IMG/VR virus record: IMGVR_UViG_3300031774_000010
Span: 1-60,111 of that record
Source: a virus
Length of the DNA stretch: 60,111 bases
Strand: one strand, 5' to 3'
Of the stretch, positions 1 to 60,111 are shown one piece after another. The notes under the pieces are model-generated. The model did no database searches. It had not been told where the DNA came from and was given only the letters and a program-made list of their open reading frames with translations. Position 1 is the stretch's first letter. Each line of letters opens with the position of its first letter. A program made the position numbers and the translations under genes.

Positions 1-450
1 GATCTAAAGAAAGTAAAGAACGGACCGAAGGATAAAACCGCAGGTAAAGATGTTTATGAAGGTACTACTGGTTTTAATAAGGAACATCCATTTAAAAATG
101 ACGTTCTAAGACCAAATCCGTTATTAGCAAAACAAAAGGATAGCCCTGATTTTTATGACTTTTATAGGGATAGTACTACGTTTGGAGCAATGGCTCCTCT
201 ATCGCAACAAAAGATAGATGGTTTTGCCTCTAATCCATTTGCAAATTTTGATTTTCCTGTAAATAATCAAGCAGTTGATTATTGGACGGCGTTATATCAT
301 GATGGTGCAAAAAAAGGGTTGATATCTGTTGAAGATGAAGTTGGTACTTGGAGTGTTGCACACTTAGCATCACAACCTGCAAACTCTGGTGCGAGTACAA
401 TTAATCCTAATGAAGCCAATAAATTCCCTAGCCAAGGAGTAGCAATTTAA
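1..450 (+). CDS. Unknown protein, 5'-truncated
   Basis: The frame is open from base 1, so this gene runs in from the left. An internal ATG at 190 would give 86 residues, but the same frame has no stop from base 1, so the true protein is longer. The visible 149 residues are polar and contain no domain I recognise. Its TAA shares one base with the ATG of the next gene (TAATG), a coupling typical of one operon. The run of virion genes that follows makes a structural role likely, but that is inference from position only. Confidence 0.75.
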   Translation, partial: DLKKVKNGPKDKTAGKDVYEGTTGFNKEHPFKNDVLRPNPLLAKQKDSPDFYDFYRDSTTFGAMAPLSQQKIDGFASNPFANFDFPVNNQAVDYWTALYHDGAKKGLISVEDEVGTWSVAHLASQPANSGASTINPNEANKFPSQGVAI

Positions 451-1175
451 TGTCAAATAGTTTTTTTAAACAGCTAATTCCATTAGTCACTTCACAGGTA
501 GTTGCCGAACCTCTTATGCGTCTTACTGGTGATGCAATGAGTTCTTTTTTCGGACAAAGATCACCTGGCATTACAGGTCCAAATGTTGGCGAAGGCCAAA
601 AGGCTGGATTTGGTGGAGCTGTTAGGGATGCGGTATACAATACCGTTACTGATCAAAAAGAAGGGGCATCTAAAGCAGGTTATGGAAAAGTTCCAAAAGC
701 TGAGCGACTTAATATACGACCCCATGGTACTGAAGCAGGGAGATATATAACAAACATTATGAAGCATTCAGAGAATCCTGTTATGGATTTTCTATATAGT
801 TCTCCAGAAACCACTGCCACTGTTGCTGGTTTAGCTGTTCCAGCTGCAACTGCTGTAGGTGCTGGTTATGGGCTTAGTCAATTATTTGGCGGTTCAAAGC
901 CACGTTCTGATTATGCTTTAGCTATTCAAGGTAATCCTTATTTAGGTAGTACTGGTAATGTGAATGTTGATGCTGCACAAGCATCTGCTTACTATCAGCA
1001 ACAAACTGCTCAGATGAAGTTTGAACATCAGATGGCATTACAACAAGCACGTCTACAAGCACAAACCCCAGGTATTCAAAACTACGGAGGAGGAGTTTCT
1101 GGAAGTATTCCAGGAATTGATCAAGACTTAGCAACTGTTGGTCGTTCTATCTTTGGAACTGGCCTACGTGCATAG
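450..1175 (+). CDS. Putative virion protein with central hydrophobic segment
   Basis: A 241-residue protein of unknown family. Residues about 120-148 form an Ala/Gly/Val-rich hydrophobic stretch that could cross or insert into a membrane. The C-terminal third is Gln/Ala-rich (a helical run near residues 180-210) and ends in a Gly-rich tail. It is coupled to the upstream gene by a TAATG overlap and lies before other Gly/Ala-rich proteins ahead of the terminase. In short-tailed phages that kind of neighbourhood can hold internal or ejected virion proteins. The role is inferred; the reading frame is well supported. Confidence 0.7.
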   Translation: MSNSFFKQLIPLVTSQVVAEPLMRLTGDAMSSFFGQRSPGITGPNVGEGQKAGFGGAVRDAVYNTVTDQKEGASKAGYGKVPKAERLNIRPHGTEAGRYITNIMKHSENPVMDFLYSSPETTATVAGLAVPAATAVGAGYGLSQLFGGSKPRSDYALAIQGNPYLGSTGNVNVDAAQASAYYQQQTAQMKFEHQMALQQARLQAQTPGIQNYGGGVSGSIPGIDQDLATVGRSIFGTGLRA

Positions 1176-1205
1176 AATTTATAATTAATAAAAAGCGTAT
1201 TTGAT

Positions 1206-2075
1206 ATGAATTGGCAAGATGCATTTAAGTTGGGAGGAAGTGACGCTGCTAACAGTCTTGCAAGTAGTTATTCACAATCTTCAGGTCTAGCGGACGCATT
1301 TAGCGGAAATAAATGGGTTAGTGATCTTGCTCGTAATTATCCGGCACCTTCATCAACGGTTCCTGCTGATTTTTTTACATACAGTCCAGATAAAGATTCA
1401 GGTATTGATTGGAATACAATGATTGCTAATCCTGATGTTTTAGAGGGTGTAGGTGATAGTTATCCAGATCTTTTTAAAAACGGAGTAGATTTTTTAAAAG
1501 ACTTTACTAGTGATGAAAAAAGTCAATTTTTTGATGCACAAAAAGCTGCTGCTGGTTTACCTACTGATAAATCTCGTGAATCTTGGTACCAACAAGTTTC
1601 TCCGTCAGTAGGAATATACGGAGGATTAGGATCAGGATCAGGATATGGATATGGGTCAGTAGGGTCAGGAGCAGCTGCAATACAGGCAGCGAACACTCTA
1701 GGTGCTATGTATCCTCAAATGAGTCAGAAGAGTCCTGGTCTTAAAGATTATATTGGAGCGGGTATGAGAATGGCAGGAGATGAACTTAAATATAAGGCTT
1801 TGTATGCAATTAATCCAGTACTAGGAGCTGTTGAGCAGTTCTACCCTGGTGGTGCTACAGAAGCATTTAAAGATGTTGGTAAAGTTACTGGTGCTGTAGG
1901 TAACAAGATATCTAAGGGAATTGGCAGTGTTGTTAAACCTGTTCAAGATTTCCTTGATGGTATTTTCTGTGACGAACGATTAAAAGTAGACATTGCACCA
2001 TTAGAAAGCACAGAAGTTAACGACGAGTTAGCACAAATGGCATTCTTTGTGAAAGGTCTCCGTGAGTGCTCTTAA
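1206..2075 (+). CDS. Virion protein carrying the N-terminal half of an S74 chaperone domain
   Basis: A 289-residue protein with Ser/Gly-rich stretches (a Gly-Ser-Gly-Tyr run near residues 138-155). Near the end, residues 255-260 read CDERLK, which matches the start of the peptidase S74 intramolecular-chaperone domain (usual form S-D-x-R-x-K), with Cys in place of the usual Ser. The domain stops abruptly at residue 289, and its remainder lies in the next ORF, which overlaps by 14 bases in the +1 frame. This could be a programmed frameshift, coupled reinitiation, or a lesion. S74 domains normally trimerise and release phage fibres. Confidence 0.75.
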   Translation: MNWQDAFKLGGSDAANSLASSYSQSSGLADAFSGNKWVSDLARNYPAPSSTVPADFFTYSPDKDSGIDWNTMIANPDVLEGVGDSYPDLFKNGVDFLKDFTSDEKSQFFDAQKAAAGLPTDKSRESWYQQVSPSVGIYGGLGSGSGYGYGSVGSGAAAIQAANTLGAMYPQMSQKSPGLKDYIGAGMRMAGDELKYKALYAINPVLGAVEQFYPGGATEAFKDVGKVTGAVGNKISKGIGSVVKPVQDFLDGIFCDERLKVDIAPLESTEVNDELAQMAFFVKGLRECS

Positions 2076-2289
2076 GAAGTTAAGACAACTGGAGCCAATC
2101 CAGTTTAGATATAAAGAGGAGTTAGATCCGACGCAACCATTACGTGCTGGTTTCTCTGCTCAACAGGTACAAAAAGTAATACCTGAAGCAGTAAAAGAAG
2201 TTGATGGAATATTGATGTTGGATGGGAATGTTTTAAAGAATTATCTCCGCATGGCGAGAGAAGAGTTATTAGCTGAATCTTCTAAGTAG
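2062..2289 (+). CDS. C-terminal half of the S74 intramolecular chaperone domain
   Basis: Seventy-five residues starting with GTG at 2062, inside the end of the upstream gene. The sequence KLRQLEPIQFRYKEE, followed by GFSAQQVQKVIPEAV and NYLRMAREEL, is the classic middle and end of an S74 chaperone domain (QL.P..FR.K, GF.AQ.V, terminal helix). The first part of the domain is in the preceding ORF. A single-base skip at the upstream TCT TAA would join them into one full-length domain. Whether it is a separate peptide or part of a frameshift product cannot be decided from sequence alone. Confidence 0.7.
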   Translation: MSALKKLRQLEPIQFRYKEELDPTQPLRAGFSAQQVQKVIPEAVKEVDGILMLDGNVLKNYLRMAREELLAESSK

Positions 2290-2336
2290 TAGTCGATTTA
2301 AAATAAGCAATATATAAGAATTTAGTGTAGAGAATT

Positions 2337-3140
2337 ATGGTCGCTCAAGCAGCAATACCTATGGCAGGTAAGTTATTACCTTTTTTAACAAAAATAGCTA
2401 CAAACCCAGTAGCAAGTTCAGCCGTTACAGGCGCTTTTATGGGTGGTGTACCTTCCTTACTGCAAGGTAATCTATTAAATGCATTAGGAGGTGGCATTGC
2501 AGGTGGAGCAGGAGGAGCAACTTTCGGTGGTATAGGAGGCAAATTAGTACCAGGAGCTACTGGACTTGCTGGTAGATTTATGGGTCCATCTACAACTGCG
2601 GCAGCGGCTGTAATACCAAGTTTAGCTGGGGCTGCGGCACCTGTTACTGCTGGTTTATTAGGAAATGCACTACTTGGCGGAGGCATTGGTAATTTAGGTA
2701 GACAAACAGCAGGAGCCGTAGGTGGAGCAGGTCAAAATACCGTCGGACTTCTTGGATATCATGCTGTAACTGGTGAGCCTTTATATGGAACAGCTGTACC
2801 TCCAGGGATGGGTCAGTATGGTGGAGTTCCTCCTGTTGGTGGTTCTGCTATGGATGTTCTTCAACCAGGTGGTCCTGCAGGTGCTCAAAGACTTACAACA
2901 CTTAAGAATGCAGAGACGATGGCTGATGCATTAAATGCTTACTTACCTACAGTTCGTAAGTTTAGTGAGCAAGCTAAGAAAGATGACTTTGAAAGAAATA
3001 TGGCTGCTGCAGGTATTAGACAAAATATTGCAACAAATGCTGCAATGTTACAAGCTTCGCAGCAAGCTGGTTTAGGAATGGGTCTTACAGGGGCTCAACA
3101 AGCTGGGCAAGCTTTAGTTAACCAGTATTCTTATAGCTGA
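2337..3140 (+). CDS. Gly/Ala-rich putative internal virion protein
   Basis: A 267-residue protein whose first ~155 residues are strongly Ala/Gly/Leu-rich with several hydrophobic segments (for example residues 55-75 and 85-115). These resemble the membrane-active glycine-zipper regions of ejected phage proteins. The C-terminal part is helical and polar with Gln/Ala repeats. The ATG follows a short AT-rich gap containing TATATAAG-like sequence. It ends two bases before the next ATG, so translation is probably coupled. No named family is recognised; membrane insertion during infection is an inference. Confidence 0.65.
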   Translation: MVAQAAIPMAGKLLPFLTKIATNPVASSAVTGAFMGGVPSLLQGNLLNALGGGIAGGAGGATFGGIGGKLVPGATGLAGRFMGPSTTAAAAVIPSLAGAAAPVTAGLLGNALLGGGIGNLGRQTAGAVGGAGQNTVGLLGYHAVTGEPLYGTAVPPGMGQYGGVPPVGGSAMDVLQPGGPAGAQRLTTLKNAETMADALNAYLPTVRKFSEQAKKDDFERNMAAAGIRQNIATNAAMLQASQQAGLGMGLTGAQQAGQALVNQYSYS

Positions 3141-3142
3141 CT

Positions 3143-3871
3143 ATGACCACCCTAAATGAGTTTAAACAGTTAGTTGATGCCTATCGGTTAGGTGATTTAA
3201 AAGGACTTGACACTGCCTATAATCCGAATCCTACTGCAAATGGAAGAAACACAGATCTTAAAGATCCTTTGGTATATACGGATACTGAGTTAGAAGAGGA
3301 ACCTCTTCCAGACGATTTAGTATATGTAACTCGTGGTAAAGGACTTGATAAGAAAATATATGTAGGTAATAAAGATAGGGAAATGAATTTTCTTAAAAGA
3401 GCGACATTAGGATTATTAGATGCATTTGTAGATAATACAAAAGTAGGGGATAAAGTATTTAGGGTTGATAACGATAGGCAAAATTTAATACCAAAAGATG
3501 AATATAACGCGAAAAGGTTAGCAGAACGCCGTCGTAAAGCAGATATAAGTGGAGATGCAGTCGCAAGTCCTGAGCAAACTCGTAAACATATTGAAAGTCA
3601 AAGGGTACGAGATGCTTATCTTTTTGAACAATTAAATAAATTAAATGACTATGAATTAGAACGTTGGAAGAATGCTTATCCTCAGTATGCAAAAATGATA
3701 AATGATGAAATATTTAAGAGAAGAATGCAAATTGAATATAATAGTCCTAGTGAACTACAAAATAGACTAACCGCAGGTTTTGATACTCGTAATGCTGCTA
3801 AAGTTGCTGATGCTGAAGCATATCTAAAAATAGCGCAAGGTATGAAAACTGGTCTTGAGCGTTTTGTATAG
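3143..3871 (+). CDS. Unknown charged putative virion protein
   Basis: A 242-residue hydrophilic protein rich in Lys, Arg, Asp and Glu, with a helical Arg/Lys-rich middle (residues about 125-160) and a helical C-terminus. No domain, signal peptide or membrane segment is visible. It begins two bases after the Gly/Ala-rich gene and is followed by a 48-base gap before the long repeat protein. It therefore belongs to the same plus-strand structural operon that leads into the terminase. Its function is not known. Confidence 0.65.
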   Translation: MTTLNEFKQLVDAYRLGDLKGLDTAYNPNPTANGRNTDLKDPLVYTDTELEEEPLPDDLVYVTRGKGLDKKIYVGNKDREMNFLKRATLGLLDAFVDNTKVGDKVFRVDNDRQNLIPKDEYNAKRLAERRRKADISGDAVASPEQTRKHIESQRVRDAYLFEQLNKLNDYELERWKNAYPQYAKMINDEIFKRRMQIEYNSPSELQNRLTAGFDTRNAAKVADAEAYLKIAQGMKTGLERFV

Positions 3872-3919
3872 CTGGTTAACAATTCACGTTCAGTAGAATA
3901 GGAAAAAATATTAGTAATT

Positions 3920-6070
3920 ATGAGTAACGACGTAAAGCAAGTAGGTACTCAATTTGCCAAGGATTATTTAAGTAGTGCTCAAAATAATGCTGTAGCTAAG
4001 TTAACAGCTGACGACGATGATACAGGAGGAGGTGCTTCAAATCTTACAAAGGTAAACGATCCTTCTTTGCAATCTCAAATTGCATTAATGGATATACAGA
4101 ATACTCAACAACAGTTAAATTTAGAAACTGCTGCTGAATTAGATCGTATTCAAAGAGAGTTCTACACTGATCAAGATATTAGAAGAGGTCAGTCAGAAGG
4201 AACTCAAAGTCGATTAGGGCAAATGATGGGGGGAGAGCAACAACGTTTAAGTGCAAGAGTTGCAGGAGAAGAACAAAGAAGAGGAACAGCTGAGACAGGT
4301 TTACAACAGCGTTTAGGTGCAAGAGTTGCAGGGGAAGAGCAACGTGCAGGTATTGAGACAACTGGAACACAACAACGTTTAGGAACAGCTGAAACAGGAT
4401 TCCAACAGCGGCTTGGAATGGGAGAGCAGGGGTTACAACAAAGAATGGGAATGGCAGAATCTGGATTACAACAACGGCTAGGAACTGCAGAAACTGGAAG
4501 ACAGCAAAGAATGGGAACTGCAGAAACTGGTTATCAACAACGTTTAGGACAAAGAGTCGCTGGACAAGAAAGAAGAGCTGATTTAGCAGAAACAGGTGCT
4601 CAGCAGAGGGCATCATCCAGAGTCACTGGTCAAGAGCAACGTGCTGGTATGGTTGAGTCTGGTTATCAACAACGTTTAGGACAAAGAGTTGGAGGCCAAG
4701 AAAGAAGGGCTGAATTAGCAGAGACAGGAGCACAAACCCGTGCTACTGAGCGAGTTAGAGGTGAGGAAGATAGAGGACGTATTGGAGCAACTGGTTTTGA
4801 GCAACGTCTCGGAACTGCAGAAACTGGTTTCCAACAACGTTTAGGAACAGCTGAATCAGGATTCCAGCAGAGACTGGGAATGAGAACAGCAGCAGAAGAA
4901 ACTCGTGGAACAGAAAGAGTTAGAGGTGAAGAGCAACGTGCAGGTATTACAACAACTGGATTACAACAGCGTCTTGGAACTGCAGAGACAGGCTCCCAAA
5001 CCCGTGCTACTGAGCGAGTCAGAGGTGAGGAAGATAGAGGACGTATTACAACAACTGGAGTACAACAACGGCTTGGAACTGCAGAAACTGGGTTACAACA
5101 ACGTTTAGGAACAGCTGAATCAGGACTTCAACAGAGATTGGGAATGAGAACTGGAGGAGAAGAACAACGAGCAACTCGATCTTTAGAACAAAGAATAGGT
5201 GGAGAAGAGCAACGTCTTGGTATGAGAGTAGGGGGAGAAGAGCAAAGAGCATCTCGTGCTTTAGAACAAAGAATCGGTGGAGAAGAACAACGTCTTGGTA
5301 TGAGAGTAGGGGGACAAGAAACCCGTGCTACTGAGAGAGTTAGAGGTCAAGTAGACATTGGGCGTATTGGCGCAACTGGATTACAACAGCGTCTTGGAAC
5401 TGCAGAAACTGGTTTCCAACAAAGAATGGGAATGAGAACAGCAGCAGAAGAAACTCGTGGAACAGAAAGAGTTAGAGGTGAAGAGCAACGTGCTGGTATC
5501 TCAACAACTGGATTACAACAACGTTTAGGAACAGCTGAATCAGGACTTCAACAGAGATTGGGAATGACAACTGGAGGAGAACAAACACGTGCTACAGAAA
5601 GAGTTAGAGGTCAAGAGCAACGTGCTGGTATCTCAACAACTGGATTACAACAGCGTCTTGGAACTGCAGAAACTGGTTTCCAACAAAGAATGGGAATGAG
5701 AACAGGAGGAGAACAAACACGTGCTACCGAACGAGTCAAAGGTCAAGTAGACATTGGGCGTATTGGAGCTACAGGTCTTCAACAACGTCTGGGAACTGCA
5801 GAAACTGGTTTTCAACAAAGAATGGGAATGCAAACGGGAGGACAAGAAACACGTGCTACTGAAAGGGTTAGAGGTCAAGAAGATAGAGGAAGAATTGCAG
5901 CTACTGGTTTAGAGCAACGTTTAGGACAAAGAGTTGGAGGTCAAGAGCAAAGAGCGACAAGAGAAACAGAAGGTCAGCAAATCAGGTCAACAGACTTGCA
6001 AAGAGAGATGTTCCGTCGCTATAAAGAAGCAAGAGATTATGGCCAAGCACAACGAGCTTACCGAGTATGA
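3920..6070 (+). CDS. Long 11-residue-repeat (hendecad) coiled-coil-like protein
   Basis: A 716-residue protein. After a ~85-residue non-repetitive head it is almost entirely built of 11-residue units such as TAETGFQQRLG and ERVRGEEQRAG, roughly fifty of them, then an Arg-rich tail of ~40 residues. A few units carry a four-residue insertion (RSLEQRIGGEEQRLG), giving 15. Hendecad and 15-residue periods are characteristic of right-handed coiled coils, so a long fibre, spike or internal rod is plausible. The gene overlaps the small terminase by four bases. The underlying 33-bp DNA repeat makes copy-number change likely. The exact virion role is unknown. Confidence 0.75.
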   Translation: MSNDVKQVGTQFAKDYLSSAQNNAVAKLTADDDDTGGGASNLTKVNDPSLQSQIALMDIQNTQQQLNLETAAELDRIQREFYTDQDIRRGQSEGTQSRLGQMMGGEQQRLSARVAGEEQRRGTAETGLQQRLGARVAGEEQRAGIETTGTQQRLGTAETGFQQRLGMGEQGLQQRMGMAESGLQQRLGTAETGRQQRMGTAETGYQQRLGQRVAGQERRADLAETGAQQRASSRVTGQEQRAGMVESGYQQRLGQRVGGQERRAELAETGAQTRATERVRGEEDRGRIGATGFEQRLGTAETGFQQRLGTAESGFQQRLGMRTAAEETRGTERVRGEEQRAGITTTGLQQRLGTAETGSQTRATERVRGEEDRGRITTTGVQQRLGTAETGLQQRLGTAESGLQQRLGMRTGGEEQRATRSLEQRIGGEEQRLGMRVGGEEQRASRALEQRIGGEEQRLGMRVGGQETRATERVRGQVDIGRIGATGLQQRLGTAETGFQQRMGMRTAAEETRGTERVRGEEQRAGISTTGLQQRLGTAESGLQQRLGMTTGGEQTRATERVRGQEQRAGISTTGLQQRLGTAETGFQQRMGMRTGGEQTRATERVKGQVDIGRIGATGLQQRLGTAETGFQQRMGMQTGGQETRATERVRGQEDRGRIAATGLEQRLGQRVGGQEQRATRETEGQQIRSTDLQREMFRRYKEARDYGQAQRAYRV
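4170..5990 (+). repeat. 33-bp degenerate coding repeats
   Basis: Within the preceding gene the DNA is a degenerate array of 33-bp units encoding 11-residue repeats. Some neighbouring blocks are near-identical over many tens of bases, for example the recurring GGAACTGCAGAAACTGG and GTTAGAGGTGAAGAGCAACG stretches. The similarity is internal to the gene and ends sharply at its C-terminal tail. This implies growth by unequal exchange or replication slippage. Assembly of this stretch from short reads should be treated with caution. Confidence 0.75.
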
Positions 6071-6552
6071 ACAAATGGATTAACGGACTAACTGATAAAG
6101 ACCGAGAATCCTTTTTAGCTTTTTGCAAACAAACAGCTTCTCCCATACAGATTTATCTCTACTCACGATTCCTTGGTTTTAAAGGAACAATTGTTGAGTG
6201 TGATGAATGGTCTAAGAAAAAATTTAAAAAACGTAATTTTAATATTCTATTAGAACAAGAAATAGATCATATGCAAGAAGATATTTCAAAGTTACGTCAA
6301 GCAATTGATATGGGTATGGTTAAACAAGATATGGGTACAGCACGTATTGCAATGCTTCAAAAAGAATTGAGAGGCTCTATAAAACAAATAGGCGATGAAA
6401 AAGTATTAATGGATAAACAAGGCTTGATTCTTGCTGGTGCAGACAGAGCATTACGTGAGATGTTAACTATTTTCCGTGATGATCCAATTGAAGGTCCCTT
6501 ACAAGAAGCGTCAATGGGAGTTTGGACAAAAATATTACAGGAAGAAAGTTAA
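6067..6552 (+). CDS. Putative terminase small subunit
   Basis: A 161-residue, largely helical protein directly before the large terminase and overlapping the repeat gene by four bases (ATGA-type). The N-terminal ~45 residues look like a compact helical domain. Residues 60-125 are a long amphipathic helix region with coiled-coil character, as in DNA-recognising small terminases that form rings. I see no diagnostic motif, so the call rests on size, helical character and the invariant position next to the large subunit. It would recognise the packaging site and regulate the ATPase. Confidence 0.55.
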   Translation: MNKWINGLTDKDRESFLAFCKQTASPIQIYLYSRFLGFKGTIVECDEWSKKKFKKRNFNILLEQEIDHMQEDISKLRQAIDMGMVKQDMGTARIAMLQKELRGSIKQIGDEKVLMDKQGLILAGADRALREMLTIFRDDPIEGPLQEASMGVWTKILQEES

Positions 6553-6576
6553 AGATTTTTAGGCTATGCTACGTGC

Positions 6577-8100
6577 ATGGCAGGAACAAGTATTTATAGT
6601 GTTTATCGACGAACTGCGAGAGCAGCCGCTAAACAACAAGTTGTCAAAAAAACTTCTAATATTGATGTAGAGCGAGCACGAGAAGATTTTGCATACTTTT
6701 GTGATGTTGTAGGAGATAAACCACCAGCCACTCACCATAAAGAATGGCATAAATATTTGTGTACTGGAAAGGATAGTGAATGTTTAGTAGGTATTGGTGG
6801 ACCCAATATTGATATCTTGGCACCTAGAGGAAGTGCTAAATCCACAATCCTTGGTTTATATACAGCTTGGACTGTTGGTATACATGCTCTTAATAAGCAA
6901 CCATTAAAGGTTTTATATATTTCTTACACTGTTGATGTAGCAAGACCTAAAAGTGCAGCCATAAAAAGAATTATTGAAGAAAGTAAAACATATCGTGAAA
7001 TTTTTCCCAGAGTGAAAATTGCTAAAGGTATTAATTCTAATGAGTATTGGAGTATTGATTGGAAGTTTGCTGGAATTAAATCTACTGGAGAAGAAGAGTT
7101 TACTGTTTGTTGTGCAGGCTTAAAAGGTGCTGTGACATCTAAACGTTCTCATCTTTGTATTATTGATGACGCTATCAAAAGTGCTGATGATATTAAAAAC
7201 AGAGATATTCGCCAAGCTATGCAGGATAACTGGAACTCAGTCATAGTTCCTACTATGTTTGAAGGAGGTAGAGCTATTTGTTTAGGAACTCGTTTCCGTC
7301 ATGATGATATTCATAACAGTACTTTTACTCCAGCAAATGATTGGGTTCAGATAGTCCAGTCTGCAATCACTGTTGATAAGGATGGTGAAGAAATTTCGTA
7401 TTGGCCAGATATGTGGTCTTTAGATTATTTACGAGATAGACGACGCCAAGCTCCAGTTGCTTTTAGTTTTCAGTATCAAAATCAAATAATACAGACAAGT
7501 GAGTTATCCCTTTCTCCAGACTTGGTTGTTAAAGGAGCTATAGCAACTCAGTTTGATGCTATGGGTATTGGAGTTGATCTATCAGCTGGTATAAGAGAGC
7601 AGAATGATTTTACTGCTTTTGTAATGGGTGGAAGGATAGGAAATAAGATTCATGTGATTGATTGTAAAAGATTGAGAATAATGGGGAATTTAGAAAAGTT
7701 AGAAGCATTAATGGAAATGTTAGATGAGTGGGGAGTTATTCATAAAGATGGAGATAATTACTTTCCTACAGGTAGTTCTATTCATGTTTGGTCTGAAGCT
7801 GTTGCATATCAGGCATCTTTAGAAGCTGACTTCAAACGTATCTGCTTAGGTGATCAAGGACTGTATAACGTTCTTTGGCATCCTGTTAAAGGATTTCGAG
7901 GAGACAAAGTTGCACGCTTTAGGGGCATTATGGGTTTATTTGAGCAAAGAAAGATTACTTTTAATAAGTATCGAAAGTTCACTGCATTAACAGATGAGAT
8001 TGTCAATTTCGGTGTTAGCTCCCATGATGATTGTGTTGATGCTTTAGTTTGGCTTTGTAATGGATTAATGACCAGAGGAAAACTAGAGTTAGAGTATTGA
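6577..8100 (+). CDS. terL: Terminase large subunit
   Basis: The 507 residues match the length and motif order of large terminases. Walker A is APRGSAKST at residues 82-90 and Walker B is LCIIDD near 193-198. The C-terminal RNase H-like nuclease shows the first acidic residue in GVDLSAG (D334) and a late acidic pair in SHDDCVDALVW (D484/D485). The protein hydrolyses ATP to drive DNA into the prohead and cuts the concatemer. It follows the putative small subunit after 24 bases and precedes the portal, the expected packaging order. The first ATG in the frame gives a natural N-terminus. Confidence 0.93.
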   Translation: MAGTSIYSVYRRTARAAAKQQVVKKTSNIDVERAREDFAYFCDVVGDKPPATHHKEWHKYLCTGKDSECLVGIGGPNIDILAPRGSAKSTILGLYTAWTVGIHALNKQPLKVLYISYTVDVARPKSAAIKRIIEESKTYREIFPRVKIAKGINSNEYWSIDWKFAGIKSTGEEEFTVCCAGLKGAVTSKRSHLCIIDDAIKSADDIKNRDIRQAMQDNWNSVIVPTMFEGGRAICLGTRFRHDDIHNSTFTPANDWVQIVQSAITVDKDGEEISYWPDMWSLDYLRDRRRQAPVAFSFQYQNQIIQTSELSLSPDLVVKGAIATQFDAMGIGVDLSAGIREQNDFTAFVMGGRIGNKIHVIDCKRLRIMGNLEKLEALMEMLDEWGVIHKDGDNYFPTGSSIHVWSEAVAYQASLEADFKRICLGDQGLYNVLWHPVKGFRGDKVARFRGIMGLFEQRKITFNKYRKFTALTDEIVNFGVSSHDDCVDALVWLCNGLMTRGKLELEY

Positions 8101-8128
8101 CGATTTAAACTAGTTATAACACTTTCTA

Positions 8129-8311
8129 ATGTCACCTAGTTATTACAACATTGAACTAGAGCAAGATGCTTATGGTTCTGCAGTAATCCCTCTTAACGAT
8201 GAAATCTGTCATGACATGGCTTTACAGCCTAATGAACGATTTGAAATTGAAATAGAGGATGACGTCATCACTTTGAGGCGACTCCATGCTGGTTACAACA
8301 TTGAAGAATAG
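8129..8311 (+). CDS. Small AbrB/MazE-like protein
   Basis: Sixty residues between terminase and portal. Residues about 17-52 read VIPLNDEICHDMALQPNERF followed by EIEIEDDVITLRR, the pattern of SpoVT/AbrB-type swapped-hairpin domains (I-P-hinge, helix, L.P.(D/E).(V/F).(I/V), then a beta-strand ending L.R). Family members bind DNA as dimers, as transition-state regulators or antitoxins. No toxin gene is adjacent, so an antitoxin role is not supported. A DNA-binding or structural role at the packaging module is possible. The fold assignment is by eye. Confidence 0.6.
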   Translation: MSPSYYNIELEQDAYGSAVIPLNDEICHDMALQPNERFEIEIEDDVITLRRLHAGYNIEE

Positions 8312-8330
8312 AACAAACTACTAAACACTC

Positions 8331-10607
8331 ATGAGCGATAGCAATACTAAATCCGCAATCGATTCTATCGTTAAGTCGGTTATCGAACGTGATGGTTCTG
8401 GTACAGCAGATACGATGCTGATCAACGCCCATTTATCTCAAATGAAGATGTTTGGGATAAGGCAAGGAGTTGAGTTCTTTCCACAACAAGATAATTTAGG
8501 TACTCAAAGATTTGATTTTATTCAACAGGTTATTAAATTTAATAAATTAGATGCACGGCTTGATTCAATTTGGGATAGATTTTTAGCTTATGGAAAAGGT
8601 TTATTTTATATAAGACCTACAAGAAAAACTTATCGTATCTATTGGTTTGATAAAGATTCATATAGGACTTATTACACACCAGAGGGTGACTTAGAAGAGG
8701 TAATTATTATTTATGGGTACAAAGTTCGTTCTAAAAAGGGATTTAAAGGAGCTGGTTTAAATACAGATAAGCGTTATATGCGTTTACGTATTACTGCAAC
8801 TGAGATTGAAGAGTTTCATAGTGAACAAGAAATAACTTTTGATCAAGAAAACGTTAGTTTTGCATCTCAGAACAAGAAAGTATTAGAAAACACTATGGAG
8901 TTTATTCCATGTGTTGAAGTATTTAACAATCCTGATGCTTTCGGAACGGATGGAGCTGGTGAATTTGAGTGGTTAGGTAATCAAATAATTGCTCATGATG
9001 AGATGGTTAAAAACATAAGGGCAAACTTATCGTTCTTTGGTAATCCAACTTTATTATCTTCTCGTCCTAAGCAAGACATTGTTGAAAGTAGTTCAGATAG
9101 TGAAGTACAAAGACCAAGTATTTCAAGTCAATCAGGTTTTCAATCTAATTTTGATTTATCAAGTTCGACGTTCAAGCAAGATCCAGTAACTAGAACGCAG
9201 CCAGGTTATATAGGTAAACCCGGTTCAGGTCTACGTGTTCCAAGAGTTATTGCTAATTTGGAGCCAGCAGATCGTGTTGGTTTTATTACACCTAATGCAG
9301 TTAGTACCGATCAGGCGAGGTATGCAGAACAACTACGTAGTGAGCTACGGTTGGCCTTAGGAGGCATAGATGACCTAAGTATTACAAATGTAACCGCAAC
9401 GGAGATTAAATCGGCATATGGACGTGTCAGTGCTACTGCAAAGAAGAAATGCTTACAACTGTATACTTATGGAATTTGTAAGGTTTTTGAATTAATACTT
9501 TTTCAAGAAGAACAAATATTTAGAAAGTCACTTGCTTTTGTTTCTAATATTAAATATCCAATAGTTCCTGAAGATTTAACTGATGAAAAAGCAGTTGAAA
9601 AGTATGAAAAAGGAAAGATGAAATATGAGATTAAATTACAGCAAGCAGTTGATTTATCATTAGAAACAGGAGAAATACCAGATGGTGTTGTAGGACTGGC
9701 ACCCGATGGAGATAGGACTATCCTATGGCGTTGGATGGGTCCTGTTTATGAAGACACACCTCAAGATAAATTAAACCAATCTATCTTCACAAGAAACCTC
9801 CAAGAATTAGGCGTTGATAGCATAGAAGCACTGAAGTACCTATTTCCTTCTAAAACTGACGACGAAATAGCAACGATGCTATCTGGTTATCCGTTTAGAA
9901 TTGTAGGAGAGGTACAAAGAGCTTTCTCAGCTTTCATTGATTTAGCTAATCAAGAAATGAGAACGCCACATCCGCAGCAACCGAATTTACCGATGGCTGC
10001 AGATCCGAGATTAGATCTCACTCCATTTTTATATAAAACACTAGAGCAACTCCAGAAGGAATTAACTTATGCAGGACGCTACCGTAGCGCCGACCCAATC
10101 GGCACCCCAAGTATCCCAGACCCAGCCGACCAGCTACGTGGCTCCAGCGGCTCAGGCACCAGTGGCTCAGGCACCAGTGGTGGGTACAGCTCCCCAATGG
10201 GTGGCAACATCCCAGCCAATGGCGGCACCAGTTCCACAAGCGCAAGCGCAGATGGGGATAGCGGCTCCACAATACAGCCCTACACCGTCAAGTTACCAGG
10301 AATATCAGGCACCCCAACAGCAGGAGAGTCCATACAAGGAAGCCTTCAACAAGGTGGTCGGGCTCCTGAGTTCACCAGTCCAGTTCCCGTTCCAGGGTCA
10401 ACAGTCGACTCAGACTCCAGCAGCAGGCCAGGTCAACTACGCTTCCCAACAGACAACCCCATACAGCAACGCGGTTCAGCCGACCTCTATGCCTGGGACC
10501 GTGAGCAACCAGGATTACTCCAACGCCTCTTCCCAAACATCTACGGGGATAACAGCGGAGCAACTAGCGGCAAGCGGAGTAAGCGACGCAAGTCTTCAAG
10601 TAATTGA
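8331..10607 (+). CDS. Portal protein with low-complexity C-terminal extension
   Basis: A 758-residue protein following the terminase. The region around residues 215-375 has portal-like features: a helical stem region (HDEMVKNIRANLSFFG) and a conserved C-terminal wing segment (ATEIKSAYGRVSATAKKK). Portals form the dodecameric channel for DNA entry and exit at one capsid vertex. From about residue 580 the protein becomes Gly/Ser/Pro-rich and is encoded in a stretch simultaneously read by the downstream scaffold frame. The extension ends in a basic KRSKRRK tail. Portal identity is by context and partial motif; the reality of the last ~180 residues is uncertain. Confidence 0.75.
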   Translation: MSDSNTKSAIDSIVKSVIERDGSGTADTMLINAHLSQMKMFGIRQGVEFFPQQDNLGTQRFDFIQQVIKFNKLDARLDSIWDRFLAYGKGLFYIRPTRKTYRIYWFDKDSYRTYYTPEGDLEEVIIIYGYKVRSKKGFKGAGLNTDKRYMRLRITATEIEEFHSEQEITFDQENVSFASQNKKVLENTMEFIPCVEVFNNPDAFGTDGAGEFEWLGNQIIAHDEMVKNIRANLSFFGNPTLLSSRPKQDIVESSSDSEVQRPSISSQSGFQSNFDLSSSTFKQDPVTRTQPGYIGKPGSGLRVPRVIANLEPADRVGFITPNAVSTDQARYAEQLRSELRLALGGIDDLSITNVTATEIKSAYGRVSATAKKKCLQLYTYGICKVFELILFQEEQIFRKSLAFVSNIKYPIVPEDLTDEKAVEKYEKGKMKYEIKLQQAVDLSLETGEIPDGVVGLAPDGDRTILWRWMGPVYEDTPQDKLNQSIFTRNLQELGVDSIEALKYLFPSKTDDEIATMLSGYPFRIVGEVQRAFSAFIDLANQEMRTPHPQQPNLPMAADPRLDLTPFLYKTLEQLQKELTYAGRYRSADPIGTPSIPDPADQLRGSSGSGTSGSGTSGGYSSPMGGNIPANGGTSSTSASADGDSGSTIQPYTVKLPGISGTPTAGESIQGSLQQGGRAPEFTSPVPVPGSTVDSDSSSRPGQLRFPTDNPIQQRGSADLYAWDREQPGLLQRLFPNIYGDNSGATSGKRSKRRKSSSN

Positions 10608-11055
10608 TCATTTCGGTGCTGACGCTCCAGCAATTCTTAATGACTATGCTTGTAAGGTAGAAGATTCACTTATTAAAACTGATAGTCAGTTAAAGCAAGG
10701 TGTAGGTTTACTAAAACAGTTAAATGCTGAGCATAAGAAATATACAAAAATTCTTACTGATCCTAATGTTTTAGCAGACTATACAACAAAGTTCTTTGGT
10801 CCTAATGGTCCTCATCCTGTAACTCCTGCAGCACCTGCTCAAAGGCAACAAGCAGCGCCAACAGCTCAGAGAGTAGCTCCTCAACGTCCTGAGATGCCTA
10901 TTCCTCCACAGCCTCAAGCTGCCGCTTCTCCAAGTGATTTCTGGAATAACTTCGGTTCTGCTGCTGATAGAGATCCTCAAAATGCATGGAGGTATCTAAG
11001 TGCTGCCCAGCAAAATCCTGAGGTCTTCCGTCAGAAGCTCCTTGTAATGGAATAA
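10069..11055 (+). CDS. Putative scaffold protein overlapping the portal frame
   Basis: A 328-residue protein rich in Pro, Gln and Ala. Residues ~185-255 are a helical, charged region, and the C-terminus is a compact helical segment (DPQNAWRYLSAAQQNPEVFR). Disordered Gln/Pro-rich proteins with a helical C-terminus placed between portal and coat are typical phage scaffolds, which guide coat assembly and then leave the shell. The first 539 bases overlap the portal in another frame. Here codons become unusually GC-rich compared with the region after 10607. A strong terminator follows 20 bases after the stop. Confidence 0.65.
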   Translation: MQDATVAPTQSAPQVSQTQPTSYVAPAAQAPVAQAPVVGTAPQWVATSQPMAAPVPQAQAQMGIAAPQYSPTPSSYQEYQAPQQQESPYKEAFNKVVGLLSSPVQFPFQGQQSTQTPAAGQVNYASQQTTPYSNAVQPTSMPGTVSNQDYSNASSQTSTGITAEQLAASGVSDASLQVIDHFGADAPAILNDYACKVEDSLIKTDSQLKQGVGLLKQLNAEHKKYTKILTDPNVLADYTTKFFGPNGPHPVTPAAPAQRQQAAPTAQRVAPQRPEMPIPPQPQAAASPSDFWNNFGSAADRDPQNAWRYLSAAQQNPEVFRQKLLVME

Positions 11056-11074
11056 TTTAAAACTTACTAAATAA

Positions 11075-11102
11075 GGGGTAGTTAGTTCTACCCCCTTTTT
11101 TT
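11075..11102 (+). terminator. Rho-independent terminator after scaffold
   Basis: A perfect 7-bp stem GGGGTAG/CTACCCC (11075-11081 with 11088-11094) with a six-base loop is followed by C and a run of seven T. It would end most transcription from the packaging genes before the coat region. Confidence 0.85.
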
Positions 11103-11113
11103 CTTTAAAAACA

Positions 11114-11272
11114 ATGAATCAAGAGCTTGCACAAAGAGCAGTTGCATCTGCAGAAGAATATAAGAGACAGAAAGCAGCAGCTTTACAACCTAGTGGTCTT
11201 CAGATGGGTGCATTAGGAAAACCTGATGGATATATGCCACCTACAGGTTATTCTGCCTTTAACAGAGTTTAA
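11114..11272 (+). CDS. Small unknown protein, 52 residues
   Basis: This short ORF begins with ATG right after the scaffold terminator and encodes 52 residues. An Ala/Glu/Lys-rich helix comes first, then a Gly/Pro-rich tail ending ...GYSAFNRV. It has no stop-poor bias from a neighbouring gene because it is alone on both strands here, and its codon use resembles the surrounding genes. A minor head protein or decoration peptide is possible, but no family is recognised. Confidence 0.5.
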   Translation: MNQELAQRAVASAEEYKRQKAAALQPSGLQMGALGKPDGYMPPTGYSAFNRV

Positions 11273-11289
11273 ATATAAGCTTCAGTTTT

Positions 11290-11886
11290 ATGAAAGCTGT
11301 TATAGATACTATTAAAAATATTATTTCTCCAGAACAAAACTGGAGTAAGTTTTTAATGAAGATTATAGGTGTAGGAGTAGTAGCCGGTATAGGGTTTACA
11401 GGATATCAAATATACACTGGTTCCCAAGAAGAGGAAAAAGGACCCGATGATTCTATTGAAGTTATCTTTGAGGAGAAACCAGAGAAGAAATTAGAAGTAG
11501 AAGAGATATTAAATGATTTAACTAGAAGTAATAGAGATATTAGTTCCGTATGGTTATATGACTGGCCTGATGCACGAAATATAGTACCTGTTTTTAATTC
11601 ACCACGAAACTCTAGAGATCCTTTACCAAGCGGATATTGGATGCCTGGTGATGAAAGAGTTATTGGCAATTTTGTTCTTGGTTCTTGTACCAGATTGGAT
11701 AGAAAGTTTCCTAATGCCGCTTGCCCCATTATGGGGAAGGAGGATGCATGGGGAGTTCTTGTAGTTGAGTATACTAAAGCTCCAGAAGATGATCCTTTGT
11801 GTATTTTGCCTCAGAAGTCATGTGTAAGACCTGCGAAAGTAGCTTCTATGAAAATTAGTGAAACACTTTATTTATTACCTGATTAG
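11290..11886 (+). CDS. Unknown protein with an N-terminal membrane anchor
   Basis: A 198-residue protein. Residues about 21-45 (FLMKIIGVGVVAGIGFTGYQ) form a single transmembrane helix preceded by basic residues. The rest is a polar domain, first acidic (EEEKGPDDS...EEILNDL), then with six cysteines in the last ~65 residues, suggesting a disulfide-bonded or metal-binding exported domain. It lies just upstream of the coat gene promoter region. The topology suggests an inner-membrane protein with an outside C-terminal domain. Function unknown. Confidence 0.6.
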   Translation: MKAVIDTIKNIISPEQNWSKFLMKIIGVGVVAGIGFTGYQIYTGSQEEEKGPDDSIEVIFEEKPEKKLEVEEILNDLTRSNRDISSVWLYDWPDARNIVPVFNSPRNSRDPLPSGYWMPGDERVIGNFVLGSCTRLDRKFPNAACPIMGKEDAWGVLVVEYTKAPEDDPLCILPQKSCVRPAKVASMKISETLYLLPD

Positions 11887-11906
11887 GCTAGGTAGTTATC
11901 AAACTT

Positions 11907-11947
11907 ATATAATCTAGTTTATTAAGTCTTGTTATAATTCTTATAAT
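11907..11947 (+). promoter_or_regulatory. Candidate coat-gene promoter cluster
   Basis: Three TATAAT hexamers occur at 11907-11912, 11933-11938 and 11942-11947 in the 136-base leader before the coat gene. Perfect sigma-70 -10 boxes clustered ahead of the most highly expressed phage gene, and after a terminator, make a promoter likely. The -35 partners are not clear. Confidence 0.45.
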
Positions 11948-12022
11948 GGAATTTATTTTCCAGTTCTAGAGGATTCATTCCTCAGGTATCAACAGCTTCG
12001 TGCTGTATAACCAAAACGTCTA

Positions 12023-13171
12023 ATGTTTATAGATAACGATTTCCCGAAACTTCTCGGAGCGGAATTGTATCGTCCCCATCCAGCTTACATCGTGGAAATG
12101 GCTTCCGAGCCAGTAGTAGTACATGATTTTACTAAGCAGCCTGGTCAGACTGTACAGCTAGACCGCTACAGATTCTTCGGCAATCCTGGAACAAAGACTA
12201 GCCGTGAGCGTACTCAGGATCAAACCATAGGTACAGCTAACAGCAGATCTATTGTCAAGGACAAGGTTCTTGTATCTCTTCGTGAGTACACAGGCCCAGC
12301 CGATCCAAACAACACAAATCTTCCTAGCACATTCAAGATTGCTAGAGAGACCTTGATGACAGCACAGCGTTTGCTGCTTGATACTGGGAACCTTAATATG
12401 TTCCACCAGTCAATCGGTAGTTTAACTCTGTTAGATGACTACCGTCGTTGGAGAGATAGAGTCTTCATTGATGAACTCTTTAAGAGTGAGTCAAGAGGCC
12501 AATCTTCTGATTCACAAGGTGGATACTACTATCCAAACGGAAAAGCAAAAACAAACTCAACTACTCTTACTGCATACACAGCTACAGAATATGCTTCTGA
12601 GCGCTTTAAGTTCAACGTAAAAACTGACCTTTTAGAAGTTGTAAAGAGTTTACGTAAGCGTCACGTACCTGTCTTTGAAGACGGATACTACAGATGTATC
12701 GCTGACCCTTCATTCATGAAGGATCTACGTGCAGACCAAGGCTTCCGTGAAGTTGCTCGTTACCCTGGAATGCCTGGACAAGGTTCTCCTTTGATGGGTG
12801 CTGGACAACCTAACCAAGCTATCTACGCTGGTGGTCAATTTGGCCAAGCCCAGTTTGTAGGTGGAGAGCCAGTCATGCCAAGCGGTTTCGTGTTCGAGGG
12901 AGTAAGATTCTTTGAGTCTACAAACTTCCCTGCTAAAACTATTACTGCTGATATCGGTGATGGTAATGGCGCAGGTTCCAAAACTACTCCTGCTGGATTG
13001 TTCTTCGGTCCTCAGGCTATCGGTGTAGGTATTGGTGGTCCAAACGCTCAAGTTCTAATTAATAACAACGACGACTTCAGCAGATTTATTATTCTGATCT
13101 GGCAGTTGTACGCTGGTTTTGCGAACTTGAACAAGGACTTCATCACTACAGCCTTCACAGTGGCTGAGTAA
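12023..13171 (+). CDS. Major capsid (coat) protein
   Basis: The 382 residues match the size of HK97-fold coats. The gene sits directly after portal and scaffold, has a long leader with repeated -10 boxes, and shows more regular, GC-enriched codon choice than its neighbours, as expected for a highly translated gene. Sequence features include an N-terminal arm, a helical spine region near residues 195-245 with conserved-looking YRCIADPSFMKDLR, and a Gly-rich loop (~250-285). It would assemble the icosahedral shell. Identity rests on position, length and expression signals rather than a diagnostic motif. Confidence 0.75.
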   Translation: MFIDNDFPKLLGAELYRPHPAYIVEMASEPVVVHDFTKQPGQTVQLDRYRFFGNPGTKTSRERTQDQTIGTANSRSIVKDKVLVSLREYTGPADPNNTNLPSTFKIARETLMTAQRLLLDTGNLNMFHQSIGSLTLLDDYRRWRDRVFIDELFKSESRGQSSDSQGGYYYPNGKAKTNSTTLTAYTATEYASERFKFNVKTDLLEVVKSLRKRHVPVFEDGYYRCIADPSFMKDLRADQGFREVARYPGMPGQGSPLMGAGQPNQAIYAGGQFGQAQFVGGEPVMPSGFVFEGVRFFESTNFPAKTITADIGDGNGAGSKTTPAGLFFGPQAIGVGIGGPNAQVLINNNDDFSRFIILIWQLYAGFANLNKDFITTAFTVAE

Positions 13172-13184
13172 GGAGGTATAACTA

Positions 13185-14006
13185 ATGGCAACTTACAAAT
13201 CTTCCGCTGGAGCTATTCTTCAGCCAGGTAACCAGATCAACCGTCTGTCCTCATACAACGATGAAGGTGTATTTGGATGGCCTGGGGTTGAAGCATTTGA
13301 ACTTATCGGTTATGCAAAGGTATCTAACCTTGCAGCTGCTAAAGCTTCATACAAGAGCTTTGACTTAACAGTTCCTTCACCAGATCGCCGTGTAGGTGAT
13401 CGTGTACGTAATGACCGTACAAGCCTCGTAGTACAAGCTGACGCAGCGCGTCCTGCATATGTCTATGGTGCTTCTATTTGCGTTGCACAAGATGTACCAT
13501 CTGCTGCACAGGACAGAGCAGGTTTTCCTGCAGCCCCTGTAACAGCTGATCTACTTGGTACCAACACTGAGGTTCTTCTTCTAGGACCTGACAATGGTGG
13601 TAATCCATATGGTATTCCTGCAGCTCCTATTAATGGATTGAAAGCAGCTTCTGCAAGTCTTTCTATTGGTGCTTCTGGAATTGCTCAAGGTACATCTGAC
13701 ACAACAGATGGAAACCTACCTTTCCTCAGAGTGATCGGTACATCATATACGCAAGCTGATTTTGCGGATGCAATGATGTATCAGACAACTTCTGATCTTA
13801 CTTTCAAGGTTTACAACGTAAACGCTACTACTAACACAACACCAACTGGTGATGGTGTTTATATTAGCCAAGACGATTCTGACGCTGGTCGCGAAGCATA
13901 CATCGTATGTCGCGTGAACTATCTACGTCCTGCTGCTGCTGTATCTTGGAATGATGTTCAAGGCTTTATTGACTTTGCATCACAAGTAGGTGGAAACGAC
14001 GAGTAA
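13185..14006 (+). CDS. Abundant virion protein next to the coat (decoration or head protein)
   Basis: A 273-residue beta-rich protein starting 14 bases after the coat stop and preceded by a strong Shine-Dalgarno AGGAGGT (13171-13177), which is rare in this window. It shares the coat gene's regular codon use and is followed by a terminator, so coat and this gene form a high-output two-gene unit. Composition (Ala, Thr, Gly, Asp) and lack of membrane segments fit an external cement or minor shell protein. The family is not recognised. Confidence 0.65.
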   Translation: MATYKSSAGAILQPGNQINRLSSYNDEGVFGWPGVEAFELIGYAKVSNLAAAKASYKSFDLTVPSPDRRVGDRVRNDRTSLVVQADAARPAYVYGASICVAQDVPSAAQDRAGFPAAPVTADLLGTNTEVLLLGPDNGGNPYGIPAAPINGLKAASASLSIGASGIAQGTSDTTDGNLPFLRVIGTSYTQADFADAMMYQTTSDLTFKVYNVNATTNTTPTGDGVYISQDDSDAGREAYIVCRVNYLRPAAAVSWNDVQGFIDFASQVGGNDE

Positions 14007-14029
14007 TATTTCTTACTCTTAAGAGAATC

Positions 14030-14056
14030 AAGCGGGTCCTTGTGGCTCGCTTTTTT
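14030..14056 (+). terminator. Terminator after the coat unit
   Basis: An AAGCG...CGCTT hairpin with an interrupted inner stem (GGTCC/GGCT region) is followed by six T, 24 bases after the stop codon. It closes the coat transcription unit. Confidence 0.75.
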
Positions 14057-14089
14057 CTTGTCTATACTTAATAAGATTTTTAACTTGTT

Positions 14090-14182
14090 ATGCAATTTAT
14101 TACAATGATGTTAATTGTTGGTGTTACTTTAACTATTTTTGGAATGTTTATGAATAATTCTCATCCAAACCATCCAAAGTAA
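14090..14182 (+). CDS. Tiny single-pass membrane peptide, 30 residues
   Basis: A 30-residue ORF immediately after the coat terminator: MQFITMMLIVGVTLTIFGMF forms one hydrophobic helix, then a His/Pro/Asn-rich tail. A TATACT-like box (14062-14067) lies 22 bases upstream of the ATG. Small hydrophobic peptides of this kind are common between cyanophage structural genes but their function is unknown. Length and hydrophobicity support translation only moderately. Confidence 0.45.
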   Translation: MQFITMMLIVGVTLTIFGMFMNNSHPNHPK

Positions 14183-14236
14183 AGTTGAAATCAAAGGTAG
14201 ACACTGGTATGCTAATCAGAGGTTAACAATCAAGTT

Positions 14237-14677
14237 ATGTTGTATCAGTACAGACCTACAGGTGGTTTAGTTGAAGTTGTATCTCAACATGGCGAAGGAG
14301 TTATGATGTGCGTAGATGCACAAGATGAAGTCATATATGCGGATGAGACAGATTTAATCCCCCAATTAGATGCTACTAATGAGAAGATTAGGACAGAAGA
14401 AAGACTTACTGCAGAATTAAAAGCTGAAGGAGCTAGTCCAGATAAGCCAACACCCCGTGAAAGTTTTCCAATTGATGTTCGTGTAAATATTAATACAGCG
14501 AGTGCTCGCCAGATAGCAGATGCATTGCCTGGAGTAGGTTTAAAGACTGCAAGAGATATAAAAGATTTACAAACGACATGTTCTGGAGAGCGTTTTCAAA
14601 AGCTAGAACAACTACGTTCAATTAAACGAGTAGACTGGGATACAATTTTTGGTGAAAATCTCGTGCGTGTGGATTAA
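14237..14677 (+). CDS. Connector-region protein with ComEA-like helix-hairpin-helix
   Basis: A 146-residue protein. Residues 84-112 read NINTASARQIADALPGVGLK followed by TARDIKDLQ, matching the ComEA-type helix-hairpin-helix (N.A....L..LPG(I/V)G...A..I), a non-specific DNA-backbone binder. The N-terminal ~45 residues form a beta-rich domain. Located between coat and the next head-tail gene, it could be a head-completion or connector protein that touches packaged DNA. The HhH call is clear by eye; the structural role is inferred from position. Confidence 0.7.
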   Translation: MLYQYRPTGGLVEVVSQHGEGVMMCVDAQDEVIYADETDLIPQLDATNEKIRTEERLTAELKAEGASPDKPTPRESFPIDVRVNINTASARQIADALPGVGLKTARDIKDLQTTCSGERFQKLEQLRSIKRVDWDTIFGENLVRVD

Positions 14678-14763
14678 AAACGTTCGTTCTGATGGTTGGA
14701 GAGGGGACGATGGGGAGAACCTATATAAAGTAAACTAGGGAAAGGATTACCTGTTATTAGTTA

Positions 14764-15243
14764 ATGAAGCTTGATACTTTTTTAAAGTCTAAGGTTAGGT
14801 GGCACTTAGGCTATAACTTAACTTCTGTACCTGCTGGTGACCAAGGTCGTCTTGAAGAAGCGTTAGATAATATTCAAGATTCTTATTGGTATGACAAAAT
14901 TGTTGAACAAGTTAGTCGTTGTGATGAAGCTGAAAAACGAACTGATATGACAGGAAGTGTGAACAATTTTTCACCTCCTAAAGGTCGTATTGAAAGTATT
15001 GCTGGAGATGTTGATCGTACAATTTCAACTTCGGATTTTAAAGATACGTTAAAAACTTGGACACAAATTTATTTATATGAGACAGATAGATTAGCTCTTC
15101 ATTTATATGTACCAAACTATAGAAATCCAGAGCAGGCTAGATATAGATTTAATAGAGAAGGTGCTGAATTTATTCAAGCATTACCTGGTCCAGCTGATGT
15201 AGCTGTAGGTACCAGACTTGTTTTAGAAACTAATTATCGATAG
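14764..15243 (+). CDS. Putative head-tail connector protein
   Basis: A 159-residue soluble protein with helical N-terminal half (residues 1-70) and a mixed C-terminal half. Its position after coat and HhH protein and before small tail genes is where connector or head-completion proteins normally sit. No motif is diagnostic. The 86-base gap before it contains TATATAAAG, which may be a weak promoter. Confidence 0.55.
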   Translation: MKLDTFLKSKVRWHLGYNLTSVPAGDQGRLEEALDNIQDSYWYDKIVEQVSRCDEAEKRTDMTGSVNNFSPPKGRIESIAGDVDRTISTSDFKDTLKTWTQIYLYETDRLALHLYVPNYRNPEQARYRFNREGAEFIQALPGPADVAVGTRLVLETNYR

Positions 15244-15285
15244 TGTTTTCCCTGTTATTCTTAGTAATAGGTCAACTAAAATTTC

Positions 15286-15630
15286 ATGGCTATAACTTAT
15301 TTTCAAGACACTATTTTTCAAACTGATAGTGCTTTATCAGCTATTGGTGTTGGTACCGCTTTACGAGTAGCTGTAAACAATACTTTTAACACAAAAGACT
15401 ATACTCTTATGGTTACTGTTGCCACCATAAATACTAATGTAAAAGTTAGTTTAGAAGGAAGTATTGATGGAATAAATTATGCAGAGATTATTGAAGAAAA
15501 GACAATAACTGCTAATGGGAATTATGCTTACAACGTTGCAAATACTCCTGTTAGATGGATTAGGCCAAGATTTATTTCAGAAACTGGAGGAACTGATGCC
15601 ACTGTAGTCTTCAGTGTAGCGGCTTCTTAA
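15286..15630 (+). CDS. Small beta-sandwich-like virion protein
   Basis: A 114-residue Thr/Val/Asn-rich protein with alternating hydrophobic residues throughout, consistent with a single beta-sandwich. The segment VKVSLEGSIDGINYAEI, then YAYNVANTPVRWIRPRF, resembles small phage virion proteins of the type that decorate capsid or tail. It begins a run of short coupled genes. The family is not certain. Confidence 0.55.
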   Translation: MAITYFQDTIFQTDSALSAIGVGTALRVAVNNTFNTKDYTLMVTVATINTNVKVSLEGSIDGINYAEIIEEKTITANGNYAYNVANTPVRWIRPRFISETGGTDATVVFSVAAS

Positions 15631-15631
15631 A

Positions 15632-15802
15632 ATGTCTATACGTCCTACTACCAAGTTAGGTTATAGAGAAGGAATAAGACCTCACCGTTGGAGAGTAAGA
15701 AATCCCTATGAAAGAGAATATGGCGGTGGTGAAAAATTTAGTAGTTCGAGAGAGCCAAGACGATATGCAGGAACTAAATTAGGAGTTGATTTAAGATCAT
15801 GA
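15632..15802 (+). CDS. Small Arg/Tyr-rich basic protein, 56 residues
   Basis: Begins two bases after the preceding stop with ATGTCTATACGTCC and encodes 56 residues rich in Arg, Tyr, Gly and Pro (many R-x-Y and RR pairs). The next ATG lies inside its terminal codons (ATGA overlap at 15799-15802), so it is translated in a coupled series. A structural or DNA/RNA-contacting peptide is possible. No family known. Confidence 0.6.
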   Translation: MSIRPTTKLGYREGIRPHRWRVRNPYEREYGGGEKFSSSREPRRYAGTKLGVDLRS

Positions 15803-15975
15803 GAATGGCTGCTATCGGTTCTATTATTCCAAATTACAAAGCTGCTCCCCATGGCATAGGTTATTCAGATAAAGCTGTAAGACCACAAGATTTAGGAGTT
15901 TGGGAGACATTTGAGACTATGTCAAATTGGGAAACTTTTCCTCGTGATTGGACTCATGTACAGAGTTACTTTTAA
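15799..15975 (+). CDS. Small Trp/aromatic-rich protein, 58 residues
   Basis: Starts at the ATGA overlap with the previous gene and encodes 58 residues containing three Trp and several Phe/Tyr/His in the C-terminal half. Coupling and lack of alternative ORFs support it. It precedes a likely promoter and the beta-rich tail genes. The function is unknown. Confidence 0.6.
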   Translation: MRMAAIGSIIPNYKAAPHGIGYSDKAVRPQDLGVWETFETMSNWETFPRDWTHVQSYF

Positions 15976-15994
15976 CTGTAAAAAACTCTTCCGT

Positions 15995-16000
15995 TATAAT
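15995..16000 (+). promoter_or_regulatory. Candidate -10 box for the tail genes
   Basis: A perfect TATAAT lies 28 bases before the GTG start of the next gene, followed by a small palindrome AGATTTTAAATCT. No convincing -35 box is visible, so the assignment is tentative. Confidence 0.35.
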
Positions 16001-16027
16001 AGATTTTAAATCTACTAGTAAATAAAC

Positions 16028-16813
16028 GTGTCAAGCAGTAGTTCAAATAAACAGCCATTAATGGTAGATCGTCCAGCGACAACATCTACCCTCGTAACTG
16101 TTGCAGCTGGTCAGAGTTTTGGTACAAGTTTTACGCCAACAGCGGTTGGTAATGCGGTAAAAGTTTTTGATGCAGACTCTTCTTTAACAGATACGTCTAT
16201 TAGTGGTGCATATATTGATGAGATCTGGTTCCAATACGGGAAACATGAAGTTGAATTTATGGCGCCTAGTGCTGGAACTTTAGGTACTTATTCTGCTAAT
16301 ACAACAACTTGTACAGTTACTATTACTGCTGGTCACCATATAAAGGTAGGACAGGAAGTTAAATTAGATTTTACAACTTATAGCGGAGGAGCTGTACCTG
16401 TTGATAATACTTTTACTGTTATTAAGACAACTGCTACAACTTTTGATGTAACAATACCTTCTCAAGGTGCTATTACTGGTAACGTTACTGTTTATCAACC
16501 CACTTTATTTTGTTTTTATTTAGTAAGTACTGGAACTGTTACAAATACAAACCAATTCTTCCCATTATTTACTGCGAGTATTGATTCTGTAGCTTCTAAA
16601 CAAAATTATAGTTTAACTTTAAATGAAGATCTACCTTTTATTAATCATCCAGTAGTTCAAGCAGGTTCTAATTTTGTTACTGCAAATAATGAGGTAGCTC
16701 CAAAACAACGTGGTCTTATGTTAAAAAGAGGTCAGGCTTTATACGTAGCAGCTAATGGGTCTACGGCATTAACAACTGGTTTCTATTGTAATCTTCAAGG
16801 TGGTTATTATTAA
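16028..16813 (+). CDS. Beta-rich tail or virion protein with one HG-loop domain
   Basis: A 261-residue Thr/Ser/Val-rich protein with a GTG start (in-frame ATG twelve codons in is the alternative). Residues ~88-155 contain a module of the form H(H)IKVGQEVKLDF...NTFTVIKTTATTFDV. This resembles three modules in the next protein (H-G/N-L..G..(V/I).(L/I).(I/F)...Y.I...FTV.T). Such small beta domains are common as spacers in phage tail and baseplate proteins. Its exact role is unknown. Confidence 0.6.
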   Translation: MSSSSSNKQPLMVDRPATTSTLVTVAAGQSFGTSFTPTAVGNAVKVFDADSSLTDTSISGAYIDEIWFQYGKHEVEFMAPSAGTLGTYSANTTTCTVTITAGHHIKVGQEVKLDFTTYSGGAVPVDNTFTVIKTTATTFDVTIPSQGAITGNVTVYQPTLFCFYLVSTGTVTNTNQFFPLFTASIDSVASKQNYSLTLNEDLPFINHPVVQAGSNFVTANNEVAPKQRGLMLKRGQALYVAANGSTALTTGFYCNLQGGYY

Positions 16814-16818
16814 AGATA

Positions 16819-19119
16819 ATGCCTTTTGGCGCGAAAGGATTTAGTAATCCATCTAAATTAGGTTTTAATACTAAATTTTCAAGGAAATTTGAAGATGAGG
16901 ATCAATTTAATAAACCTGCAAATTGGGAAAAAGATAGTCAGCCTTTTGGTATAGCTAGGAAAACAAAAAATTATAAAAATAGTGAAGTTGCTTTTTATAA
17001 TACTGATTCTTTATGGTCTCGTTGGAGAAGAGGTTATGAATTATATACTGCAACTCAAAGTTTTTTAGGTTCAACTGCTTCTGAAAGAAGTAAAAGAGGA
17101 GATTATCGAGTTTATTTTACTTTTCAACAGTATCCAGGTGTATTTATACCTGCTCGTATCTATACTTTTCCTTCTGTAAATCAAGAATTAGGTGAGCAAC
17201 TAGTAGGTATGAGAGATACTGATGCTTTTAGTTTTTATGAGCACGGATTACCGATCTTGGCGGTTAGATACTTAGGAAATGTGGCTAGTGGAACTTATAA
17301 TCAAACAGGTACTACGTTGGTAATTACAAAGCAAGATCATGGTCTATATCCAGGAGAGAATGTCTATTTAGATATTCAATCTGGAGGAGGGGTTGATGCC
17401 ACTTTAACTATTGTTAGTACAACACAAAATACATTTACAGTTACAACTTCAGCAGCAAATGTCAGCGGAAATCTTAATTATTATTTATCGACTACTTTTG
17501 GGGATTCGCGTTGGACTGCTATTAGAGTTCGCATTCGCTATATCCCTACAGACGTTACTCTCTTTGCAGGGGAACGTTTAGCAGATAGGATAGTTGAAAA
17601 AGATCCTGGTATCAGCTCTACTTATGCCAGAGTCGGTTCTACTGTTACAGTTACATGTAGTTCTGCTCATGGTTTATCTACAGGGAATAAAGTATATCTT
17701 GATATAAGTACTGGTAATGTTTTATCTGGAAGATATACAATTACTGTTTTAAATACAACAGAATTTACTGTAACTACTATAGGTAGCGGTAATACTAATG
17801 GAAATTTAATTTTAAGTAGATTATTACGTGGTCGTCGTTATGATGATTATGTTGGGTATACAGTTACGAGTATAGATGCTTCAAATAATGAGATAGTTTT
17901 TCAAAGAAAAGATAGTTATGGAGCTACTACTACAAATAGTATTACAAAAACAGTTGTACCTGCTCATCGTGGTTTTGCCGTTGGGAGGTATTTAACGACA
18001 GAATTACGTTGGCAATGCTCTTGTCAAGATTTTTCACGTCGTGATAGTTACGATTTATATAGTGAATTAACAAGAGAACGTTTTCCAACAACCTCGGTAC
18101 GTTCAATTAAACCAGGTCAAGTTTTACAACCTGATGGAACTTATAGCGATGAAAGAGATATTCCAGGTACATTTAGAGATTTAGGTTTTGTTACTATTAA
18201 TAATTTTTATCAGCTACCTGAATATGAAGATACAAGTGGAAATGATACAGCTAATTTAATGTATTACCAATTACGGTGGTGCAAGCATATTTATGCCGCC
18301 ATGTTTGCTTTGAAGCATGACGAAGGTAACGATCCTATTAATTTAACAGGGTCTTATCTTCAAAATGGTCCAAATATTACTATTGATGCTGTTGGGCATA
18401 ATTTAGAAGTAAATACTAAAATTGAAATAACTTTTATTAGTGGAAATGCTGTATCTGGTGAATATACGATTACGTCTGTACCTACTTTAGATAGTTTTGT
18501 TGTTGTTTATCCTTTTAGCAACTTAACAAGTGGCTATTGCACGATTAGTAACTTAAAAAAACATGACTACGTAGGTGCTTGGTTAAATGAACCAAGTGAT
18601 AAACCAATTGGAGAGGGTTTAGAACGTTTTGAACGTAAATTTGAGAAAGAAAAAGAAAAATTACAGGATGCAGTAGAGACTTTATTACTTGTTAAACAAA
18701 ATACTCGTTGGAGTGGTCAAAAAGAAATTATAGGTAATCGTGGATTACCTCAATCAATTGCGGATTTCGATCCATCTTTTCTTGCAATGACACTTACAGA
18801 TAGTGTGAAGCGAGATGCTGATGGGAAGTTAAGTAGATCAGGTAAAGCAGCTAATTTAACAAATAGAATGATTACCTTGGTTAATAAGTTATTTAATAAA
18901 GTACCTAATTTATTACAGGACGTAAAACTAGGTATTATTAACAAGCCTCTAGATGAGTATATAACTGATTTTGAATCAGGGTTAATTGATGGAGGGGAAT
19001 ATGTAAGTGGACAGCTAACGGAAGATACAGCTACTGTAAGTATTATTGATTCTTCAACATATTCACCTTTAACAGATCAAGATACTGTTGTAGATGCTGA
19101 TCTTTATATTAATATCTAA
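16819..19119 (+). CDS. Large tail protein with three beta modules and a SWIM-like zinc motif
   Basis: A 766-residue protein. HG-type beta modules lie near residues 155-220, 270-330 and 510-570. A split Cys/His motif CSC (C400, C402) and CKH (C488, H490) resembles a SWIM zinc finger (CxC...CxH) with an ~85-residue spacer. The C-terminal ~170 residues are helical. Size and position between head genes and fibres suggest a tail tube, hub or nozzle component. The module repeats are visible by eye; zinc binding is a hypothesis. Confidence 0.6.
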   Translation: MPFGAKGFSNPSKLGFNTKFSRKFEDEDQFNKPANWEKDSQPFGIARKTKNYKNSEVAFYNTDSLWSRWRRGYELYTATQSFLGSTASERSKRGDYRVYFTFQQYPGVFIPARIYTFPSVNQELGEQLVGMRDTDAFSFYEHGLPILAVRYLGNVASGTYNQTGTTLVITKQDHGLYPGENVYLDIQSGGGVDATLTIVSTTQNTFTVTTSAANVSGNLNYYLSTTFGDSRWTAIRVRIRYIPTDVTLFAGERLADRIVEKDPGISSTYARVGSTVTVTCSSAHGLSTGNKVYLDISTGNVLSGRYTITVLNTTEFTVTTIGSGNTNGNLILSRLLRGRRYDDYVGYTVTSIDASNNEIVFQRKDSYGATTTNSITKTVVPAHRGFAVGRYLTTELRWQCSCQDFSRRDSYDLYSELTRERFPTTSVRSIKPGQVLQPDGTYSDERDIPGTFRDLGFVTINNFYQLPEYEDTSGNDTANLMYYQLRWCKHIYAAMFALKHDEGNDPINLTGSYLQNGPNITIDAVGHNLEVNTKIEITFISGNAVSGEYTITSVPTLDSFVVVYPFSNLTSGYCTISNLKKHDYVGAWLNEPSDKPIGEGLERFERKFEKEKEKLQDAVETLLLVKQNTRWSGQKEIIGNRGLPQSIADFDPSFLAMTLTDSVKRDADGKLSRSGKAANLTNRMITLVNKLFNKVPNLLQDVKLGIINKPLDEYITDFESGLIDGGEYVSGQLTEDTATVSIIDSSTYSPLTDQDTVVDADLYINI

Positions 19120-19121
19120 GT

Positions 19122-19553
19122 ATGGCTGTACAAATTTTATCTAGGCGTTCCAGTGTATTACATGACCGTCCCTTCCCTACCCGTCTTGGCACTGCTGAGT
19201 TGGCTATTAATAACAATGCAGGTCAGCCCGGACTCTTTTTCGCTGATAATACAGCTTCTCCTGCTACAGGCTTAGTAAAAGTTGGACCTATATCTGTAGG
19301 TACCACTACTCCTAATGCCGTGGCTGCAGGTTTTACTGGGAATAGTAAAGGTGAATCTTGGTTAGACACTAATAGTACGCATATTTTAAAGGTTTATGAC
19401 GGTGCTAATTGGCAAATGATAAAAGCAGTAGCTTCGATTTCAGCAGGTGTGCCAGCAAATCCAGTTGATGGACAACTCCATTACAATAAAAGTACAAACA
19501 AATTAGTTATTTACGACTTAACTGCTAGTGCTTGGGTAAATATTGGACCTTAA
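19122..19553 (+). CDS. Small fibre-like protein with Mtd-type N-terminal domain
   Basis: A 143-residue protein. The opening (RRSSVLHDRPFPTRLGTAEL then AINNNAGQPGLFFADN) has the R-R-x...(P)T...GE(L/V)..N..... layout of major-tropism-determinant N-terminal domains, which attach fibres to the virion. The rest is beta-rich (SWLDTNSTHILKVYDGANWQ). It starts two bases after the large tail gene. Likely a receptor-binding or fibre-linked protein. Confidence 0.6.
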   Translation: MAVQILSRRSSVLHDRPFPTRLGTAELAINNNAGQPGLFFADNTASPATGLVKVGPISVGTTTPNAVAAGFTGNSKGESWLDTNSTHILKVYDGANWQMIKAVASISAGVPANPVDGQLHYNKSTNKLVIYDLTASAWVNIGP

Positions 19554-19795
19554 CTTTTAGCTAATAAATGATCAAGTATTCTATCCAGTTTTGTATGGAC
19601 AGCTTGCATCTCTCGTAGAAAATCTTCTTTCAAAACGTAGTCATGAATTACTTCATTTTTTAGTTTATCAAGATTACTCTCTATGTTATAAAATCTTCTA
19701 TCTAATTTCTTATTAAATTTCCCTAAAGCTTGTGTTAAGCCAGCAAAAACACCAATACTTCCAGAAATAACAGCAGCGATCAGTTCTACTTCCAC
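19550..19795 (-). CDS. Holin-like or XhlA-like membrane protein
   Basis: Eighty-one residues: an N-terminal transmembrane helix (LIAAVISGSIGVFAGLTQAL, residues 5-24), then a basic linker and a long amphipathic coiled-coil helix. The layout resembles small phage holin or hemolysin XhlA-type proteins that disrupt or anchor at the inner membrane. It is the only minus-strand gene within ~12 kb of plus-strand tail genes and overlaps the previous stop by four bases, so it must have its own promoter in 19796-19864. Confidence 0.6.
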   Translation of the reverse strand: MEVELIAAVISGSIGVFAGLTQALGKFNKKLDRRFYNIESNLDKLKNEVIHDYVLKEDFLREMQAVHTKLDRILDHLLAKS

Positions 19796-19864
19796 TTTTA
19801 CTACCTTTTTCTTTATTCTAAAGGGTTTTTACATTTTAAAATATTAAATAGTTAAGAGATAAGT

Positions 19865-20395
19865 ATGGCAACAGGATATGAACCAAATGTAGAGGGTGCT
19901 ATTACGGTCTTAATTGATTTAATGACTGCTAATAACTTTACAATGACTCGTCAACCCTATGAACCTAATTATCGAGGGTTAGTAGACGCAATTATTGATG
20001 TAAAAGATGGATTTCCTGTTTTTTCACCGACTCGTGTCGGTTTTGACGTTACAGCCTTTGAATCTGTAGCAGATGGTGATGCTGTTTACATGAGATCTAG
20101 TGATGGGAAAGTTGGAAAAGCTAGTGCTGCAAATGGATCTCTTGAAAATGCACATGTTGTAGGTTTTGCAGATGCTGCGGCTTCTTCTGGGAGTGACGTT
20201 AAAGTTTTAGTAGCTGGAATGAAAACAATCTCTGGAATTGATCCTGGAGATTTGTATTTTTTAAGTCCTACAACTGCTGGAGCTATCACAACAACTGCAC
20301 CCACTGGTTCTGGACAAGCTGTTACAAGAGTTGGAGAAGGAGCTACGTCTACTTCTTTTAGTATTTATGTTGAACCTCCAGTGAAGTTAGCATAA
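19865..20395 (+). CDS. Virion protein, tandem paralogue A
   Basis: A 176-residue protein that is a clear paralogue of the next one. Shared features in order are YEPN...G...(A/E)(L/I)IDLKD, a VAGFES/VTAFES strand, ARSSDGKLG, (A/V)VGFA, GDLYFLS, TTTAPTGSGQ and TRVGE, ending PPVKLA. The glycine-rich beta pattern suggests a compact beta-barrel used as a decoration or fibre-tip domain. The stop and the next ATG overlap by one base. Function unknown beyond virion association. Confidence 0.6.
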   Translation: MATGYEPNVEGAITVLIDLMTANNFTMTRQPYEPNYRGLVDAIIDVKDGFPVFSPTRVGFDVTAFESVADGDAVYMRSSDGKVGKASAANGSLENAHVVGFADAAASSGSDVKVLVAGMKTISGIDPGDLYFLSPTTAGAITTTAPTGSGQAVTRVGEGATSTSFSIYVEPPVKLA

Positions 20396-20856
20396 TGTCT
20401 GGAACAAGTAATTATCAACCATATGAGCCTAATTCTCTTGGATTTACAGAAGCTCTTATTGATTTAAAGGATACATTAGCTGGTAGAACTGTTTATTCTG
20501 TTGCTGGCTTTGAATCTCTTGCCTTTGAGAATGTTACTCAAGGACAGCCCTTATATGCAAGGAGTAGTGATGGAAAGTTAGGTTTAGCCAGAGCAGCTGG
20601 CACTGCGGATGAAGCAAGAGTTGTTGGTTTCGCACAAACTAGTAAATCGGTAGGTGAAACAGTTAGATGTTTAGTTTTTGGTACTTTAGCGACTTCAGGA
20701 TTGGATGCTGGAGAACTTTATTTTCTTAGTACGGGTTATGGAGGTATAACAACTACTCCACCTTCTGGATCAGGACAATATATGACAAGAGTTGGTGAGT
20801 CAATATCAGGTGCTTCTTTGCACGTAAGTTTAGAACCCCCAGTTAAGGTTGGTTAA
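20395..20856 (+). CDS. Virion protein, tandem paralogue B
   Basis: A 153-residue paralogue of the preceding gene (shared YEPNSLGFTEALIDLKD, YARSSDGKLGLARA, AGELYFLS, GSGQYMTRVGES, ending PPVKVG). It lacks the ~25-residue insert after the N-terminal repeat of YEPN in paralogue A. Divergence is at the protein rather than DNA level, so the duplication is old. Two versions could build a hetero-oligomeric fibre base or decorate different sites. Confidence 0.6.
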   Translation: MSGTSNYQPYEPNSLGFTEALIDLKDTLAGRTVYSVAGFESLAFENVTQGQPLYARSSDGKLGLARAAGTADEARVVGFAQTSKSVGETVRCLVFGTLATSGLDAGELYFLSTGYGGITTTPPSGSGQYMTRVGESISGASLHVSLEPPVKVG

Positions 20857-20865
20857 AATTAAGAC

Positions 20866-22095
20866 ATGGCAACAAGAAAATCTCTAGTAATAGTTAGTGG
20901 TCTGTTTCAGGAGTTAAATACTTCTTCAGATAAATTAGATCTTGGTGGTAATTCATCAAGTGATATACCTGAGGGTACTAATCTTTATTACACAAATGCA
21001 CGAGCTAGAGGCGCTGTTTCTGTTACAGATTCAGGTGGCTTAGGTAGTTTAGCTTATAACAACAGTACAGGTGTTATTACATACAATGGACCATCTACTT
21101 CAGATGTTACAAGTGCCATTTCTGTCGCTAGTGGATCTGGTTTAACGATTAGTTCTGGAGAAATAGGTACAAACGCTATACCTAATAGTCAATTAGCTAA
21201 TAGTTCCGTAACTGTTGGTAGTACATCTATTAATTTAGGTGCTACAGCATCAACACTTGCTGGACTGACTTCATTAACAGCTACTACTCTTTATTCAGGA
21301 GTAGCTGATGCTGCAAACTCAATATCAATAGCTAATGGAAATATAGTTTTTGAAGGATCAACTGCTAATGGTTATGAAACAATTTTGACAGCAGCGGATG
21401 CAACTGCTGATCGTACTCTTACATTACCAAATGAGACAGGTACTCTTTTAACGACAGCTTCTACTATTACCCCAACAGTTAATTCTTTAACTATCGGTAG
21501 TACATCTATAACGTTAGGAGCCACCGCATCAACAATTGCTGGTTTAACTTCATTAACAGCTACGACTCTCTATGCAGGAACTGATGGTGCTGCTAACGCA
21601 GTATCTATAGGAACTTCTGGTTTAGTTTTTGAAGGTTCAACAGCAGATGGTTATGAAACCACTATTAATGTTTTGAATGCAACTGCTGATAGAGCAATTA
21701 ATTTCCCTAATGCTGGTGGAACTGTCGCTTTATTAAGTTCGTTAAGTGTTGCAGGTGGCTCAGGACTTACATATAACTCATCTACAGGTGCATTTGGCAC
21801 CAGTTCTATTCCTAATGCTCAATTAGCAAACAGCACGGTTACAATAGGTAGTACATCTGTTGCTTTAGGAGGAACAGCTTCAACAATTTCAGGGTTAACT
21901 TCATTTACTTGTAACGCCATAGTTACTAATGATAATGGTTTTAGGATTAGAGATAATTCTGACAATACAAAGCAATTAGCTTTTGAATGTTCGGGTATAT
22001 CGGGTAGCACCACTCGAACGTTAACGGCACCTAACGATTCAGGGACAATCTCTACTGAAAGTTTTGCCACCGCAATAGCAGTTGCATTAGGATAG
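20866..22095 (+). CDS. Tail fibre protein with internal repeats
   Basis: A 409-residue Ser/Thr/Gly-rich fibre. The N-terminus (IPEGTNLYYTNARARGAV) is a common cyanophage fibre motif. The shaft has at least three repeats of TVGSTSINLGATASTLAGLT followed by SLTATTLY.G, with VFEGSTA(N/D)GYET in between. Repeats of ~90-100 residues imply an elongated trimeric shaft. No S74 domain follows. It probably joins with the next small genes to form one fibre complex. Confidence 0.75.
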   Translation: MATRKSLVIVSGLFQELNTSSDKLDLGGNSSSDIPEGTNLYYTNARARGAVSVTDSGGLGSLAYNNSTGVITYNGPSTSDVTSAISVASGSGLTISSGEIGTNAIPNSQLANSSVTVGSTSINLGATASTLAGLTSLTATTLYSGVADAANSISIANGNIVFEGSTANGYETILTAADATADRTLTLPNETGTLLTTASTITPTVNSLTIGSTSITLGATASTIAGLTSLTATTLYAGTDGAANAVSIGTSGLVFEGSTADGYETTINVLNATADRAINFPNAGGTVALLSSLSVAGGSGLTYNSSTGAFGTSSIPNAQLANSTVTIGSTSVALGGTASTISGLTSFTCNAIVTNDNGFRIRDNSDNTKQLAFECSGISGSTTRTLTAPNDSGTISTESFATAIAVALG

Positions 22096-22099
22096 TCTT

Positions 22100-22498
22100 A
22101 TGTCAACCCAAGTACAATTCCGAAGAGGCACTACAGGTGAAACTGGTAGTTTTATTGGTGCTGTAGGCGAAGTTACAGTTAATACTTCTCTTAATACATG
22201 TGTCATACATGATGGATCAACTCCAGGTGGTTTTTCTTTATTAAGAAGTGATGGAAGTAATGCCTCATTACTAGCAGGATCAGCAGGAAGCCCTACTTTA
22301 AGCTTTGTGGGTGATACCAACACTGGATTATTTTCTGGTGGTCCTGATCAGGTAGGACTATCTACTGGAGGTAGTGCTAGGCTTACAATAGACTCATCGG
22401 GTGTTGTTACTTTTTCAGGAAATGTATCCATTAGTGGAGACTTATCTGTAACAGGATTATACCCAGACAACCTCGCTCTCATTGTCGCTCTAAGTTGA
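22100..22498 (+). CDS. Fibre protein with Mtd-like N-terminal domain
   Basis: A 132-residue protein. The opening QVQFRRGTTGETGSFIGAVG and then EVTVNTSLNTCVIHDGSTPG is the typical pattern of major-tropism-determinant N-terminal domains (RRGT...F.GA.GEV.V.T....(V/L)HDG). The second half is a beta-rich fibre segment with GNVSISGDLSVTGLY. It lacks a variable C-type lectin domain and there is no reverse transcriptase nearby, so no diversification system is implied. Confidence 0.7.
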   Translation: MSTQVQFRRGTTGETGSFIGAVGEVTVNTSLNTCVIHDGSTPGGFSLLRSDGSNASLLAGSAGSPTLSFVGDTNTGLFSGGPDQVGLSTGGSARLTIDSSGVVTFSGNVSISGDLSVTGLYPDNLALIVALS

Positions 22499-22499
22499 T

Positions 22500-22841
22500 A
22501 TGGCAAATACCTTCAAACAAGCTACAAAATCCAGTCTCGTTACAGATGCTATTAGTTCGACTAATACAAATATTCTTACTACTGGAGGCTCTTCTACGCT
22601 TATTCTTCTTAGTACTCTGGTCGCTAATAAGACATCGTCGAGTGTAAATATAGATCTTTATATAGTCCCTAATAGTGGTGATGCTGTGTATCTTTTAAAA
22701 GATGTACCAGTACCAGCAGGATCTTCTTTAGAATTTATAAGTGGGAGTAAAATTATTCTAGAGTCTAGCGATGTTTTAAGAGCTAGATGTAATACAGGAA
22801 GTGCTGCAGACATCACTGTTAGCTACTTAGATCAAACTTAA
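22500..22841 (+). CDS. Small beta-rich fibre-associated protein
   Basis: A 113-residue Ser/Thr/Leu-rich protein with alternating beta strands and a core SSVNIDLYIVPNSGDAVYLL. It begins one base after the upstream stop and precedes a tail-assembly-like gene, so it belongs to the fibre operon. Proteins with this look occur as structural decoration in phage tails. Family not certain. Confidence 0.5.
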   Translation: MANTFKQATKSSLVTDAISSTNTNILTTGGSSTLILLSTLVANKTSSSVNIDLYIVPNSGDAVYLLKDVPVPAGSSLEFISGSKIILESSDVLRARCNTGSAADITVSYLDQT

Positions 22842-22845
22842 AATT

Positions 22846-23160
22846 ATGGGATTAACACTTGTCGGTGATATTGCTTCTCTCCAGGCTCAATTTACAGCCA
22901 TAAAAGAAGAGATTGATAAACAATTTGATAAAACTATATTAAATTTAGAAGAAACTAGTTGGGCAATTATTCGTAAAAAAAGAGATTTCTTATTAAGAAC
23001 TACTGATTGGACAATGATTCCAGGTTGCACTGTAGATCAATCAGCTTGGGCCGCCTATAGACAATCATTAAGAGATGTACCTCAAACATATCGAGTTGAG
23101 GGTTACGATGCTGTTAGATGGCCTACACAGCCGTCTACAAAAGGACCTAATACTGATTAA
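22846..23160 (+). CDS. Tail (fibre) assembly chaperone-like protein
   Basis: A 104-residue protein. Its C-terminal half contains RDFLLRTTDWTMIPGC...SAWAAYRQSLRDVPQ...VRWPTQP. The pattern (L..(T/S)DWT..P......W..YRQ.LRD(I/V)P........WP..P) is characteristic of small phage tail-assembly proteins that lie beside fibres. The N-terminal half is an amphipathic helix. Position directly before the largest fibre supports a fibre-assembly role. Confidence 0.75.
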   Translation: MGLTLVGDIASLQAQFTAIKEEIDKQFDKTILNLEETSWAIIRKKRDFLLRTTDWTMIPGCTVDQSAWAAYRQSLRDVPQTYRVEGYDAVRWPTQPSTKGPNTD

Positions 23161-23213
23161 GTCTGTATAAGGGCAGAATACAATAGAAGATAATAAGTTA
23201 TTAAACACTAAAG

Positions 23214-26200
23214 ATGTATATTGGGAATGATCTTCAGGTTGCCTATCCTAGTTATAAAATAATTGATGATATCAGTTCAAGTTTTAATGGCAGTAATACT
23301 TCATTTGCTTTACAGGTAGGCGGTTCAACTCCTGTTCCTTTTCCTATTAACACACAACAGGTAATGATATCTGTTAATGGTGTTATACAGGAACCTGATC
23401 CTACTGGCAGCGCTGGTTTTAAATTACAAGGTTCAAATATAGTATTTAGCTCTGCGCCAGCTAATGGCCATGCTTTTTTTGGAGTAATTAATGCAGGTGC
23501 TGATTATGTATCTGCAGGTGCAGATTTTCCAAATGGTACTGTTGGTTCTCCAAGTCTTACTTTTACTAATGATCTAGATACAGGATTTTATCGAGTTGGC
23601 TCTGGTTCTGTAGGTTTTAGTTCTAACGGTGTTTTAACTTCAAATTTTGATGGTAATGGTTTAACGATAACTGGTACCTGTACTGCTACTACTTTTAGTG
23701 GTAATGGTGCTTCTATAACTCATTTAGATTTAGCCGATGCAACTAACACTGGAACAATACCTGTAGCAAGACTTGGTTCAGGTGCAACTTCTTCTAAATT
23801 TTTAAGAGGTGACAACAGTTGGCAGACAGTTAGCGGAACAACAATCAATAACAACTCAAACAATCGAGTTATTACTGGTTCAGCATCCAGCAATACTTTA
23901 GAAGCTGAGGCAGACCTTACTTTTTCAAGTGGCAAGCTTGATATTGGTGGTAGTGATACTGTAAAACTAAACCTTATAGGAGCTAATAACCCAACAATAG
24001 ATTTTAAAGAGGGTAGTACTCAAAAGGGTTATCTTCGATGGAATGCTAGTGGATATATGCAGTGGAAAAATGATGCAGATTCTTCAGAAATAAGACTTAA
24101 AGATGATCTTCAATTTAGTACTGATGGTTCAACTTTTTATTCAATTTTAAATAGTAATAGTAATTTAAATGCAAGTAAATTAACTTCTGGAACAGTAGGA
24201 ACAGCTCGTCTTGGTAGCGGGAGTGCCTCATCGTCAACTTTCTTGAGGGGCGATGGATCGTGGGCTGCTGCTGGTGGTGGTACGACTTCTACTAGTAATC
24301 AAAATTTATACACCTCCTCCGCTGGAAATAGTGATGGTGGTACATATAACATCTCTCTTGGATATCAATCAGGTAATGCTTTAGCTAGTGGAGGCAATTA
24401 TAACATTAGTTTAGGAAGAGAATCTGGTAAAGCTATAACTACAGGTGACATGAATGTTGCTATAGGATATACCGCTGGATATAACATTACAACTGGTGGT
24501 AGTAACATAGCAATTGGAAATTATTCTATGCTTAATAATTCCAATACAGGGAACTTTAATGTTGGTATAGGAAGTAGTGCATTAAGGAGTTTTACTAGTG
24601 GTGAAGATAACGTTGCTATTGGACAAGATGCTGGTTATAACCTAACGAACGTATCTAATAATGTTCTCGTAGGAAAAAACGCTGGATATAGCTCTACAAC
24701 TGGCACCCAGAACGTAATTGTTGGTAATTATGCAGGAGCAATGGGTTCAACTGCTAGTCAGAACAGCTTTTTTGGATATCAAGCAGGTACTGATGTTAGT
24801 ACTGGAACTTATAATACTTGTATAGGATATCAAGCTGGAAATCAAGGATCAAATGATATAACATCTGGTTCTAATAATACTGTAATTGGTCATGCAGCTT
24901 CAGCTTCAGCTTCAACTATATCTAATGAAATAACTTTAGGTAATACATCTATAACCAAATTCCGTATTCCTGGAATTAACTTTGTATTAAAAGATAACGG
25001 TGGGACACCTACTACTGGTCAAGTATTAACAGCAGACGGAAGTGGCGAAGGTTATTGGGCTGCTGCTGCTGCTGGTGTTTCTTCAGATGCTCAGTACAAC
25101 ACTGTTGGTGGTACCAACGCTGGAAATAGCTTTAGTGGTACATCTGCACTTTCTAACACCTTGTTCGGTTATAACGCTGGAACAGCAATAACATCTGGTG
25201 ATTTTAATACGGTAGTAGGTAAAGGCGCTGGTATGGCTATAACAACAGGCTCATACAATACTACAATTGGTGAGGGTAGTGCACTTAATTTAACTACAGC
25301 TCTTTCCAATGTTGGGTTAGGACATGGCACACTTAACACGGTACAAACTGGAAATGAAAATACAGCACTAGGTACTTTAGCTGGACAAAGTATAACTACT
25401 GGACAATATAATATCTGTGTCGGTGGAAATTCCTATGGACCTACGACAGGTCAAGGCAATATTGGAATAGGTAGACTTACAGGTCAAAGCTTGACTACTG
25501 GTAATTGGAATATATGCATTGGTCATGCTGCTGGGAATACGCTTACTACAGGAACAAATAATATTCTTCTCGGTGAATATTCTGCTCCAAGTTCAGTTAC
25601 AGTTAGTAATGAAATAACGCTTGGAAATACGTCTACAACCAAGTTTAGAGTTCCTGGACTTAACTTTTCAATCAAAGATTCAACGGCTACTGATAATTAT
25701 GTTTTAACAGTTGATGCAAATGGTGACGCTGGTTGGGAAGCTGCTGCTGGTAGTGTCAATTCAGATGCTCAGGAAAACACGGTTGGAGGTACAAATGCAG
25801 GAGATAGTTTTAGTGGCACATCTGCAACTGAGAACACTTTGTTTGGATATGACGCTGGAACAGCAATAACAACTGGAGATTGCAATACATGTTCTGGACA
25901 CTCATCTGGAAAAGCTTTAACAACTGCTTATAATAATACTGCAATTGGTCATGATGCTTTAAAAACTGGAACAACTGCTAATAATAATACTTCAATTGGT
26001 CATACAGCTGGAGAATATATAACTACTGGAACATACAATGTTAGTTTAGGATCTAGTGCAGGTTCCAACGTTACAACTGGATCTTACAATCTTTCTATGG
26101 GGTATATGAGTGGTAAGTGTACTACTGGCTCTTATAATATTGCTTTTGGTTTTAATACGATGTACCAATCTGCAGATGGACCTAGTTATAATGTAGCTAT

Positions 26201-26822
26201 TGGTTATCAATCAGGATATTATATCAGTGCTACTGGAGGAGGAGATAACGGTAAAGGTAATACGTTTGTAGGACAAAATTCAGGAACAGGTGTGACTACA
26301 GGTCATAACAACTTATTATTAGGTTTCAACGCCGGATATAGTGCAAACCCTGCTGGTTATATTTCAACTGGTAGTGACATAGTATGTCTCGGTGATAACA
26401 GTATTACTAACTTGTATTGTGCTGATACAACTATATCCTCATCTGATAAACGAGATAAAACAGACGTTACTGACTTTACCCACGGTTTAAAGTGGATTGA
26501 ACAGTTAAAACCAATAACCTATAGATGGGATAAGAGAACTTGGTATAGCGAATATAACGAAGATGGTACTGTTAAAACCGAAGGTACTCCAGACGGTTCA
26601 AAGAAAAGAGCACGACAACATATTGGTTTCTTAGCACAAGATGTACTAGCAATAGAACAAGCTGATGGCTTTGCTAGTAAGAAAGACGACATGCTCATAG
26701 TCAATCTAAATGAAGATGACACAGCTTATGGTCTTAAGTATGAGAGGTTAGTACCAGTTCTCGTTAACGCTATTAAAGAATTATCAGCAAAAGTAACAGC
26801 TTTAGAAGCTAAAGTAGCATAA
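23214..26822 (+). CDS. Giant tail fibre with Gly-Asn repeats and S74 chaperone
   Basis: A 1202-residue fibre. The N-terminal domain has DDISSSFNGSNTSF, also seen in the 44016 gene, probably the virion-attachment end. The shaft carries dozens of GxNxxxGxxAG-type repeats (G...TTG..N..(I/L)G..AG), like head repeats of trimeric adhesins. The C-terminal S74 domain begins at S1077 in SSDKRDK, then TYRWD, IGFLAQDVL and a terminal coiled-coil helix. S74 domains trimerise and are cleaved at the conserved Ser. A likely receptor-binding fibre. Confidence 0.85.
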   Translation: MYIGNDLQVAYPSYKIIDDISSSFNGSNTSFALQVGGSTPVPFPINTQQVMISVNGVIQEPDPTGSAGFKLQGSNIVFSSAPANGHAFFGVINAGADYVSAGADFPNGTVGSPSLTFTNDLDTGFYRVGSGSVGFSSNGVLTSNFDGNGLTITGTCTATTFSGNGASITHLDLADATNTGTIPVARLGSGATSSKFLRGDNSWQTVSGTTINNNSNNRVITGSASSNTLEAEADLTFSSGKLDIGGSDTVKLNLIGANNPTIDFKEGSTQKGYLRWNASGYMQWKNDADSSEIRLKDDLQFSTDGSTFYSILNSNSNLNASKLTSGTVGTARLGSGSASSSTFLRGDGSWAAAGGGTTSTSNQNLYTSSAGNSDGGTYNISLGYQSGNALASGGNYNISLGRESGKAITTGDMNVAIGYTAGYNITTGGSNIAIGNYSMLNNSNTGNFNVGIGSSALRSFTSGEDNVAIGQDAGYNLTNVSNNVLVGKNAGYSSTTGTQNVIVGNYAGAMGSTASQNSFFGYQAGTDVSTGTYNTCIGYQAGNQGSNDITSGSNNTVIGHAASASASTISNEITLGNTSITKFRIPGINFVLKDNGGTPTTGQVLTADGSGEGYWAAAAAGVSSDAQYNTVGGTNAGNSFSGTSALSNTLFGYNAGTAITSGDFNTVVGKGAGMAITTGSYNTTIGEGSALNLTTALSNVGLGHGTLNTVQTGNENTALGTLAGQSITTGQYNICVGGNSYGPTTGQGNIGIGRLTGQSLTTGNWNICIGHAAGNTLTTGTNNILLGEYSAPSSVTVSNEITLGNTSTTKFRVPGLNFSIKDSTATDNYVLTVDANGDAGWEAAAGSVNSDAQENTVGGTNAGDSFSGTSATENTLFGYDAGTAITTGDCNTCSGHSSGKALTTAYNNTAIGHDALKTGTTANNNTSIGHTAGEYITTGTYNVSLGSSAGSNVTTGSYNLSMGYMSGKCTTGSYNIAFGFNTMYQSADGPSYNVAIGYQSGYYISATGGGDNGKGNTFVGQNSGTGVTTGHNNLLLGFNAGYSANPAGYISTGSDIVCLGDNSITNLYCADTTISSSDKRDKTDVTDFTHGLKWIEQLKPITYRWDKRTWYSEYNEDGTVKTEGTPDGSKKRARQHIGFLAQDVLAIEQADGFASKKDDMLIVNLNEDDTAYGLKYERLVPVLVNAIKELSAKVTALEAKVA

Positions 26823-26860
26823 AATGGTTTACAATATAAGTATCAAATAATTTTAATCAG

Positions 26861-27118
26861 ATGGCTGAAAGAACTGCAGATGAAGTTGCACAAATTTTCA
26901 AAGCAGCAGGTGATAGTGTTACTTTGATAAATTCTGACACAGCTAAAGAATCTAATGAAACCGAGCAAGAGTGGAAGGATCGTATTAAAAGAAATACTGA
27001 TCACTTAGAGCTTATTAAAGCCTATAAAAAAGAAGATGGAACAACTTCAATATGGACATCAGAAGATTTTACTGCAATAGATGCAGCGGTTACTGCAGGT
27101 AAAGCGCGTATAGCTTAA
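26861..27118 (+). CDS. Small helical protein after the fibre
   Basis: An 85-residue charged helical protein (residues 20-60 rich in Glu/Lys/Asp) ending DAAVTAGKARIA. It follows the giant fibre by 38 bases. Position suggests a fibre-assembly or attachment helper. The family is not recognised. Confidence 0.55.
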   Translation: MAERTADEVAQIFKAAGDSVTLINSDTAKESNETEQEWKDRIKRNTDHLELIKAYKKEDGTTSIWTSEDFTAIDAAVTAGKARIA

Positions 27119-27205
27119 ATTAGATAAAAATAGTTAATAAAATTAAGATAGATTAGGAATAAAGTTAAGTACTCATACAATTAAACAGAATCTACAGGTA
27201 TTAAA

Positions 27206-27427
27206 ATGCAAAAGATAATTAATGTACTTTCTATTACGGCTTTCGTTATATCTGCTTCCATTGCTGGTACTGGTATTTACGTATATGCAAATAAGGATGC
27301 ACTCATAGAAAGTGCTAAGGAAAAGCTTATGAAACAAGCAGGAGAAGCAGCAGCTGGAGCAGTATTAAAGAATTTACCAACTTCATCCTTGCCTAGCTCT
27401 ACAGGATTAGCTATACCTCCTTTCTAA
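27206..27427 (+). CDS. Small membrane-anchored protein
   Basis: Seventy-three residues with an N-terminal hydrophobic helix (INVLSITAFVISASIAGTGI, residues 4-23), a Lys/Ala-rich amphipathic helix (~30-57) and a short Ser/Pro tail. It lies in a membrane-protein cluster and its stop overlaps the next ATG by one base. The layout suits a small inner-membrane protein with a periplasmic or cytosolic helix. Function unknown. Confidence 0.6.
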   Translation: MQKIINVLSITAFVISASIAGTGIYVYANKDALIESAKEKLMKQAGEAAAGAVLKNLPTSSLPSSTGLAIPPF

Positions 27428-28245
27428 TGGAGAAAATTCCTGATATAACCATCGGGACTAATATACATATTAGAAACCCTCAGGTAGCTCGTATACCTGA
27501 GTTTTATTTTCCCTTAACTTATTCAACTCCTCAATCTCCTCCCGTCAGTCTTCTTTTAGGTACTCCAATTATTGATTTACCTGGTTGTGTTGAATATAAC
27601 AGGGCAAATAAAGAATCAAAAAATTTAGTTGATGATGATCCAAAAGGTAATGTAGTTTTATGTGATGGCTCGATGCCAAGTTTTAATTCGATTGATTTTG
27701 AGCCTGAACAAATAGTCCCTACAAAAAAAGCTAAAGTACCTGTTATACCTAATACTGAAACTCCAAAAAAAGAAGAAAAAAAAGAAAAAGATAGTAATGA
27801 GGATTCACTTAATTCTCCTAATACAGAGGATTATGATATTAATTCTGCAAATATTATCTGCCCACCTAGAGAAGCTCCTGTAATAGGAACTTTAATTGAG
27901 GGAGGAAAAAGAGAAATTAGTGGCTATGAGATTCAAAACAATAGATGTGTAACTCTTTATGAAGAAGTACCTATTATTAATCAAGTTGTGGCAGCGTTAC
28001 CTAGCACAGGAGCCGTAACAACTACTGCATCTATTGCGGTTGTTGCGACTTCATCTGCCCTACTTGCCAAACCCCTAGCGGATATTCTTCTGAAGGTGAT
28101 AAAACCGACGATAAAGACTTTAATGAAGAAGATTCAGAAGTTGAGAGGGAAGCCTCCGAAAGTGGAGTCTCGAATGGAACGGATTCTTGCTCAGAGGGAT
28201 CGGAATCGGGCAATACGGACTTTACGGACTGCTCTGAAGAAATAG
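27427..28245 (+). CDS. Unknown membrane protein with charged linker
   Basis: A 272-residue protein: a Pro/Ile-rich N-terminal region, a Lys/Glu-rich linker (~100-130), then a cysteine-bearing segment. One hydrophobic helix lies near residues 193-218 (TTTASIAVVATSSALLAKPL), and a basic C-terminal tail follows (KPPKVESRMERILAQRDRN). Its last 215 bases are antisense to the 3' end of a minus-strand secreted-protein gene. The basic tail after a membrane helix suggests cytosolic orientation. As I recall, similar proteins occur in cyanomyoviruses, with unknown role. Confidence 0.6.
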   Translation: MEKIPDITIGTNIHIRNPQVARIPEFYFPLTYSTPQSPPVSLLLGTPIIDLPGCVEYNRANKESKNLVDDDPKGNVVLCDGSMPSFNSIDFEPEQIVPTKKAKVPVIPNTETPKKEEKKEKDSNEDSLNSPNTEDYDINSANIICPPREAPVIGTLIEGGKREISGYEIQNNRCVTLYEEVPIINQVVAALPSTGAVTTTASIAVVATSSALLAKPLADILLKVIKPTIKTLMKKIQKLRGKPPKVESRMERILAQRDRNRAIRTLRTALKK

Positions 28246-28879
28246 TATGTTTATGTTGTTGAATAACATTTACATTCTGCACAACAATATCTGCACAAAT
28301 AGAAGCGTAAGGTGACTTGGGATGAAAAGTTACACCTAATTTTGTCTGCTCTCCACAATGTTTTAGTCTTGCCATTTCAAAATCTAAACGTTTATTAGCT
28401 AATAACTGTTCATTTAAATTTGTTTGTGTTGCCGCTGCTTTAAGACATCCTCTTTGTAAACGTCTATCAAGTGGTACGGATAAAGTAGCAGATAAACCTA
28501 AACTAATGTTGCTATTTTGTTTTTGTCCTGTTCTTGTAGGCATATAGTAAAGAACATCTCCAGGATTTGCTAAATTACCATCAACATCAGTAGATGTATC
28601 GTATACCGGGTCGTTATAATATTCTTCATATGGTGTCTTAAAAGAATGTAGACCAGTCAAAAACGGCGTAAAATTAAGCGTAGGTCCTTGGCATGACACG
28701 CCTCCACCATAAGTATTAGTTATATATGGACCTTGTAAAACTTGGATGGCCTGGTTAGTCACTGACCCGGAACTATTGGCTATAGGATTAGCAGTAGCTG
28801 ATACCCCACCTACTGTTTCTGCTTTTGAGGTATATAAAAAATTATTAGCTCCAATTAATAGTATTAATAGGTACCTTAT
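28031..28879 (-). CDS. Secreted protein with likely AUA start
   Basis: A 282-residue protein of a type I recall in T4-like cyanophages (NPIANSSGSVTNQAIQVLQG, TNTYGGGVSCQGPT, DVLYYMPTRTGQK). The only in-frame ATG is at 28987, inside the upstream gene. An ATA at 28879 overlaps the upstream TAA (ATAA) and yields a textbook signal peptide: (M)RYLLILLIGANNF then LYTSKA. That favours a non-AUG, coupled start; a mutated ATG is the alternative. The Ser/Glu-rich C-terminus is antisense to the preceding plus-strand gene. Role unknown, likely exported. Confidence 0.65.
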   Translation of the reverse strand: MRYLLILLIGANNFLYTSKAETVGGVSATANPIANSSGSVTNQAIQVLQGPYITNTYGGGVSCQGPTLNFTPFLTGLHSFKTPYEEYYNDPVYDTSTDVDGNLANPGDVLYYMPTRTGQKQNSNISLGLSATLSVPLDRRLQRGCLKAAATQTNLNEQLLANKRLDFEMARLKHCGEQTKLGVTFHPKSPYASICADIVVQNVNVIQQHKHTISSEQSVKSVLPDSDPSEQESVPFETPLSEASLSTSESSSLKSLSSVLSPSEEYPLGVWQVGQMKSQQPQ

Positions 28880-29301
28880 TGACTGAAAGTTGAGACTGTG
28901 TCTGTCATGCTCGTCATTTCTGTCGTACGATTTATTATGGTTTGATTGACCATCCCTGGTTGAGATAGGGTTGTGGTGAATTGCCATGATTGGTCAGGAT
29001 TTTTTACAGAAAAGTTCGGTACATTATTTGCATCTAACGAACTCCATGTTGTTGTCACACCATCCATGGTATTACTTACCGAAGTTGATGGCGGTAATAG
29101 CGTAGCACCATCAGCTTTTATATTCGTTCCTGTGACTGTATATTCCCATCCAGTTTGATAGTCTATTGAATTTATAACCTCTGTGACTTTTGTAGTCGTC
29201 TCAGTATGGCTGGTCATAGACCCGGATTGGAAATTAGGGACCACAGGGACTGCATTTGCACCTGTTGGTAGGAATAAAAACAACCCTAAAAGCCATTTCA
29301 T
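28876..29301 (-). CDS. Secreted beta-rich protein
   Basis: A 141-residue protein with a clear signal peptide (MKWLLGLFLFLPTGANA, cleaved before VPVVPN). It is followed by a Thr/Asn/Ser-rich beta domain (SHTETTTKVTEVINSID, TGWEYTVTGTNIKADG). It is the second member of a three-gene minus-strand cassette, with two bases after the upstream gene's stop. From memory, close relatives sit in the same order in cyanomyoviruses. Probable periplasmic, surface or virion-associated protein of unknown function. Confidence 0.7.
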   Translation of the reverse strand: MKWLLGLFLFLPTGANAVPVVPNFQSGSMTSHTETTTKVTEVINSIDYQTGWEYTVTGTNIKADGATLLPPSTSVSNTMDGVTTTWSSLDANNVPNFSVKNPDQSWQFTTTLSQPGMVNQTIINRTTEMTSMTDTVSTFSQ

Positions 29302-29303
29302 AA

Positions 29304-29813
29304 TTAATCAACTACGACTTCTGAGACGAATTGTCCAGTTGCGGTGGTGCCAGCTCCTCCAGCTGTCAGTGTCATTACACCTGCAGAAGTAATTGTTCCT
29401 GCTAAAGTCCCTGCTACACCTCCAGATTGAGTAGTTGTATTACCATAGGAAGGCATGTCGGCAACAACTCCACTGGTCACGTCCACACCACTCCCTATTG
29501 CTGCAATTCCGTCTCCTTGAAGAAAACTTTCCGAAAATGAGAACGCCGACCCGGCGGTATTGACTTCATAAGTTCCAGATTTCATGGTTGCAGCAGCAGT
29601 AGCTGATCCATGAGTTAAACCACCGAAGACATCACTGTTTCCTGTACCTACCTTTATGTTGGTACCAGAAACGGTATAAGTACTTCCGATACGTTCTGCA
29701 GCTGTTGCTGCACCATTAACTGTGAGCTGTGTTGAAGTACTGAGTCGATGTGTTAAATCTGCACGAGCACTTGAAGCACTAAACAATATTATTATCGGCA
29801 ATAATTTCCACAT
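29304..29813 (-). CDS. Secreted Gly/Thr-rich beta protein
   Basis: A 169-residue protein with signal peptide MWKLLPIIILFSASSARA (cleavage before DLTH). The mature domain is rich in Gly, Thr, Ser and Val (SGTNIKVGTGNSDVFGGL; GGVAGTLAGTI; TATGQFVSEV). The first gene of the secreted cassette, it is transcribed away from the next plus-strand membrane gene. The intervening 69 bases contain a perfect inverted repeat. Beta-rich repeats suggest a fibre-like or surface protein. Function unknown. Confidence 0.7.
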   Translation of the reverse strand: MWKLLPIIILFSASSARADLTHRLSTSTQLTVNGAATAAERIGSTYTVSGTNIKVGTGNSDVFGGLTHGSATAAATMKSGTYEVNTAGSAFSFSESFLQGDGIAAIGSGVDVTSGVVADMPSYGNTTTQSGGVAGTLAGTITSAGVMTLTAGGAGTTATGQFVSEVVVD

Positions 29814-29840
29814 TTGACTAAGTAATTAGTGTGTTATTTT

Positions 29841-29866
29841 CTAAGTTTACTAAAGGGTAAACTTAG
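29841..29866. promoter_or_regulatory. Perfect 10-bp inverted repeat in divergent intergenic region
   Basis: CTAAGTTTAC (29841-29850) is followed by six bases and then its exact reverse complement GTAAACTTAG (29857-29866). It lies between divergent starts (29813 minus, 29883 plus) with little T-run, so an operator or leader hairpin is more likely than a terminator. Confidence 0.55.
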
Positions 29867-29882
29867 TAGGTATTGCTACTAT

Positions 29883-30353
29883 ATGATGACTGAAGATGTG
29901 ACAAAGTCTCCTAAGACACCATCTGCAAAAGATGATTCAAAAAAGAACGTTTTTACAAAAATAAAAGAAGGTATTGATGATAAAGAAGAACAGTTAGTAA
30001 TTTTGTCTACATTTGTGCGTCTGGGAGTTGTTGTTTGGAGCGGATTTATCATTTCTTTAAATTACATTACTTTGCCTGCATTTGGCGAACAAGCACCTAA
30101 AGATATAACTTTTGTAGCCTCAGTTTTTACCGGGGCTCTCGCTAGTTTTGGCCTTCAAACAGCATCTAAAAAAGGTGATGGAACGATGAAAATGGATAAC
30201 AAAAAAGGAGGTGGTTTAGGTGATATTAGTAGAGCAGATTTTGAACGTTTAATTGAAAAGATGTCACAAGTAGGTCCGACTCAGACATTGCGTATTGAGC
30301 AAGCGCCTATTAAAATTACTACAGTAGATAACAAGACCTCTATCAAGTCTTAA
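29883..30353 (+). CDS. Two-helix membrane protein
   Basis: Start chosen at ATGATG (29883) because an earlier in-frame ATG (29829) would place a perfect inverted repeat inside the gene. This gives 156 residues. A Lys-rich N-terminus is followed by two membrane helices (VRLGVVVWSGFIISLNYIT; ITFVASVFTGALASFGLQ) and a cytosolic-looking C-terminus. It belongs with the next plus-strand gene. From memory, cyanomyoviruses carry a similar protein. Role unknown. Confidence 0.65.
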   Translation: MMTEDVTKSPKTPSAKDDSKKNVFTKIKEGIDDKEEQLVILSTFVRLGVVVWSGFIISLNYITLPAFGEQAPKDITFVASVFTGALASFGLQTASKKGDGTMKMDNKKGGGLGDISRADFERLIEKMSQVGPTQTLRIEQAPIKITTVDNKTSIKS

Positions 30354-30377
30354 ATTTGAATGTATAGGAAGAGCAAC

Positions 30378-30908
30378 ATGAATTGGACAGCTCTCGGATT
30401 AGGTGCCTTTCTTGGAGTCTCAAATATTGGCTTGATGGGCTCTTTAATAAGCAAGGGCAGCTTACCTGTTGTTGATTTTCCAGTAGGTAGTTATACATCG
30501 TATGAGATGGAAGCTACCAAAGATGGTTACAAGATTAGATATAACGCCAATGATCCAAAAGTAATGATAAAAACAGAGAATGTTGTTAAACCTGCTAGTG
30601 GATTATTTAACAAAGGTGTTACAACTGTTGATTTGTATGAAGAATATACGATGAATGGGAAAGTTCATTTAGAGGGTGGTGACAACGCTTCTAAGCTTAC
30701 AGCTAAAGAAATAGCGTGTATTAAGGCAGAAGGAGCTGGTGGCTCTACAGGAGGTGTTATAGGAGCTTCTGTAGGTGCTCAAGCAGCGCCTGCACTTTCA
30801 AATATTCCTATAATCGGATGGGTTGCTAGTGGATGGGCGACAATGTTTGGGCAAAAAACAGGGGCTAATCTTGGTGGAGATATAGCCAAAGCGATAGAAG
30901 GCTGTTAA
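30378..30908 (+). CDS. Membrane-anchored protein with Gly-rich C-terminus
   Basis: The ATG at 30378 is preferred over 30360 because AGGAAGAG lies just upstream. The 176-residue product has an N-terminal hydrophobic helix (MNWTALGLGAFLGVSNIGLM), a beta-rich middle (YEMEATKDGYKIRYNANDPK) and a Gly/Ala-rich segment (GGSTGGVIGASVGAQAAPAL) that may insert in membranes. The stop overlaps the next ATG by one base. I recall similar proteins in cyanomyoviruses. Possibly part of a lysis or membrane-protein module, by position. Confidence 0.65.
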   Translation: MNWTALGLGAFLGVSNIGLMGSLISKGSLPVVDFPVGSYTSYEMEATKDGYKIRYNANDPKVMIKTENVVKPASGLFNKGVTTVDLYEEYTMNGKVHLEGGDNASKLTAKEIACIKAEGAGGSTGGVIGASVGAQAAPALSNIPIIGWVASGWATMFGQKTGANLGGDIAKAIEGC

Positions 30909-32068
30909 TGCCTATATTTCATCTTTCTGAAGCGGGTTTAGAGTTTATCCGTCTTTTTGAGGGTGCATATTTATCATCCGAAATAGTCAGTAGTTTAGAA
31001 AAAGAAGTTTCAGAATTAGTAACGGCTCCTATAAATCAAAATCAATTTGATGCTTTATTCTCATTTGCGTCAAATATGGGAATTGAACTTCTTTCTAATT
31101 CAAAATTACTAAAACGTATAAATGAGCTAGAAAACCCTTCTGAGGTTGCTGCAGAAGAATTGCATAAATGGAACAAAGAAGGTAGTAAGGTATTTCAAGG
31201 GCTTTCTAGGAGGCGTTCAGCAGAGTTAGAGCTGTTTTGCCATAAACCACCTGAATTTAAATGGGGTTGGGCATCTATAACATCTAAATGTCACACATAT
31301 TTAAAAAAGCGTCCTGTACCTATTGGTGAACTTTCCTCTGATGAAACAGCAAAAATTTGTTCAAAACGTTTAATTCGACGTTGTCGTGTTATTGAAAGAA
31401 CTGAAGGCCATACTTATTTAGAACTTGGCTTTGGTTTAGGAAAATGGTGGGTAGTAGATAAACATTGGGAAGGTTTGAAAACAGAAGTACGTATTTATCC
31501 ATATACAAAAACTAATGATCTTTTACATTTAAGAGATTTTCCATATATGCATAGGCCAGAAGAAGAAAGTAACGGATGGGGGATTAGTCAATGTTGTGCT
31601 GTTGCCATGTGTTTAAAATACTTTGATGCCCCTGCTATTAATTGTATTAATGACTATATCAATATCGTTAATAAGTACGGAAGATTAAATTCTCGTCGAA
31701 ATCACATAAAAGCAATGAATACTTTTGGTTTTTCAGCAACGTTTAATCATGTAACTGCTTCTGAAGACATAAAAGATAATATTAAACAAGGTTTACCAGT
31801 CATAGGAATTATTGCAGGACGTAGTATTCGCCAAGTAGGAGGTATGGCTCACAGTGTTGTTATTACTGGATACGATGACACTAATTGGTTAGTTCAAGAC
31901 CCTTTTGGTGAATTAGATTTAACACTAGGTCGATACAAAGACAGGGGTGCTGATGCTGGTAGAAATGTTTTTTACAATCAAGAGTTGTTGAATAAACGCC
32001 TTTCTGTAGGAGGAGGTGTAGATGGTTGGTGTTGGTTAAATTTTCGTAAATATGTATTTAAAGATTAG
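30908..32068 (+). CDS. Lysozyme-like/C39 peptidase-like fusion protein
   Basis: A 386-residue protein. Residues 1-115 resemble a T4-type (GH24) lysozyme: RLFEG carries the catalytic Glu (E18), and NQNQFDALFSFASNMG and a terminal RRSAELELF match the helical lobe. The YxDxxGxxTIGYGH hairpin lobe, however, is missing. Residues ~215-345 look like a C39-type cysteine peptidase: SQCC (C229/C230), H315 in GGMAHSVVITGYDD and D331 in VQDPFGE. A linker (~120-205) lies between. It may bind and cleave wall peptides. Activity of the lysozyme part is doubtful. Confidence 0.65.
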   Translation: MPIFHLSEAGLEFIRLFEGAYLSSEIVSSLEKEVSELVTAPINQNQFDALFSFASNMGIELLSNSKLLKRINELENPSEVAAEELHKWNKEGSKVFQGLSRRRSAELELFCHKPPEFKWGWASITSKCHTYLKKRPVPIGELSSDETAKICSKRLIRRCRVIERTEGHTYLELGFGLGKWWVVDKHWEGLKTEVRIYPYTKTNDLLHLRDFPYMHRPEEESNGWGISQCCAVAMCLKYFDAPAINCINDYINIVNKYGRLNSRRNHIKAMNTFGFSATFNHVTASEDIKDNIKQGLPVIGIIAGRSIRQVGGMAHSVVITGYDDTNWLVQDPFGELDLTLGRYKDRGADAGRNVFYNQELLNKRLSVGGGVDGWCWLNFRKYVFKD

Positions 32069-32112
32069 GTAAGGTTATTCTCCTAAGTGGAGTTATTTAA
32101 ACAAACTAGATC

Positions 32113-32313
32113 ATGGCTGACGAAACTAAATCTTTAGAAGATCAATTAAAAGATCAAAGAACCGAAATAGAGACTAATATAAGACAAACTGAAACTCAGT
32201 TAGGTAGACTTAAAGAACAGTACTTAAAAATTCTTGGAGCTCTTGAATTTGCCGCAATTCAAAAACAAGAATCTGAAGATACAGACATTAAGTCTGAAGA
32301 TTTAGTCTCTTAA
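32113..32313 (+). CDS. Small coiled-coil protein
   Basis: Sixty-six residues, almost wholly a charged amphipathic helix (DQLKDQRTEIETNIRQTETQ, LGRLKEQYLKILGALEFA), ending in an acidic tail. Starts with ATG 44 bases after the fusion gene. Likely oligomeric; function unknown. Confidence 0.6.
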   Translation: MADETKSLEDQLKDQRTEIETNIRQTETQLGRLKEQYLKILGALEFAAIQKQESEDTDIKSEDLVS

Positions 32314-32317
32314 GAAA

Positions 32318-32539
32318 ATGTTAGGTGAATTAAATAGAAATCGATATAAAGCTTTAGAATTACTAGCCGAACATGTAAAAGCACCTTCTCGTGAGTTATC
32401 TCTTGATGCCATTATTTGTGACATCAATGATGAAGATTTACGTTGGGTAACAAATAAAGTTCATTATTATTTGCTTAAACTTTTAGAAGACGCTGACTAT
32501 GATCCAGCGGAAGAAGAGGTTATTGAGACTATAAATTAA
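32318..32539 (+). CDS. Small helical protein, 73 residues
   Basis: A 73-residue protein with mixed helical character and an acidic C-terminus (DADYDPAEEEVIETIN). It begins four bases after the coiled-coil gene, so the two are probably cotranslated. No family recognised. Confidence 0.55.
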   Translation: MLGELNRNRYKALELLAEHVKAPSRELSLDAIICDINDEDLRWVTNKVHYYLLKLLEDADYDPAEEEVIETIN

Positions 32540-32591
32540 AAAATATACAAGTTTATGCAGATTACAGTTTTGACAAGGATGCAGAGTAAAT

Positions 32592-33002
32592 GTGTATCAT
32601 TGTGAGCAAGATCTTCTAGCTAATTTAGTTGTTTTATCGTCAAAAAATGCTCGAAAAGAATTTAGAAATCATATTTTTGCAGCTTGGGAATGGAAATGTG
32701 CTTACTGTGATAATAAATTAGATGATTTAAGTGCAACGATTGATCACATAGTTCCTAAATTTAAAGGGGGACATAACGTTAAATCCAATATGTGCTGTTG
32801 TTGTTCTTCTTGTAATAGACAAAAAGGTTCTACTTTTTTAGAAGAATGGTATACACCTAGTTTTGCTTTTTATTGCAAAAAAAGATTTGTTAAAATAAAG
32901 AATTGGATGGAGCAAGAACCAAGCTCTATTAAACTATTATTAGCAGATAAGGCACACCCTTACATAGCAAATGACTTCTACATCGGATGGGTACCAAGTT
33001 GA
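32592..33002 (+). CDS. HNH endonuclease
   Basis: A 136-residue protein with GTG start. C36xxC39 (KCAYC) and C71xxC74 (CSSCN) form the zinc-binding knuckles. D51-H52 in ATIDHIVPKFKGG and N66 form the HNH metal site, with N75 in the third position (an HNN variant). HNH enzymes nick or cut DNA and often move as free-standing homing endonucleases, or assist packaging. No intron is visible nearby. Residues after ~85 are a basic helix that could bind DNA. It overlaps the next gene by 32 bases. Confidence 0.85.
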   Translation: MYHCEQDLLANLVVLSSKNARKEFRNHIFAAWEWKCAYCDNKLDDLSATIDHIVPKFKGGHNVKSNMCCCCSSCNRQKGSTFLEEWYTPSFAFYCKKRFVKIKNWMEQEPSSIKLLLADKAHPYIANDFYIGWVPS

Positions 33003-33165
33003 CCCACAATCAAAATCTTTTTTAGACGAATATGTAAAAAATCCTGAACGTTGGATAGGTGATCGAATTGAGCAAGACGTACCAGCGCCAGGTGATAGTG
33101 CCTTAAAAGGAACTGTACGTAATGATATTAAAGGTAAAGTAGATGCTGGTGTTATACGAATTTAA
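32971..33165 (+). CDS. Small unknown protein, 64 residues
   Basis: Sixty-four residues, hydrophilic, containing SFLDEYVKNPERWIGDRIEQ. Its start overlaps the HNH gene's end by 32 bases in another frame. No domain recognised. Overlap suggests translational coupling or recent insertion of the HNH gene. Confidence 0.5.
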   Translation: MTSTSDGYQVDPQSKSFLDEYVKNPERWIGDRIEQDVPAPGDSALKGTVRNDIKGKVDAGVIRI

Positions 33166-33180
33166 ATAAGACTCCTACAT

Positions 33181-33297
33181 ATGACTTTAATTTCATTTTC
33201 TTTTATTATTTTTTTTATTACAACCTATTGTTTTAGTATGTTTCACTTGAAACAAGACTCGCATTTACATAATACAAAAGTAGTTAGGAAAAGATAG
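33181..33297 (+). CDS. Tiny membrane peptide, 38 residues
   Basis: ATG at 33181 starts a 38-residue peptide: one hydrophobic helix (LISFSFIIFFITTYCFSMF) and a short basic tail. Located between the 64-residue gene and the nblA promoter. Single-helix peptides can be photosystem- or lysis-related, but nothing here decides this. Supported only by composition. Confidence 0.4.
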   Translation: MTLISFSFIIFFITTYCFSMFHLKQDSHLHNTKVVRKR

Positions 33298-33313
33298 ATT
33301 AATTGAGTTTTAC

Positions 33314-33344
33314 TTGATCTTCAATTTATCGCTGGTAATATAAT
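33314..33344 (+). promoter_or_regulatory. Candidate sigma-70 promoter for the NblA-like gene
   Basis: TTGATC (33314-33319) and a perfect TATAAT (33339-33344) are separated by 19 bases, 20 bases upstream of the ATG. The gap of nearly 70 bases free of larger genes supports an independent start of transcription for the NblA-like gene. Confidence 0.5.
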
Positions 33345-33363
33345 TGTAAGGTTTTAGCTATTT

Positions 33364-33579
33364 ATGGACGCAATCGAGCTTCCAATGGACGTTGAATTTC
33401 AAATTCATGCCACTGCATTAGCGATTCAGCAGTTAGATCGTGATGATTTAGAAGAAGCTTTTATCGAAATGCTCCATCAAAGAGCGTTAGACCGCCAAAT
33501 GTTCTTTGGTGTTCTAAAAGATCACGGCATTGATGCCGACATTAAATTCAACATCTCCACTGTGGGACAGGTTTCTTAA
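33364..33579 (+). CDS. nblA: NblA-like phycobilisome degradation protein
   Basis: Seventy-one residues in the size range of NblA (about 60 residues). The layout ELPMDVEFQIHATALAIQQL, then E.F.EMLHQRALDRQMFFGV, LKDHGI matches NblA: acidic-hydrophobic start with EF, a helix with QxL, a Glu pair and a second helix ending RQ.(L/M)(F/Y)...LK. Host NblA tags phycobilisomes for Clp protease and frees amino acids. Phage-encoded versions are known. Its own promoter and position beside lysis genes suggest timed expression. The assignment is by eye from the helix pattern and should be confirmed by profile search. Confidence 0.65.
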   Translation: MDAIELPMDVEFQIHATALAIQQLDRDDLEEAFIEMLHQRALDRQMFFGVLKDHGIDADIKFNISTVGQVS

Positions 33580-33584
33580 ATACT

Positions 33585-33968
33585 ATGGCTACTCGCACTA
33601 TTGAAGGCACTATAGACACATTTAGTGTCGATACAGGCTCTGAAGTTACTTATCTTGGTGCTACGTCATCAGGAAATCCAGGAGAGGCTATTAGAGCTTT
33701 TCGTGTTAACCCAGGTGGGACTGGGAACATTATTGTAAAACTTGATAAAACCAGTGGTGTTAATACTATGGAAGTATTTCAAGAAGATGCCTATGGAGGA
33801 AGCAGTGCTGCCACTGGATATAAAGTTTTTACAAATATAGCTAAAGACGGTAAAGGCAAAGGCGCTGTTGGTACAGCTGTTACTAATGCTGCAAAGAATT
33901 ACGTTGTGTTGCTTACTTTAGATGGTTATTCTGAAGTCAGTTACAACGGAAGCGTTGACGTCCCATAA
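33585..33968 (+). CDS. Beta-rich protein of unknown function
   Basis: A 127-residue Gly/Thr/Val-rich protein with alternating strands (TIEGTIDTFSVDTGSEVTYL; GNIIVKLDKTSGVNTMEVFQ), resembling small virion or sugar-binding beta proteins. It starts five bases after the nblA stop and overlaps the following lysozyme-like frame by up to 47 bases. It may be a virion decoration protein placed in the lysis region. No family recognised. Confidence 0.6.
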   Translation: MATRTIEGTIDTFSVDTGSEVTYLGATSSGNPGEAIRAFRVNPGGTGNIIVKLDKTSGVNTMEVFQEDAYGGSSAATGYKVFTNIAKDGKGKGAVGTAVTNAAKNYVVLLTLDGYSEVSYNGSVDVP

Positions 33969-34701
33969 GAAGGAAAAAGTAAAACAAACTTGGAAACAGC
34001 ATCCTTTTCTTACTTGGAAAGGAATAGAATTAATAAAAAGTTATTATCCTGCTCGTACTCATATTGGTATGGGTAGGTATGCCACGTATAAGGATTATGG
34101 AGAAGATATTTGGCGTATTGGGTATGGAAGTAAGAAATTAGGCAAAAGGTGGCTAGGAGCCAATGATGTAGCTACTGAAGAAGAAATTGATCAGCAATTA
34201 ATAGAAGATTTAAAGGAATTTTCTGATCTTGTTTCTAAGTACATCTTTGCCCCTTTAAATACAAATAGAAAGGCTGCTTTACTAAGTTTTGCTTTCAGTA
34301 TTGGTATTAGCTCTTTGAAAACCTGTCGTCTTTTAAATTTAATTAATAATTTTGCTAGTAAAACTGAATTAATTAGAGAATGGAGTCCTTATATCAATCG
34401 GTTGTGGTTTTCAGGTGGAGATCTGCTGGTAGCTCAACGTCGTATGGAATTAGATACATATCTGTCCCCTGACAAGACAATTCCAACGTTTGTTCCTCAT
34501 CACTGTCATTTAAAGAAATGTTTATTGAATCTCCCTGAGACTTATACTGGGGCTCCCAATCAAGTGAAAGCCATTGAATATCTTGAGAAAAAGTTACTTC
34601 AGTGGGATTCTTCTGGTGAGGTGTTACGACGATTTTTTCGTTATTGGTCTGAGACGCCACGTGGTCTAGGATCTCCCCAGCGGCGAAAGGGTCTCGACTA
34701 A
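33922..34701 (+). CDS. Lysozyme-like endolysin with degenerate active site
   Basis: Up to 259 residues; the start is uncertain because the first ATG lies 47 bases inside the preceding gene. Residues ~30-185 resemble GH24 lysozymes: GIELIKSYY, then YKDYGEDIWRIGYG (D58) and a helical lobe (LNTNRKAALLSFAFSIGISS). At the usual catalytic Glu (the E of LI..FEG) it has Tyr (YY at 41-42) and at the usual Thr it has Arg (WRIGYG). The last ~95 residues lie over an antisense gene. It may bind murein or be a divergent enzyme. Confidence 0.6.
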   Translation: MVILKSVTTEALTSHKKEKVKQTWKQHPFLTWKGIELIKSYYPARTHIGMGRYATYKDYGEDIWRIGYGSKKLGKRWLGANDVATEEEIDQQLIEDLKEFSDLVSKYIFAPLNTNRKAALLSFAFSIGISSLKTCRLLNLINNFASKTELIREWSPYINRLWFSGGDLLVAQRRMELDTYLSPDKTIPTFVPHHCHLKKCLLNLPETYTGAPNQVKAIEYLEKKLLQWDSSGEVLRRFFRYWSETPRGLGSPQRRKGLD

Positions 34702-34768
34702 GCATATCAATTGCGTCCATAAGTTTTAAATCATCAGTGTAGCCTTCTACAATGTCTTTGTAATTCAT
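34394..34768 (-). CDS. Unknown protein antisense to the lysozyme C-terminus
   Basis: A 124-residue protein; its ATG overlaps the upstream gene's stop (ATGA at 34765-34768), supporting real translation. Residues 1-38 are helical, the rest beta-rich with Asp/Ser/Glu. The last 308 bases are antisense to the lysozyme-like ORF, an overlap longer than usual for convergent phage genes. Function unknown. Confidence 0.6.
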   Translation of the reverse strand: MNYKDIVEGYTDDLKLMDAIDMLSRDPFAAGEILDHVASQTNNEKIVVTPHQKNPTEVTFSQDIQWLSLDWEPQYKSQGDSINISLNDSDEEQTLELSCQGTDMYLIPYDVELPADLHLKTTTD

Positions 34769-35070
34769 GATTTGTCTCCTTCTTTGTTTAAACCTATTTT
34801 AAGCAATACTAAATATCCAATCAAATCTTGTATTACATCTTCATCTGTTGCTATTAAACCAGCTCCTTTTTTTATTCGGTTTAGTTTGTCATCAATTCTT
34901 ACAAGTAACTGTTCTACAGCGCTAGATTTACTAAAAATCCTCGAAGGATTCATTGCAGAGTCACCATATTGTTGATTTTTATAAAGTAATAGCTCTTTTA
35001 TGTCATCACATACACAAGCTATTTGTAGTTGTGTTTCAGTCATTGCAGAATTGGTATTGTCTGTATCCAT
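34765..35070 (-). CDS. MazG/DUF1599-like nucleotide pyrophosphohydrolase-type protein
   Basis: A 101-residue all-helical protein. The pattern LLLYKNQQYGDSAMNPSRIF (residues 27-46), EQLLVRIDDKLNRI (53-66) and D...DLIGYLVLLKI (77-92) matches the DUF1599/MazG-like group (K...YGDSA.NP.RIFS..(D/S)..EQ...R.DDKL.RI........DLIGYL.LL). Related phage enzymes hydrolyse non-canonical or excess nucleotides. Metal-binding acids are visible (D60/D61 and D79/D82 region). Substrate not predictable here. Confidence 0.65.
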   Translation of the reverse strand: MDTDNTNSAMTETQLQIACVCDDIKELLLYKNQQYGDSAMNPSRIFSKSSAVEQLLVRIDDKLNRIKKGAGLIATDEDVIQDLIGYLVLLKIGLNKEGDKS

Positions 35071-35088
35071 GAACTTTTAGTTTAACCT

Positions 35089-35715
35089 CTAGTTAATTAC
35101 TTTACCAATGTGTGAAAAGATTTCTACAAATTTATCAGTTTGTTGAAATCCAAACTCTAATTTGGGTAAGTATATAAAATATCCCCAAAACATAGGTGCT
35201 TTTAATGTAAATAAGTCTTTCCCATGTATGGTGTTTGCCCTTTGATAAGGAATACAAACTGGATAATCCCACATTTCTGGTAATATTCTCATCATTTCGG
35301 GATATGTAGTAAAAAATAAGGCTTCAGGTATATTTCTTAGTTTCCATTCTCTTAAAAGACGTTGAAACCAAATAATAGAAGGTGCTTTTGCTGCGCCACC
35401 AGCTCTTTTACTCCATCTCCATGTACCTCTTTGTTTACTAAAAGAACATCTTCCATATGTAGGAGGAAATAAATATGTTTTACCTGTCCATGGGTCTTGC
35501 ATATTTAAACCATCTTCTTTTAATGTATATACTTTTTTTGCTCTTAAAAATTGTGCATTAGCATTGTGTGTTGAACAAGGATCGAGATCAATATCCCCTA
35601 GCAATGCACTTATGTAAGGTATGTAATCTGCTGGAGTAAGCCAATCATCCTCAATATGAAGGATTCTTCCAAGAATAAATTTATATTGTTTCCACGATAA
35701 CGGTTTCTTTGTCAC
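35089..35715 (-). CDS. Dam-like (phage N6-adenine) methyltransferase with altered catalytic motif
   Basis: A 208-residue protein. LTPADYIPYI (26-35) then DIDLDPCSTHNANA (41-54) and EDGLNMQDPWTGKTYLFPPT (67-86) follow the layout of phage Dam-type methyltransferases (TP...(L/F)......DLD.(A/C)(A/S)....NA....(Y/F)(F/Y)T...DGL.Q.W.G...(N/D)PPY(G/S)). The catalytic (N/D)PPY is FPPTYG, so the first residue is Phe and Thr is inserted. This may be a non-methylating, DNA-binding relative or one with a shifted active site. Confidence 0.6.
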   Translation of the reverse strand: MTKKPLSWKQYKFILGRILHIEDDWLTPADYIPYISALLGDIDLDPCSTHNANAQFLRAKKVYTLKEDGLNMQDPWTGKTYLFPPTYGRCSFSKQRGTWRWSKRAGGAAKAPSIIWFQRLLREWKLRNIPEALFFTTYPEMMRILPEMWDYPVCIPYQRANTIHGKDLFTLKAPMFWGYFIYLPKLEFGFQQTDKFVEIFSHIGKVIN

Positions 35716-36113
35716 ATTTGAAGAAGTCCTGTTTGCTCTTCATTAGTTTTAAAATGAAAAAGTTGTATATCATCTTTATCTTGAAGTATAAATAATGCTT
35801 CTTTTTCTGGATCAAGAGATTCTGCTATCGATATTGCTTTTCGTAAGTGCTCCACTCCGTGTAATTCTTTGTTATTTGCATCGTTTACTGCTTTTATTAA
35901 TAAATCTACGGTTAAATAAAACATACTTTCTTTATCTTTTTTTTGAGGCATAAAAATCATTGCACCAGGTCCTTCATTTTTATAAAATTTCTTATAATAT
36001 TCTGCTTGATCAGCCACTATTCGTTCAATTGATAGCTTTAATAGTTTTTCTTCTGTCTCTCCTGTTGTTGTTCCCAACATTTTTAAGAGTAATTTGTTAC
36101 GCCTGCTTGTCAT
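35712..36113 (-). CDS. Unknown helical protein, 133 residues
   Basis: A 133-residue charged helical protein. Its stop overlaps the next gene's start by four bases (35712-35715), so it lies in the minus-strand operon 37082-34394. The segments SIERIVADQAEYYKKFYK and LDPEKEALFILQDKDDIQLF suggest a compact helical-to-beta fold, but no family is recognised. Likely early accessory function by context. Confidence 0.6.
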   Translation of the reverse strand: MTSRRNKLLLKMLGTTTGETEEKLLKLSIERIVADQAEYYKKFYKNEGPGAMIFMPQKKDKESMFYLTVDLLIKAVNDANNKELHGVEHLRKAISIAESLDPEKEALFILQDKDDIQLFHFKTNEEQTGLLQM

Positions 36114-36732
36114 TAGATTCTCCTGATACTTTAGTGTAACTCGCTTCCTCTGATTTGACAGGTTTAATTTTTGGTACAGATTTTATATGTTTCCCTAAAC
36201 CAGATTTTTTTAAAGTTTCTAATAATTTAGGTAAGGGTTTATATAGGACAACAGCCTTCTGCATATTACCTATTTTTTTAATGAGTTTTCCATTTTCATC
36301 TCTGAGTTTTGTCAATTCTTCTTGTCTTATTAAGTATTCTGCTACACATCTATAACGTCTTTTTTCAGATAAATTAATTTCAGGATATCTATCACAAATC
36401 GTACTAGTTCTCATATCGCTGAATGTTAAACGTATTTGGTCAGCTAAAGATAATCCCAGCATTAGATCTGTAGTACTAGTTTCATATCCTCGAATTAAAT
36501 CTAAATATCTACGGAGATCAGAAGTTTTAAAGCTTCCAGAGGGAGGTATAAACATTTCTACTTGTTCTATTAACGAAGGCATTAAAAATTTTTTATAATT
36601 ATCTATTGTTACTTTCTCAATATTTAATTCCGTAAAACGGTAACTTTGATAGACTTTAGGGGTATTTTCAGCTGGTTCGTAATCTGTGTTTTCTAGGACA
36701 TGCAACCAATCCTCAGTGTTAATTATTGTCAT
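36097..36732 (-). CDS. Unknown protein, 211 residues
   Basis: A 211-residue protein with Tyr/Arg/Lys-rich helical middle (KTSDLRRYLDLIRGYETSTT; SEKRRYRCVAEYLIRQEELT) and a disordered basic C-terminus (KIKPVKSEEASYTKVSGESN). It overlaps the downstream start by 17 bases and the upstream stop by four. Possible nucleic-acid-binding protein judging from basic helices; no family recognised. Confidence 0.6.
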   Translation of the reverse strand: MTIINTEDWLHVLENTDYEPAENTPKVYQSYRFTELNIEKVTIDNYKKFLMPSLIEQVEMFIPPSGSFKTSDLRRYLDLIRGYETSTTDLMLGLSLADQIRLTFSDMRTSTICDRYPEINLSEKRRYRCVAEYLIRQEELTKLRDENGKLIKKIGNMQKAVVLYKPLPKLLETLKKSGLGKHIKSVPKIKPVKSEEASYTKVSGESNDKQA

Positions 36733-37082
36733 TCAAGGATGCTGTCTTCTTTGATCTTAGCTGATTTTTTGTATTCGTCCCATTGTCTCTTGTGGTCAGT
36801 CATTAGAGTCTGAATAAAAAATTCTCGAAGTTTACTTATTTTAGGTTTAAAATTTAAATATAATTCTTTTTTAGTCTTATTAGACATCCATAAAGACTCA
36901 GCTAACATTTTTTGACTATCAGTAAGTAAAGTATCTTTTAAATCTTTCGTGGACATATCCTCTATAAGTTCGCTAAACTCCGTAAGGAAAGGATATTGTT
37001 TGCTATGAAGAGACCCATCACTTATGCCGAATTGTTGTTGATTTTGATTTTTATTCCTTTTGGTTATGTTGGAGTCCAGCAT
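36729..37082 (-). CDS. Unknown helical protein, first gene of accessory operon
   Basis: A 117-residue basic helical protein (Lys/Gln-rich start, several amphipathic helices). It starts the 37082-34394 minus-strand operon and faces the divergent plus-strand DUF4214 gene across 55 bases. No family recognised. Its leading position suggests early expression. Confidence 0.55.
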   Translation of the reverse strand: MLDSNITKRNKNQNQQQFGISDGSLHSKQYPFLTEFSELIEDMSTKDLKDTLLTDSQKMLAESLWMSNKTKKELYLNFKPKISKLREFFIQTLMTDHKRQWDEYKKSAKIKEDSILE

Positions 37083-37137
37083 TTACACGGGTTTGTCACA
37101 GATAGAATCAGTATAGAAATAAAACAAAAGTGAGTAA

Positions 37138-38367
37138 ATGGCTACTGAAGATAATTCTAGAATAGGTGCTACTGTCGTTTATGATTCTCCACATGCTCTC
37201 GATGCTGCAAGGAGATACAAAGAACAGATAGCTGGTCAATTAGATTATTTAAGAAAAGGTCGTCCTTCTTCTCCTGCCGAACAAAAACTTGGTTCAATAG
37301 ATACTAAATTTTTAGCAGCAACTTTAGGTAAGGGTTCTCTTCCTCAAAATTATGGTACTTCTTTACCATCTGGAACTACTACATCTAGTGATTGGTTAGG
37401 TAATTTTTATGCAGAAAACAATATTGGAGGTCCTGGAGGTAATCTAGATACAAGAGCAAGAAATTACTGGGAAAACTCAGCAGCAGATAAAGGTATATAT
37501 GAGACTAAAAAAATTATTGAAGGTACTGCTAAAAATGAAGGAACATGGGGTACACGTACTCCTGTGTCTGGGGGTATTAAGACTGATCCCTTTTTAAAAA
37601 GGTCTGGTGGAGATTATCTAGGTTGGCATCGGAATAACCCAGTCAATATGAGTGGTGCGTTAGATGATGATTCATGGGTTAAAGGCGCATATCAATCTTT
37701 ATTAGGTAGAGAAGCTGATGATGCTGGTTTAGCCCACTGGAAAGGAGCTTTAGCTAGTGGTCAAAGTAGAGATGATGTTGTAGCAAATTTTAGAAAACAA
37801 CCTGAATATAGAGACAAATTTATTGGCGAAGCTTATAGAAATTTATTAGGTCGAGATGCGGATGTAGGAGGTAATGATTATTGGAGTAAAGCAATGGAAG
37901 GAGGTCAATCTGAAGATTCTGTAATTGCCAATATAAAAAGAAGTGATGAGTTTGGTAGACAACAGCAAAATTCAATGCGTGATGCAGTTTCAACAAAAAA
38001 TAATCTGGATTTAATGAATGAGGCTTATAACGAGCAAATATCTTCATTAGGTAGACGGAGGCAAGAAGCACAAGATGCTGTTCAAAAACAATATGGAACT
38101 ACACCAGATTATTCTCCTTTATTAACTACAGATCCAACTATTTACACTCAAGATCCAGAAGCATCACAATTAGCCTCAATTAATTATTTAGCAAGTCAAG
38201 ATCCTTCTAAAGGTTCTCCAACTATTTGGGGACAAGCATTAAGAGATGCCAGTGCTAAGGCAATAGGAAGTATTGATATTGAAGGTCTTGTTTCAGGTTT
38301 TTTTGATGCAAGAAAAGCTAATAAGAATGCTCAACAATCTTTAGATAACTATGTAAATTATTTTTAA
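37138..38367 (+). CDS. Protein with two DUF4214 repeats
   Basis: A 409-residue protein. Two tandem DUF4214-like units span about residues 180-227 and 228-277: (W/F)(V/I)(K/G).AY..LLGR.AD..G...W...(L/M).(S/G)GQS.D.V(V/I)AN. DUF4214 is common in cyanobacterial and other surface or cell-wall-associated proteins. The N-terminal ~175 residues are polar and Gly/Ser-rich, and the C-terminus (~280-409) is helical and Gln/Ala-rich. A virion or host-surface role is plausible. It overlaps the convergent neighbour by four bases. Confidence 0.7.
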   Translation: MATEDNSRIGATVVYDSPHALDAARRYKEQIAGQLDYLRKGRPSSPAEQKLGSIDTKFLAATLGKGSLPQNYGTSLPSGTTTSSDWLGNFYAENNIGGPGGNLDTRARNYWENSAADKGIYETKKIIEGTAKNEGTWGTRTPVSGGIKTDPFLKRSGGDYLGWHRNNPVNMSGALDDDSWVKGAYQSLLGREADDAGLAHWKGALASGQSRDDVVANFRKQPEYRDKFIGEAYRNLLGRDADVGGNDYWSKAMEGGQSEDSVIANIKRSDEFGRQQQNSMRDAVSTKNNLDLMNEAYNEQISSLGRRRQEAQDAVQKQYGTTPDYSPLLTTDPTIYTQDPEASQLASINYLASQDPSKGSPTIWGQALRDASAKAIGSIDIEGLVSGFFDARKANKNAQQSLDNYVNYF

Positions 38368-39041
38368 GGAGCTAACGTACCAAAATCAATACTTGATGAA
38401 ACACCTTCATTAACTTTTTCAAAATTTGTTTTCTCTGTAATTGTTTTATTTATTAATCCCCAGTCAACGTCAGTAACATTTATACTAATTGAATAAGTAG
38501 TTTCTAAATATCTAATATCATTTGTAATTAAAAATAAATATTTACCAGGGTCTAGAGTTGTTACAGGATAATCATTCTCAAGTGTTTCACTTTCATCATC
38601 TAAATAATCAATTGCAGCTTCTTTTGCTACATAACCTGAGTCATTTATTGGTAATTCTTCTCTTCTAGTTCTTTCAAATATTTGATAAAAAGCTACTAAT
38701 GTATTTTTATTTGTATTTTGCTCATAAGAAAACTGGCTAAAGTTCTGTGTAAATTGTACTGACCTTGGTTTTGTTAATTCTATTTGATAAAAAGTAGTCT
38801 GTTTACGTGATAAACCACCATGAGAGTTTTTTATTTCTACTGTTCTAAAAATTGATGTAAAGTCTCCAAGATCTATCGGATCATAGATACTATCTCCAGT
38901 ATTTGCTGGTAAAGGATCAGAACCAAAATAAGAAGTAGGTCCATATGCAGTAGGACCTGCTCCTCCAGTTGGATAAGATTCCACTGTTCCTAGATTGTAA
39001 AAACCTGTATTACTAGGAATTGTTGTTAGATACCGTGACAT
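38364..39041 (-). CDS. Beta-rich exported-looking or virion protein
   Basis: A 225-residue protein. Residues ~80-195 have beta-sandwich character (RTVEIKNSHGGLSRKQTTFY; KPRSVQFTQNFSQFSYEQNT; LDPGKYLFLITNDIRYLETT). The layout resembles pre-peptidase C-terminal domains that decorate secreted or phage proteins (xFY.(I/V)(E/D)L..P..(I/V).......L..G.Y.(I/L)). There is no signal peptide. It overlaps both neighbours. The family is suggestive only. Confidence 0.55.
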   Translation of the reverse strand: MSRYLTTIPSNTGFYNLGTVESYPTGGAGPTAYGPTSYFGSDPLPANTGDSIYDPIDLGDFTSIFRTVEIKNSHGGLSRKQTTFYQIELTKPRSVQFTQNFSQFSYEQNTNKNTLVAFYQIFERTRREELPINDSGYVAKEAAIDYLDDESETLENDYPVTTLDPGKYLFLITNDIRYLETTYSISINVTDVDWGLINKTITEKTNFEKVNEGVSSSIDFGTLAP

Positions 39042-39360
39042 ACTCCTTTGCTAAGCCAGTGAAGAGACTATTAGTTCTTCCTGATTTATTATATAATTCT
39101 TCCATTATTCTACTCCGTTCAGGATATACACCTTCTTCTTCTTTTGTAGCATAATTGTGATAATCAAGAGCAATTTCTAAGTGATTTAATCTAGCTGCAG
39201 CTTCTTCCTTTGTATCACACCATGCTCCGATTGTGGTATTCCCATCAAGTACTATCATTGGTGCATAATTTTTTTCTTTTAAATGATAATTACTCTGAAC
39301 TACTTGACTCTTTTTCAGAGTTATTTTTTCTCTCTTTGTAGTGTTTGAAGATGTTGTCAT
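39013..39360 (-). CDS. Unknown protein, 115 residues
   Basis: A 115-residue protein: Lys/Thr-rich start, a beta core (YAPMIVLDGNTTIGAWCDTK), then a helix (EEAAARLNHLEIALDYHNYA). Its start lies 71 bases inside the end of the HNH-like gene and its end 29 bases inside the next. Tight packing supports a shared minus-strand operon. Function unknown. Confidence 0.55.
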   Translation of the reverse strand: MTTSSNTTKREKITLKKSQVVQSNYHLKEKNYAPMIVLDGNTTIGAWCDTKEEAAARLNHLEIALDYHNYATKEEEGVYPERSRIMEELYNKSGRTNSLFTGLAKEYVTVSNNNS

Positions 39361-40501
39361 GAGTAAGTTTAACGCACTGTAGTTTTGTAGGGGATGACTC
39401 GTTTTCGAGTTCTTTGATTGTAAGGTGCAAAGGGTTACAACAAAAAGGTTTACAAGATTTTTTTGTAAAGATCCTGTATTTACCTGTATAACCGCGACTC
39501 AACCAAAAAGCAACTCGCGATGCTGATTGAGTTTTACCACTATGGAATGGAGAAGGAAAATATGCAACTGACTCACTTCCATTTTTCTTTGTTGAACCAT
39601 TCCAAGCCCAACATTCATTATCTTCACCAATATCAACTTGGTCCCAAAAACGTTTAATTTGCCAATGCCAACGAAAATCAAAATTACGCACATCAATAGT
39701 GCATCGATCATTTTTTATTTCTTTCATACAATCTAAGCACTCTCCCATAAGGCCAAAATTACCTTTATGTGTTGTAGATCCTTTCGCATGCCAAGGACAT
39801 TCATAATTATTTTTCATGTGATAATTCAAATTAAATTCATCCGCTTCTGTAGAATACTCTGTAGTCAACTTTTTATATAAAGCTGCAATATTCTTCCAAA
39901 GAAGTTGTTTATCAGGATTTTCATTGACGTCTTCAGGAATATAAGTCTCATAATTACAAATTCTTCTGACAGTTTGATAAGGAAGTCTGTAAGTCTTTGA
40001 TAATTTTAAACTACTTATGCCTGACTCACTTTCCTGTCGCAGTTTACTTATTAAAGTGTTATTAATGCCTGTTTTATTTCTTTCATTGTTTTCTTTTGCT
40101 ACATCTGCCCTTGTTCCCCAGTAATAATGAGATGGATTTAGACAATATTGAGACTCACAAATAGACCGACGAACAATAATTGGTTTTAAAGGATCAGGAT
40201 CTTGCCCAGCCATAGCTAAAAGCAAAGGACGTGCATCTCGACCCCTGTAAGAGAGTCGAACCTTTTTACTAGTGGTAAAACCTTGAAATATTGTGTGATT
40301 ACATTGATCACGCCGCTTCAAACACCAGCATTTGTCTTTTCCACGTAGCTGTAAAGCTATTTGAAAGGCTTTTACAAAGGTAATTTTGTCATTTGGTGTA
40401 AGAGAGGTAGCTAAAAAAGCATCCATTTTAGGAAAAACAGTTAGGGTGCAAGGTGTTCTACACATTAAACCTCTTCTGGCGCAATGGCAATCATTGAACA
40501 C
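39290..40501 (-). CDS. HNH-like protein with two Cys-rich modules and a helix-turn-helix
   Basis: A 403-residue protein with GTG start. Residues ~111-141 (C115...C120LNPSHYYWGT..V..E) and ~300-375 (CWAWNG...RVAFWLSRG...CKPFCCNPLHL) each resemble the zinc-binding half of phage His-Me finger nucleases (CW.W.G...R..(Y/W)...C.....C.NP.HL..(G)T). Between them, residues ~150-183 form a resolvase-like HTH (SLKLSKTYRLPYQTVRRI). The His of the usual AHR motif is Ser (ASR) in the second module. Likely a homing-type DNA-binding protein, possibly catalytically impaired. Confidence 0.6.
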   Translation of the reverse strand: MFNDCHCARRGLMCRTPCTLTVFPKMDAFLATSLTPNDKITFVKAFQIALQLRGKDKCWCLKRRDQCNHTIFQGFTTSKKVRLSYRGRDARPLLLAMAGQDPDPLKPIIVRRSICESQYCLNPSHYYWGTRADVAKENNERNKTGINNTLISKLRQESESGISSLKLSKTYRLPYQTVRRICNYETYIPEDVNENPDKQLLWKNIAALYKKLTTEYSTEADEFNLNYHMKNNYECPWHAKGSTTHKGNFGLMGECLDCMKEIKNDRCTIDVRNFDFRWHWQIKRFWDQVDIGEDNECWAWNGSTKKNGSESVAYFPSPFHSGKTQSASRVAFWLSRGYTGKYRIFTKKSCKPFCCNPLHLTIKELENESSPTKLQCVKLTHDNIFKHYKERKNNSEKESSSSE

Positions 40502-40778
40502 CCAAAATCTAATTTTTTTTCCCTTATTTATTTACTTCTAAGGAGGAGAGGGTTAGGTACGTGACTGTAAGTTATCTTATCTTCACTCATGTACCTATCC
40601 CTAACGCTTACGTACTTAAGATAAAAGCCTATATTTTTTAAGTTTTTGGGTGTTTATACCAAAACCATTGCAATGAAAGCTATTAAGAGAAAATCGCATA
40701 AAAAAAGTAGCTTCTCCCTACCGTTTTTAAGGGTATTTTTTTGTTTTTAATGTTTATTGAGATTTTCGAAGGTTGAGG
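40497..40778. other. Repeat-bearing intergenic region
   Basis: About 280 bases without a convincing gene. AACACCCAAAA (40497-40507) is exactly inverted at 40644-40654. TTATCTTA (40572-40579) is inverted at 40617-40624. GGTTAGGTACGTGACTGT (40551-40568) recurs with one change at 40777-40794, where it encodes the end of a small gene. A weak hairpin TACC...GGTA followed by seven T lies near 40720-40743. It could be a regulatory or attachment region, or the remains of a duplication. No tRNA is visible. Confidence 0.5.
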
Positions 40779-40949
40779 TTAGGTGCGTGACTGTTCAAAT
40801 AATTCTGCGTATGTTTGAGCTTCGTCAAAGGAGTGGGTATAACGACACATGGCGTCATTAAGGCAACAGACACGATGCATTTGGTGTCCATTTCTGGTTA
40901 AAGTTTTAATAGTTGTCCCATTAGGAAAGTTAATCAAAATAATAGGCAA
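40779..40949 (-). CDS. Small unknown protein with TTG start, 56 residues
   Basis: A TTG at 40949, right after an in-frame TAA, opens a 56-residue frame: PIILINFPNGTTIKTLTRNG, then HRVCCLNDAMCRYTHSFDEA and a helical end. Balanced amino-acid use and an ORF-like core (beta hairpin, Cys/His-rich middle, helix) suggest a real gene despite the rare start. It resembles distantly the 59-residue gene at 50602 in overall plan (beta start, Cys, DEA helix). Function unknown. The plus-strand gap 40950-41032 holds only AT-rich leader. Confidence 0.6.
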   Translation of the reverse strand: MPIILINFPNGTTIKTLTRNGHQMHRVCCLNDAMCRYTHSFDEAQTYAELFEQSRT

Positions 40950-41032
40950 TTATCCAGTGTTATTATTATAAAAACTCTGATAAAAATAAAGGTAGTTATA
41001 GCTTTATAATTAATAAAACTAGGTAAAGATTA

Positions 41033-41263
41033 ATGTACGGCGCAGGATTCGACCCAGCAGGCTTAGATATGGCGGATTTGGGTGATCCTCGTCGTCAAGA
41101 AGGTTTACCAGGTGGTTATTCAAATCAAGGTCAAGCAGTTAGTGCTCCTTATGCAGAAGCAAATATGCGAGCTGCTGAAAAGACTAATCCTATGAATGCC
41201 ATTTCACAAGAACCTGGTATTACTGATCAGGTTGATGACTTTTTATCCCGTATTGGAGCTTAA
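41033..41263 (+). CDS. Small polar virion-like protein, 76 residues
   Basis: Seventy-six residues, Gly/Pro/Ala-rich (GLDMADLGDPRRQEGLPGGY), no membrane segment. First gene of a plus-strand run to 45993, after an AT-rich leader with TATAATTAAT (41010-41019). It ends two bases before the repeat gene. Probably a structural accessory. Confidence 0.55.
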   Translation: MYGAGFDPAGLDMADLGDPRRQEGLPGGYSNQGQAVSAPYAEANMRAAEKTNPMNAISQEPGITDQVDDFLSRIGA

Positions 41264-41265
41264 TC

Positions 41266-41793
41266 ATGAGATTTGCATTTGGTGATTCTGGCAGTTTTTT
41301 AGATGCTGTAAAGGATGGTTTACTTGGAGCTGCGTTTAATAATGATTTTGGTGGAGGAGTTGTAGGAAGAACTGGAGCTTGGGACCCAACGAAAGGAGTT
41401 GTTGGTACTGCGTTTAATAATGATTTTGGTGGAGGAGTTGTAGGAAGAACTGGAGCTTGGGACCCAACGAAAGGAGTTGTTGGTACTGCGTTTAATAATG
41501 ATTTTGGTGGAGGAGTTGTAGGAAGAATTGGAGCTTGGGACCCAAGGAAAGGAGTTGTTGGTACTGATTCAGCAGCAACAAACTTTATTAAAGAAGGAGG
41601 TGTTGCAGGGTTAACTACTGGTCATAATCCGCTGACAGGAATTGTTGGAGATAGAAATCCTTTTGGTGATTTCGGAGGAGGATTAGGAGGTGTCGTCGGC
41701 GGTTTAGTTGGTAAAGGAGGCGAGTCAAAAGGTGTAAGTGGATTAGGTGGTTTTAGACCAGCTGGATTTATTGGGAGTTTGTTTGGAGCTTAA
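41266..41793 (+). CDS. Gly-rich protein with 26-residue tandem repeats
   Basis: A 175-residue Gly/Val-rich protein with three tandem 26-residue units AFNNDFGGGVVGRTGAWDPT + KGVVGT (residues ~23-100). A looser fourth copy follows (ATNFIKEGG... ...GHNPLTGIVGDRNPFGD), then a Gly-rich tail. Units one and two are identical at the DNA level. Such repeats suggest a beta-solenoid or adhesive filament. The family is unknown. Confidence 0.65.
   Translation: MRFAFGDSGSFLDAVKDGLLGAAFNNDFGGGVVGRTGAWDPTKGVVGTAFNNDFGGGVVGRTGAWDPTKGVVGTAFNNDFGGGVVGRIGAWDPRKGVVGTDSAATNFIKEGGVAGLTTGHNPLTGIVGDRNPFGDFGGGLGGVVGGLVGKGGESKGVSGLGGFRPAGFIGSLFGA
41332..41565 (+). repeat. Three 78-bp tandem repeats
   Basis: Copies at 41332-41409, 41410-41487 and 41488-41565. 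The first two look identical, the third differs by two substitutions (ACT to ATT, ACG to AGG). The high identity implies recent expansion. Confidence 0.85.
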
Positions 41794-41795
41794 TT

Positions 41796-42629
41796 ATGAC
41801 TTGGGCTCATAAAGTAAATTATTCATCACAAGAGGCTTTAGATGCTGCTAGGGCAGCAACGCAGAATAAATATAAAAGAATGTTTAGTAAGCAAATTGAA
41901 GAAGCTGCGAGGCGGGGTGAAACAGCTTTAGATGCTATGGATTTTTCTCTTTGGCATTCACGGGTTGCAACTCCTGATGATAATGCAGAATATCGATGGG
42001 CTTTTGAACCTTTAGGAACAAACATAGCACCTTGGAGAAAGTGGGGAGGTGGGAATAAAAAATCGTCAGGAACAAATGCTACAAGAATGGCTTCAATAGG
42101 TAAGATAAAAGCAGCACTTGGTGATACGAGTCCAACTGTAAATAGATCTTTTGCACCAGACGCGAATGTTAATAACTATGTAAATAGAAATTTCGCTGAC
42201 ATGCTTGGTTTAACACCAGTTACTAATTCTCTCAGCTCACGATTGAATGCTACGCAAGGCAAACTTATGCCTTCCAATCCAAGTTATAGAGGTGTAGGTG
42301 CTAATCCTAGTTATGGTGTTCCTTCACTAGGTAGTTTTGATAATGTTTCATCTTTTAGTAATTTCACAGGTGGTTTACCTTCATTTGATCAAAGCTCTAT
42401 AGAACATTCTTCTTTATCCGATCCTTCTAGTGTTTCTTCGTCTTTCAGAGCAGCGGGTGACGCTTTTGGTAAGTCTGGAGGTGGTTCAGGTGTACCTTTT
42501 GCCGATGAAATACCGATACCTTTAGCTTTATCTGTAGATAATTCTTCTCCTTCTTCTTCTTCTTCTTTTAGTCCTCATAATTATCTTGTAATAGGAAGAA
42601 GTCCTTATTCTCGTAGTACTTATTATTAA
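41796..42629 (+). CDS. Unknown Ser/Asn-rich protein, 277 residues
   Basis: A 277-residue protein: a basic helical N-terminus (AARAATQNKYKRMFSKQIEE), a Trp-rich central segment (YRWAFEPLGTNIAPWRKWGG) and a Ser/Pro-rich, probably disordered C-terminal half ending RSPYSRSTYY. It starts two bases after the repeat gene and shares its operon. No family recognised; virion linker is possible. Confidence 0.55.
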   Translation: MTWAHKVNYSSQEALDAARAATQNKYKRMFSKQIEEAARRGETALDAMDFSLWHSRVATPDDNAEYRWAFEPLGTNIAPWRKWGGGNKKSSGTNATRMASIGKIKAALGDTSPTVNRSFAPDANVNNYVNRNFADMLGLTPVTNSLSSRLNATQGKLMPSNPSYRGVGANPSYGVPSLGSFDNVSSFSNFTGGLPSFDQSSIEHSSLSDPSSVSSSFRAAGDAFGKSGGGSGVPFADEIPIPLALSVDNSSPSSSSSFSPHNYLVIGRSPYSRSTYY

Positions 42630-42631
42630 TT

Positions 42632-42838
42632 ATGGGTGACACAGATTTTCCAGCAGTAATGGCAAATTGGGGGAATGCTAGGGATTTAGCATCTCAATGG
42701 CAAGGTCGTTCTAAAGGAAGCTCTTCATACGTCGAGAGTGGAACAGGCATACCTACTAGTGGTGAACATATTGAGTATGAATCAGGTGAAGGTTCTATAG
42801 AAGATCCTTGGTATACAGAAAGGAGAGAGTTCTTTTAG
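42632..42838 (+). CDS. Small acidic polar protein, 68 residues
   Basis: Sixty-eight residues, Gly/Ser/Glu-rich, two Trp, starts two bases after the previous stop. No domain recognised. Its position before two fibre genes suggests a minor virion component. Confidence 0.5.
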   Translation: MGDTDFPAVMANWGNARDLASQWQGRSKGSSSYVESGTGIPTSGEHIEYESGEGSIEDPWYTERREFF

Positions 42839-42894
42839 GTAGTAGATTTTTAGAGCGTAAAATTATATATAAAGCGCTAAGTTTAATAAAGTAG

Positions 42895-43968
42895 ATGACA
42901 CAGACTAAAGCTGAATTATTACAAACCAAAAATCAAGGAGATATACGTCTTGGAGATGCTGATTCTTCACATTATGTAGGTTTTAAAGCGCCAACAACTG
43001 TAAGTGCTAATAAGGTATGGACTCTTCCTGCAGCTGACGGAAGTGCTAATCAAGTATTAACAACTAATGGTTCAGGAGTTTTAACTTGGGCTGCTGGTGG
43101 TGGTCTTTCTTCAGATGCACAGTTTAACACTGTTGGCGGTACAAACGCAGGAGATAGTTTTACTGGAACAGATGCAAATTATAATACGTTGATCGGTTAT
43201 GACGCTGGAACAGCAATAACATCTGGTGATAATAATACTGTCTTTGGTTATAAAGCAGGGGAAGCTATAACAACTGTTAGTCGGAACAGCTTTTTTGGAT
43301 ATCAAGCAGGTAGATATACCACTGGTTATAATAACACTTTCATAGGTGAGAATTGTGGTCAAGGATCGTCTGGATCTACTACTTCTTATAATGGTACTGG
43401 TCTAGGTAAAGGTGCATTATATAGTTCAACTACTGGTGGTGGTAATACATCAATAGGCATGAACTCAGGATACGCAGTTACTACTGGTTATGACAATACG
43501 TTGATTGGTTATCAAGCTGGTAATACGCTTACAACAGGTAGAAATAACATTTGTATTGGTTATGAATCTGCACCGTCAAGCAATACAGTTGATCATGAAA
43601 TAACGTTTGGAAATTCATCTATATCAACTTTACGTTGTCAAGTAACAAGCATTAGTGCCTTATCTGATAGGCGTGATAAGACAGATATTAATACTTTAGA
43701 TTTAGGATTAAACTTTATAAATGCTCTTAATCCAGTAAAATTCAAATGGAATTCAAGAGAAGGAATATTAAAAGATGGTAGTTATGAAGCAGGTTTTATA
43801 GCTCAGGACTTTCAGGAATCACAAAAAGACTTTAATGCTGAATACCTTAATTTGGTATTAGATACAAATCCAGAAAAACTAGAAGCTGCTCCAGGTAAAT
43901 TAATTCCAATAATGGTCCAAGCCATTAAAGAACTATCCGCAGAAGTCCAAGCATTAAAGAACTCATAG
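42895..43968 (+). CDS. Tail fibre with S74 domain lacking the attachment domain
   Basis: A 357-residue fibre. A short start leads straight into GDADSSHYVGFKAPTTVSAN (N-terminal module also in the next gene), Gly-Asn shaft repeats (SGDNNTVFGYKAG), and an S74 domain whose motif begins at S257 (SDRRDK). It ends in a helix (LIPIMVQAIKELSAEVQAL). It lacks the DDISSSFNG domain present in the other two fibres, so it may pair with another protein or be a spare cassette. A 277-bp stretch is identical to the next gene. Confidence 0.75.
   Translation: MTQTKAELLQTKNQGDIRLGDADSSHYVGFKAPTTVSANKVWTLPAADGSANQVLTTNGSGVLTWAAGGGLSSDAQFNTVGGTNAGDSFTGTDANYNTLIGYDAGTAITSGDNNTVFGYKAGEAITTVSRNSFFGYQAGRYTTGYNNTFIGENCGQGSSGSTTSYNGTGLGKGALYSSTTGGGNTSIGMNSGYAVTTGYDNTLIGYQAGNTLTTGRNNICIGYESAPSSNTVDHEITFGNSSISTLRCQVTSISALSDRRDKTDINTLDLGLNFINALNPVKFKWNSREGILKDGSYEAGFIAQDFQESQKDFNAEYLNLVLDTNPEKLEAAPGKLIPIMVQAIKELSAEVQALKNS
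43607..43883 (+). repeat. S74-module repeat, copy 1
   Basis: By eye, 277 bases identical to 45118-45394 in the next gene. They cover the start of the S74 domain and most of its body. Identity at synonymous positions argues for recent copying or gene conversion. Confidence 0.85.
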
Positions 43969-44015
43969 ATTAGCCACTTTAGAATAGAACAAATTATTAG
44001 TAGTTGTATAACTAA

Positions 44016-45500
44016 ATGGCTTACATTGGAAGACAGTTGGCACGAGGAGAAAATAGACTCTTCGATGATATCTCTAGTAGTTTTAATGGAAGTACCACAA
44101 CTTTCAATTTAACTGTTGCATCGGTTGCTACCTCTACTGCAACTCCATACCAACTCTTTGTGAGTCTTGGCGGGGTGATGCAGAAACCTGGTACAGACTT
44201 TACGACAGCTGGTAATCAAATAACCTTTACGACTGCTCCAGCAGCTGGAATTTCCTGTTGGATTATGATGCAGGGAGATTCAATTGATCAAGCTGCTATT
44301 CCTGACGGTGTAGTAACTGCAAGCAAAATAGCGAATAGTGGTGACTTTGCATTTCCTGCTGACATCCGTTTAAAAGATGGTGATGGCTCACATTATGTAG
44401 GTTTTGAAGCGCCAACAACTGTAAGTGCTAATAAGGTATGGACTCTTCCTGCAGCTGACGGAAGTGCTAATCAACTATTAACAACTAATGGCTCAGGAGT
44501 TTTAACTTGGAGTACTGTTGCTGCTGGTGGTACTACGGTTACTAATGCTTATTCCTTAGTAAGTAGTAATGCTGGAAGTGGTGGTTCTTATGTCGTTTCG
44601 CTCGGAGAAGAGGCAGGAGAGAATCTTAACACTTTAAATAATTATTATAACATCAGCATAGGGAATCAGGCTGGTTATACAGCTAACGTCAATTGGGGAC
44701 ATATATACATAGGTAAGCAAGCTGGTAAGTTTCTTACAGGTGGTAACATTTGTATTGGATACGAAAGTGGAGTAGGAGTTTCTGGATCTAGTACTGCAAG
44801 TTCCGTAACTGCTATTGGTAAATTTGCACTTAAAGCTATAACAACAGGTGGTCCTTGTGTAGCTTTGGGTAGTTATGCTGGATGGAAATTAACCTCAGGT
44901 ATTAATAACGTAATAATTGGAGATCAGTCTGGGTACAACGTTACTACTGGTGCTAGTAATACATTTTTAGGAGAAGCAGCTGGACATTCTACAACAACTG
45001 GAACTGATAATATATGTATAGGAAAGTATGCATATGGACCTACAACAGGAGCAAATAATATTCTTATCGGTACTGGTTCTACTTTATCAGCCCAAACAGT
45101 TTCTAATCAAATAACGCTTGGAAATTCATCTATATCAACTTTACGTTGTCAAGTAACAAGCATTAGTGCCTTATCTGATAGGCGTGATAAGACAGATATT
45201 AATACTTTAGATTTAGGATTAAACTTTATAAATGCTCTTAATCCAGTAAAATTCAAATGGAATTCAAGAGAAGGAATATTAAAAGATGGTAGTTATGAAG
45301 CAGGTTTTATAGCTCAGGACTTTCAGGAATCACAAAAAGACTTTAATGCTGAATACCTTAATTTGGTATTAGATACAAATCCAGAAAAACTAGAGGCAGC
45401 ACCTGGAAAATTAATGCCAATAGTGGTCCAAGCCATTAAAGAATTACTAGAAGAAGTGACTACATTGAAAACTAAGGTTGCTTTATTAGAATCTGCATAA
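44016..45500 (+). CDS. Mosaic tail fibre with attachment domain, repeats and S74 chaperone
   Basis: A 494-residue fibre. The N-terminal ~90 residues carry DDISSSFNGSTTTFNLTV, shared with the 1202-residue fibre, then a spacer and the SHYVGFEAPTTVSANKVWTL module shared with the previous gene. Gly-Asn shaft repeats (residues ~175-370) follow, then an S74 domain starting at S387 (SDRRDK) and a terminal leucine-rich coiled coil. It looks like a recombinant of an attachment domain plus shaft plus chaperone. Probable receptor-binding fibre. Confidence 0.8.
   Translation: MAYIGRQLARGENRLFDDISSSFNGSTTTFNLTVASVATSTATPYQLFVSLGGVMQKPGTDFTTAGNQITFTTAPAAGISCWIMMQGDSIDQAAIPDGVVTASKIANSGDFAFPADIRLKDGDGSHYVGFEAPTTVSANKVWTLPAADGSANQLLTTNGSGVLTWSTVAAGGTTVTNAYSLVSSNAGSGGSYVVSLGEEAGENLNTLNNYYNISIGNQAGYTANVNWGHIYIGKQAGKFLTGGNICIGYESGVGVSGSSTASSVTAIGKFALKAITTGGPCVALGSYAGWKLTSGINNVIIGDQSGYNVTTGASNTFLGEAAGHSTTTGTDNICIGKYAYGPTTGANNILIGTGSTLSAQTVSNQITLGNSSISTLRCQVTSISALSDRRDKTDINTLDLGLNFINALNPVKFKWNSREGILKDGSYEAGFIAQDFQESQKDFNAEYLNLVLDTNPEKLEAAPGKLMPIVVQAIKELLEEVTTLKTKVALLESA
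45118..45394 (+). repeat. S74-module repeat, copy 2
   Basis: The second copy of the 277-base stretch described at 43607-43883. Upstream and downstream bases differ (GCTTGG versus GTTTGG; GAGGCA versus GAAGCT), marking the edges of the copied segment. Confidence 0.85.
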
Positions 45501-45501
45501 A

Positions 45502-45774
45502 ATGATTTATTGTTTTCTTTCTAACCCACCTTTATATTTTCATCCTGCTACATGGGGGAAACCTTTAATATCTCATGGTACTTATGAAGGACTCCCACCT
45601 CAAGGACAATTAATAGCTATCATATTAGGCTTATTATTGTTCTTAGTAGGTTATGGACTCTATTTAACATTCGGTGCTGGTAAGGAAGATTTAAAAGATG
45701 CTATTGATGAACATGCGAAAATGCATGAATTAGGGATTGCACATGGGCATAATGGAAGAAAGCTTAAATCGTAA
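45502..45774 (+). CDS. PsbN-like small membrane protein
   Basis: Ninety residues. After a Pro/Tyr-rich start, residues 35-57 form a single membrane helix. The segment LFLVGYGLYLTFGAGKEDLK and then DAIDEH resembles PsbN (L..TGY.LY.AFG.....LRDP(F/W)(E/D)(E/D)H), a photosystem II assembly factor. The N-terminal ~30 and C-terminal ~18 residues (MHELGIAHGHNGRKLKS) are extra. It may modify photosystem II assembly or repair during infection. Similarity is by eye from the helix and DPF/DAI..EH tail. Confidence 0.6.
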   Translation: MIYCFLSNPPLYFHPATWGKPLISHGTYEGLPPQGQLIAIILGLLLFLVGYGLYLTFGAGKEDLKDAIDEHAKMHELGIAHGHNGRKLKS

Positions 45775-45993
45775 ATGGTTAACCTCAGAGATAAAATTAT
45801 TAAATCTCTCCTAGCCCATGCCAATGGAGAGATTCAAATCCATCTTGCAAATGTTGAAATTTATTTAAACAATCCCGCAGGTATTGGGGAGCACTCTGAT
45901 ATTACGGGAGCTATACAGGAAGAATTAGATAAGATTGCAAAATGGGAAGATCAGATTTCTGTAATTCAAAAATATCTTACTAGTGCTCGCTAA
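45775..45993 (+). CDS. Small helical cyanophage protein
   Basis: Seventy-two residues in two or three helices (KIIKSLLAHANGEIQIHLAN; EYLDKIAKWEDQI-like end). Starts immediately after the PsbN-like stop (TAAATG). I recall close relatives in cyanomyoviruses (LRDK(L/I)..SLLAHA.G.I..H.ANVE.YLNNPAG(I/V)GEH). Function unknown. Confidence 0.65.
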   Translation: MVNLRDKIIKSLLAHANGEIQIHLANVEIYLNNPAGIGEHSDITGAIQEELDKIAKWEDQISVIQKYLTSAR

Positions 45994-46011
45994 TACTAAT
46001 TTTGAAGATTA

Positions 46012-46116
46012 TCAGACAAAGTATTGAGAATATGTATATACTCCCATGATGCCCCAAAAGGTGACCATAGCGAAACGACCAGTGGCTTTTTGCCAGATTA
46101 AAGAATTTGAAGACAT
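46012..46116 (-). CDS. hli: High-light-inducible-like protein, degenerate, 34 residues
   Basis: A 34-residue product whose ATG overlaps the stop of the upstream hli (TAATG, 46118-46114). QKATGRFAMVTFWGIMGVY fits the Hli helix, but the chlorophyll-binding ExxN is QxxT here. Third of three coupled Hli genes. Hli proteins bind chlorophyll and quench excess light energy around photosystem II. This one may dimerise with the other two rather than bind pigment itself. Confidence 0.65.
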   Translation of the reverse strand: MSSNSLIWQKATGRFAMVTFWGIMGVYTYSQYFV

Positions 46117-46313
46117 TAGAAAACTCCTGGAATAATTTGACCTGTTGTGATGTAAGCACCTAATAATGCAACGAAACCAATCATTGCCCAGCGTCCGTTA
46201 GCTTTTTCAGCTTCTTCTGGGTAGCTAGTATAATTTTCTACTAGTTGTGGTTTTGCTTCTTTAGCAAAGATATTTTGCTTTCCGTACTCAGTAATGATGT
46301 GAGAGGAAGTCAT
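46116..46313 (-). CDS. hli: High-light-inducible protein, 65 residues
   Basis: Sixty-five residues with a single membrane helix and the chlorophyll-binding signature EKANGRWAMIGFVALLGAY. The C-terminal ITTGQIIPGVF is typical of phage and host Hli proteins. Its start overlaps the upstream hli stop and its stop overlaps the downstream hli start (both TAATG), so all three are translated together. It is expected to associate with photosystem assembly or repair complexes and lower photodamage. Confidence 0.9.
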   Translation of the reverse strand: MTSSHIITEYGKQNIFAKEAKPQLVENYTSYPEEAEKANGRWAMIGFVALLGAYITTGQIIPGVF

Positions 46314-46453
46314 TAAAAAATACCAGGGATGATGTTTCCAGTTGTCATATAAGCTCCTAAAGCAGCAACGATTCCAATCATGGCCAAGCGACCATTAGTT
46401 AATTCAGCATTTTCAGAGAGTTGCTGATTTACAGCAGTTTCCTTAGTAGTCAT
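46313..46453 (-). CDS. hli: High-light-inducible protein, 46 residues
   Basis: The first gene of the triplet; ATG at 46453. Residues ELTNGRLAMIGIVAALGAYM carry an intact ExxNGRxAM chlorophyll-binding motif, followed by TTGNIIPGIF. The minimal length is normal for cyanobacterial and phage Hli. Coupled by a one-base overlap to the 65-residue hli. The upstream ~140 bases hold a minus-strand terminator for the neighbouring gene and presumably an hli promoter. Confidence 0.9.
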   Translation of the reverse strand: MTTKETAVNQQLSENAELTNGRLAMIGIVAALGAYMTTGNIIPGIF

Positions 46454-46471
46454 GAGTATGAAAAAGGTATG

Positions 46472-46495
46472 AAGAAACCCCACCGAGGCGAGGCT
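46472..46495 (-). terminator. Hairpin between the barrel-like gene and the hli operon
   Basis: In minus-strand RNA, CCTCGC and GTGGGG form a GC-rich stem with G-U pairs around a CTCG tetraloop, then TTTCTTC. The T tract is interrupted, so termination may be partial. It would insulate the hli genes from the upstream secreted-protein gene. Confidence 0.45.
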
Positions 46496-46593
46496 TGTCT
46501 CTTCATATTTTATACATATTTACACTTTGTAACCGAACTTAATATTACGTTACAATCACTTATCGATGCTATTAGAAAATCTAATAATCTAGA

Positions 46594-46956
46594 TCAGAAC
46601 TTGTACTTAGCTCCGATTTTTGTTCCATAAAGGTTGTCATCTTCTTGTGACAATAGTGAAAATTCACCATAAACACCAAGTTTTTCAGTTGCAGAAATGT
46701 CACCGCCAATCTTTCCAGATAAACGTGTTTCTCCGTCGCCGCCTTCAGGAGCGATGATTGCAGGACCGCCTTGTACATAGAAACCATAAGTTTCGTTGCC
46801 GCCTTCATAACCAATATGGATATCAGTTACAGATCCTTCATAGTCAGTACCTGTGAAACCAGAGTTAGCTTCAACATTTACATATGTGCCAGCGAAAGCA
46901 GCAGGAGCAGCTACAGAGGCAGTTGTTGCTGCAAGAGCAATAAGAGTTTTGATCAT
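46594..46956 (-). CDS. Secreted beta-barrel-like outer membrane protein
   Basis: A 120-residue protein with a clear signal peptide (MIKTLIALAATTASVAAPAA then FA, cleaved before GTYV). The mature part has alternating aromatic and charged residues (YVNVEANSGFTG; DIHIGYEGG; YGFYVQGG; GVYGEFSLL) and ends YGTKIGAKYKF, a C-terminal Phe typical of outer-membrane barrels. Too short for a classic porin; a small 8-strand barrel is possible. It may alter the host envelope or superinfection. I recall similar proteins in cyanophages. Confidence 0.65.
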   Translation of the reverse strand: MIKTLIALAATTASVAAPAAFAGTYVNVEANSGFTGTDYEGSVTDIHIGYEGGNETYGFYVQGGPAIIAPEGGDGETRLSGKIGGDISATEKLGVYGEFSLLSQEDDNLYGTKIGAKYKF

Positions 46957-47037
46957 TAGTTTTACTTATTAAAAAGTATAAGAGTAATTACCTAGTAAGG
47001 CTAACACCCAGAAACCTAGATACTGCAAGGGTTTTGC

Positions 47038-49614
47038 CTATGCCAATTTATTTTCTGGCAGTATAGTAGGGGATTTTGTATGCTTTTGATCAGAACTTCT
47101 TACTACTAACCCCTTTATAAAAGGTCTTCCTTTCTTTGTAAAATGATAAATGTTCTTAAGTGCTAACTGATTTTTACAACAGTCAAGAAGTAAAGATATA
47201 AATCTTTTTTGTCCTACAGGTTTTGATCCAGTGTCTTCACAATAGGAACAATAACTTGCATAAAGATGAAAACTACTATTGCAATATCTTTCTTTTGCAT
47301 CCTTTGCTGCAGGAATTTTCTTACCTACGGATGCAACAGCGTCAGGTTCATGTACAACTTCTGACTGTAACCATTCAATAAGATTATTACTATTTAATAA
47401 AATCTCATTTCTAACCTTCTTCAATGAAGGAACTTTTTCATATGTATCTAGAAGATATTCTCTCATTTCTTGAGTAGTCATTTGTAAAACCCAGTTGACT
47501 AAGCCAGGTAAATAATTCTTCCATAAGCCCTTTACGACTCCGTTCTCCATTTTTATCATCTCTTTCGCCTCAGAATTTTTATCCCATAATGAGCGATTAA
47601 ACTCCACGGTCAAACGCCGTCTAGTTAAGCCAGATGTGTTATCTGTTGTCTGGATTGGCTCATTGGCGCAAACCATGACCATACCGATGTAAACAAATGG
47701 TTCCCCTACGTTTTTATTTTTCTCTTCAAAGCGTAAATTATCTCCTCCAGTAAGAGCTTTAAAGATCTGTGCAGAGCCTCCGTACCGCTCTGAGTCGTTA
47801 ATTAGAGTGAGTCGCTTACCTTTTATTGATGCTATCTCGAAACGGCTCTGTTCGAGCTGATTAAGGGTAGTACTTGCATAGTTTCCATTGCCAACTAGAG
47901 CACAACAAAGATTTGCAAAAGTTGATTTACCACGTCCTCCTGGTCCAATGATTTCAAGGAATCTCTGTAGTTCATGACCTTGACCGACTAAGCAAGCTTT
48001 TAGCCATGCTCTTAAAACTTGAACTCTATCTTCATCTCCATATTGAGTCTTTCTAAGCCATTGGATAATAGGTCCTGGATCTGCGTTAGGGTTATAGTCA
48101 AAGTCAAGCCCCCAAGTTAAATAATGTTCAGGATCATGATCTAGAAATTCACCTGTATTCATTTCAAGTACACCGTTGTTAAAAGCTAGACGATCAGGGT
48201 CATCATCCCAGTAGGTGTGGGTAATATAAGCCTGAGTTAGGTTTACTACGTCGGAGATCAAATGAGATGTAAAGCCACCTGGGGTAGGAATATTTTCCCT
48301 TAAAAAGAGGTCTTGTACGAAGTGTTTATATTCATGTCTATATTCTTCTCTTCTCCAAGTACCTTTACTACTTTGATAAAACATAAAGGTATCAAATTTT
48401 GGATCATATCTCCAACCACATTCAACGACCATCTGAGTAACAAATTCAGCTAATTCTGAAGCTGGTGGAGTCTTTGGTCTGCTTCTGCCTTTTACCTTTT
48501 CTTTTATTTCTTCTTGTTCTTTTTCAGTAGGTGCTCCCATGATTGCTTTAAGAGCGTTATTTATAGTGCTTTCATTAATTTCTGTTTTATCATTTTTAAA
48601 TAGTTTTTTAGCTTTTTCTGCGAGTGCTTCAGCTGATTCAACGACAAAGCCTCCAAGTTCTAGATAACCATCTTCTTTTGCTTTAGCCCTGAGAGTATGT
48701 ATACCTGCACCATTTTCAGGAGCTGGTCCTCCTTCTTGACGTTCAAAAGTATCCCATTTCTGTTCACAAACCCCATCTTGAAAGTTAGAAGCTTGCTCTG
48801 ACCAGTCAATCCATTCTTTTAATAAAGAATCGTCTATTTGATGTAAGGCTGCACCTACTGTGATCCACTCTTCATAGTCAATAGCTCTATCTTGACTAAG
48901 ATGATCTAGATAAATTTTTGCTTCAGATAACAATTCTTCCTGTTGAAACTCTGATCCTTCCTCGTAATTGATGTTTATCTGTTGAGTAACTATTCCTTGT
49001 CTGGGTGTTTTTCTGTATTTAGTTGTTGGATGAGCTTTTGTAATTGCGTCATATAACCATTCTGGAAGTTCTGGAGGATTTTTTGCATACTCAAAACCAC
49101 CATGTGAAGTCGTAAAATATCCCTCAGTTTCTGGATGGCTTCCCATGATTGCACCTTGTCTTGATCTAAAAAGAATTTCAAAAGAAGGTATGCCTATTTT
49201 TATTGTCGCTTTATCTGGTAATAAAGATATTTTTTTAGTTGGAACGCTGTAAAGCATCCTCTGTCTGCCTTCTTTACCAGATGAAATCGTTAAAGTAGGA
49301 GGAAAAATAGCGGAAAGAGGAGCACCAGCTAATTCTTCGAGTTCTGGTATAGCTTCTGGACCATCAATATCTACCCATAAAAGTCCACCTTCATTTGACC
49401 ACTGACCTGTAATTAAGCCTATGCCAGTTGCTTGTCCATCTTGCAGCTCCGCTTTTATCTGGTCAATGGTATAAGGTTGAGAAGTCCAGCCAGCAAGATA
49501 TGCCCTTTTATCCCGTAATGGTGTGAGAGCCCAATCTTGAGGAATTAAATCAAGATTGATTTCTCCAGCTTTAATTTGATAGTTAGGTTGTTGTTCTGGT
49601 GATGCAGTAGGCAC
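47038..49614 (-). CDS. Primase-polymerase/SF3 helicase fusion
   Basis: An 858-residue protein. The N-terminal archaeo-eukaryotic primase domain shows LLWVDIDG (D82, D84) and an SSGKEGRQRMLY-type region near 130-145. A PriCT-like helical segment (YEEWITVGAALHQI) is near 240-290. The superfamily 3 helicase core has Walker A GPGGRGKST (557-565), with conserved INDSERYGG and VCANEPI motifs downstream. It would unwind DNA and make primers, replacing a T7-type gp4. It ends near the barrel-like gene and is transcribed with the exonuclease. Confidence 0.88.
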   Translation of the reverse strand: MPTASPEQQPNYQIKAGEINLDLIPQDWALTPLRDKRAYLAGWTSQPYTIDQIKAELQDGQATGIGLITGQWSNEGGLLWVDIDGPEAIPELEELAGAPLSAIFPPTLTISSGKEGRQRMLYSVPTKKISLLPDKATIKIGIPSFEILFRSRQGAIMGSHPETEGYFTTSHGGFEYAKNPPELPEWLYDAITKAHPTTKYRKTPRQGIVTQQININYEEGSEFQQEELLSEAKIYLDHLSQDRAIDYEEWITVGAALHQIDDSLLKEWIDWSEQASNFQDGVCEQKWDTFERQEGGPAPENGAGIHTLRAKAKEDGYLELGGFVVESAEALAEKAKKLFKNDKTEINESTINNALKAIMGAPTEKEQEEIKEKVKGRSRPKTPPASELAEFVTQMVVECGWRYDPKFDTFMFYQSSKGTWRREEYRHEYKHFVQDLFLRENIPTPGGFTSHLISDVVNLTQAYITHTYWDDDPDRLAFNNGVLEMNTGEFLDHDPEHYLTWGLDFDYNPNADPGPIIQWLRKTQYGDEDRVQVLRAWLKACLVGQGHELQRFLEIIGPGGRGKSTFANLCCALVGNGNYASTTLNQLEQSRFEIASIKGKRLTLINDSERYGGSAQIFKALTGGDNLRFEEKNKNVGEPFVYIGMVMVCANEPIQTTDNTSGLTRRRLTVEFNRSLWDKNSEAKEMIKMENGVVKGLWKNYLPGLVNWVLQMTTQEMREYLLDTYEKVPSLKKVRNEILLNSNNLIEWLQSEVVHEPDAVASVGKKIPAAKDAKERYCNSSFHLYASYCSYCEDTGSKPVGQKRFISLLLDCCKNQLALKNIYHFTKKGRPFIKGLVVRSSDQKHTKSPTILPENKLA

Positions 49615-49728
49615 AGTTTTGTCTCGTTCGCGTAATAAGATGTTGACACCAGCTTGAGGTTAGCGGTTTTTACCTATTTAGCCAGTTTTTTATTTTTTTA
49701 TTTTTCTGTATCTCTAATTTAGTGGATA

Positions 49729-50553
49729 TCAATCTGTCTTTTTATCTTCGTTTACAGCATCCATTTCCAGTTTTGCAGCTTCTTGAGCTGGTAATATTTC
49801 TGTGTAATATTTTTTAACTGCATCAAGCCATTTCTCTTTATATTTTTCAATTGTTGAACTTTGTATAACAAAAACTTGAGTGTCATCTCTTGTTGCAACA
49901 AAAGTCATTACTAAGTCTGGTTTTATATTTACCGTATGTTCCAAAGCTAAGGCATAAGCTGCCATCTGCATTTGACATTTAGAATATTTCATAAAGCCTG
50001 CTCGCTTCATGCCATACAAATTTTTAGGAGTATCTGGCCCAGGCCAACGAGCGTAATAGGGTCCATTACTTGTTTTTAAATCTCCAAGTACAACTTTACC
50101 TTTGTATTCAGCAACAATGTCAGGGGTACCAGCCCATCCCCAGTTTTTTTCTTTATTATTTCCTGGGTGCCATACACGAGATACCCCATCTCCTCCAACT
50201 ACCCAAGAAAAATCATCAGGGTTTTTTGGATTTTCTGCCCATACAATATTTTCTAATTTTTCTAAATTTTGAGGTAAACCTTTCCAAAAACTTGCAATTT
50301 CAGGATCACTAATTTGTGGATCAGTTTCTTTACCTAATAAAAACTCTTCCATCAAAGAGTGTACTTTTGTTCCTCTAGCAGCAGCAGCTTCTCTTCCACC
50401 AGGATTTTTCTTTGCCCATCTTTCTAATGCAGCTTTACTACCTGAGGTAGCTGACAAAATAGTTGTTACTGAAGGTAAGGCACCGTATGGAGTTTTGTAA
50501 TGCCGAGATCCATCAATCGTGACGCGAGTGTCACCCTCAGAGCGATAATCCAA
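49729..50553 (-). CDS. PD-(D/E)XK exonuclease (Cas4/RecB-like)
   Basis: A 274-residue protein. Motifs in order: E107 in WAEN, AGTPD (D145), LGDLKTS (D158, K160) and QMQMAAY (194-200), matching the RecB/Cas4 nuclease core (GTxD, D.K, Q...Y). Such phage enzymes act as 5'-3' exonucleases in recombination or DNA degradation. It sits directly upstream of the primase-helicase. The C-terminal ~40 residues are helical. Confidence 0.82.
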   Translation of the reverse strand: MDYRSEGDTRVTIDGSRHYKTPYGALPSVTTILSATSGSKAALERWAKKNPGGREAAAARGTKVHSLMEEFLLGKETDPQISDPEIASFWKGLPQNLEKLENIVWAENPKNPDDFSWVVGGDGVSRVWHPGNNKEKNWGWAGTPDIVAEYKGKVVLGDLKTSNGPYYARWPGPDTPKNLYGMKRAGFMKYSKCQMQMAAYALALEHTVNIKPDLVMTFVATRDDTQVFVIQSSTIEKYKEKWLDAVKKYYTEILPAQEAAKLEMDAVNEDKKTD

Positions 50554-50601
50554 AAAAGTTTTAATATCGGCTCTAAGGAGAATAACCTTACTTAATCTTG
50601 C

Positions 50602-50781
50602 TTAATCCTTAGATTCCACGGTAGCCAAATGCTTTTTTGCTTCATCCATATTGCTAAAAAATTTGCAAATACCTGTGTAACAACTTAAATAACGTTCAAA
50701 AGTAGTTTTTCCTCCCGTTAGCGGGTACTTATAAACAGTTCCACCTTGAGGTGTGATTAAAACTAACTTTGGTTTTTTCAT
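50602..50781 (-). CDS. Small unknown protein, 59 residues
   Basis: ATG at 50781. Beta-rich start (KKPKLVLITPQGGTVYKYPL), two Cys in YLSCYTGICKFF, then a helix (MDEAKKHLATVESKD). Good frame between exonuclease and the 105-residue gene. It has the same general plan as the 56-residue gene at 40779. Function unknown. Confidence 0.65.
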   Translation of the reverse strand: MKKPKLVLITPQGGTVYKYPLTGGKTTFERYLSCYTGICKFFSNMDEAKKHLATVESKD

Positions 50782-50811
50782 TATTAGTAATGCAATTGAT
50801 ATATTCTATTT

Positions 50812-51129
50812 TTAATCATGTTCTACTTCTGGTGGACGATCTTCAGGATTATTGTTAAAACAATTATCAATCTTTTGTGCAAATTGCATGTTCTGATATT
50901 GACCTACATGGGCTTGAATTCTTGCATGGATATCAAAAGCAGATTTAATTGCATCATCAGGACCAATCATTAATTTTGAGTTAGCTAATAATCCAGCAGT
51001 CAAAATACAAATGGAGAGTTCCTGAGGATTATTGACAAAACCTCTTAGAGATTTTCCATTATCAGTAAATGAGGAAATTAAAAAATCTAAATGATCGAGA
51101 TTCGGATCGGGTGTAGAACTTTCTGGCAT
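50812..51129 (-). CDS. Unknown helical protein, 105 residues
   Basis: A 105-residue protein, helical (HLDFLISSFTDNGKSLRGFV; AIKSAFDIHARIQAHVGQYQ) with an acidic C-terminus (EDRPPEVEHD). It begins two bases after the winged-helix gene's stop, so it is probably coexpressed with it. No family recognised. Confidence 0.6.
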   Translation of the reverse strand: MPESSTPDPNLDHLDFLISSFTDNGKSLRGFVNNPQELSICILTAGLLANSKLMIGPDDAIKSAFDIHARIQAHVGQYQNMQFAQKIDNCFNNNPEDRPPEVEHD

Positions 51130-51131
51130 GG

Positions 51132-51386
51132 TTATTCATCCAAATTGTGAATGTGGTATAAAGCTATCGTATTCCTTTTTATCACAGGGTCCAGCAGCCC
51201 TTCATCTTTTAATGCATGTATTCGCCTCTGAATAGTTCTATGATTACGTCCAAATTTTTTTACGACTTCAGTAATTGGTATCAATACGAGGTGCTTCCCT
51301 TCAAATTCTGTAGAGACTTCTAATAGGTAATTATGGATGTCTTTTGCAAGATCATCCATAAGATTTGTCATTAATGGCCTAACCAC
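51132..51386 (-). CDS. Winged helix-turn-helix regulator
   Basis: Eighty-four residues. ITEVVKKFGRNHRTIQRRIH (residues 38-57), followed by ALKDEGLLDPV and a hairpin wing, forms a classic winged HTH. The first ATG is chosen; in-frame alternatives lie at residues 6 and 10. In the replication arm it is a good candidate for an early transcription switch. Operator not identified. Confidence 0.75.
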   Translation of the reverse strand: MVRPLMTNLMDDLAKDIHNYLLEVSTEFEGKHLVLIPITEVVKKFGRNHRTIQRRIHALKDEGLLDPVIKRNTIALYHIHNLDE

Positions 51387-51452
51387 TATTTATTTCCAAA
51401 TTTAGTACAGGTTTGATTCTACGGGTATCTAACTCTATTTGATTTTGTTTTT

Positions 51453-51668
51453 CTATGATCTTTGGTTATATTTTTCAATTCCATTTTTTGCTGTTTGTAA
51501 ATCAACTGTCCAACAAGGCTCCCAACCATGCATTTTACTAGGAAATTTATAGAGAATATGGCCAGTATTACCGTGTTTTAGACTTTTGATTTTATATCCT
51601 TCATATGTTATTGACTCTAAGATTTCAGAAGGACCACCACGATATTTTAGTTTTTTTTGATTTTTCAC
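51453..51668 (-). CDS. Small unknown protein, 71 residues
   Basis: Seventy-one residues, basic, with beta hairpin segments (ESITYEGYKIKSLKHGNTGH) and a helix at the end (LQTAKNGIEKYNQ). Aromatics in the centre suggest a compact domain. No family recognised. Confidence 0.55.
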   Translation of the reverse strand: MKNQKKLKYRGGPSEILESITYEGYKIKSLKHGNTGHILYKFPSKMHGWEPCWTVDLQTAKNGIEKYNQRS

Positions 51669-51721
51669 TATTGTAATGCAGCAACAATAATAGATTATCG
51701 CCTGTAAATCAAGATAAATTT

Positions 51722-51844
51722 TTACCTGTCAAATATATTGGGGTCAGTCCATTCATTTTTCCGACATATGCAAATTTCAGATTTTTTATGAACTTTTTTG
51801 CAGAAAGAGCAAATTATTTTTGTAGTTGTATCTTCTTTCGTCAT
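51722..51844 (-). CDS. Tiny zinc-ribbon-like peptide, 40 residues
   Basis: A 40-residue ORF, ATG at 51844. IICSFCKKVHKKSEICICRK contains CxxC and CxC with a His between them, a pattern of small zinc knuckles. Lys-rich. It lies between two minus-strand genes in an otherwise gene-tight region. Too short for certainty. Confidence 0.55.
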   Translation of the reverse strand: MTKEDTTTKIICSFCKKVHKKSEICICRKNEWTDPNIFDR

Positions 51845-51883
51845 TTTTTAAAATTTTTAATAGCAATTAATTTTAACTTGAGT

Positions 51884-52486
51884 TTATATGCCTTTTTTAA
51901 TTCGTTTTCTCAATCGATAAGCTAAAGAAACTCTTTTTACTAATTTAGCTGGGGAAGGACCATGTTCTGGAAAGTCTTCCATAATTTCTCTCATCCTGTC
52001 TTTATCTGGTAAGTTTTCATTTTCCTCTTGAATAATTTTATTGTTAAAAATTCTTTTTATTATTGTGCTTTTTTTTAATCCAAATTTTTGTTTTTCTTTT
52101 TCATTCCACATATCAAAATTAGGAATTAATTTAGAGCGTACAGCTTTTATTGTTGCTTGATATTTATTACCAGTAGGTTTTGAGCTTATTAATCTTTTTT
52201 CATATGCCAATTTAATGATATTAATAATGTTTTCTCTCTTCTTTTTCCAATGTTCTTGATTTGTTTTTAACTCACTAACCTCTTGTTCTAAATTATCAAT
52301 CTGTTTATCACATTCTTTTATGACGCCAATAATAGCATCAAATTTTGACTCTTCTCTGGATTTAAGCGAGTCCCAAATGTAAGCTAATTCTTTTTTTTCA
52401 TCCTCTTCAATTTCAGGAGAATTTAAAAGAAAATCTATTTGTTGGCCATGCTCCAACAATTGAAGGTATGTAGATCTATCAGCCAT
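51884..52486 (-). CDS. Siphovirus Gp157-like coiled-coil protein
   Basis: A 200-residue protein. The layout resembles Gp157 family proteins: a helical start (YLQLLEHGQQIDFLLNSPEI), E(D/E)..(K/E) turn, long coiled coil (GVIKECDKQIDNLEQEVSEL) and a basic C-terminus (LVKRVSLAYRLRKRIKKG). Gp157-like proteins have been linked to resistance or recombination roles, but the function is not established. Its ATG overlaps the upstream TAA (TAATG). Confidence 0.55.
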   Translation of the reverse strand: MADRSTYLQLLEHGQQIDFLLNSPEIEEDEKKELAYIWDSLKSREESKFDAIIGVIKECDKQIDNLEQEVSELKTNQEHWKKKRENIINIIKLAYEKRLISSKPTGNKYQATIKAVRSKLIPNFDMWNEKEKQKFGLKKSTIIKRIFNNKIIQEENENLPDKDRMREIMEDFPEHGPSPAKLVKRVSLAYRLRKRIKKGI

Positions 52487-52623
52487 TATTTTCCTTGGCC
52501 TCTATACTTTTTCTGACTCTTTAACTTGTACGATCCATTTTTGCGTCTACCAGCACCTATAGATGTTTTTTTAGGGTACGCCTGTATGGATTTTTTTTCA
52601 CTAGATCCACTTGATTTTGCCAT
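52486..52623 (-). CDS. Small basic protein, 45 residues
   Basis: ATG at 52623, 45 residues of Lys/Arg/Ser/Gly (PKKTSIGAGRRKNGSYKLKS), nearly a third Lys or Arg, with no hydrophobic core. The stop overlaps the next ATG by one base. Possibly RNA- or DNA-binding. Faces a divergent plus-strand gene. Confidence 0.6.
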   Translation of the reverse strand: MAKSSGSSEKKSIQAYPKKTSIGAGRRKNGSYKLKSQKKYRGQGK

Positions 52624-52711
52624 TGAATTTATACTTTCTGCGTAAATCTTAGTGTTTGTACGGTGTATGTCAATCAGGATGGGTAGAATGTTATATATAA
52701 GAGAGCAGCTT

Positions 52712-52960
52712 ATGAAGAATTTTAAAATTACAGAAGTACCTTTTGATCCTCTAGATATAGCTCCAACACTGGAAGATGAATTTACAATTGAGTCAGTTTC
52801 AAGAGAATTACTATTAATTAAAGACCCAAAGAAATTAAGAATGGCTGCATTAAATTTATTAATGATTACAATGCAACGTCAAGCAATAATACGTAATTTG
52901 TGTAAACAATTAGCAAAAGGCCAAACGTCTGATACAGTCACAAAATCTCACAGCAATTAA
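52712..52960 (+). CDS. Small helical plus-strand protein, 82 residues
   Basis: Start at 52712 (MKNFKITEVPFDPLD) rather than 52652, as the first 20 residues of the longer frame look non-coding and AGAGCAGCTT lies just upstream. Residues EDEFTIESVSRELLLIKDPK, then KLRMAALNLLMITMQRQAII, are helical. I recall a similar cyanophage protein. Its TAA is followed in the same frame by a second ORF. Confidence 0.6.
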   Translation: MKNFKITEVPFDPLDIAPTLEDEFTIESVSRELLLIKDPKKLRMAALNLLMITMQRQAIIRNLCKQLAKGQTSDTVTKSHSN

Positions 52961-52963
52961 TTT

Positions 52964-53116
52964 TTGAACTTAGGAAAACAACACAAGAAATTGGTAAAAC
53001 TTGCAACTAAAGCAGAAAATTGTACGTCTAGGAAGCAAGCAAAGGAAATCATAAAAAAAGCGGAGAAGGTTCAATTAAAGCTCTCCGCTAATTATTTAGA
53101 TTCAGAAAAAACTTAA
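52964..53116 (+). CDS. Small basic helical protein or read-through extension, 50 residues
   Basis: Opens with TTG one codon after the previous TAA and stays in the same frame: KLVKLATKAENCTSRKQAKE, then IIKKAEKVQLKL. Lys-rich helices with regular spacing look coding. Either a TTG-started gene or an extension of the upstream gene by stop read-through. The terminator stem of the minus-strand neighbour lies inside it, and its end overlaps that gene's stop. Confidence 0.5.
   Translation: MNLGKQHKKLVKLATKAENCTSRKQAKEIIKKAEKVQLKLSANYLDSEKT
53053..53089 (-). terminator. Minus-strand terminator for the ssDNA-binding gene region
   Basis: On the minus strand, AGCGGAGA and TCTCCGCT form a perfect 8-bp stem (53082-53089 with 53059-53066), followed by a run of T (plus-strand A run 53053-53058). 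It ends transcription past the gene that stops at 53113. Confidence 0.8.
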
Positions 53117-54024
53117 GTTAGTCCACCAACTAAAGCCCCTGCTTCATCTCTTTCACCAAGATTCGTTGCAGGTAGAACAGGGTTAGTAATATCTACGCCT
53201 GGTTTTAAAGCGTGGAACCCAATTTCTTTTTCACATTGCTTGAAGTATTTGTTGGCGTATACCTCTGGTGGGCAACTTTCCCAAACCTCTTCAATATGGT
53301 CAATGTCTGCTGCTTTTTTAGGCCAAAAGTCTAAAATATTATCCTCATCAGGGGTTTCCCATGATTCTGGAACAGCAATATCAGATTTTCTCTTGTCACC
53401 ATATTTTTCACTACCAAAGGTAGGTGTCCATATAACAGAAGAGCACATCTTTTCACCAAAACCTTGTGCTGCTTTATCACCAGTATGACTAGCGTAAGCG
53501 CCTTCTAGTTGCTCTAAGAATTGAGAATACTTTTGACATAGAAGTCGGGCAGCTCCACCATGGATAGACAGAATCAAAGGCTTTTTATGAACAGGAGCAC
53601 CTTTTGCATCTACTAGGTAGCACAGAACAAGACGTCTTCTTCTATAAGGAACTGGCTTATCAGGATTCCTTTCTTTCCATGTATCCCAAAGGTGATTCAT
53701 ATCTCCGTAGAGACCTTCAATAGCACCTTTCTCTTCGCTGTTTTCAACGAAAGTAGGATCATCTTTATAACCACCACGCAAAATAATTAGTCGGGGTGTG
53801 CGGAATAAAATTCCTTCCTCTATCGCGCCACCACCAAATTCTTCTTCAGTGTGCTCAGCATCAGGGAATTGAGAAGGCTTACCAAACCAACCGCAGCGGT
53901 CAGCGTGAGTATCCTTAAGAAATATTCCAGGATCTTTTCTTCTGTTAAGGATCAGGAGCATACCAAGTTCACGCATTTGGCGTGGGTATTTTTCAGTGTC
54001 CTTAAAACGGTCTAATACAGACAT
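53113..54024 (-). CDS. Unknown replication-arm protein, DUF5895-like
   Basis: A 303-residue soluble protein upstream of the SSB gene. It contains a beta-rich N-terminal half (LGMLLILNRRKDPGIFLKDT; RTPRLIILRGGYKD) and a helical C-terminal half. I associate this look with a cyanobacterial/phage DUF5895 group of unknown biochemistry. Being next to SSB and a terminator, it may work with single-stranded DNA. The family link is from memory and uncertain. Confidence 0.55.
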   Translation of the reverse strand: MSVLDRFKDTEKYPRQMRELGMLLILNRRKDPGIFLKDTHADRCGWFGKPSQFPDAEHTEEEFGGGAIEEGILFRTPRLIILRGGYKDDPTFVENSEEKGAIEGLYGDMNHLWDTWKERNPDKPVPYRRRRLVLCYLVDAKGAPVHKKPLILSIHGGAARLLCQKYSQFLEQLEGAYASHTGDKAAQGFGEKMCSSVIWTPTFGSEKYGDKRKSDIAVPESWETPDEDNILDFWPKKAADIDHIEEVWESCPPEVYANKYFKQCEKEIGFHALKPGVDITNPVLPATNLGERDEAGALVGGLT

Positions 54025-54080
54025 AAGTAATTCAGGGTGTTCAGTTAGTTTGGGCTGGATCTACCAGCGTTACAAGGTTA

Positions 54081-54830
54081 TCAAAAGGGAATCCCATCAT
54101 CAACCTCTTTTGCTTTTTTAGGCTTAGAGCTAGATTTAGAGATTGCCTGTTGATGTGGAGAGTCAGCGAATTGGGGGTTTTCCAATTTAGTTTCCTTTAA
54201 AACCTCATCAGCTTTTTTCTCTAGTTCTTCAGTTTTTTTATTTTTACCAAAGAAAGAGTATTGAGAAGCTCGTACTCTAATTTTATAGTTGTGCCTTGTG
54301 ACATTATCTTTGCCAGTCCAGCATTCAAATTTCAGAGTACCTCCCATGGCAACTTGACGACCTACAAAAAGGAATTTTTTCATCCGTTCTGCATCGTCTC
54401 TCCAGCTCTCGATCCTGAAACCAAGACTGTCTTGCCAAGTGTGGCCAAGAGTCTTTTGTGGTGGAGCTTGACACATTAAACCGAAGTTAAATGCATCTTC
54501 TCTATATTGTTCACCAATAAAACCAACGCCACCAGCTAGGTAAACTTGATTAATTGCTGTACCTGTAGGTACCGCTTGTATTGGTTGTGTAGGTACCACA
54601 TACATTTTCCCATCTTCATGGGGGTATAGGCGACCATTAATGAGCAGAGTTGTTTCAGGTTCAAATGCACCAGCTGCACATGTATCGCCAGCTGCGAAAC
54701 TAGGTAATACAAAAAGAGGTATAGGAATTGGTTTTTTTCCAGTACCTGCTATTGCAAGGCGCATTGTACGAAGACCACTAACTGTGGTGTCGTCCCCTGT
54801 GTAAACTGCTGCCGCTGTAATTAAATTCAT
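54081..54830 (-). CDS. ssb: Single-stranded DNA-binding protein, tandem OB folds
   Basis: A 249-residue protein with two beta-barrel-like halves: residues ~1-85 (LITAAAVYTGDDTTVSGLRT; TLLINGRLYPHEDGKMYVVP) and ~95-195 (QVYLAGGVGFIGEQ; VAMGGTLKFECWTG). The Lys/Glu-rich tail ends VDDGIPF, close to the bacterial SSB tip (DDDIPF) that docks partner proteins. Two OB folds in one chain are unlike the single fold of E. coli SSB. It would cover replication intermediates. Confidence 0.78.
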   Translation of the reverse strand: MNLITAAAVYTGDDTTVSGLRTMRLAIAGTGKKPIPIPLFVLPSFAAGDTCAAGAFEPETTLLINGRLYPHEDGKMYVVPTQPIQAVPTGTAINQVYLAGGVGFIGEQYREDAFNFGLMCQAPPQKTLGHTWQDSLGFRIESWRDDAERMKKFLFVGRQVAMGGTLKFECWTGKDNVTRHNYKIRVRASQYSFFGKNKKTEELEKKADEVLKETKLENPQFADSPHQQAISKSSSKPKKAKEVDDGIPF

Positions 54831-54997
54831 AATTCAGTTTTAAGAGATTTTGAAAGACGAGCCTTAAGGATTGTATGAATCCTATCTAACTGTTCATCAG
54901 CAAGATTTCTAAGGTCGTTATAACCTCGTTCTAAATCAATGAGCTCTGTGGTAGTGATCTCATCGGGTGTTTCGGTTTTTTTAGTGCGAGGTGGCAT
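54827..54997 (-). CDS. Small helical protein upstream of SSB, 56 residues
   Basis: ATG at 54997. Fifty-six residues, acidic then basic helix (ELIDLERGYNDLRNLADEQL, then DRIHTILKARLSKSLK). The stop overlaps the SSB start by three bases (ATGA). Probably cotranslated with SSB. Function unknown. Confidence 0.65.
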   Translation of the reverse strand: MPPRTKKTETPDEITTTELIDLERGYNDLRNLADEQLDRIHTILKARLSKSLKTEL

Positions 54998-55072
54998 GGC
55001 AGTTATAACAGCAGGTCTACTGTACTTACTTCGTCTAAAATAGCAAGAGATATTTACTTAGAGATACGAGAT

Positions 55073-55564
55073 ATGGCATCTTTTAATTCAGATGATCTTT
55101 TAGCAGCAGCTTTAGCACAACTGGGTAGGGAACAAGGTGATCCTTCATTAGTTGCTCATTCAAGGTTTCATAATGGTACTCATTTAGAAGGTACTGATGA
55201 TAAAGAGCCTCACAATATGAATCCTGTACTATTTGAAGATGAATACGGTAGAAAAATCAGAGGTAGTATGTCAACAGAAGATGCATACAGACCGGGTTTA
55301 CATGATCCAGAAGCTATAAAAAGAGGGGATATTCTTGATGACAGTAATATGATTGAGTACACAACTGAGGAGGCAATACAAGATGAAGTTTCTAATGCTT
55401 TGTATGATGAATTATTTAAAATGGCTCGCGCAAACAGTGCAAATCCAGAGTCTAAATTCATAAGAGATCCAGGTGGTTCTGGTAAATTAATAAAATTTAG
55501 TACACCTATTGATTTAAGGTCACTAGAACAAAAAATGGGAGGATATCCTTTTAATCAAATTTAA
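55073..55564 (+). CDS. Unknown plus-strand protein, 163 residues
   Basis: A 163-residue acidic, Asn/Asp-rich protein with no recognised domain. It lies on the plus strand inside the minus-strand replication arm and needs its own promoter in 55005-55072. It overlaps the convergent gene by four bases. Codon use is like neighbours. Confidence 0.6.
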   Translation: MASFNSDDLLAAALAQLGREQGDPSLVAHSRFHNGTHLEGTDDKEPHNMNPVLFEDEYGRKIRGSMSTEDAYRPGLHDPEAIKRGDILDDSNMIEYTTEEAIQDEVSNALYDELFKMARANSANPESKFIRDPGGSGKLIKFSTPIDLRSLEQKMGGYPFNQI

Positions 55565-55881
55565 ATTTTTGGAATGTAACCTTTAGCTTGATTAATCAAA
55601 GGTAGAACTTCGGTTTCTACTTTCTCTGCAATTCTGTCAACAATACTTATATCAATATCCAAGAAAGGAGGGATAATTCCAAGCAGTCTTAAAGTACCGT
55701 CTAAGAATAACGCTAAGCAAATAAAGCCAAGGATCATACTAATAATTGTCGCCTTGAAATTGTGCTCTGCCATTGAAGCTTCGTCTATTGCTCTAGCCTC
55801 ATCTAAAGCAGCTGTAACCATGGCGTCTACTTCAGCTTTGGTATAAAAATCACCTATGAAAGGTATATCGTGTTTATCCAT
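55561..55881 (-). CDS. Membrane protein with helical arm
   Basis: A 106-residue protein: an N-terminal helical part (TKAEVDAMVTAALDEARAID), one or two membrane helices (ATIISMILGFICLALFLDGT, then LRLLGIIPPF) and an amphipathic C-terminal helix. It may be a holin-like or phage inner-membrane protein. Convergent with the 163-residue gene. Confidence 0.6.
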   Translation of the reverse strand: MDKHDIPFIGDFYTKAEVDAMVTAALDEARAIDEASMAEHNFKATIISMILGFICLALFLDGTLRLLGIIPPFLDIDISIVDRIAEKVETEVLPLINQAKGYIPKI

Positions 55882-55944
55882 ATTTATATTTTTGAGAATT
55901 TGTACTCAAGGTGTTTTTGGTATCAGATCGATTAAAGTTTTGAA

Positions 55945-56076
55945 ATGAACACACATGACCCAATCGAAAAGTATTTTGAATGCGTTTCTTATTGTTACTT
56001 AGAGGACGATGAAGAAACATGTCTCAACGTATGCGTGGAGGGCTTGAAGGATTCTCAATTTGGATCACATTCTTAA
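55945..56076 (+). CDS. Small twin-Cx3C protein, 43 residues
   Basis: ATG at 55945. YFECVSYCYLEDDEETCLNVC has two CxxxC pairs separated by eight residues, the pattern of small disulfide or metal helical hairpins. Acidic. The 3' end lies antisense to a small minus-strand gene. I recall similar short peptides near cyanophage replication genes. Function unknown. Confidence 0.6.
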   Translation: MNTHDPIEKYFECVSYCYLEDDEETCLNVCVEGLKDSQFGSHS

Positions 56077-56200
56077 TTGATTCTGACATTTCTCTATAAC
56101 CAGTCCCTACATAAATTTGTCCAGCAACTACAGATGCTGACATTAAACCCCAGAAGATGTAGTACCAAGAAGATTTGACTTGATGCATTCTGTTTTTCAT
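56024..56200 (-). CDS. Small single-pass membrane protein after the DNA polymerase gene
   Basis: ATG at 56200 immediately follows the polymerase TAA (TAAATG). Fifty-eight residues: SSWYYIFWGLMSASVVAGQI is a membrane helix, then YVGTGYREMSESIKN. I recall this peptide in other cyanophages. The 3' end overlaps the plus-strand CxxxC peptide by 53 bases in antisense. Confidence 0.65.
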   Translation of the reverse strand: MKNRMHQVKSSWYYIFWGLMSASVVAGQIYVGTGYREMSESIKNVIQIENPSSPPRIR

Positions 56201-58033
56201 TTAGTGAGTCTCCATCCAATTTTTACCTTCTTTGGCTTCACCAGTTAACGGACATTTTAAGTCAAAAAATTCTCCTGCTTTTTCAAAAGATTTAATTGCT
56301 AGGTCCTTATACACGGAAACGTGTTGAGGTTTTACTAGTGCTTGGATTTCATCGTGGATGTGAGCGACAAAAGCAAAATGACACCCCCATTTAAGTTTTG
56401 CTAAATGTAAATCTTTGTAGAGAATACAAGTAGCTTTTTTAACTGCAATTGCACCAGTTGATTGTAGTAACTGATTCAATGCACTATGGCGAGATCTTAT
56501 CTGTAAATGTCTACCATCTATTCCAGTTAAGTAACCACGTTCAACTACTCTCTCATCAACTTTATCTTTTAGTTTTTTAATTGCTGGTAAATTTTTATAG
56601 AAAGTATCAATAGTTTCTCTACCTAATTCTTGTTGCTCATGCTCACTTAAAGAGAAGTCTAAAATAGTGCCTAATTTTCTTGCTCCAGCACCATAAAGTA
56701 CTGCATAGATCAAAGTTTTTGCAAGCTCTCTCGTATTTTTACTTATATCTCCTTTACCATCAAATATTCCAAATAATTTTGCATTGTGAGTGTGTATATC
56801 GAAGCCATCTGTACTAACTAATTTAGCGTACTCTCCATCATCGAAGTATGCCAGTTGAGCACCTAATGCACGTAGTTCTAACCCACTAGCATCCGCTCCA
56901 ACTTGCACCCATCCAAAGGGTGCATAGAAGAGAGCACGGCACTCTGCGCCATAAGGTTGACCAACTCGCGGAATTTGGGCCACATTGGGACCCCGGTGTG
57001 AACATCTGCCCGACACACAGGCGTTGGTGATAACTGAACCATGTATTCTTCCATCTTTAAATTTTTGGCTATGTTTTACCCACGCTTCCTTACCCTCAGA
57101 TATTTGACCTAATCTCTTATTTAATAATTGGTATTTAGCTAAGAGAGCAGCTTCTGGGTATTTCTTACCAAGGATTTCCAATACGTCATCATCAAGTTTC
57201 GTATTACCTTTCTCTGTCTTGCTGAATGTGATGTCAGAGTATTTGTCACGTAATCTATCTGCTGTTTGTTTTCTTGAAGCTGGGTTAAATACTGTAACTT
57301 TATCTTTAAGTCTTTTTCCTGTTTTCTCCGAAATTCTTTCCTCTGTAATCGGTGGAAATGTCGCTTGAAGTTCATCATCAATCTCTTGTCTCTTAGTTTT
57401 TAATGTGTTAACTAAAGCGTAAGCTGCTTTTTCATTAAAAGGAAAACCAAAATCCTCTTGTAATGCCATGATACTTGCAAAATTATGCTCTAATTCGTAA
57501 CAAGTAGGGCTTAACTCTTGCGTCTGGAAATATTTATATAGTTCTAGTGATACTAAGGTGTCATTCTCACAGTACTTCTGCATTTCTGGAGTCCACTTGT
57601 CCCATTTATCTGCCCCCGTCTCTACTGGAAAATCAGATTTATTTACATTTAATCTTGCTCCCCATGCTCCTAAAGAATGTTTACCTTTATATTTTGAATC
57701 GATATGCGAAAACTTTTGTTCATCAACAGGCTCCATCTCTGGCCAAAGTACACGACTCATAATTAATGTGTCGCAAAGAATGCATCCTTTTTTCGTTTTA
57801 AAACGTGGATAAACAGTTTTTAATGCTCTTAAATCAAAATTAATTCCATTATGGAAAACAAGTAAGTCTGCCTGACTAATTAAATGTAAGCCATTTGTAA
57901 TAGGTTCATATCCTTCCTGATCTGCACAACTAATAACATCATTAGTATCAATATCTCTAAGCACTAGACTATGAACTCTGTCCAATTCATGGAGCAGACC
58001 GTTCGTTTCACAGTCGAGTACGTATCGGAGCAT
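56201..58033 (-). CDS. polA: T7-like family A DNA polymerase with proofreading exonuclease
   Basis: A 610-residue protein. 3'-5' exonuclease motifs: D7/E9 in VLDCETNG, HNGINFD (61-67), YCENDT (D158). Polymerase motif A VGADASGLELRALG (D381), motif B R435...K439...Y443...Y447G, motif C HIHDE (560-562). Tyr443 aligns with the T7 Tyr526 position that favours dideoxynucleotides, unlike the Phe of E. coli Pol I. Lacks a 5' nuclease. It replicates the phage genome. Lies between two small genes in a tightly packed minus operon. Confidence 0.96.
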   Translation of the reverse strand: MLRYVLDCETNGLLHELDRVHSLVLRDIDTNDVISCADQEGYEPITNGLHLISQADLLVFHNGINFDLRALKTVYPRFKTKKGCILCDTLIMSRVLWPEMEPVDEQKFSHIDSKYKGKHSLGAWGARLNVNKSDFPVETGADKWDKWTPEMQKYCENDTLVSLELYKYFQTQELSPTCYELEHNFASIMALQEDFGFPFNEKAAYALVNTLKTKRQEIDDELQATFPPITEERISEKTGKRLKDKVTVFNPASRKQTADRLRDKYSDITFSKTEKGNTKLDDDVLEILGKKYPEAALLAKYQLLNKRLGQISEGKEAWVKHSQKFKDGRIHGSVITNACVSGRCSHRGPNVAQIPRVGQPYGAECRALFYAPFGWVQVGADASGLELRALGAQLAYFDDGEYAKLVSTDGFDIHTHNAKLFGIFDGKGDISKNTRELAKTLIYAVLYGAGARKLGTILDFSLSEHEQQELGRETIDTFYKNLPAIKKLKDKVDERVVERGYLTGIDGRHLQIRSRHSALNQLLQSTGAIAVKKATCILYKDLHLAKLKWGCHFAFVAHIHDEIQALVKPQHVSVYKDLAIKSFEKAGEFFDLKCPLTGEAKEGKNWMETH

Positions 58034-58036
58034 GAT

Positions 58037-58270
58037 CTACTTTTGGTGTTTAAGTAGTTTAGCGATGTTCACTATATCAAGATTACTGGTTAAGTCGTTC
58101 TTTTTAAACCGTTCGTAAAGGTCTTTAATGGATGTTAAATCTCTAAGACAGAGTGCTCTTTCTAGACTATTCGGTTCTTTAATGTCTACAAGTTCGATTG
58201 CGCGTTTTCCTTTTGAAAGGCAGAGCACCTTTAAGGTCTCAGGATCATATAAAACGTAACCAACTTGCAT
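58037..58270 (-). CDS. Small unknown protein upstream of polymerase, 77 residues
   Basis: Seventy-seven residues, beta start (MQVGYVLYDPETLKVLCLSK) then helices. The stop is three bases before the polymerase ATG, so it is cotranscribed. No family recognised. Confidence 0.6.
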   Translation of the reverse strand: MQVGYVLYDPETLKVLCLSKGKRAIELVDIKEPNSLERALCLRDLTSIKDLYERFKKNDLTSNLDIVNIAKLLKHQK

Positions 58271-58273
58271 GGC

Positions 58274-58558
58274 TTAATCCTTTATAGATTCATGATTAGG
58301 AATTGCCCTCATCAAAAATATATCTAATGCTACATGGAGTAAAAGTGGAACCATTTTAAAAGCAGGTTCAGGTAATCCTCCAAATAGTGCTGCTAGTTTG
58401 TCACTTAGATCTGTTCTATGTAGATCTTCAAATTCAACAGCCAACATATTTGCTACGTTTAAGAAGAAGTCCATTGGTTCTTCATCTTGATGTTTTAATT
58501 GTTCAACTATTTCCCAAAGTTGTGGGTCTGTTTGAATGAGTTTTAAAAGTTCTTCCAC
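58274..58558 (-). CDS. Small helical protein, 94 residues
   Basis: Ninety-four residues, GTG start at 58558, with amphipathic helices (LLKLIQTDPQLWEIVEQLKH; FKMVPLLLHVALDIFLMRAI). Its start lies one base from the start of the divergent plus-strand gene. Possibly a polymerase-region accessory. Function unknown. Confidence 0.6.
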   Translation of the reverse strand: MEELLKLIQTDPQLWEIVEQLKHQDEEPMDFFLNVANMLAVEFEDLHRTDLSDKLAALFGGLPEPAFKMVPLLLHVALDIFLMRAIPNHESIKD

Positions 58559-58559
58559 A

Positions 58560-59183
58560 ATGACTCAACGAGTACGCCGCAAGTTTACAAGCTCTACATT
58601 TTGTGTTGATGGATATATCTGTAAAGTTTTTATAGAACCAGTAGAAAAATATACTTCAAATTTTTATATATGGAGTGCTGGGTTTGCTATTGGTAAATCA
58701 AAAAGGCAAATCAATGACTGGTATAAAAGAAGGAAAAATAAGCGTGCTCGTTCTTTAGAAGGAAAAATTAGTGGTAAAAGAGGAATAAAAATTATAAGAA
58801 AAGGTTTTCAAGAAATTTTAAAAATGAGGTGGTTAATAGAACCAGGTGATGCATTATCTGGAGTGTGTAGATCTGCAAAAACAGAGAAGGAATTTAACGC
58901 TTTTTATAGATGGGCAAAAAAACATCCAGAGATAATAATTAATTATCTTAATAAAGAATTTATTTGGTATCGTCCTCCATTTCCAAATGATCCTGTGAGA
59001 AAACATTTTAAAATTATTCCTCTTACACCTTCTAATAAATTAATTAGTACTACTGGGTCTTCTTATTATGACTGTTTTCTTGTTCGTCCAAAAGTTGAAG
59101 GTAATTCTCTATCCATGGAGCAAATAACTGATCTACTATCCCCGGTTCTAGCCACTGCGCCATTCGAGGAAACGCCCACTTAA
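58560..59183 (+). CDS. Unknown plus-strand basic protein
   Basis: ATG at 58560 (207 residues) is preferred over 58536, which would overlap the divergent start by 23 bases. Lys/Arg-rich middle (KRQINDWYKRRKNKRARSLE), a central helix and a Pro/Phe-rich C-terminal half (PPFPNDPVRKHFKIIPLTP). It overlaps the minus-strand gene at its 3' end by 134 bases. Possibly nucleic-acid-binding. No family recognised. Confidence 0.55.
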   Translation: MTQRVRRKFTSSTFCVDGYICKVFIEPVEKYTSNFYIWSAGFAIGKSKRQINDWYKRRKNKRARSLEGKISGKRGIKIIRKGFQEILKMRWLIEPGDALSGVCRSAKTEKEFNAFYRWAKKHPEIIINYLNKEFIWYRPPFPNDPVRKHFKIIPLTPSNKLISTTGSSYYDCFLVRPKVEGNSLSMEQITDLLSPVLATAPFEETPT

Positions 59184-59367
59184 GGGCTTCTTTTGATTCT
59201 TCAGTATCTTGTTCTAATAAATCTATTAATACTGCACCTAACCATTTACATGGCTCTAACTCTGGGTTTAAATATTTAGTCGATGGTAATAACGATTTTG
59301 CGTAATTTCCCTTCAGTGTCTCGTAGTTCGTAGATTTGGAACTCTCCATCACCGATCTCTGTATCAA
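59050..59367 (-). CDS. Unknown helical protein, 105 residues
   Basis: A Trp/Leu/Glu-rich helical protein (EPCKWLGAVLIDLLEQDTEE; ALKWAFPRMAQWLEPGIVDQ). The start is uncertain; the first 30 residues lie inside the upstream gene, so a later in-frame ATG (residue 7) or non-AUG start may be used. It lies in antisense to the 3' end of the plus-strand gene. Function unknown. Confidence 0.55.
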   Translation of the reverse strand: MIQRSVMESSKSTNYETLKGNYAKSLLPSTKYLNPELEPCKWLGAVLIDLLEQDTEESKEALKWAFPRMAQWLEPGIVDQLFAPWIENYLQLLDEQENSHNKKTQ

Positions 59368-59506
59368 TAGCAGTATAGAGATTGTACTTGGGTAAGTTCA
59401 CTCTTCCGCATTCATTTACATAAAGATGAGTATGATCTAACACAGAGATCACACCAGAATCACTGGCTACCTTACCTATTAATTTTGGCTTAATATTTTT
59501 AGCCAC
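59276..59506 (-). CDS. Small beta-rich protein, first of the replication arm
   Basis: Seventy-six residues, beta-rich (KLIGKVASDSGVISVLDHTH; EFQIYELRDTEGKLRKIVIT). First gene of the minus-strand arm; candidate -10 box 22 bases upstream on the minus strand. May be an early host-takeover protein by position. No family recognised. Confidence 0.6.
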   Translation of the reverse strand: MAKNIKPKLIGKVASDSGVISVLDHTHLYVNECGRVNLPKYNLYTAIDTEIGDGEFQIYELRDTEGKLRKIVITID

Positions 59507-59527
59507 AAAAAAAAGACAACAACTATT

Positions 59528-59533
59528 ATTATA
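59528..59533 (-). promoter_or_regulatory. Candidate -10 box of the minus-strand arm
   Basis: Minus-strand TATAAT lies 22 bases before the first minus-strand gene. A plausible -35 is not evident, so support is modest. Confidence 0.35.
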
Positions 59534-59538
59534 CGCAA

Positions 59539-59649
59539 GGGTCGTAGAAGAACAGTGTCAGACCCTAGAGGAAGGCACAATTTTTACTGTTTCTTGTGTC
59601 TAGCAATTGCGAATCCTACCGAGAAATAGCGGTGGGATTCCTTCCTCTA
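59539..59649 (+). ncRNA. Candidate structured RNA with three-way junction
   Basis: GGGTC/GACCC (59539-59543 with 59561-59565) is followed by a perfect 10-bp helix TAGAGGAAGG/CCTTCCTCTA (59566-59575 with 59640-59649). Inside lie a short CACAA/TTGTG stem (59576-59580 with 59594-59598) and a 10-bp stem AATCCTACCG/CGGTGGGATT (59612-59621 with 59630-59639, one G-U). The layout forms a three-way junction. The G-U works only in plus-strand RNA. It could be a leader element, small RNA or an origin-type structure. No match to a known RNA family was recognised. Confidence 0.5.
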
Positions 59650-59747
59650 CAAATCTTAAGGTTTTCTTAACATTTAATGTATCCGCGCAAACTGTATCAA
59701 TAACTACAAAAAGTGTATAGTTAAATTAAGCCATAAAGGAGCACACC

Positions 59748-59891
59748 ATGCCACGTTTAACTTACAGAGGTAATGTTTACCAACCATCAGAAAAGAAATC
59801 TGAAAAACTTAATCGTGTTGTAGGTTTACCTCACACTTATCGTGGAGCTGTGTACCATTACGAACCAGTAGAAAAGGAGAAAGTAGTATGA
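59748..59891 (+). CDS. DUF4278-like small protein, 47 residues
   Basis: ATG at 59748 after AAAGGAG (59735-59741). The 47 residues contain two YRG motifs, RLTYRGNVYQP and HTYRGAVYHYEP, resembling cyanobacterial DUF4278 peptides (LTYRG..Y). Lys-rich linker. The stop overlaps the next ATG (ATGA). It may be host-derived. Function unknown. Confidence 0.65.
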   Translation: MPRLTYRGNVYQPSEKKSEKLNRVVGLPHTYRGAVYHYEPVEKEKVV

Positions 59892-60016
59892 ATCAACTAC
59901 CCAGCATTAGAAAACGCATGACAAAAGAGATGCGTCTTCATGAAGCACAACTAATTGCCGCAGTAGGATCAAATTTTAGGCAATTTAAAAAACCTACTAA
60001 ATTAAAAATCAAATAA
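59888..60016 (+). CDS. Small basic helical protein, 42 residues
   Basis: ATG at 59888, coupled to the DUF4278-like gene by a four-base overlap. Lys/Arg-rich helix (IRKRMTKEMRLHEAQLIAAV), then a basic tail. A terminator follows directly. Function unknown; nucleic-acid binding is possible from charge. Confidence 0.6.
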   Translation: MNQLPSIRKRMTKEMRLHEAQLIAAVGSNFRQFKKPTKLKIK

Positions 60017-60024
60017 GTTTTTAT

Positions 60025-60047
60025 CCCCGCCCAGTGCGGGGTTTTTT
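60025..60047 (+). terminator. Rho-independent terminator for the two small peptides
   Basis: Perfect stem CCCCGC/GCGGGG (60025-60030 with 60036-60041), five-base loop, six T. It lies between convergent genes. Confidence 0.88.
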
Positions 60048-60111
60048 ATGCACACCCTTTAATGTACTCTTCAGCCAATGCTTGATTTTGGTGGATTTTT
60101 TTAATGAATTT
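60046..60111 (-). CDS. 3' end of a minus-strand gene, truncated
   Basis: The minus-strand frame is open from the window edge to a TAA at 60048-60046 and encodes KFIKKIHQNQALAEEYIKGC A. A helical, coding-looking 21-residue C-terminus. The rest lies beyond the window, so identity cannot be judged. Its stop sits within the T-run of the neighbouring terminator. Confidence 0.5.
   Translation of the reverse strand, partial: KFIKKIHQNQALAEEYIKGCA

Follow-up and report, generated by a model that had tools for sequence, protein, structure and literature searches.

Overlapping hli genes in an S-EIV1-like cyanophage: the third, Glu-less Hli belongs to a conserved class encoded against another Hli and is a plausible hetero-partner

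Genes of the hli family are among the commonest photosynthesis genes of cyanophages, and the reason why several different copies are carried is unexplained. The stretch of DNA analysed here (the window; a viral contig 60,111 bases long) raises this question with three adjoining hli genes, the last and shortest of which lacks two residues of the chlorophyll-binding motif: is it a decayed copy, an independent gene or a partner of its neighbours? The major head protein encoded in the window is nearest to that of Synechococcus phage S-EIV1 (70% identical; the sole match among 50,697 phage records), and the primases of the two phages show 34% identity across 97%. Judged by these two similarities, the window is that of an uncultured S-EIV1-like marine cyanophage. 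Environmental genomes of this group that carry hli have already been described (gOTU G238, PMC5332604). S-EIV1 itself contains an unannotated 148-aa ORF (L086 6460-6906, minus strand) with an Hli-like C-terminal stretch, YAERVNGRIAMLT.

The triplet, which recurs as a unit of 46, 65 and 34 codons with both of its overlaps in five IMG/VR contigs (L003-L007, hereafter the relatives), lies on the minus strand between the gene for an outer-membrane-like cyanophage protein (OMP) and a convergent gene:

44016-45500, plus strand: tail fibre gene; start common to the relatives, length variable
45502-45774, plus strand: gene for a 90-aa single-helix protein; weak PsbN-like match (E 0.001, under the Pfam cut-off); PHROG 8051
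45775-45993: gene convergent with the triplet
46116-46012, minus strand: hliC, 34 aa, IWQKATGRFAM; Glu-less Hli of the hli04-like clade
46114..46118, minus strand: TAATG overlap of hliB and hliC, 1 nt; identical in the relatives
46124..46128, minus strand: AGGAG, Shine-Dalgarno-like site in the 3' end of hliB, 7 nt 5' of the hliC ATG
46313-46116, minus strand: hliB, 65 aa, long N-terminus TEYGKQNIFAKE, EKANGRWAM
46311..46315, minus strand: TAATG overlap of hliA and hliB, 1 nt; identical in the relatives
46453-46313, minus strand: hliA, 46 aa, ELTNGRLAM, TTGNIIPG tail
46469..46506, minus strand: GC-rich RNA hairpin in the gap that separates the OMP gene from hliA, folding at about -19 to -23 kcal/mol
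46956-46594, minus strand: OMP gene; Pfam Phage_OMP, E 3.5e-43

The hairpin folds in the window and in L003, L004, L006 and L007, and a terminator-like match was recorded for it; it could be either the terminator of the OMP gene or the 5' leader of the hli operon. A TATAAAAT-like box precedes it (46506-46469, minus strand). Rfam searches around the hli locus returned sub-threshold matches only. On the other side of the triplet, the tail fibre protein measures 494 aa in the window, 892 in L004 and 238 in L007, which suggests module exchange, and the gene for the 90-aa protein is kept 3' of the tail fibre gene in L004 and L007.

The first-pass annotation had described three Hli genes of 46, 65 and 34 residues with TAATG at both junctions, two of them with an intact ExxNGR and the short third with QxxTGRFAM, and all of this proved exact. 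HliA matched Pfam PF00504 (24.0 bits, cut-off 22.3) and PHROG 178, 'high light inducible protein' (E 1.7e-18). An alternative in-frame GTG start at 46483 would give it 56 aa, while the 46-aa ATG form is the one common to the five relatives. HliB, 89-97% identical across the relatives, matched PHROG 178 (E 2e-25) and fell slightly under the cut-off of PF00504 (21.1 bits). Both have the ExxNGR chlorophyll motif on one short helix and would be ordinary one-helix chlorophyll-binding proteins. In HliC, the Glu and Asn of this motif are replaced (QxxTGR) and the Arg is retained. HliC alone matched no family in Pfam or PHROG; tblastn with it found matches in the single-cell virus AG-345-E08 and in the T7-like phage NATL1A-7. 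By tblastn, alignment and tree, hliC is thus classed as an Hli relative, a variant and not a canonical member.

Since 1-nt overlaps occur at five of the 62 same-strand neighbour pairs of the window, three of them outside the triplet, a single such overlap means little here; two consecutive ones would be unusual. Both are kept in the relatives despite differences at synonymous sites (dS about 0.1-2). Either junction could plausibly couple translation by termination-reinitiation. The AGGAG ahead of hliC is also present in L003, L004, L006 and L007, and no Shine-Dalgarno-like site was seen ahead of hliB; the protein outputs of hliC and hliB may therefore differ, and the synthesis at a fixed ratio that the first-pass annotation had proposed is not supported.

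The place of HliC among Hli proteins was sought with FastTree from 33 columns of 103 representative Hli cores, and only the broad branches of the resulting tree are trusted. One branch (support 0.98) unites window hliC with hli04 of T4-like phages and the EIR/DIR/NIR class of Prochlorococcus; the clade spans T4-like and T7-like cyanophages and Prochlorococcus. Ile7, Gly13, Arg14, Ala16, Met17 and Tyr27 are invariant in 16 aligned members, whereas the positions of Glu and Asn are variable: members lack one or both of these residues of ExxNGR, yet retain the Arg. Besides grouping with hli04 and the host IGRPAM class, HliC has kept Arg, GRxAM and Tyr27. Glu is replaced by Gln, Leu, Ser, Thr, Val or Ala, and Asn by Gln or Ile; Thr at the Asn position occurs in the window alone. 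It was considered as a wider variant and discarded, as an IMG/VR scan, from which the window's own record was excluded, found none, and Asn occupied position x in all 76 IMG/VR contigs encoding WQ[KR]AxGRFAM. The host-class motif NRAIGR lacks both Glu and Asn. A search of 41 Prochlorococcus genomes with the single HliC protein gave no match, and the same query matched phage records; the idea that hliC is confined to phages was nevertheless abandoned when a profile search and the tree revealed the Prochlorococcus class within its clade. This profile search, of 400 genomes, picks up Hli proteins generally, so the number of its hits does not measure the size of the class. A viral scan with the host class gave chiefly weak matches and was excluded from the results.

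The members of this Glu-less class share a genomic setting. For 77 of 80 distinct Glu-less viral cores, another Hli gene ends within 1 nt upstream (the junction gap being -1 nt in 52, 0 in 16 and +1 in 9). Two more were listed at 197 nt, the intervening Hli (EAELANARWAM), which sits directly ahead, having been overlooked by the motif filter; the last (L191) lies at a contig end and overlaps a partial upstream Hli by 1 nt. All 80 thus lie directly 3' of another Hli (gap -1, 0 or +1 nt), although these counts come from related sequences and do not represent independent events. Glu is retained in every upstream partner that could be scored. An independent pattern scan, blind to neighbours, gave the same arrangement in 75 of 76 contigs, the exception being cut at the contig end. 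In Prochlorococcus, all 14 scored clade members overlap or abut a downstream Glu-bearing Hli. The window conforms, hliC overlapping by 1 nt the Glu-bearing hliB (EKANGR). Tandem phage hli genes are known; a statement of this partner rule was not found among open papers.

Several known systems resemble the triplet. Hlips must dimerise to bind chlorophyll, the dimer holding four chlorophylls and two carotenoids, and under stress the short HliC of Synechocystis takes the place of one HliD, giving an HliC/HliD heterodimer for HliD2 (PMC12142464). As presumed for the window, a short Hli is combined there with a longer one bearing a partner-binding N-terminus, and the setting is stress-related chlorophyll handling near PSII; unlike in the window, both proteins carry the chlorophyll-binding motif and HliC homodimers also form (PMC12142464). 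In the window, Glu and Asn are both missing from the short Hli, whose gene overlaps that of its presumed partner. A cryo-EM structure of ChlG2-HliD2 is available (PMC13297055), and a PDB search found chains named HliD. Heterodimers of the HliC/HliD type, characterised by attachment to ChlG or Ycf39, are already known in cyanobacteria; in the window, the pairing is predicted from the genes.

Among phages, T4-like P-SSM2 and P-SSM7 carry hli03, hli04 and hli05 (T4-GC 267, 270 and 271) in tandem with 1-nt overlaps. Their hli04 (IFLRANGRAAM) shares the clade of window hliC but follows an NGW Hli that has lost the Arg, and retains a TGNLIPG tail; both that tail and the Asn are gone from window hliC, whose upstream neighbour is a complete Hli. 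T7-like NATL1A-7 has, beside psbA, a TEYGKQN-type Hli followed directly by IWQRANGRFAM, with the same OMP family adjoining; in contrast to the window, the junction is 0 nt, Asn and tail are retained and the second gene is unannotated:

L002 3998-4111 (GU071102.1 about 4793-4906), minus strand: unannotated 37-aa Glu-less Hli of NATL1A-7, directly behind the annotated 58-aa Hli

One phage OMP family thus adjoins hli genes both in the window (46956-46594, minus strand) and in NATL1A-7 (L002 4250-4606). The [EDN]RxIGRPAM class of Prochlorococcus shares the clade of hliC and overlaps a Glu-bearing Hli, but the partner lies downstream instead of upstream and Asn is changed to Ile.

The third gene had been called degenerate. 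Taken literally, HliC would be a decaying, functionless remnant carried by its overlap with hliB. It is indeed the product of the shortest gene, has lost Glu and, uniquely here, Asn, and differs from its L003 counterpart at 11 of 34 residues, against two each in HliA and HliB. Compared with the relatives, however, hliC of the window shows many synonymous changes (dS about 0.85-1.96) and a dN of 0.13-0.15, giving a dN/dS of 0.07-0.18 (purifying selection, Fisher p 4e-4 to 3e-7); its reading frame is open in all relatives, with no stops; a class of similar length occurs in unrelated phages; and an overlap of 1 nt means that hliB cannot shield it. Low dN/dS and conservation together show that hliC is a maintained gene under purifying selection, which rules out a pseudogene and makes a remnant very improbable. 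Coupling and gene order, whose loss in relatives would have spoken against the unit, are preserved in all five. 'Degenerate' is accordingly the wrong word: short forms without Glu make up a conserved class, and only the change of Asn to Thr is peculiar to the window. As separate observations on the relatives, dS in the same contig pairs is 0.10-0.34 for hliA against 0.85-1.96 for hliC, a hint of recombination within the unit, and in L004 the coupled unit is lengthened by a 72-aa ORF (5302-5520) that shares 1 nt with the hliC stop and is absent from the corresponding position of the window.

Two further explanations accept hliC as a functional gene. The triplet might reflect compaction only, that is, tandem Hli duplicates packed in the usual phage manner, each Hli acting independently or as a homodimer. 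Phage genomes are compact, 1-nt overlaps occur at three other sites of the window, and many Glu/Arg-complete Hli genes are solitary or spaced; but compaction leaves unexplained why every Glu-less Hli, unlike the other classes, sits directly behind another Hli, and why this recurs in several phage groups with a similar rule in hosts. It is judged possible, though rather unlikely. HliC might instead bind no pigment and serve in regulation or assembly, as a peptide capping or destabilising Hli dimers and so freeing chlorophyll for phage-directed D1 repair. Both of its side-chain ligands are altered (Q, T), host-class NRAIGR is likewise without both, and in the related protein LIL3, substituting Ala or Asp for this Asn gave a colourless protein (PMC8617258). 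The conservation of Asn in 76 of 76 WQ[KR]AxGRFAM contigs makes pigment contact likely for most of the class, and a pigment-free role for HliC is improbable.

The reading favoured on balance is that hliABC forms one translationally coupled unit and that HliC is a dedicated hetero-partner of a Glu-bearing Hli. In LHC structures, Glu of one helix ligates a chlorophyll and pairs with Arg of the other helix, and Asn ligates a further chlorophyll. A helix with the Arg and no Glu, always encoded beside a Glu-bearing one, fits a hetero-partner completing the Glu site of the other. HliC, coming from a ligand-poor clade in which the Arg of ExxNGR is constant and Glu and Asn dispensable, would most likely dimerise with the Glu-bearing Hli encoded next to it (HliB, perhaps HliA), its Arg pairing with the chlorophyll-ligating Glu of the partner. 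On its HliC side, such a heterodimer would offer fewer sites for chlorophyll, and the canonical ligands of an HliB-HliC dimer would come mainly from HliB. The overlap would allow HliC to be synthesised while its partner is made and inserted, presumably to serve photoprotection or the handling of chlorophyll at PSII in infected cells. Against this stands the presence of the Arg in both HliA and HliB. The first-pass annotation had proposed a hetero-oligomeric pigment complex; the partner rule makes a hetero-oligomer plausible and better supported than before; that the complex binds pigment is inferred.

A broader pattern is suggested by the distribution of Glu and Arg. Among 293 distinct viral cores, both residues are kept in 155, Glu is missing from 70 and Arg from 68, and in no core are both missing (Fisher 6e-10, uncorrected for kinship and thus suggestive only). 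The classes that lose the Arg (NGW, NGQ, NGY, NGI) retain Glu. Tentatively, the Hli homodimer might have been split in picocyanobacteria and their phages into charge-complementary halves, the Glu-keeping, Arg-losing classes just named and the Arg-keeping, Glu-losing hli04/IWQ class, produced as coupled pairs so that only heterodimers close the Glu-Arg chlorophyll site; window HliC would be an extreme case of an Arg donor, its Asn ligand having been lost as well. Strict complementarity, with a partner lacking Arg, is found in 52 of 79 pairs. As a rule for all pairs it was rejected: 27 of the 79 upstream partners, including that in the window, carry both residues.

HliC belongs to a conserved class whose genes, wherever the neighbours can be read, directly adjoin that of a more normal partner, which suggests that the two proteins act as a pair. 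The partner rule turns the question of why cyanophages carry multiple hli genes into a testable claim about heterodimers. The Glu-less class also explains why some phage hli genes escape standard motif searches and annotation, and it supplies naturally occurring proteins from which individual chlorophyll ligands are absent.
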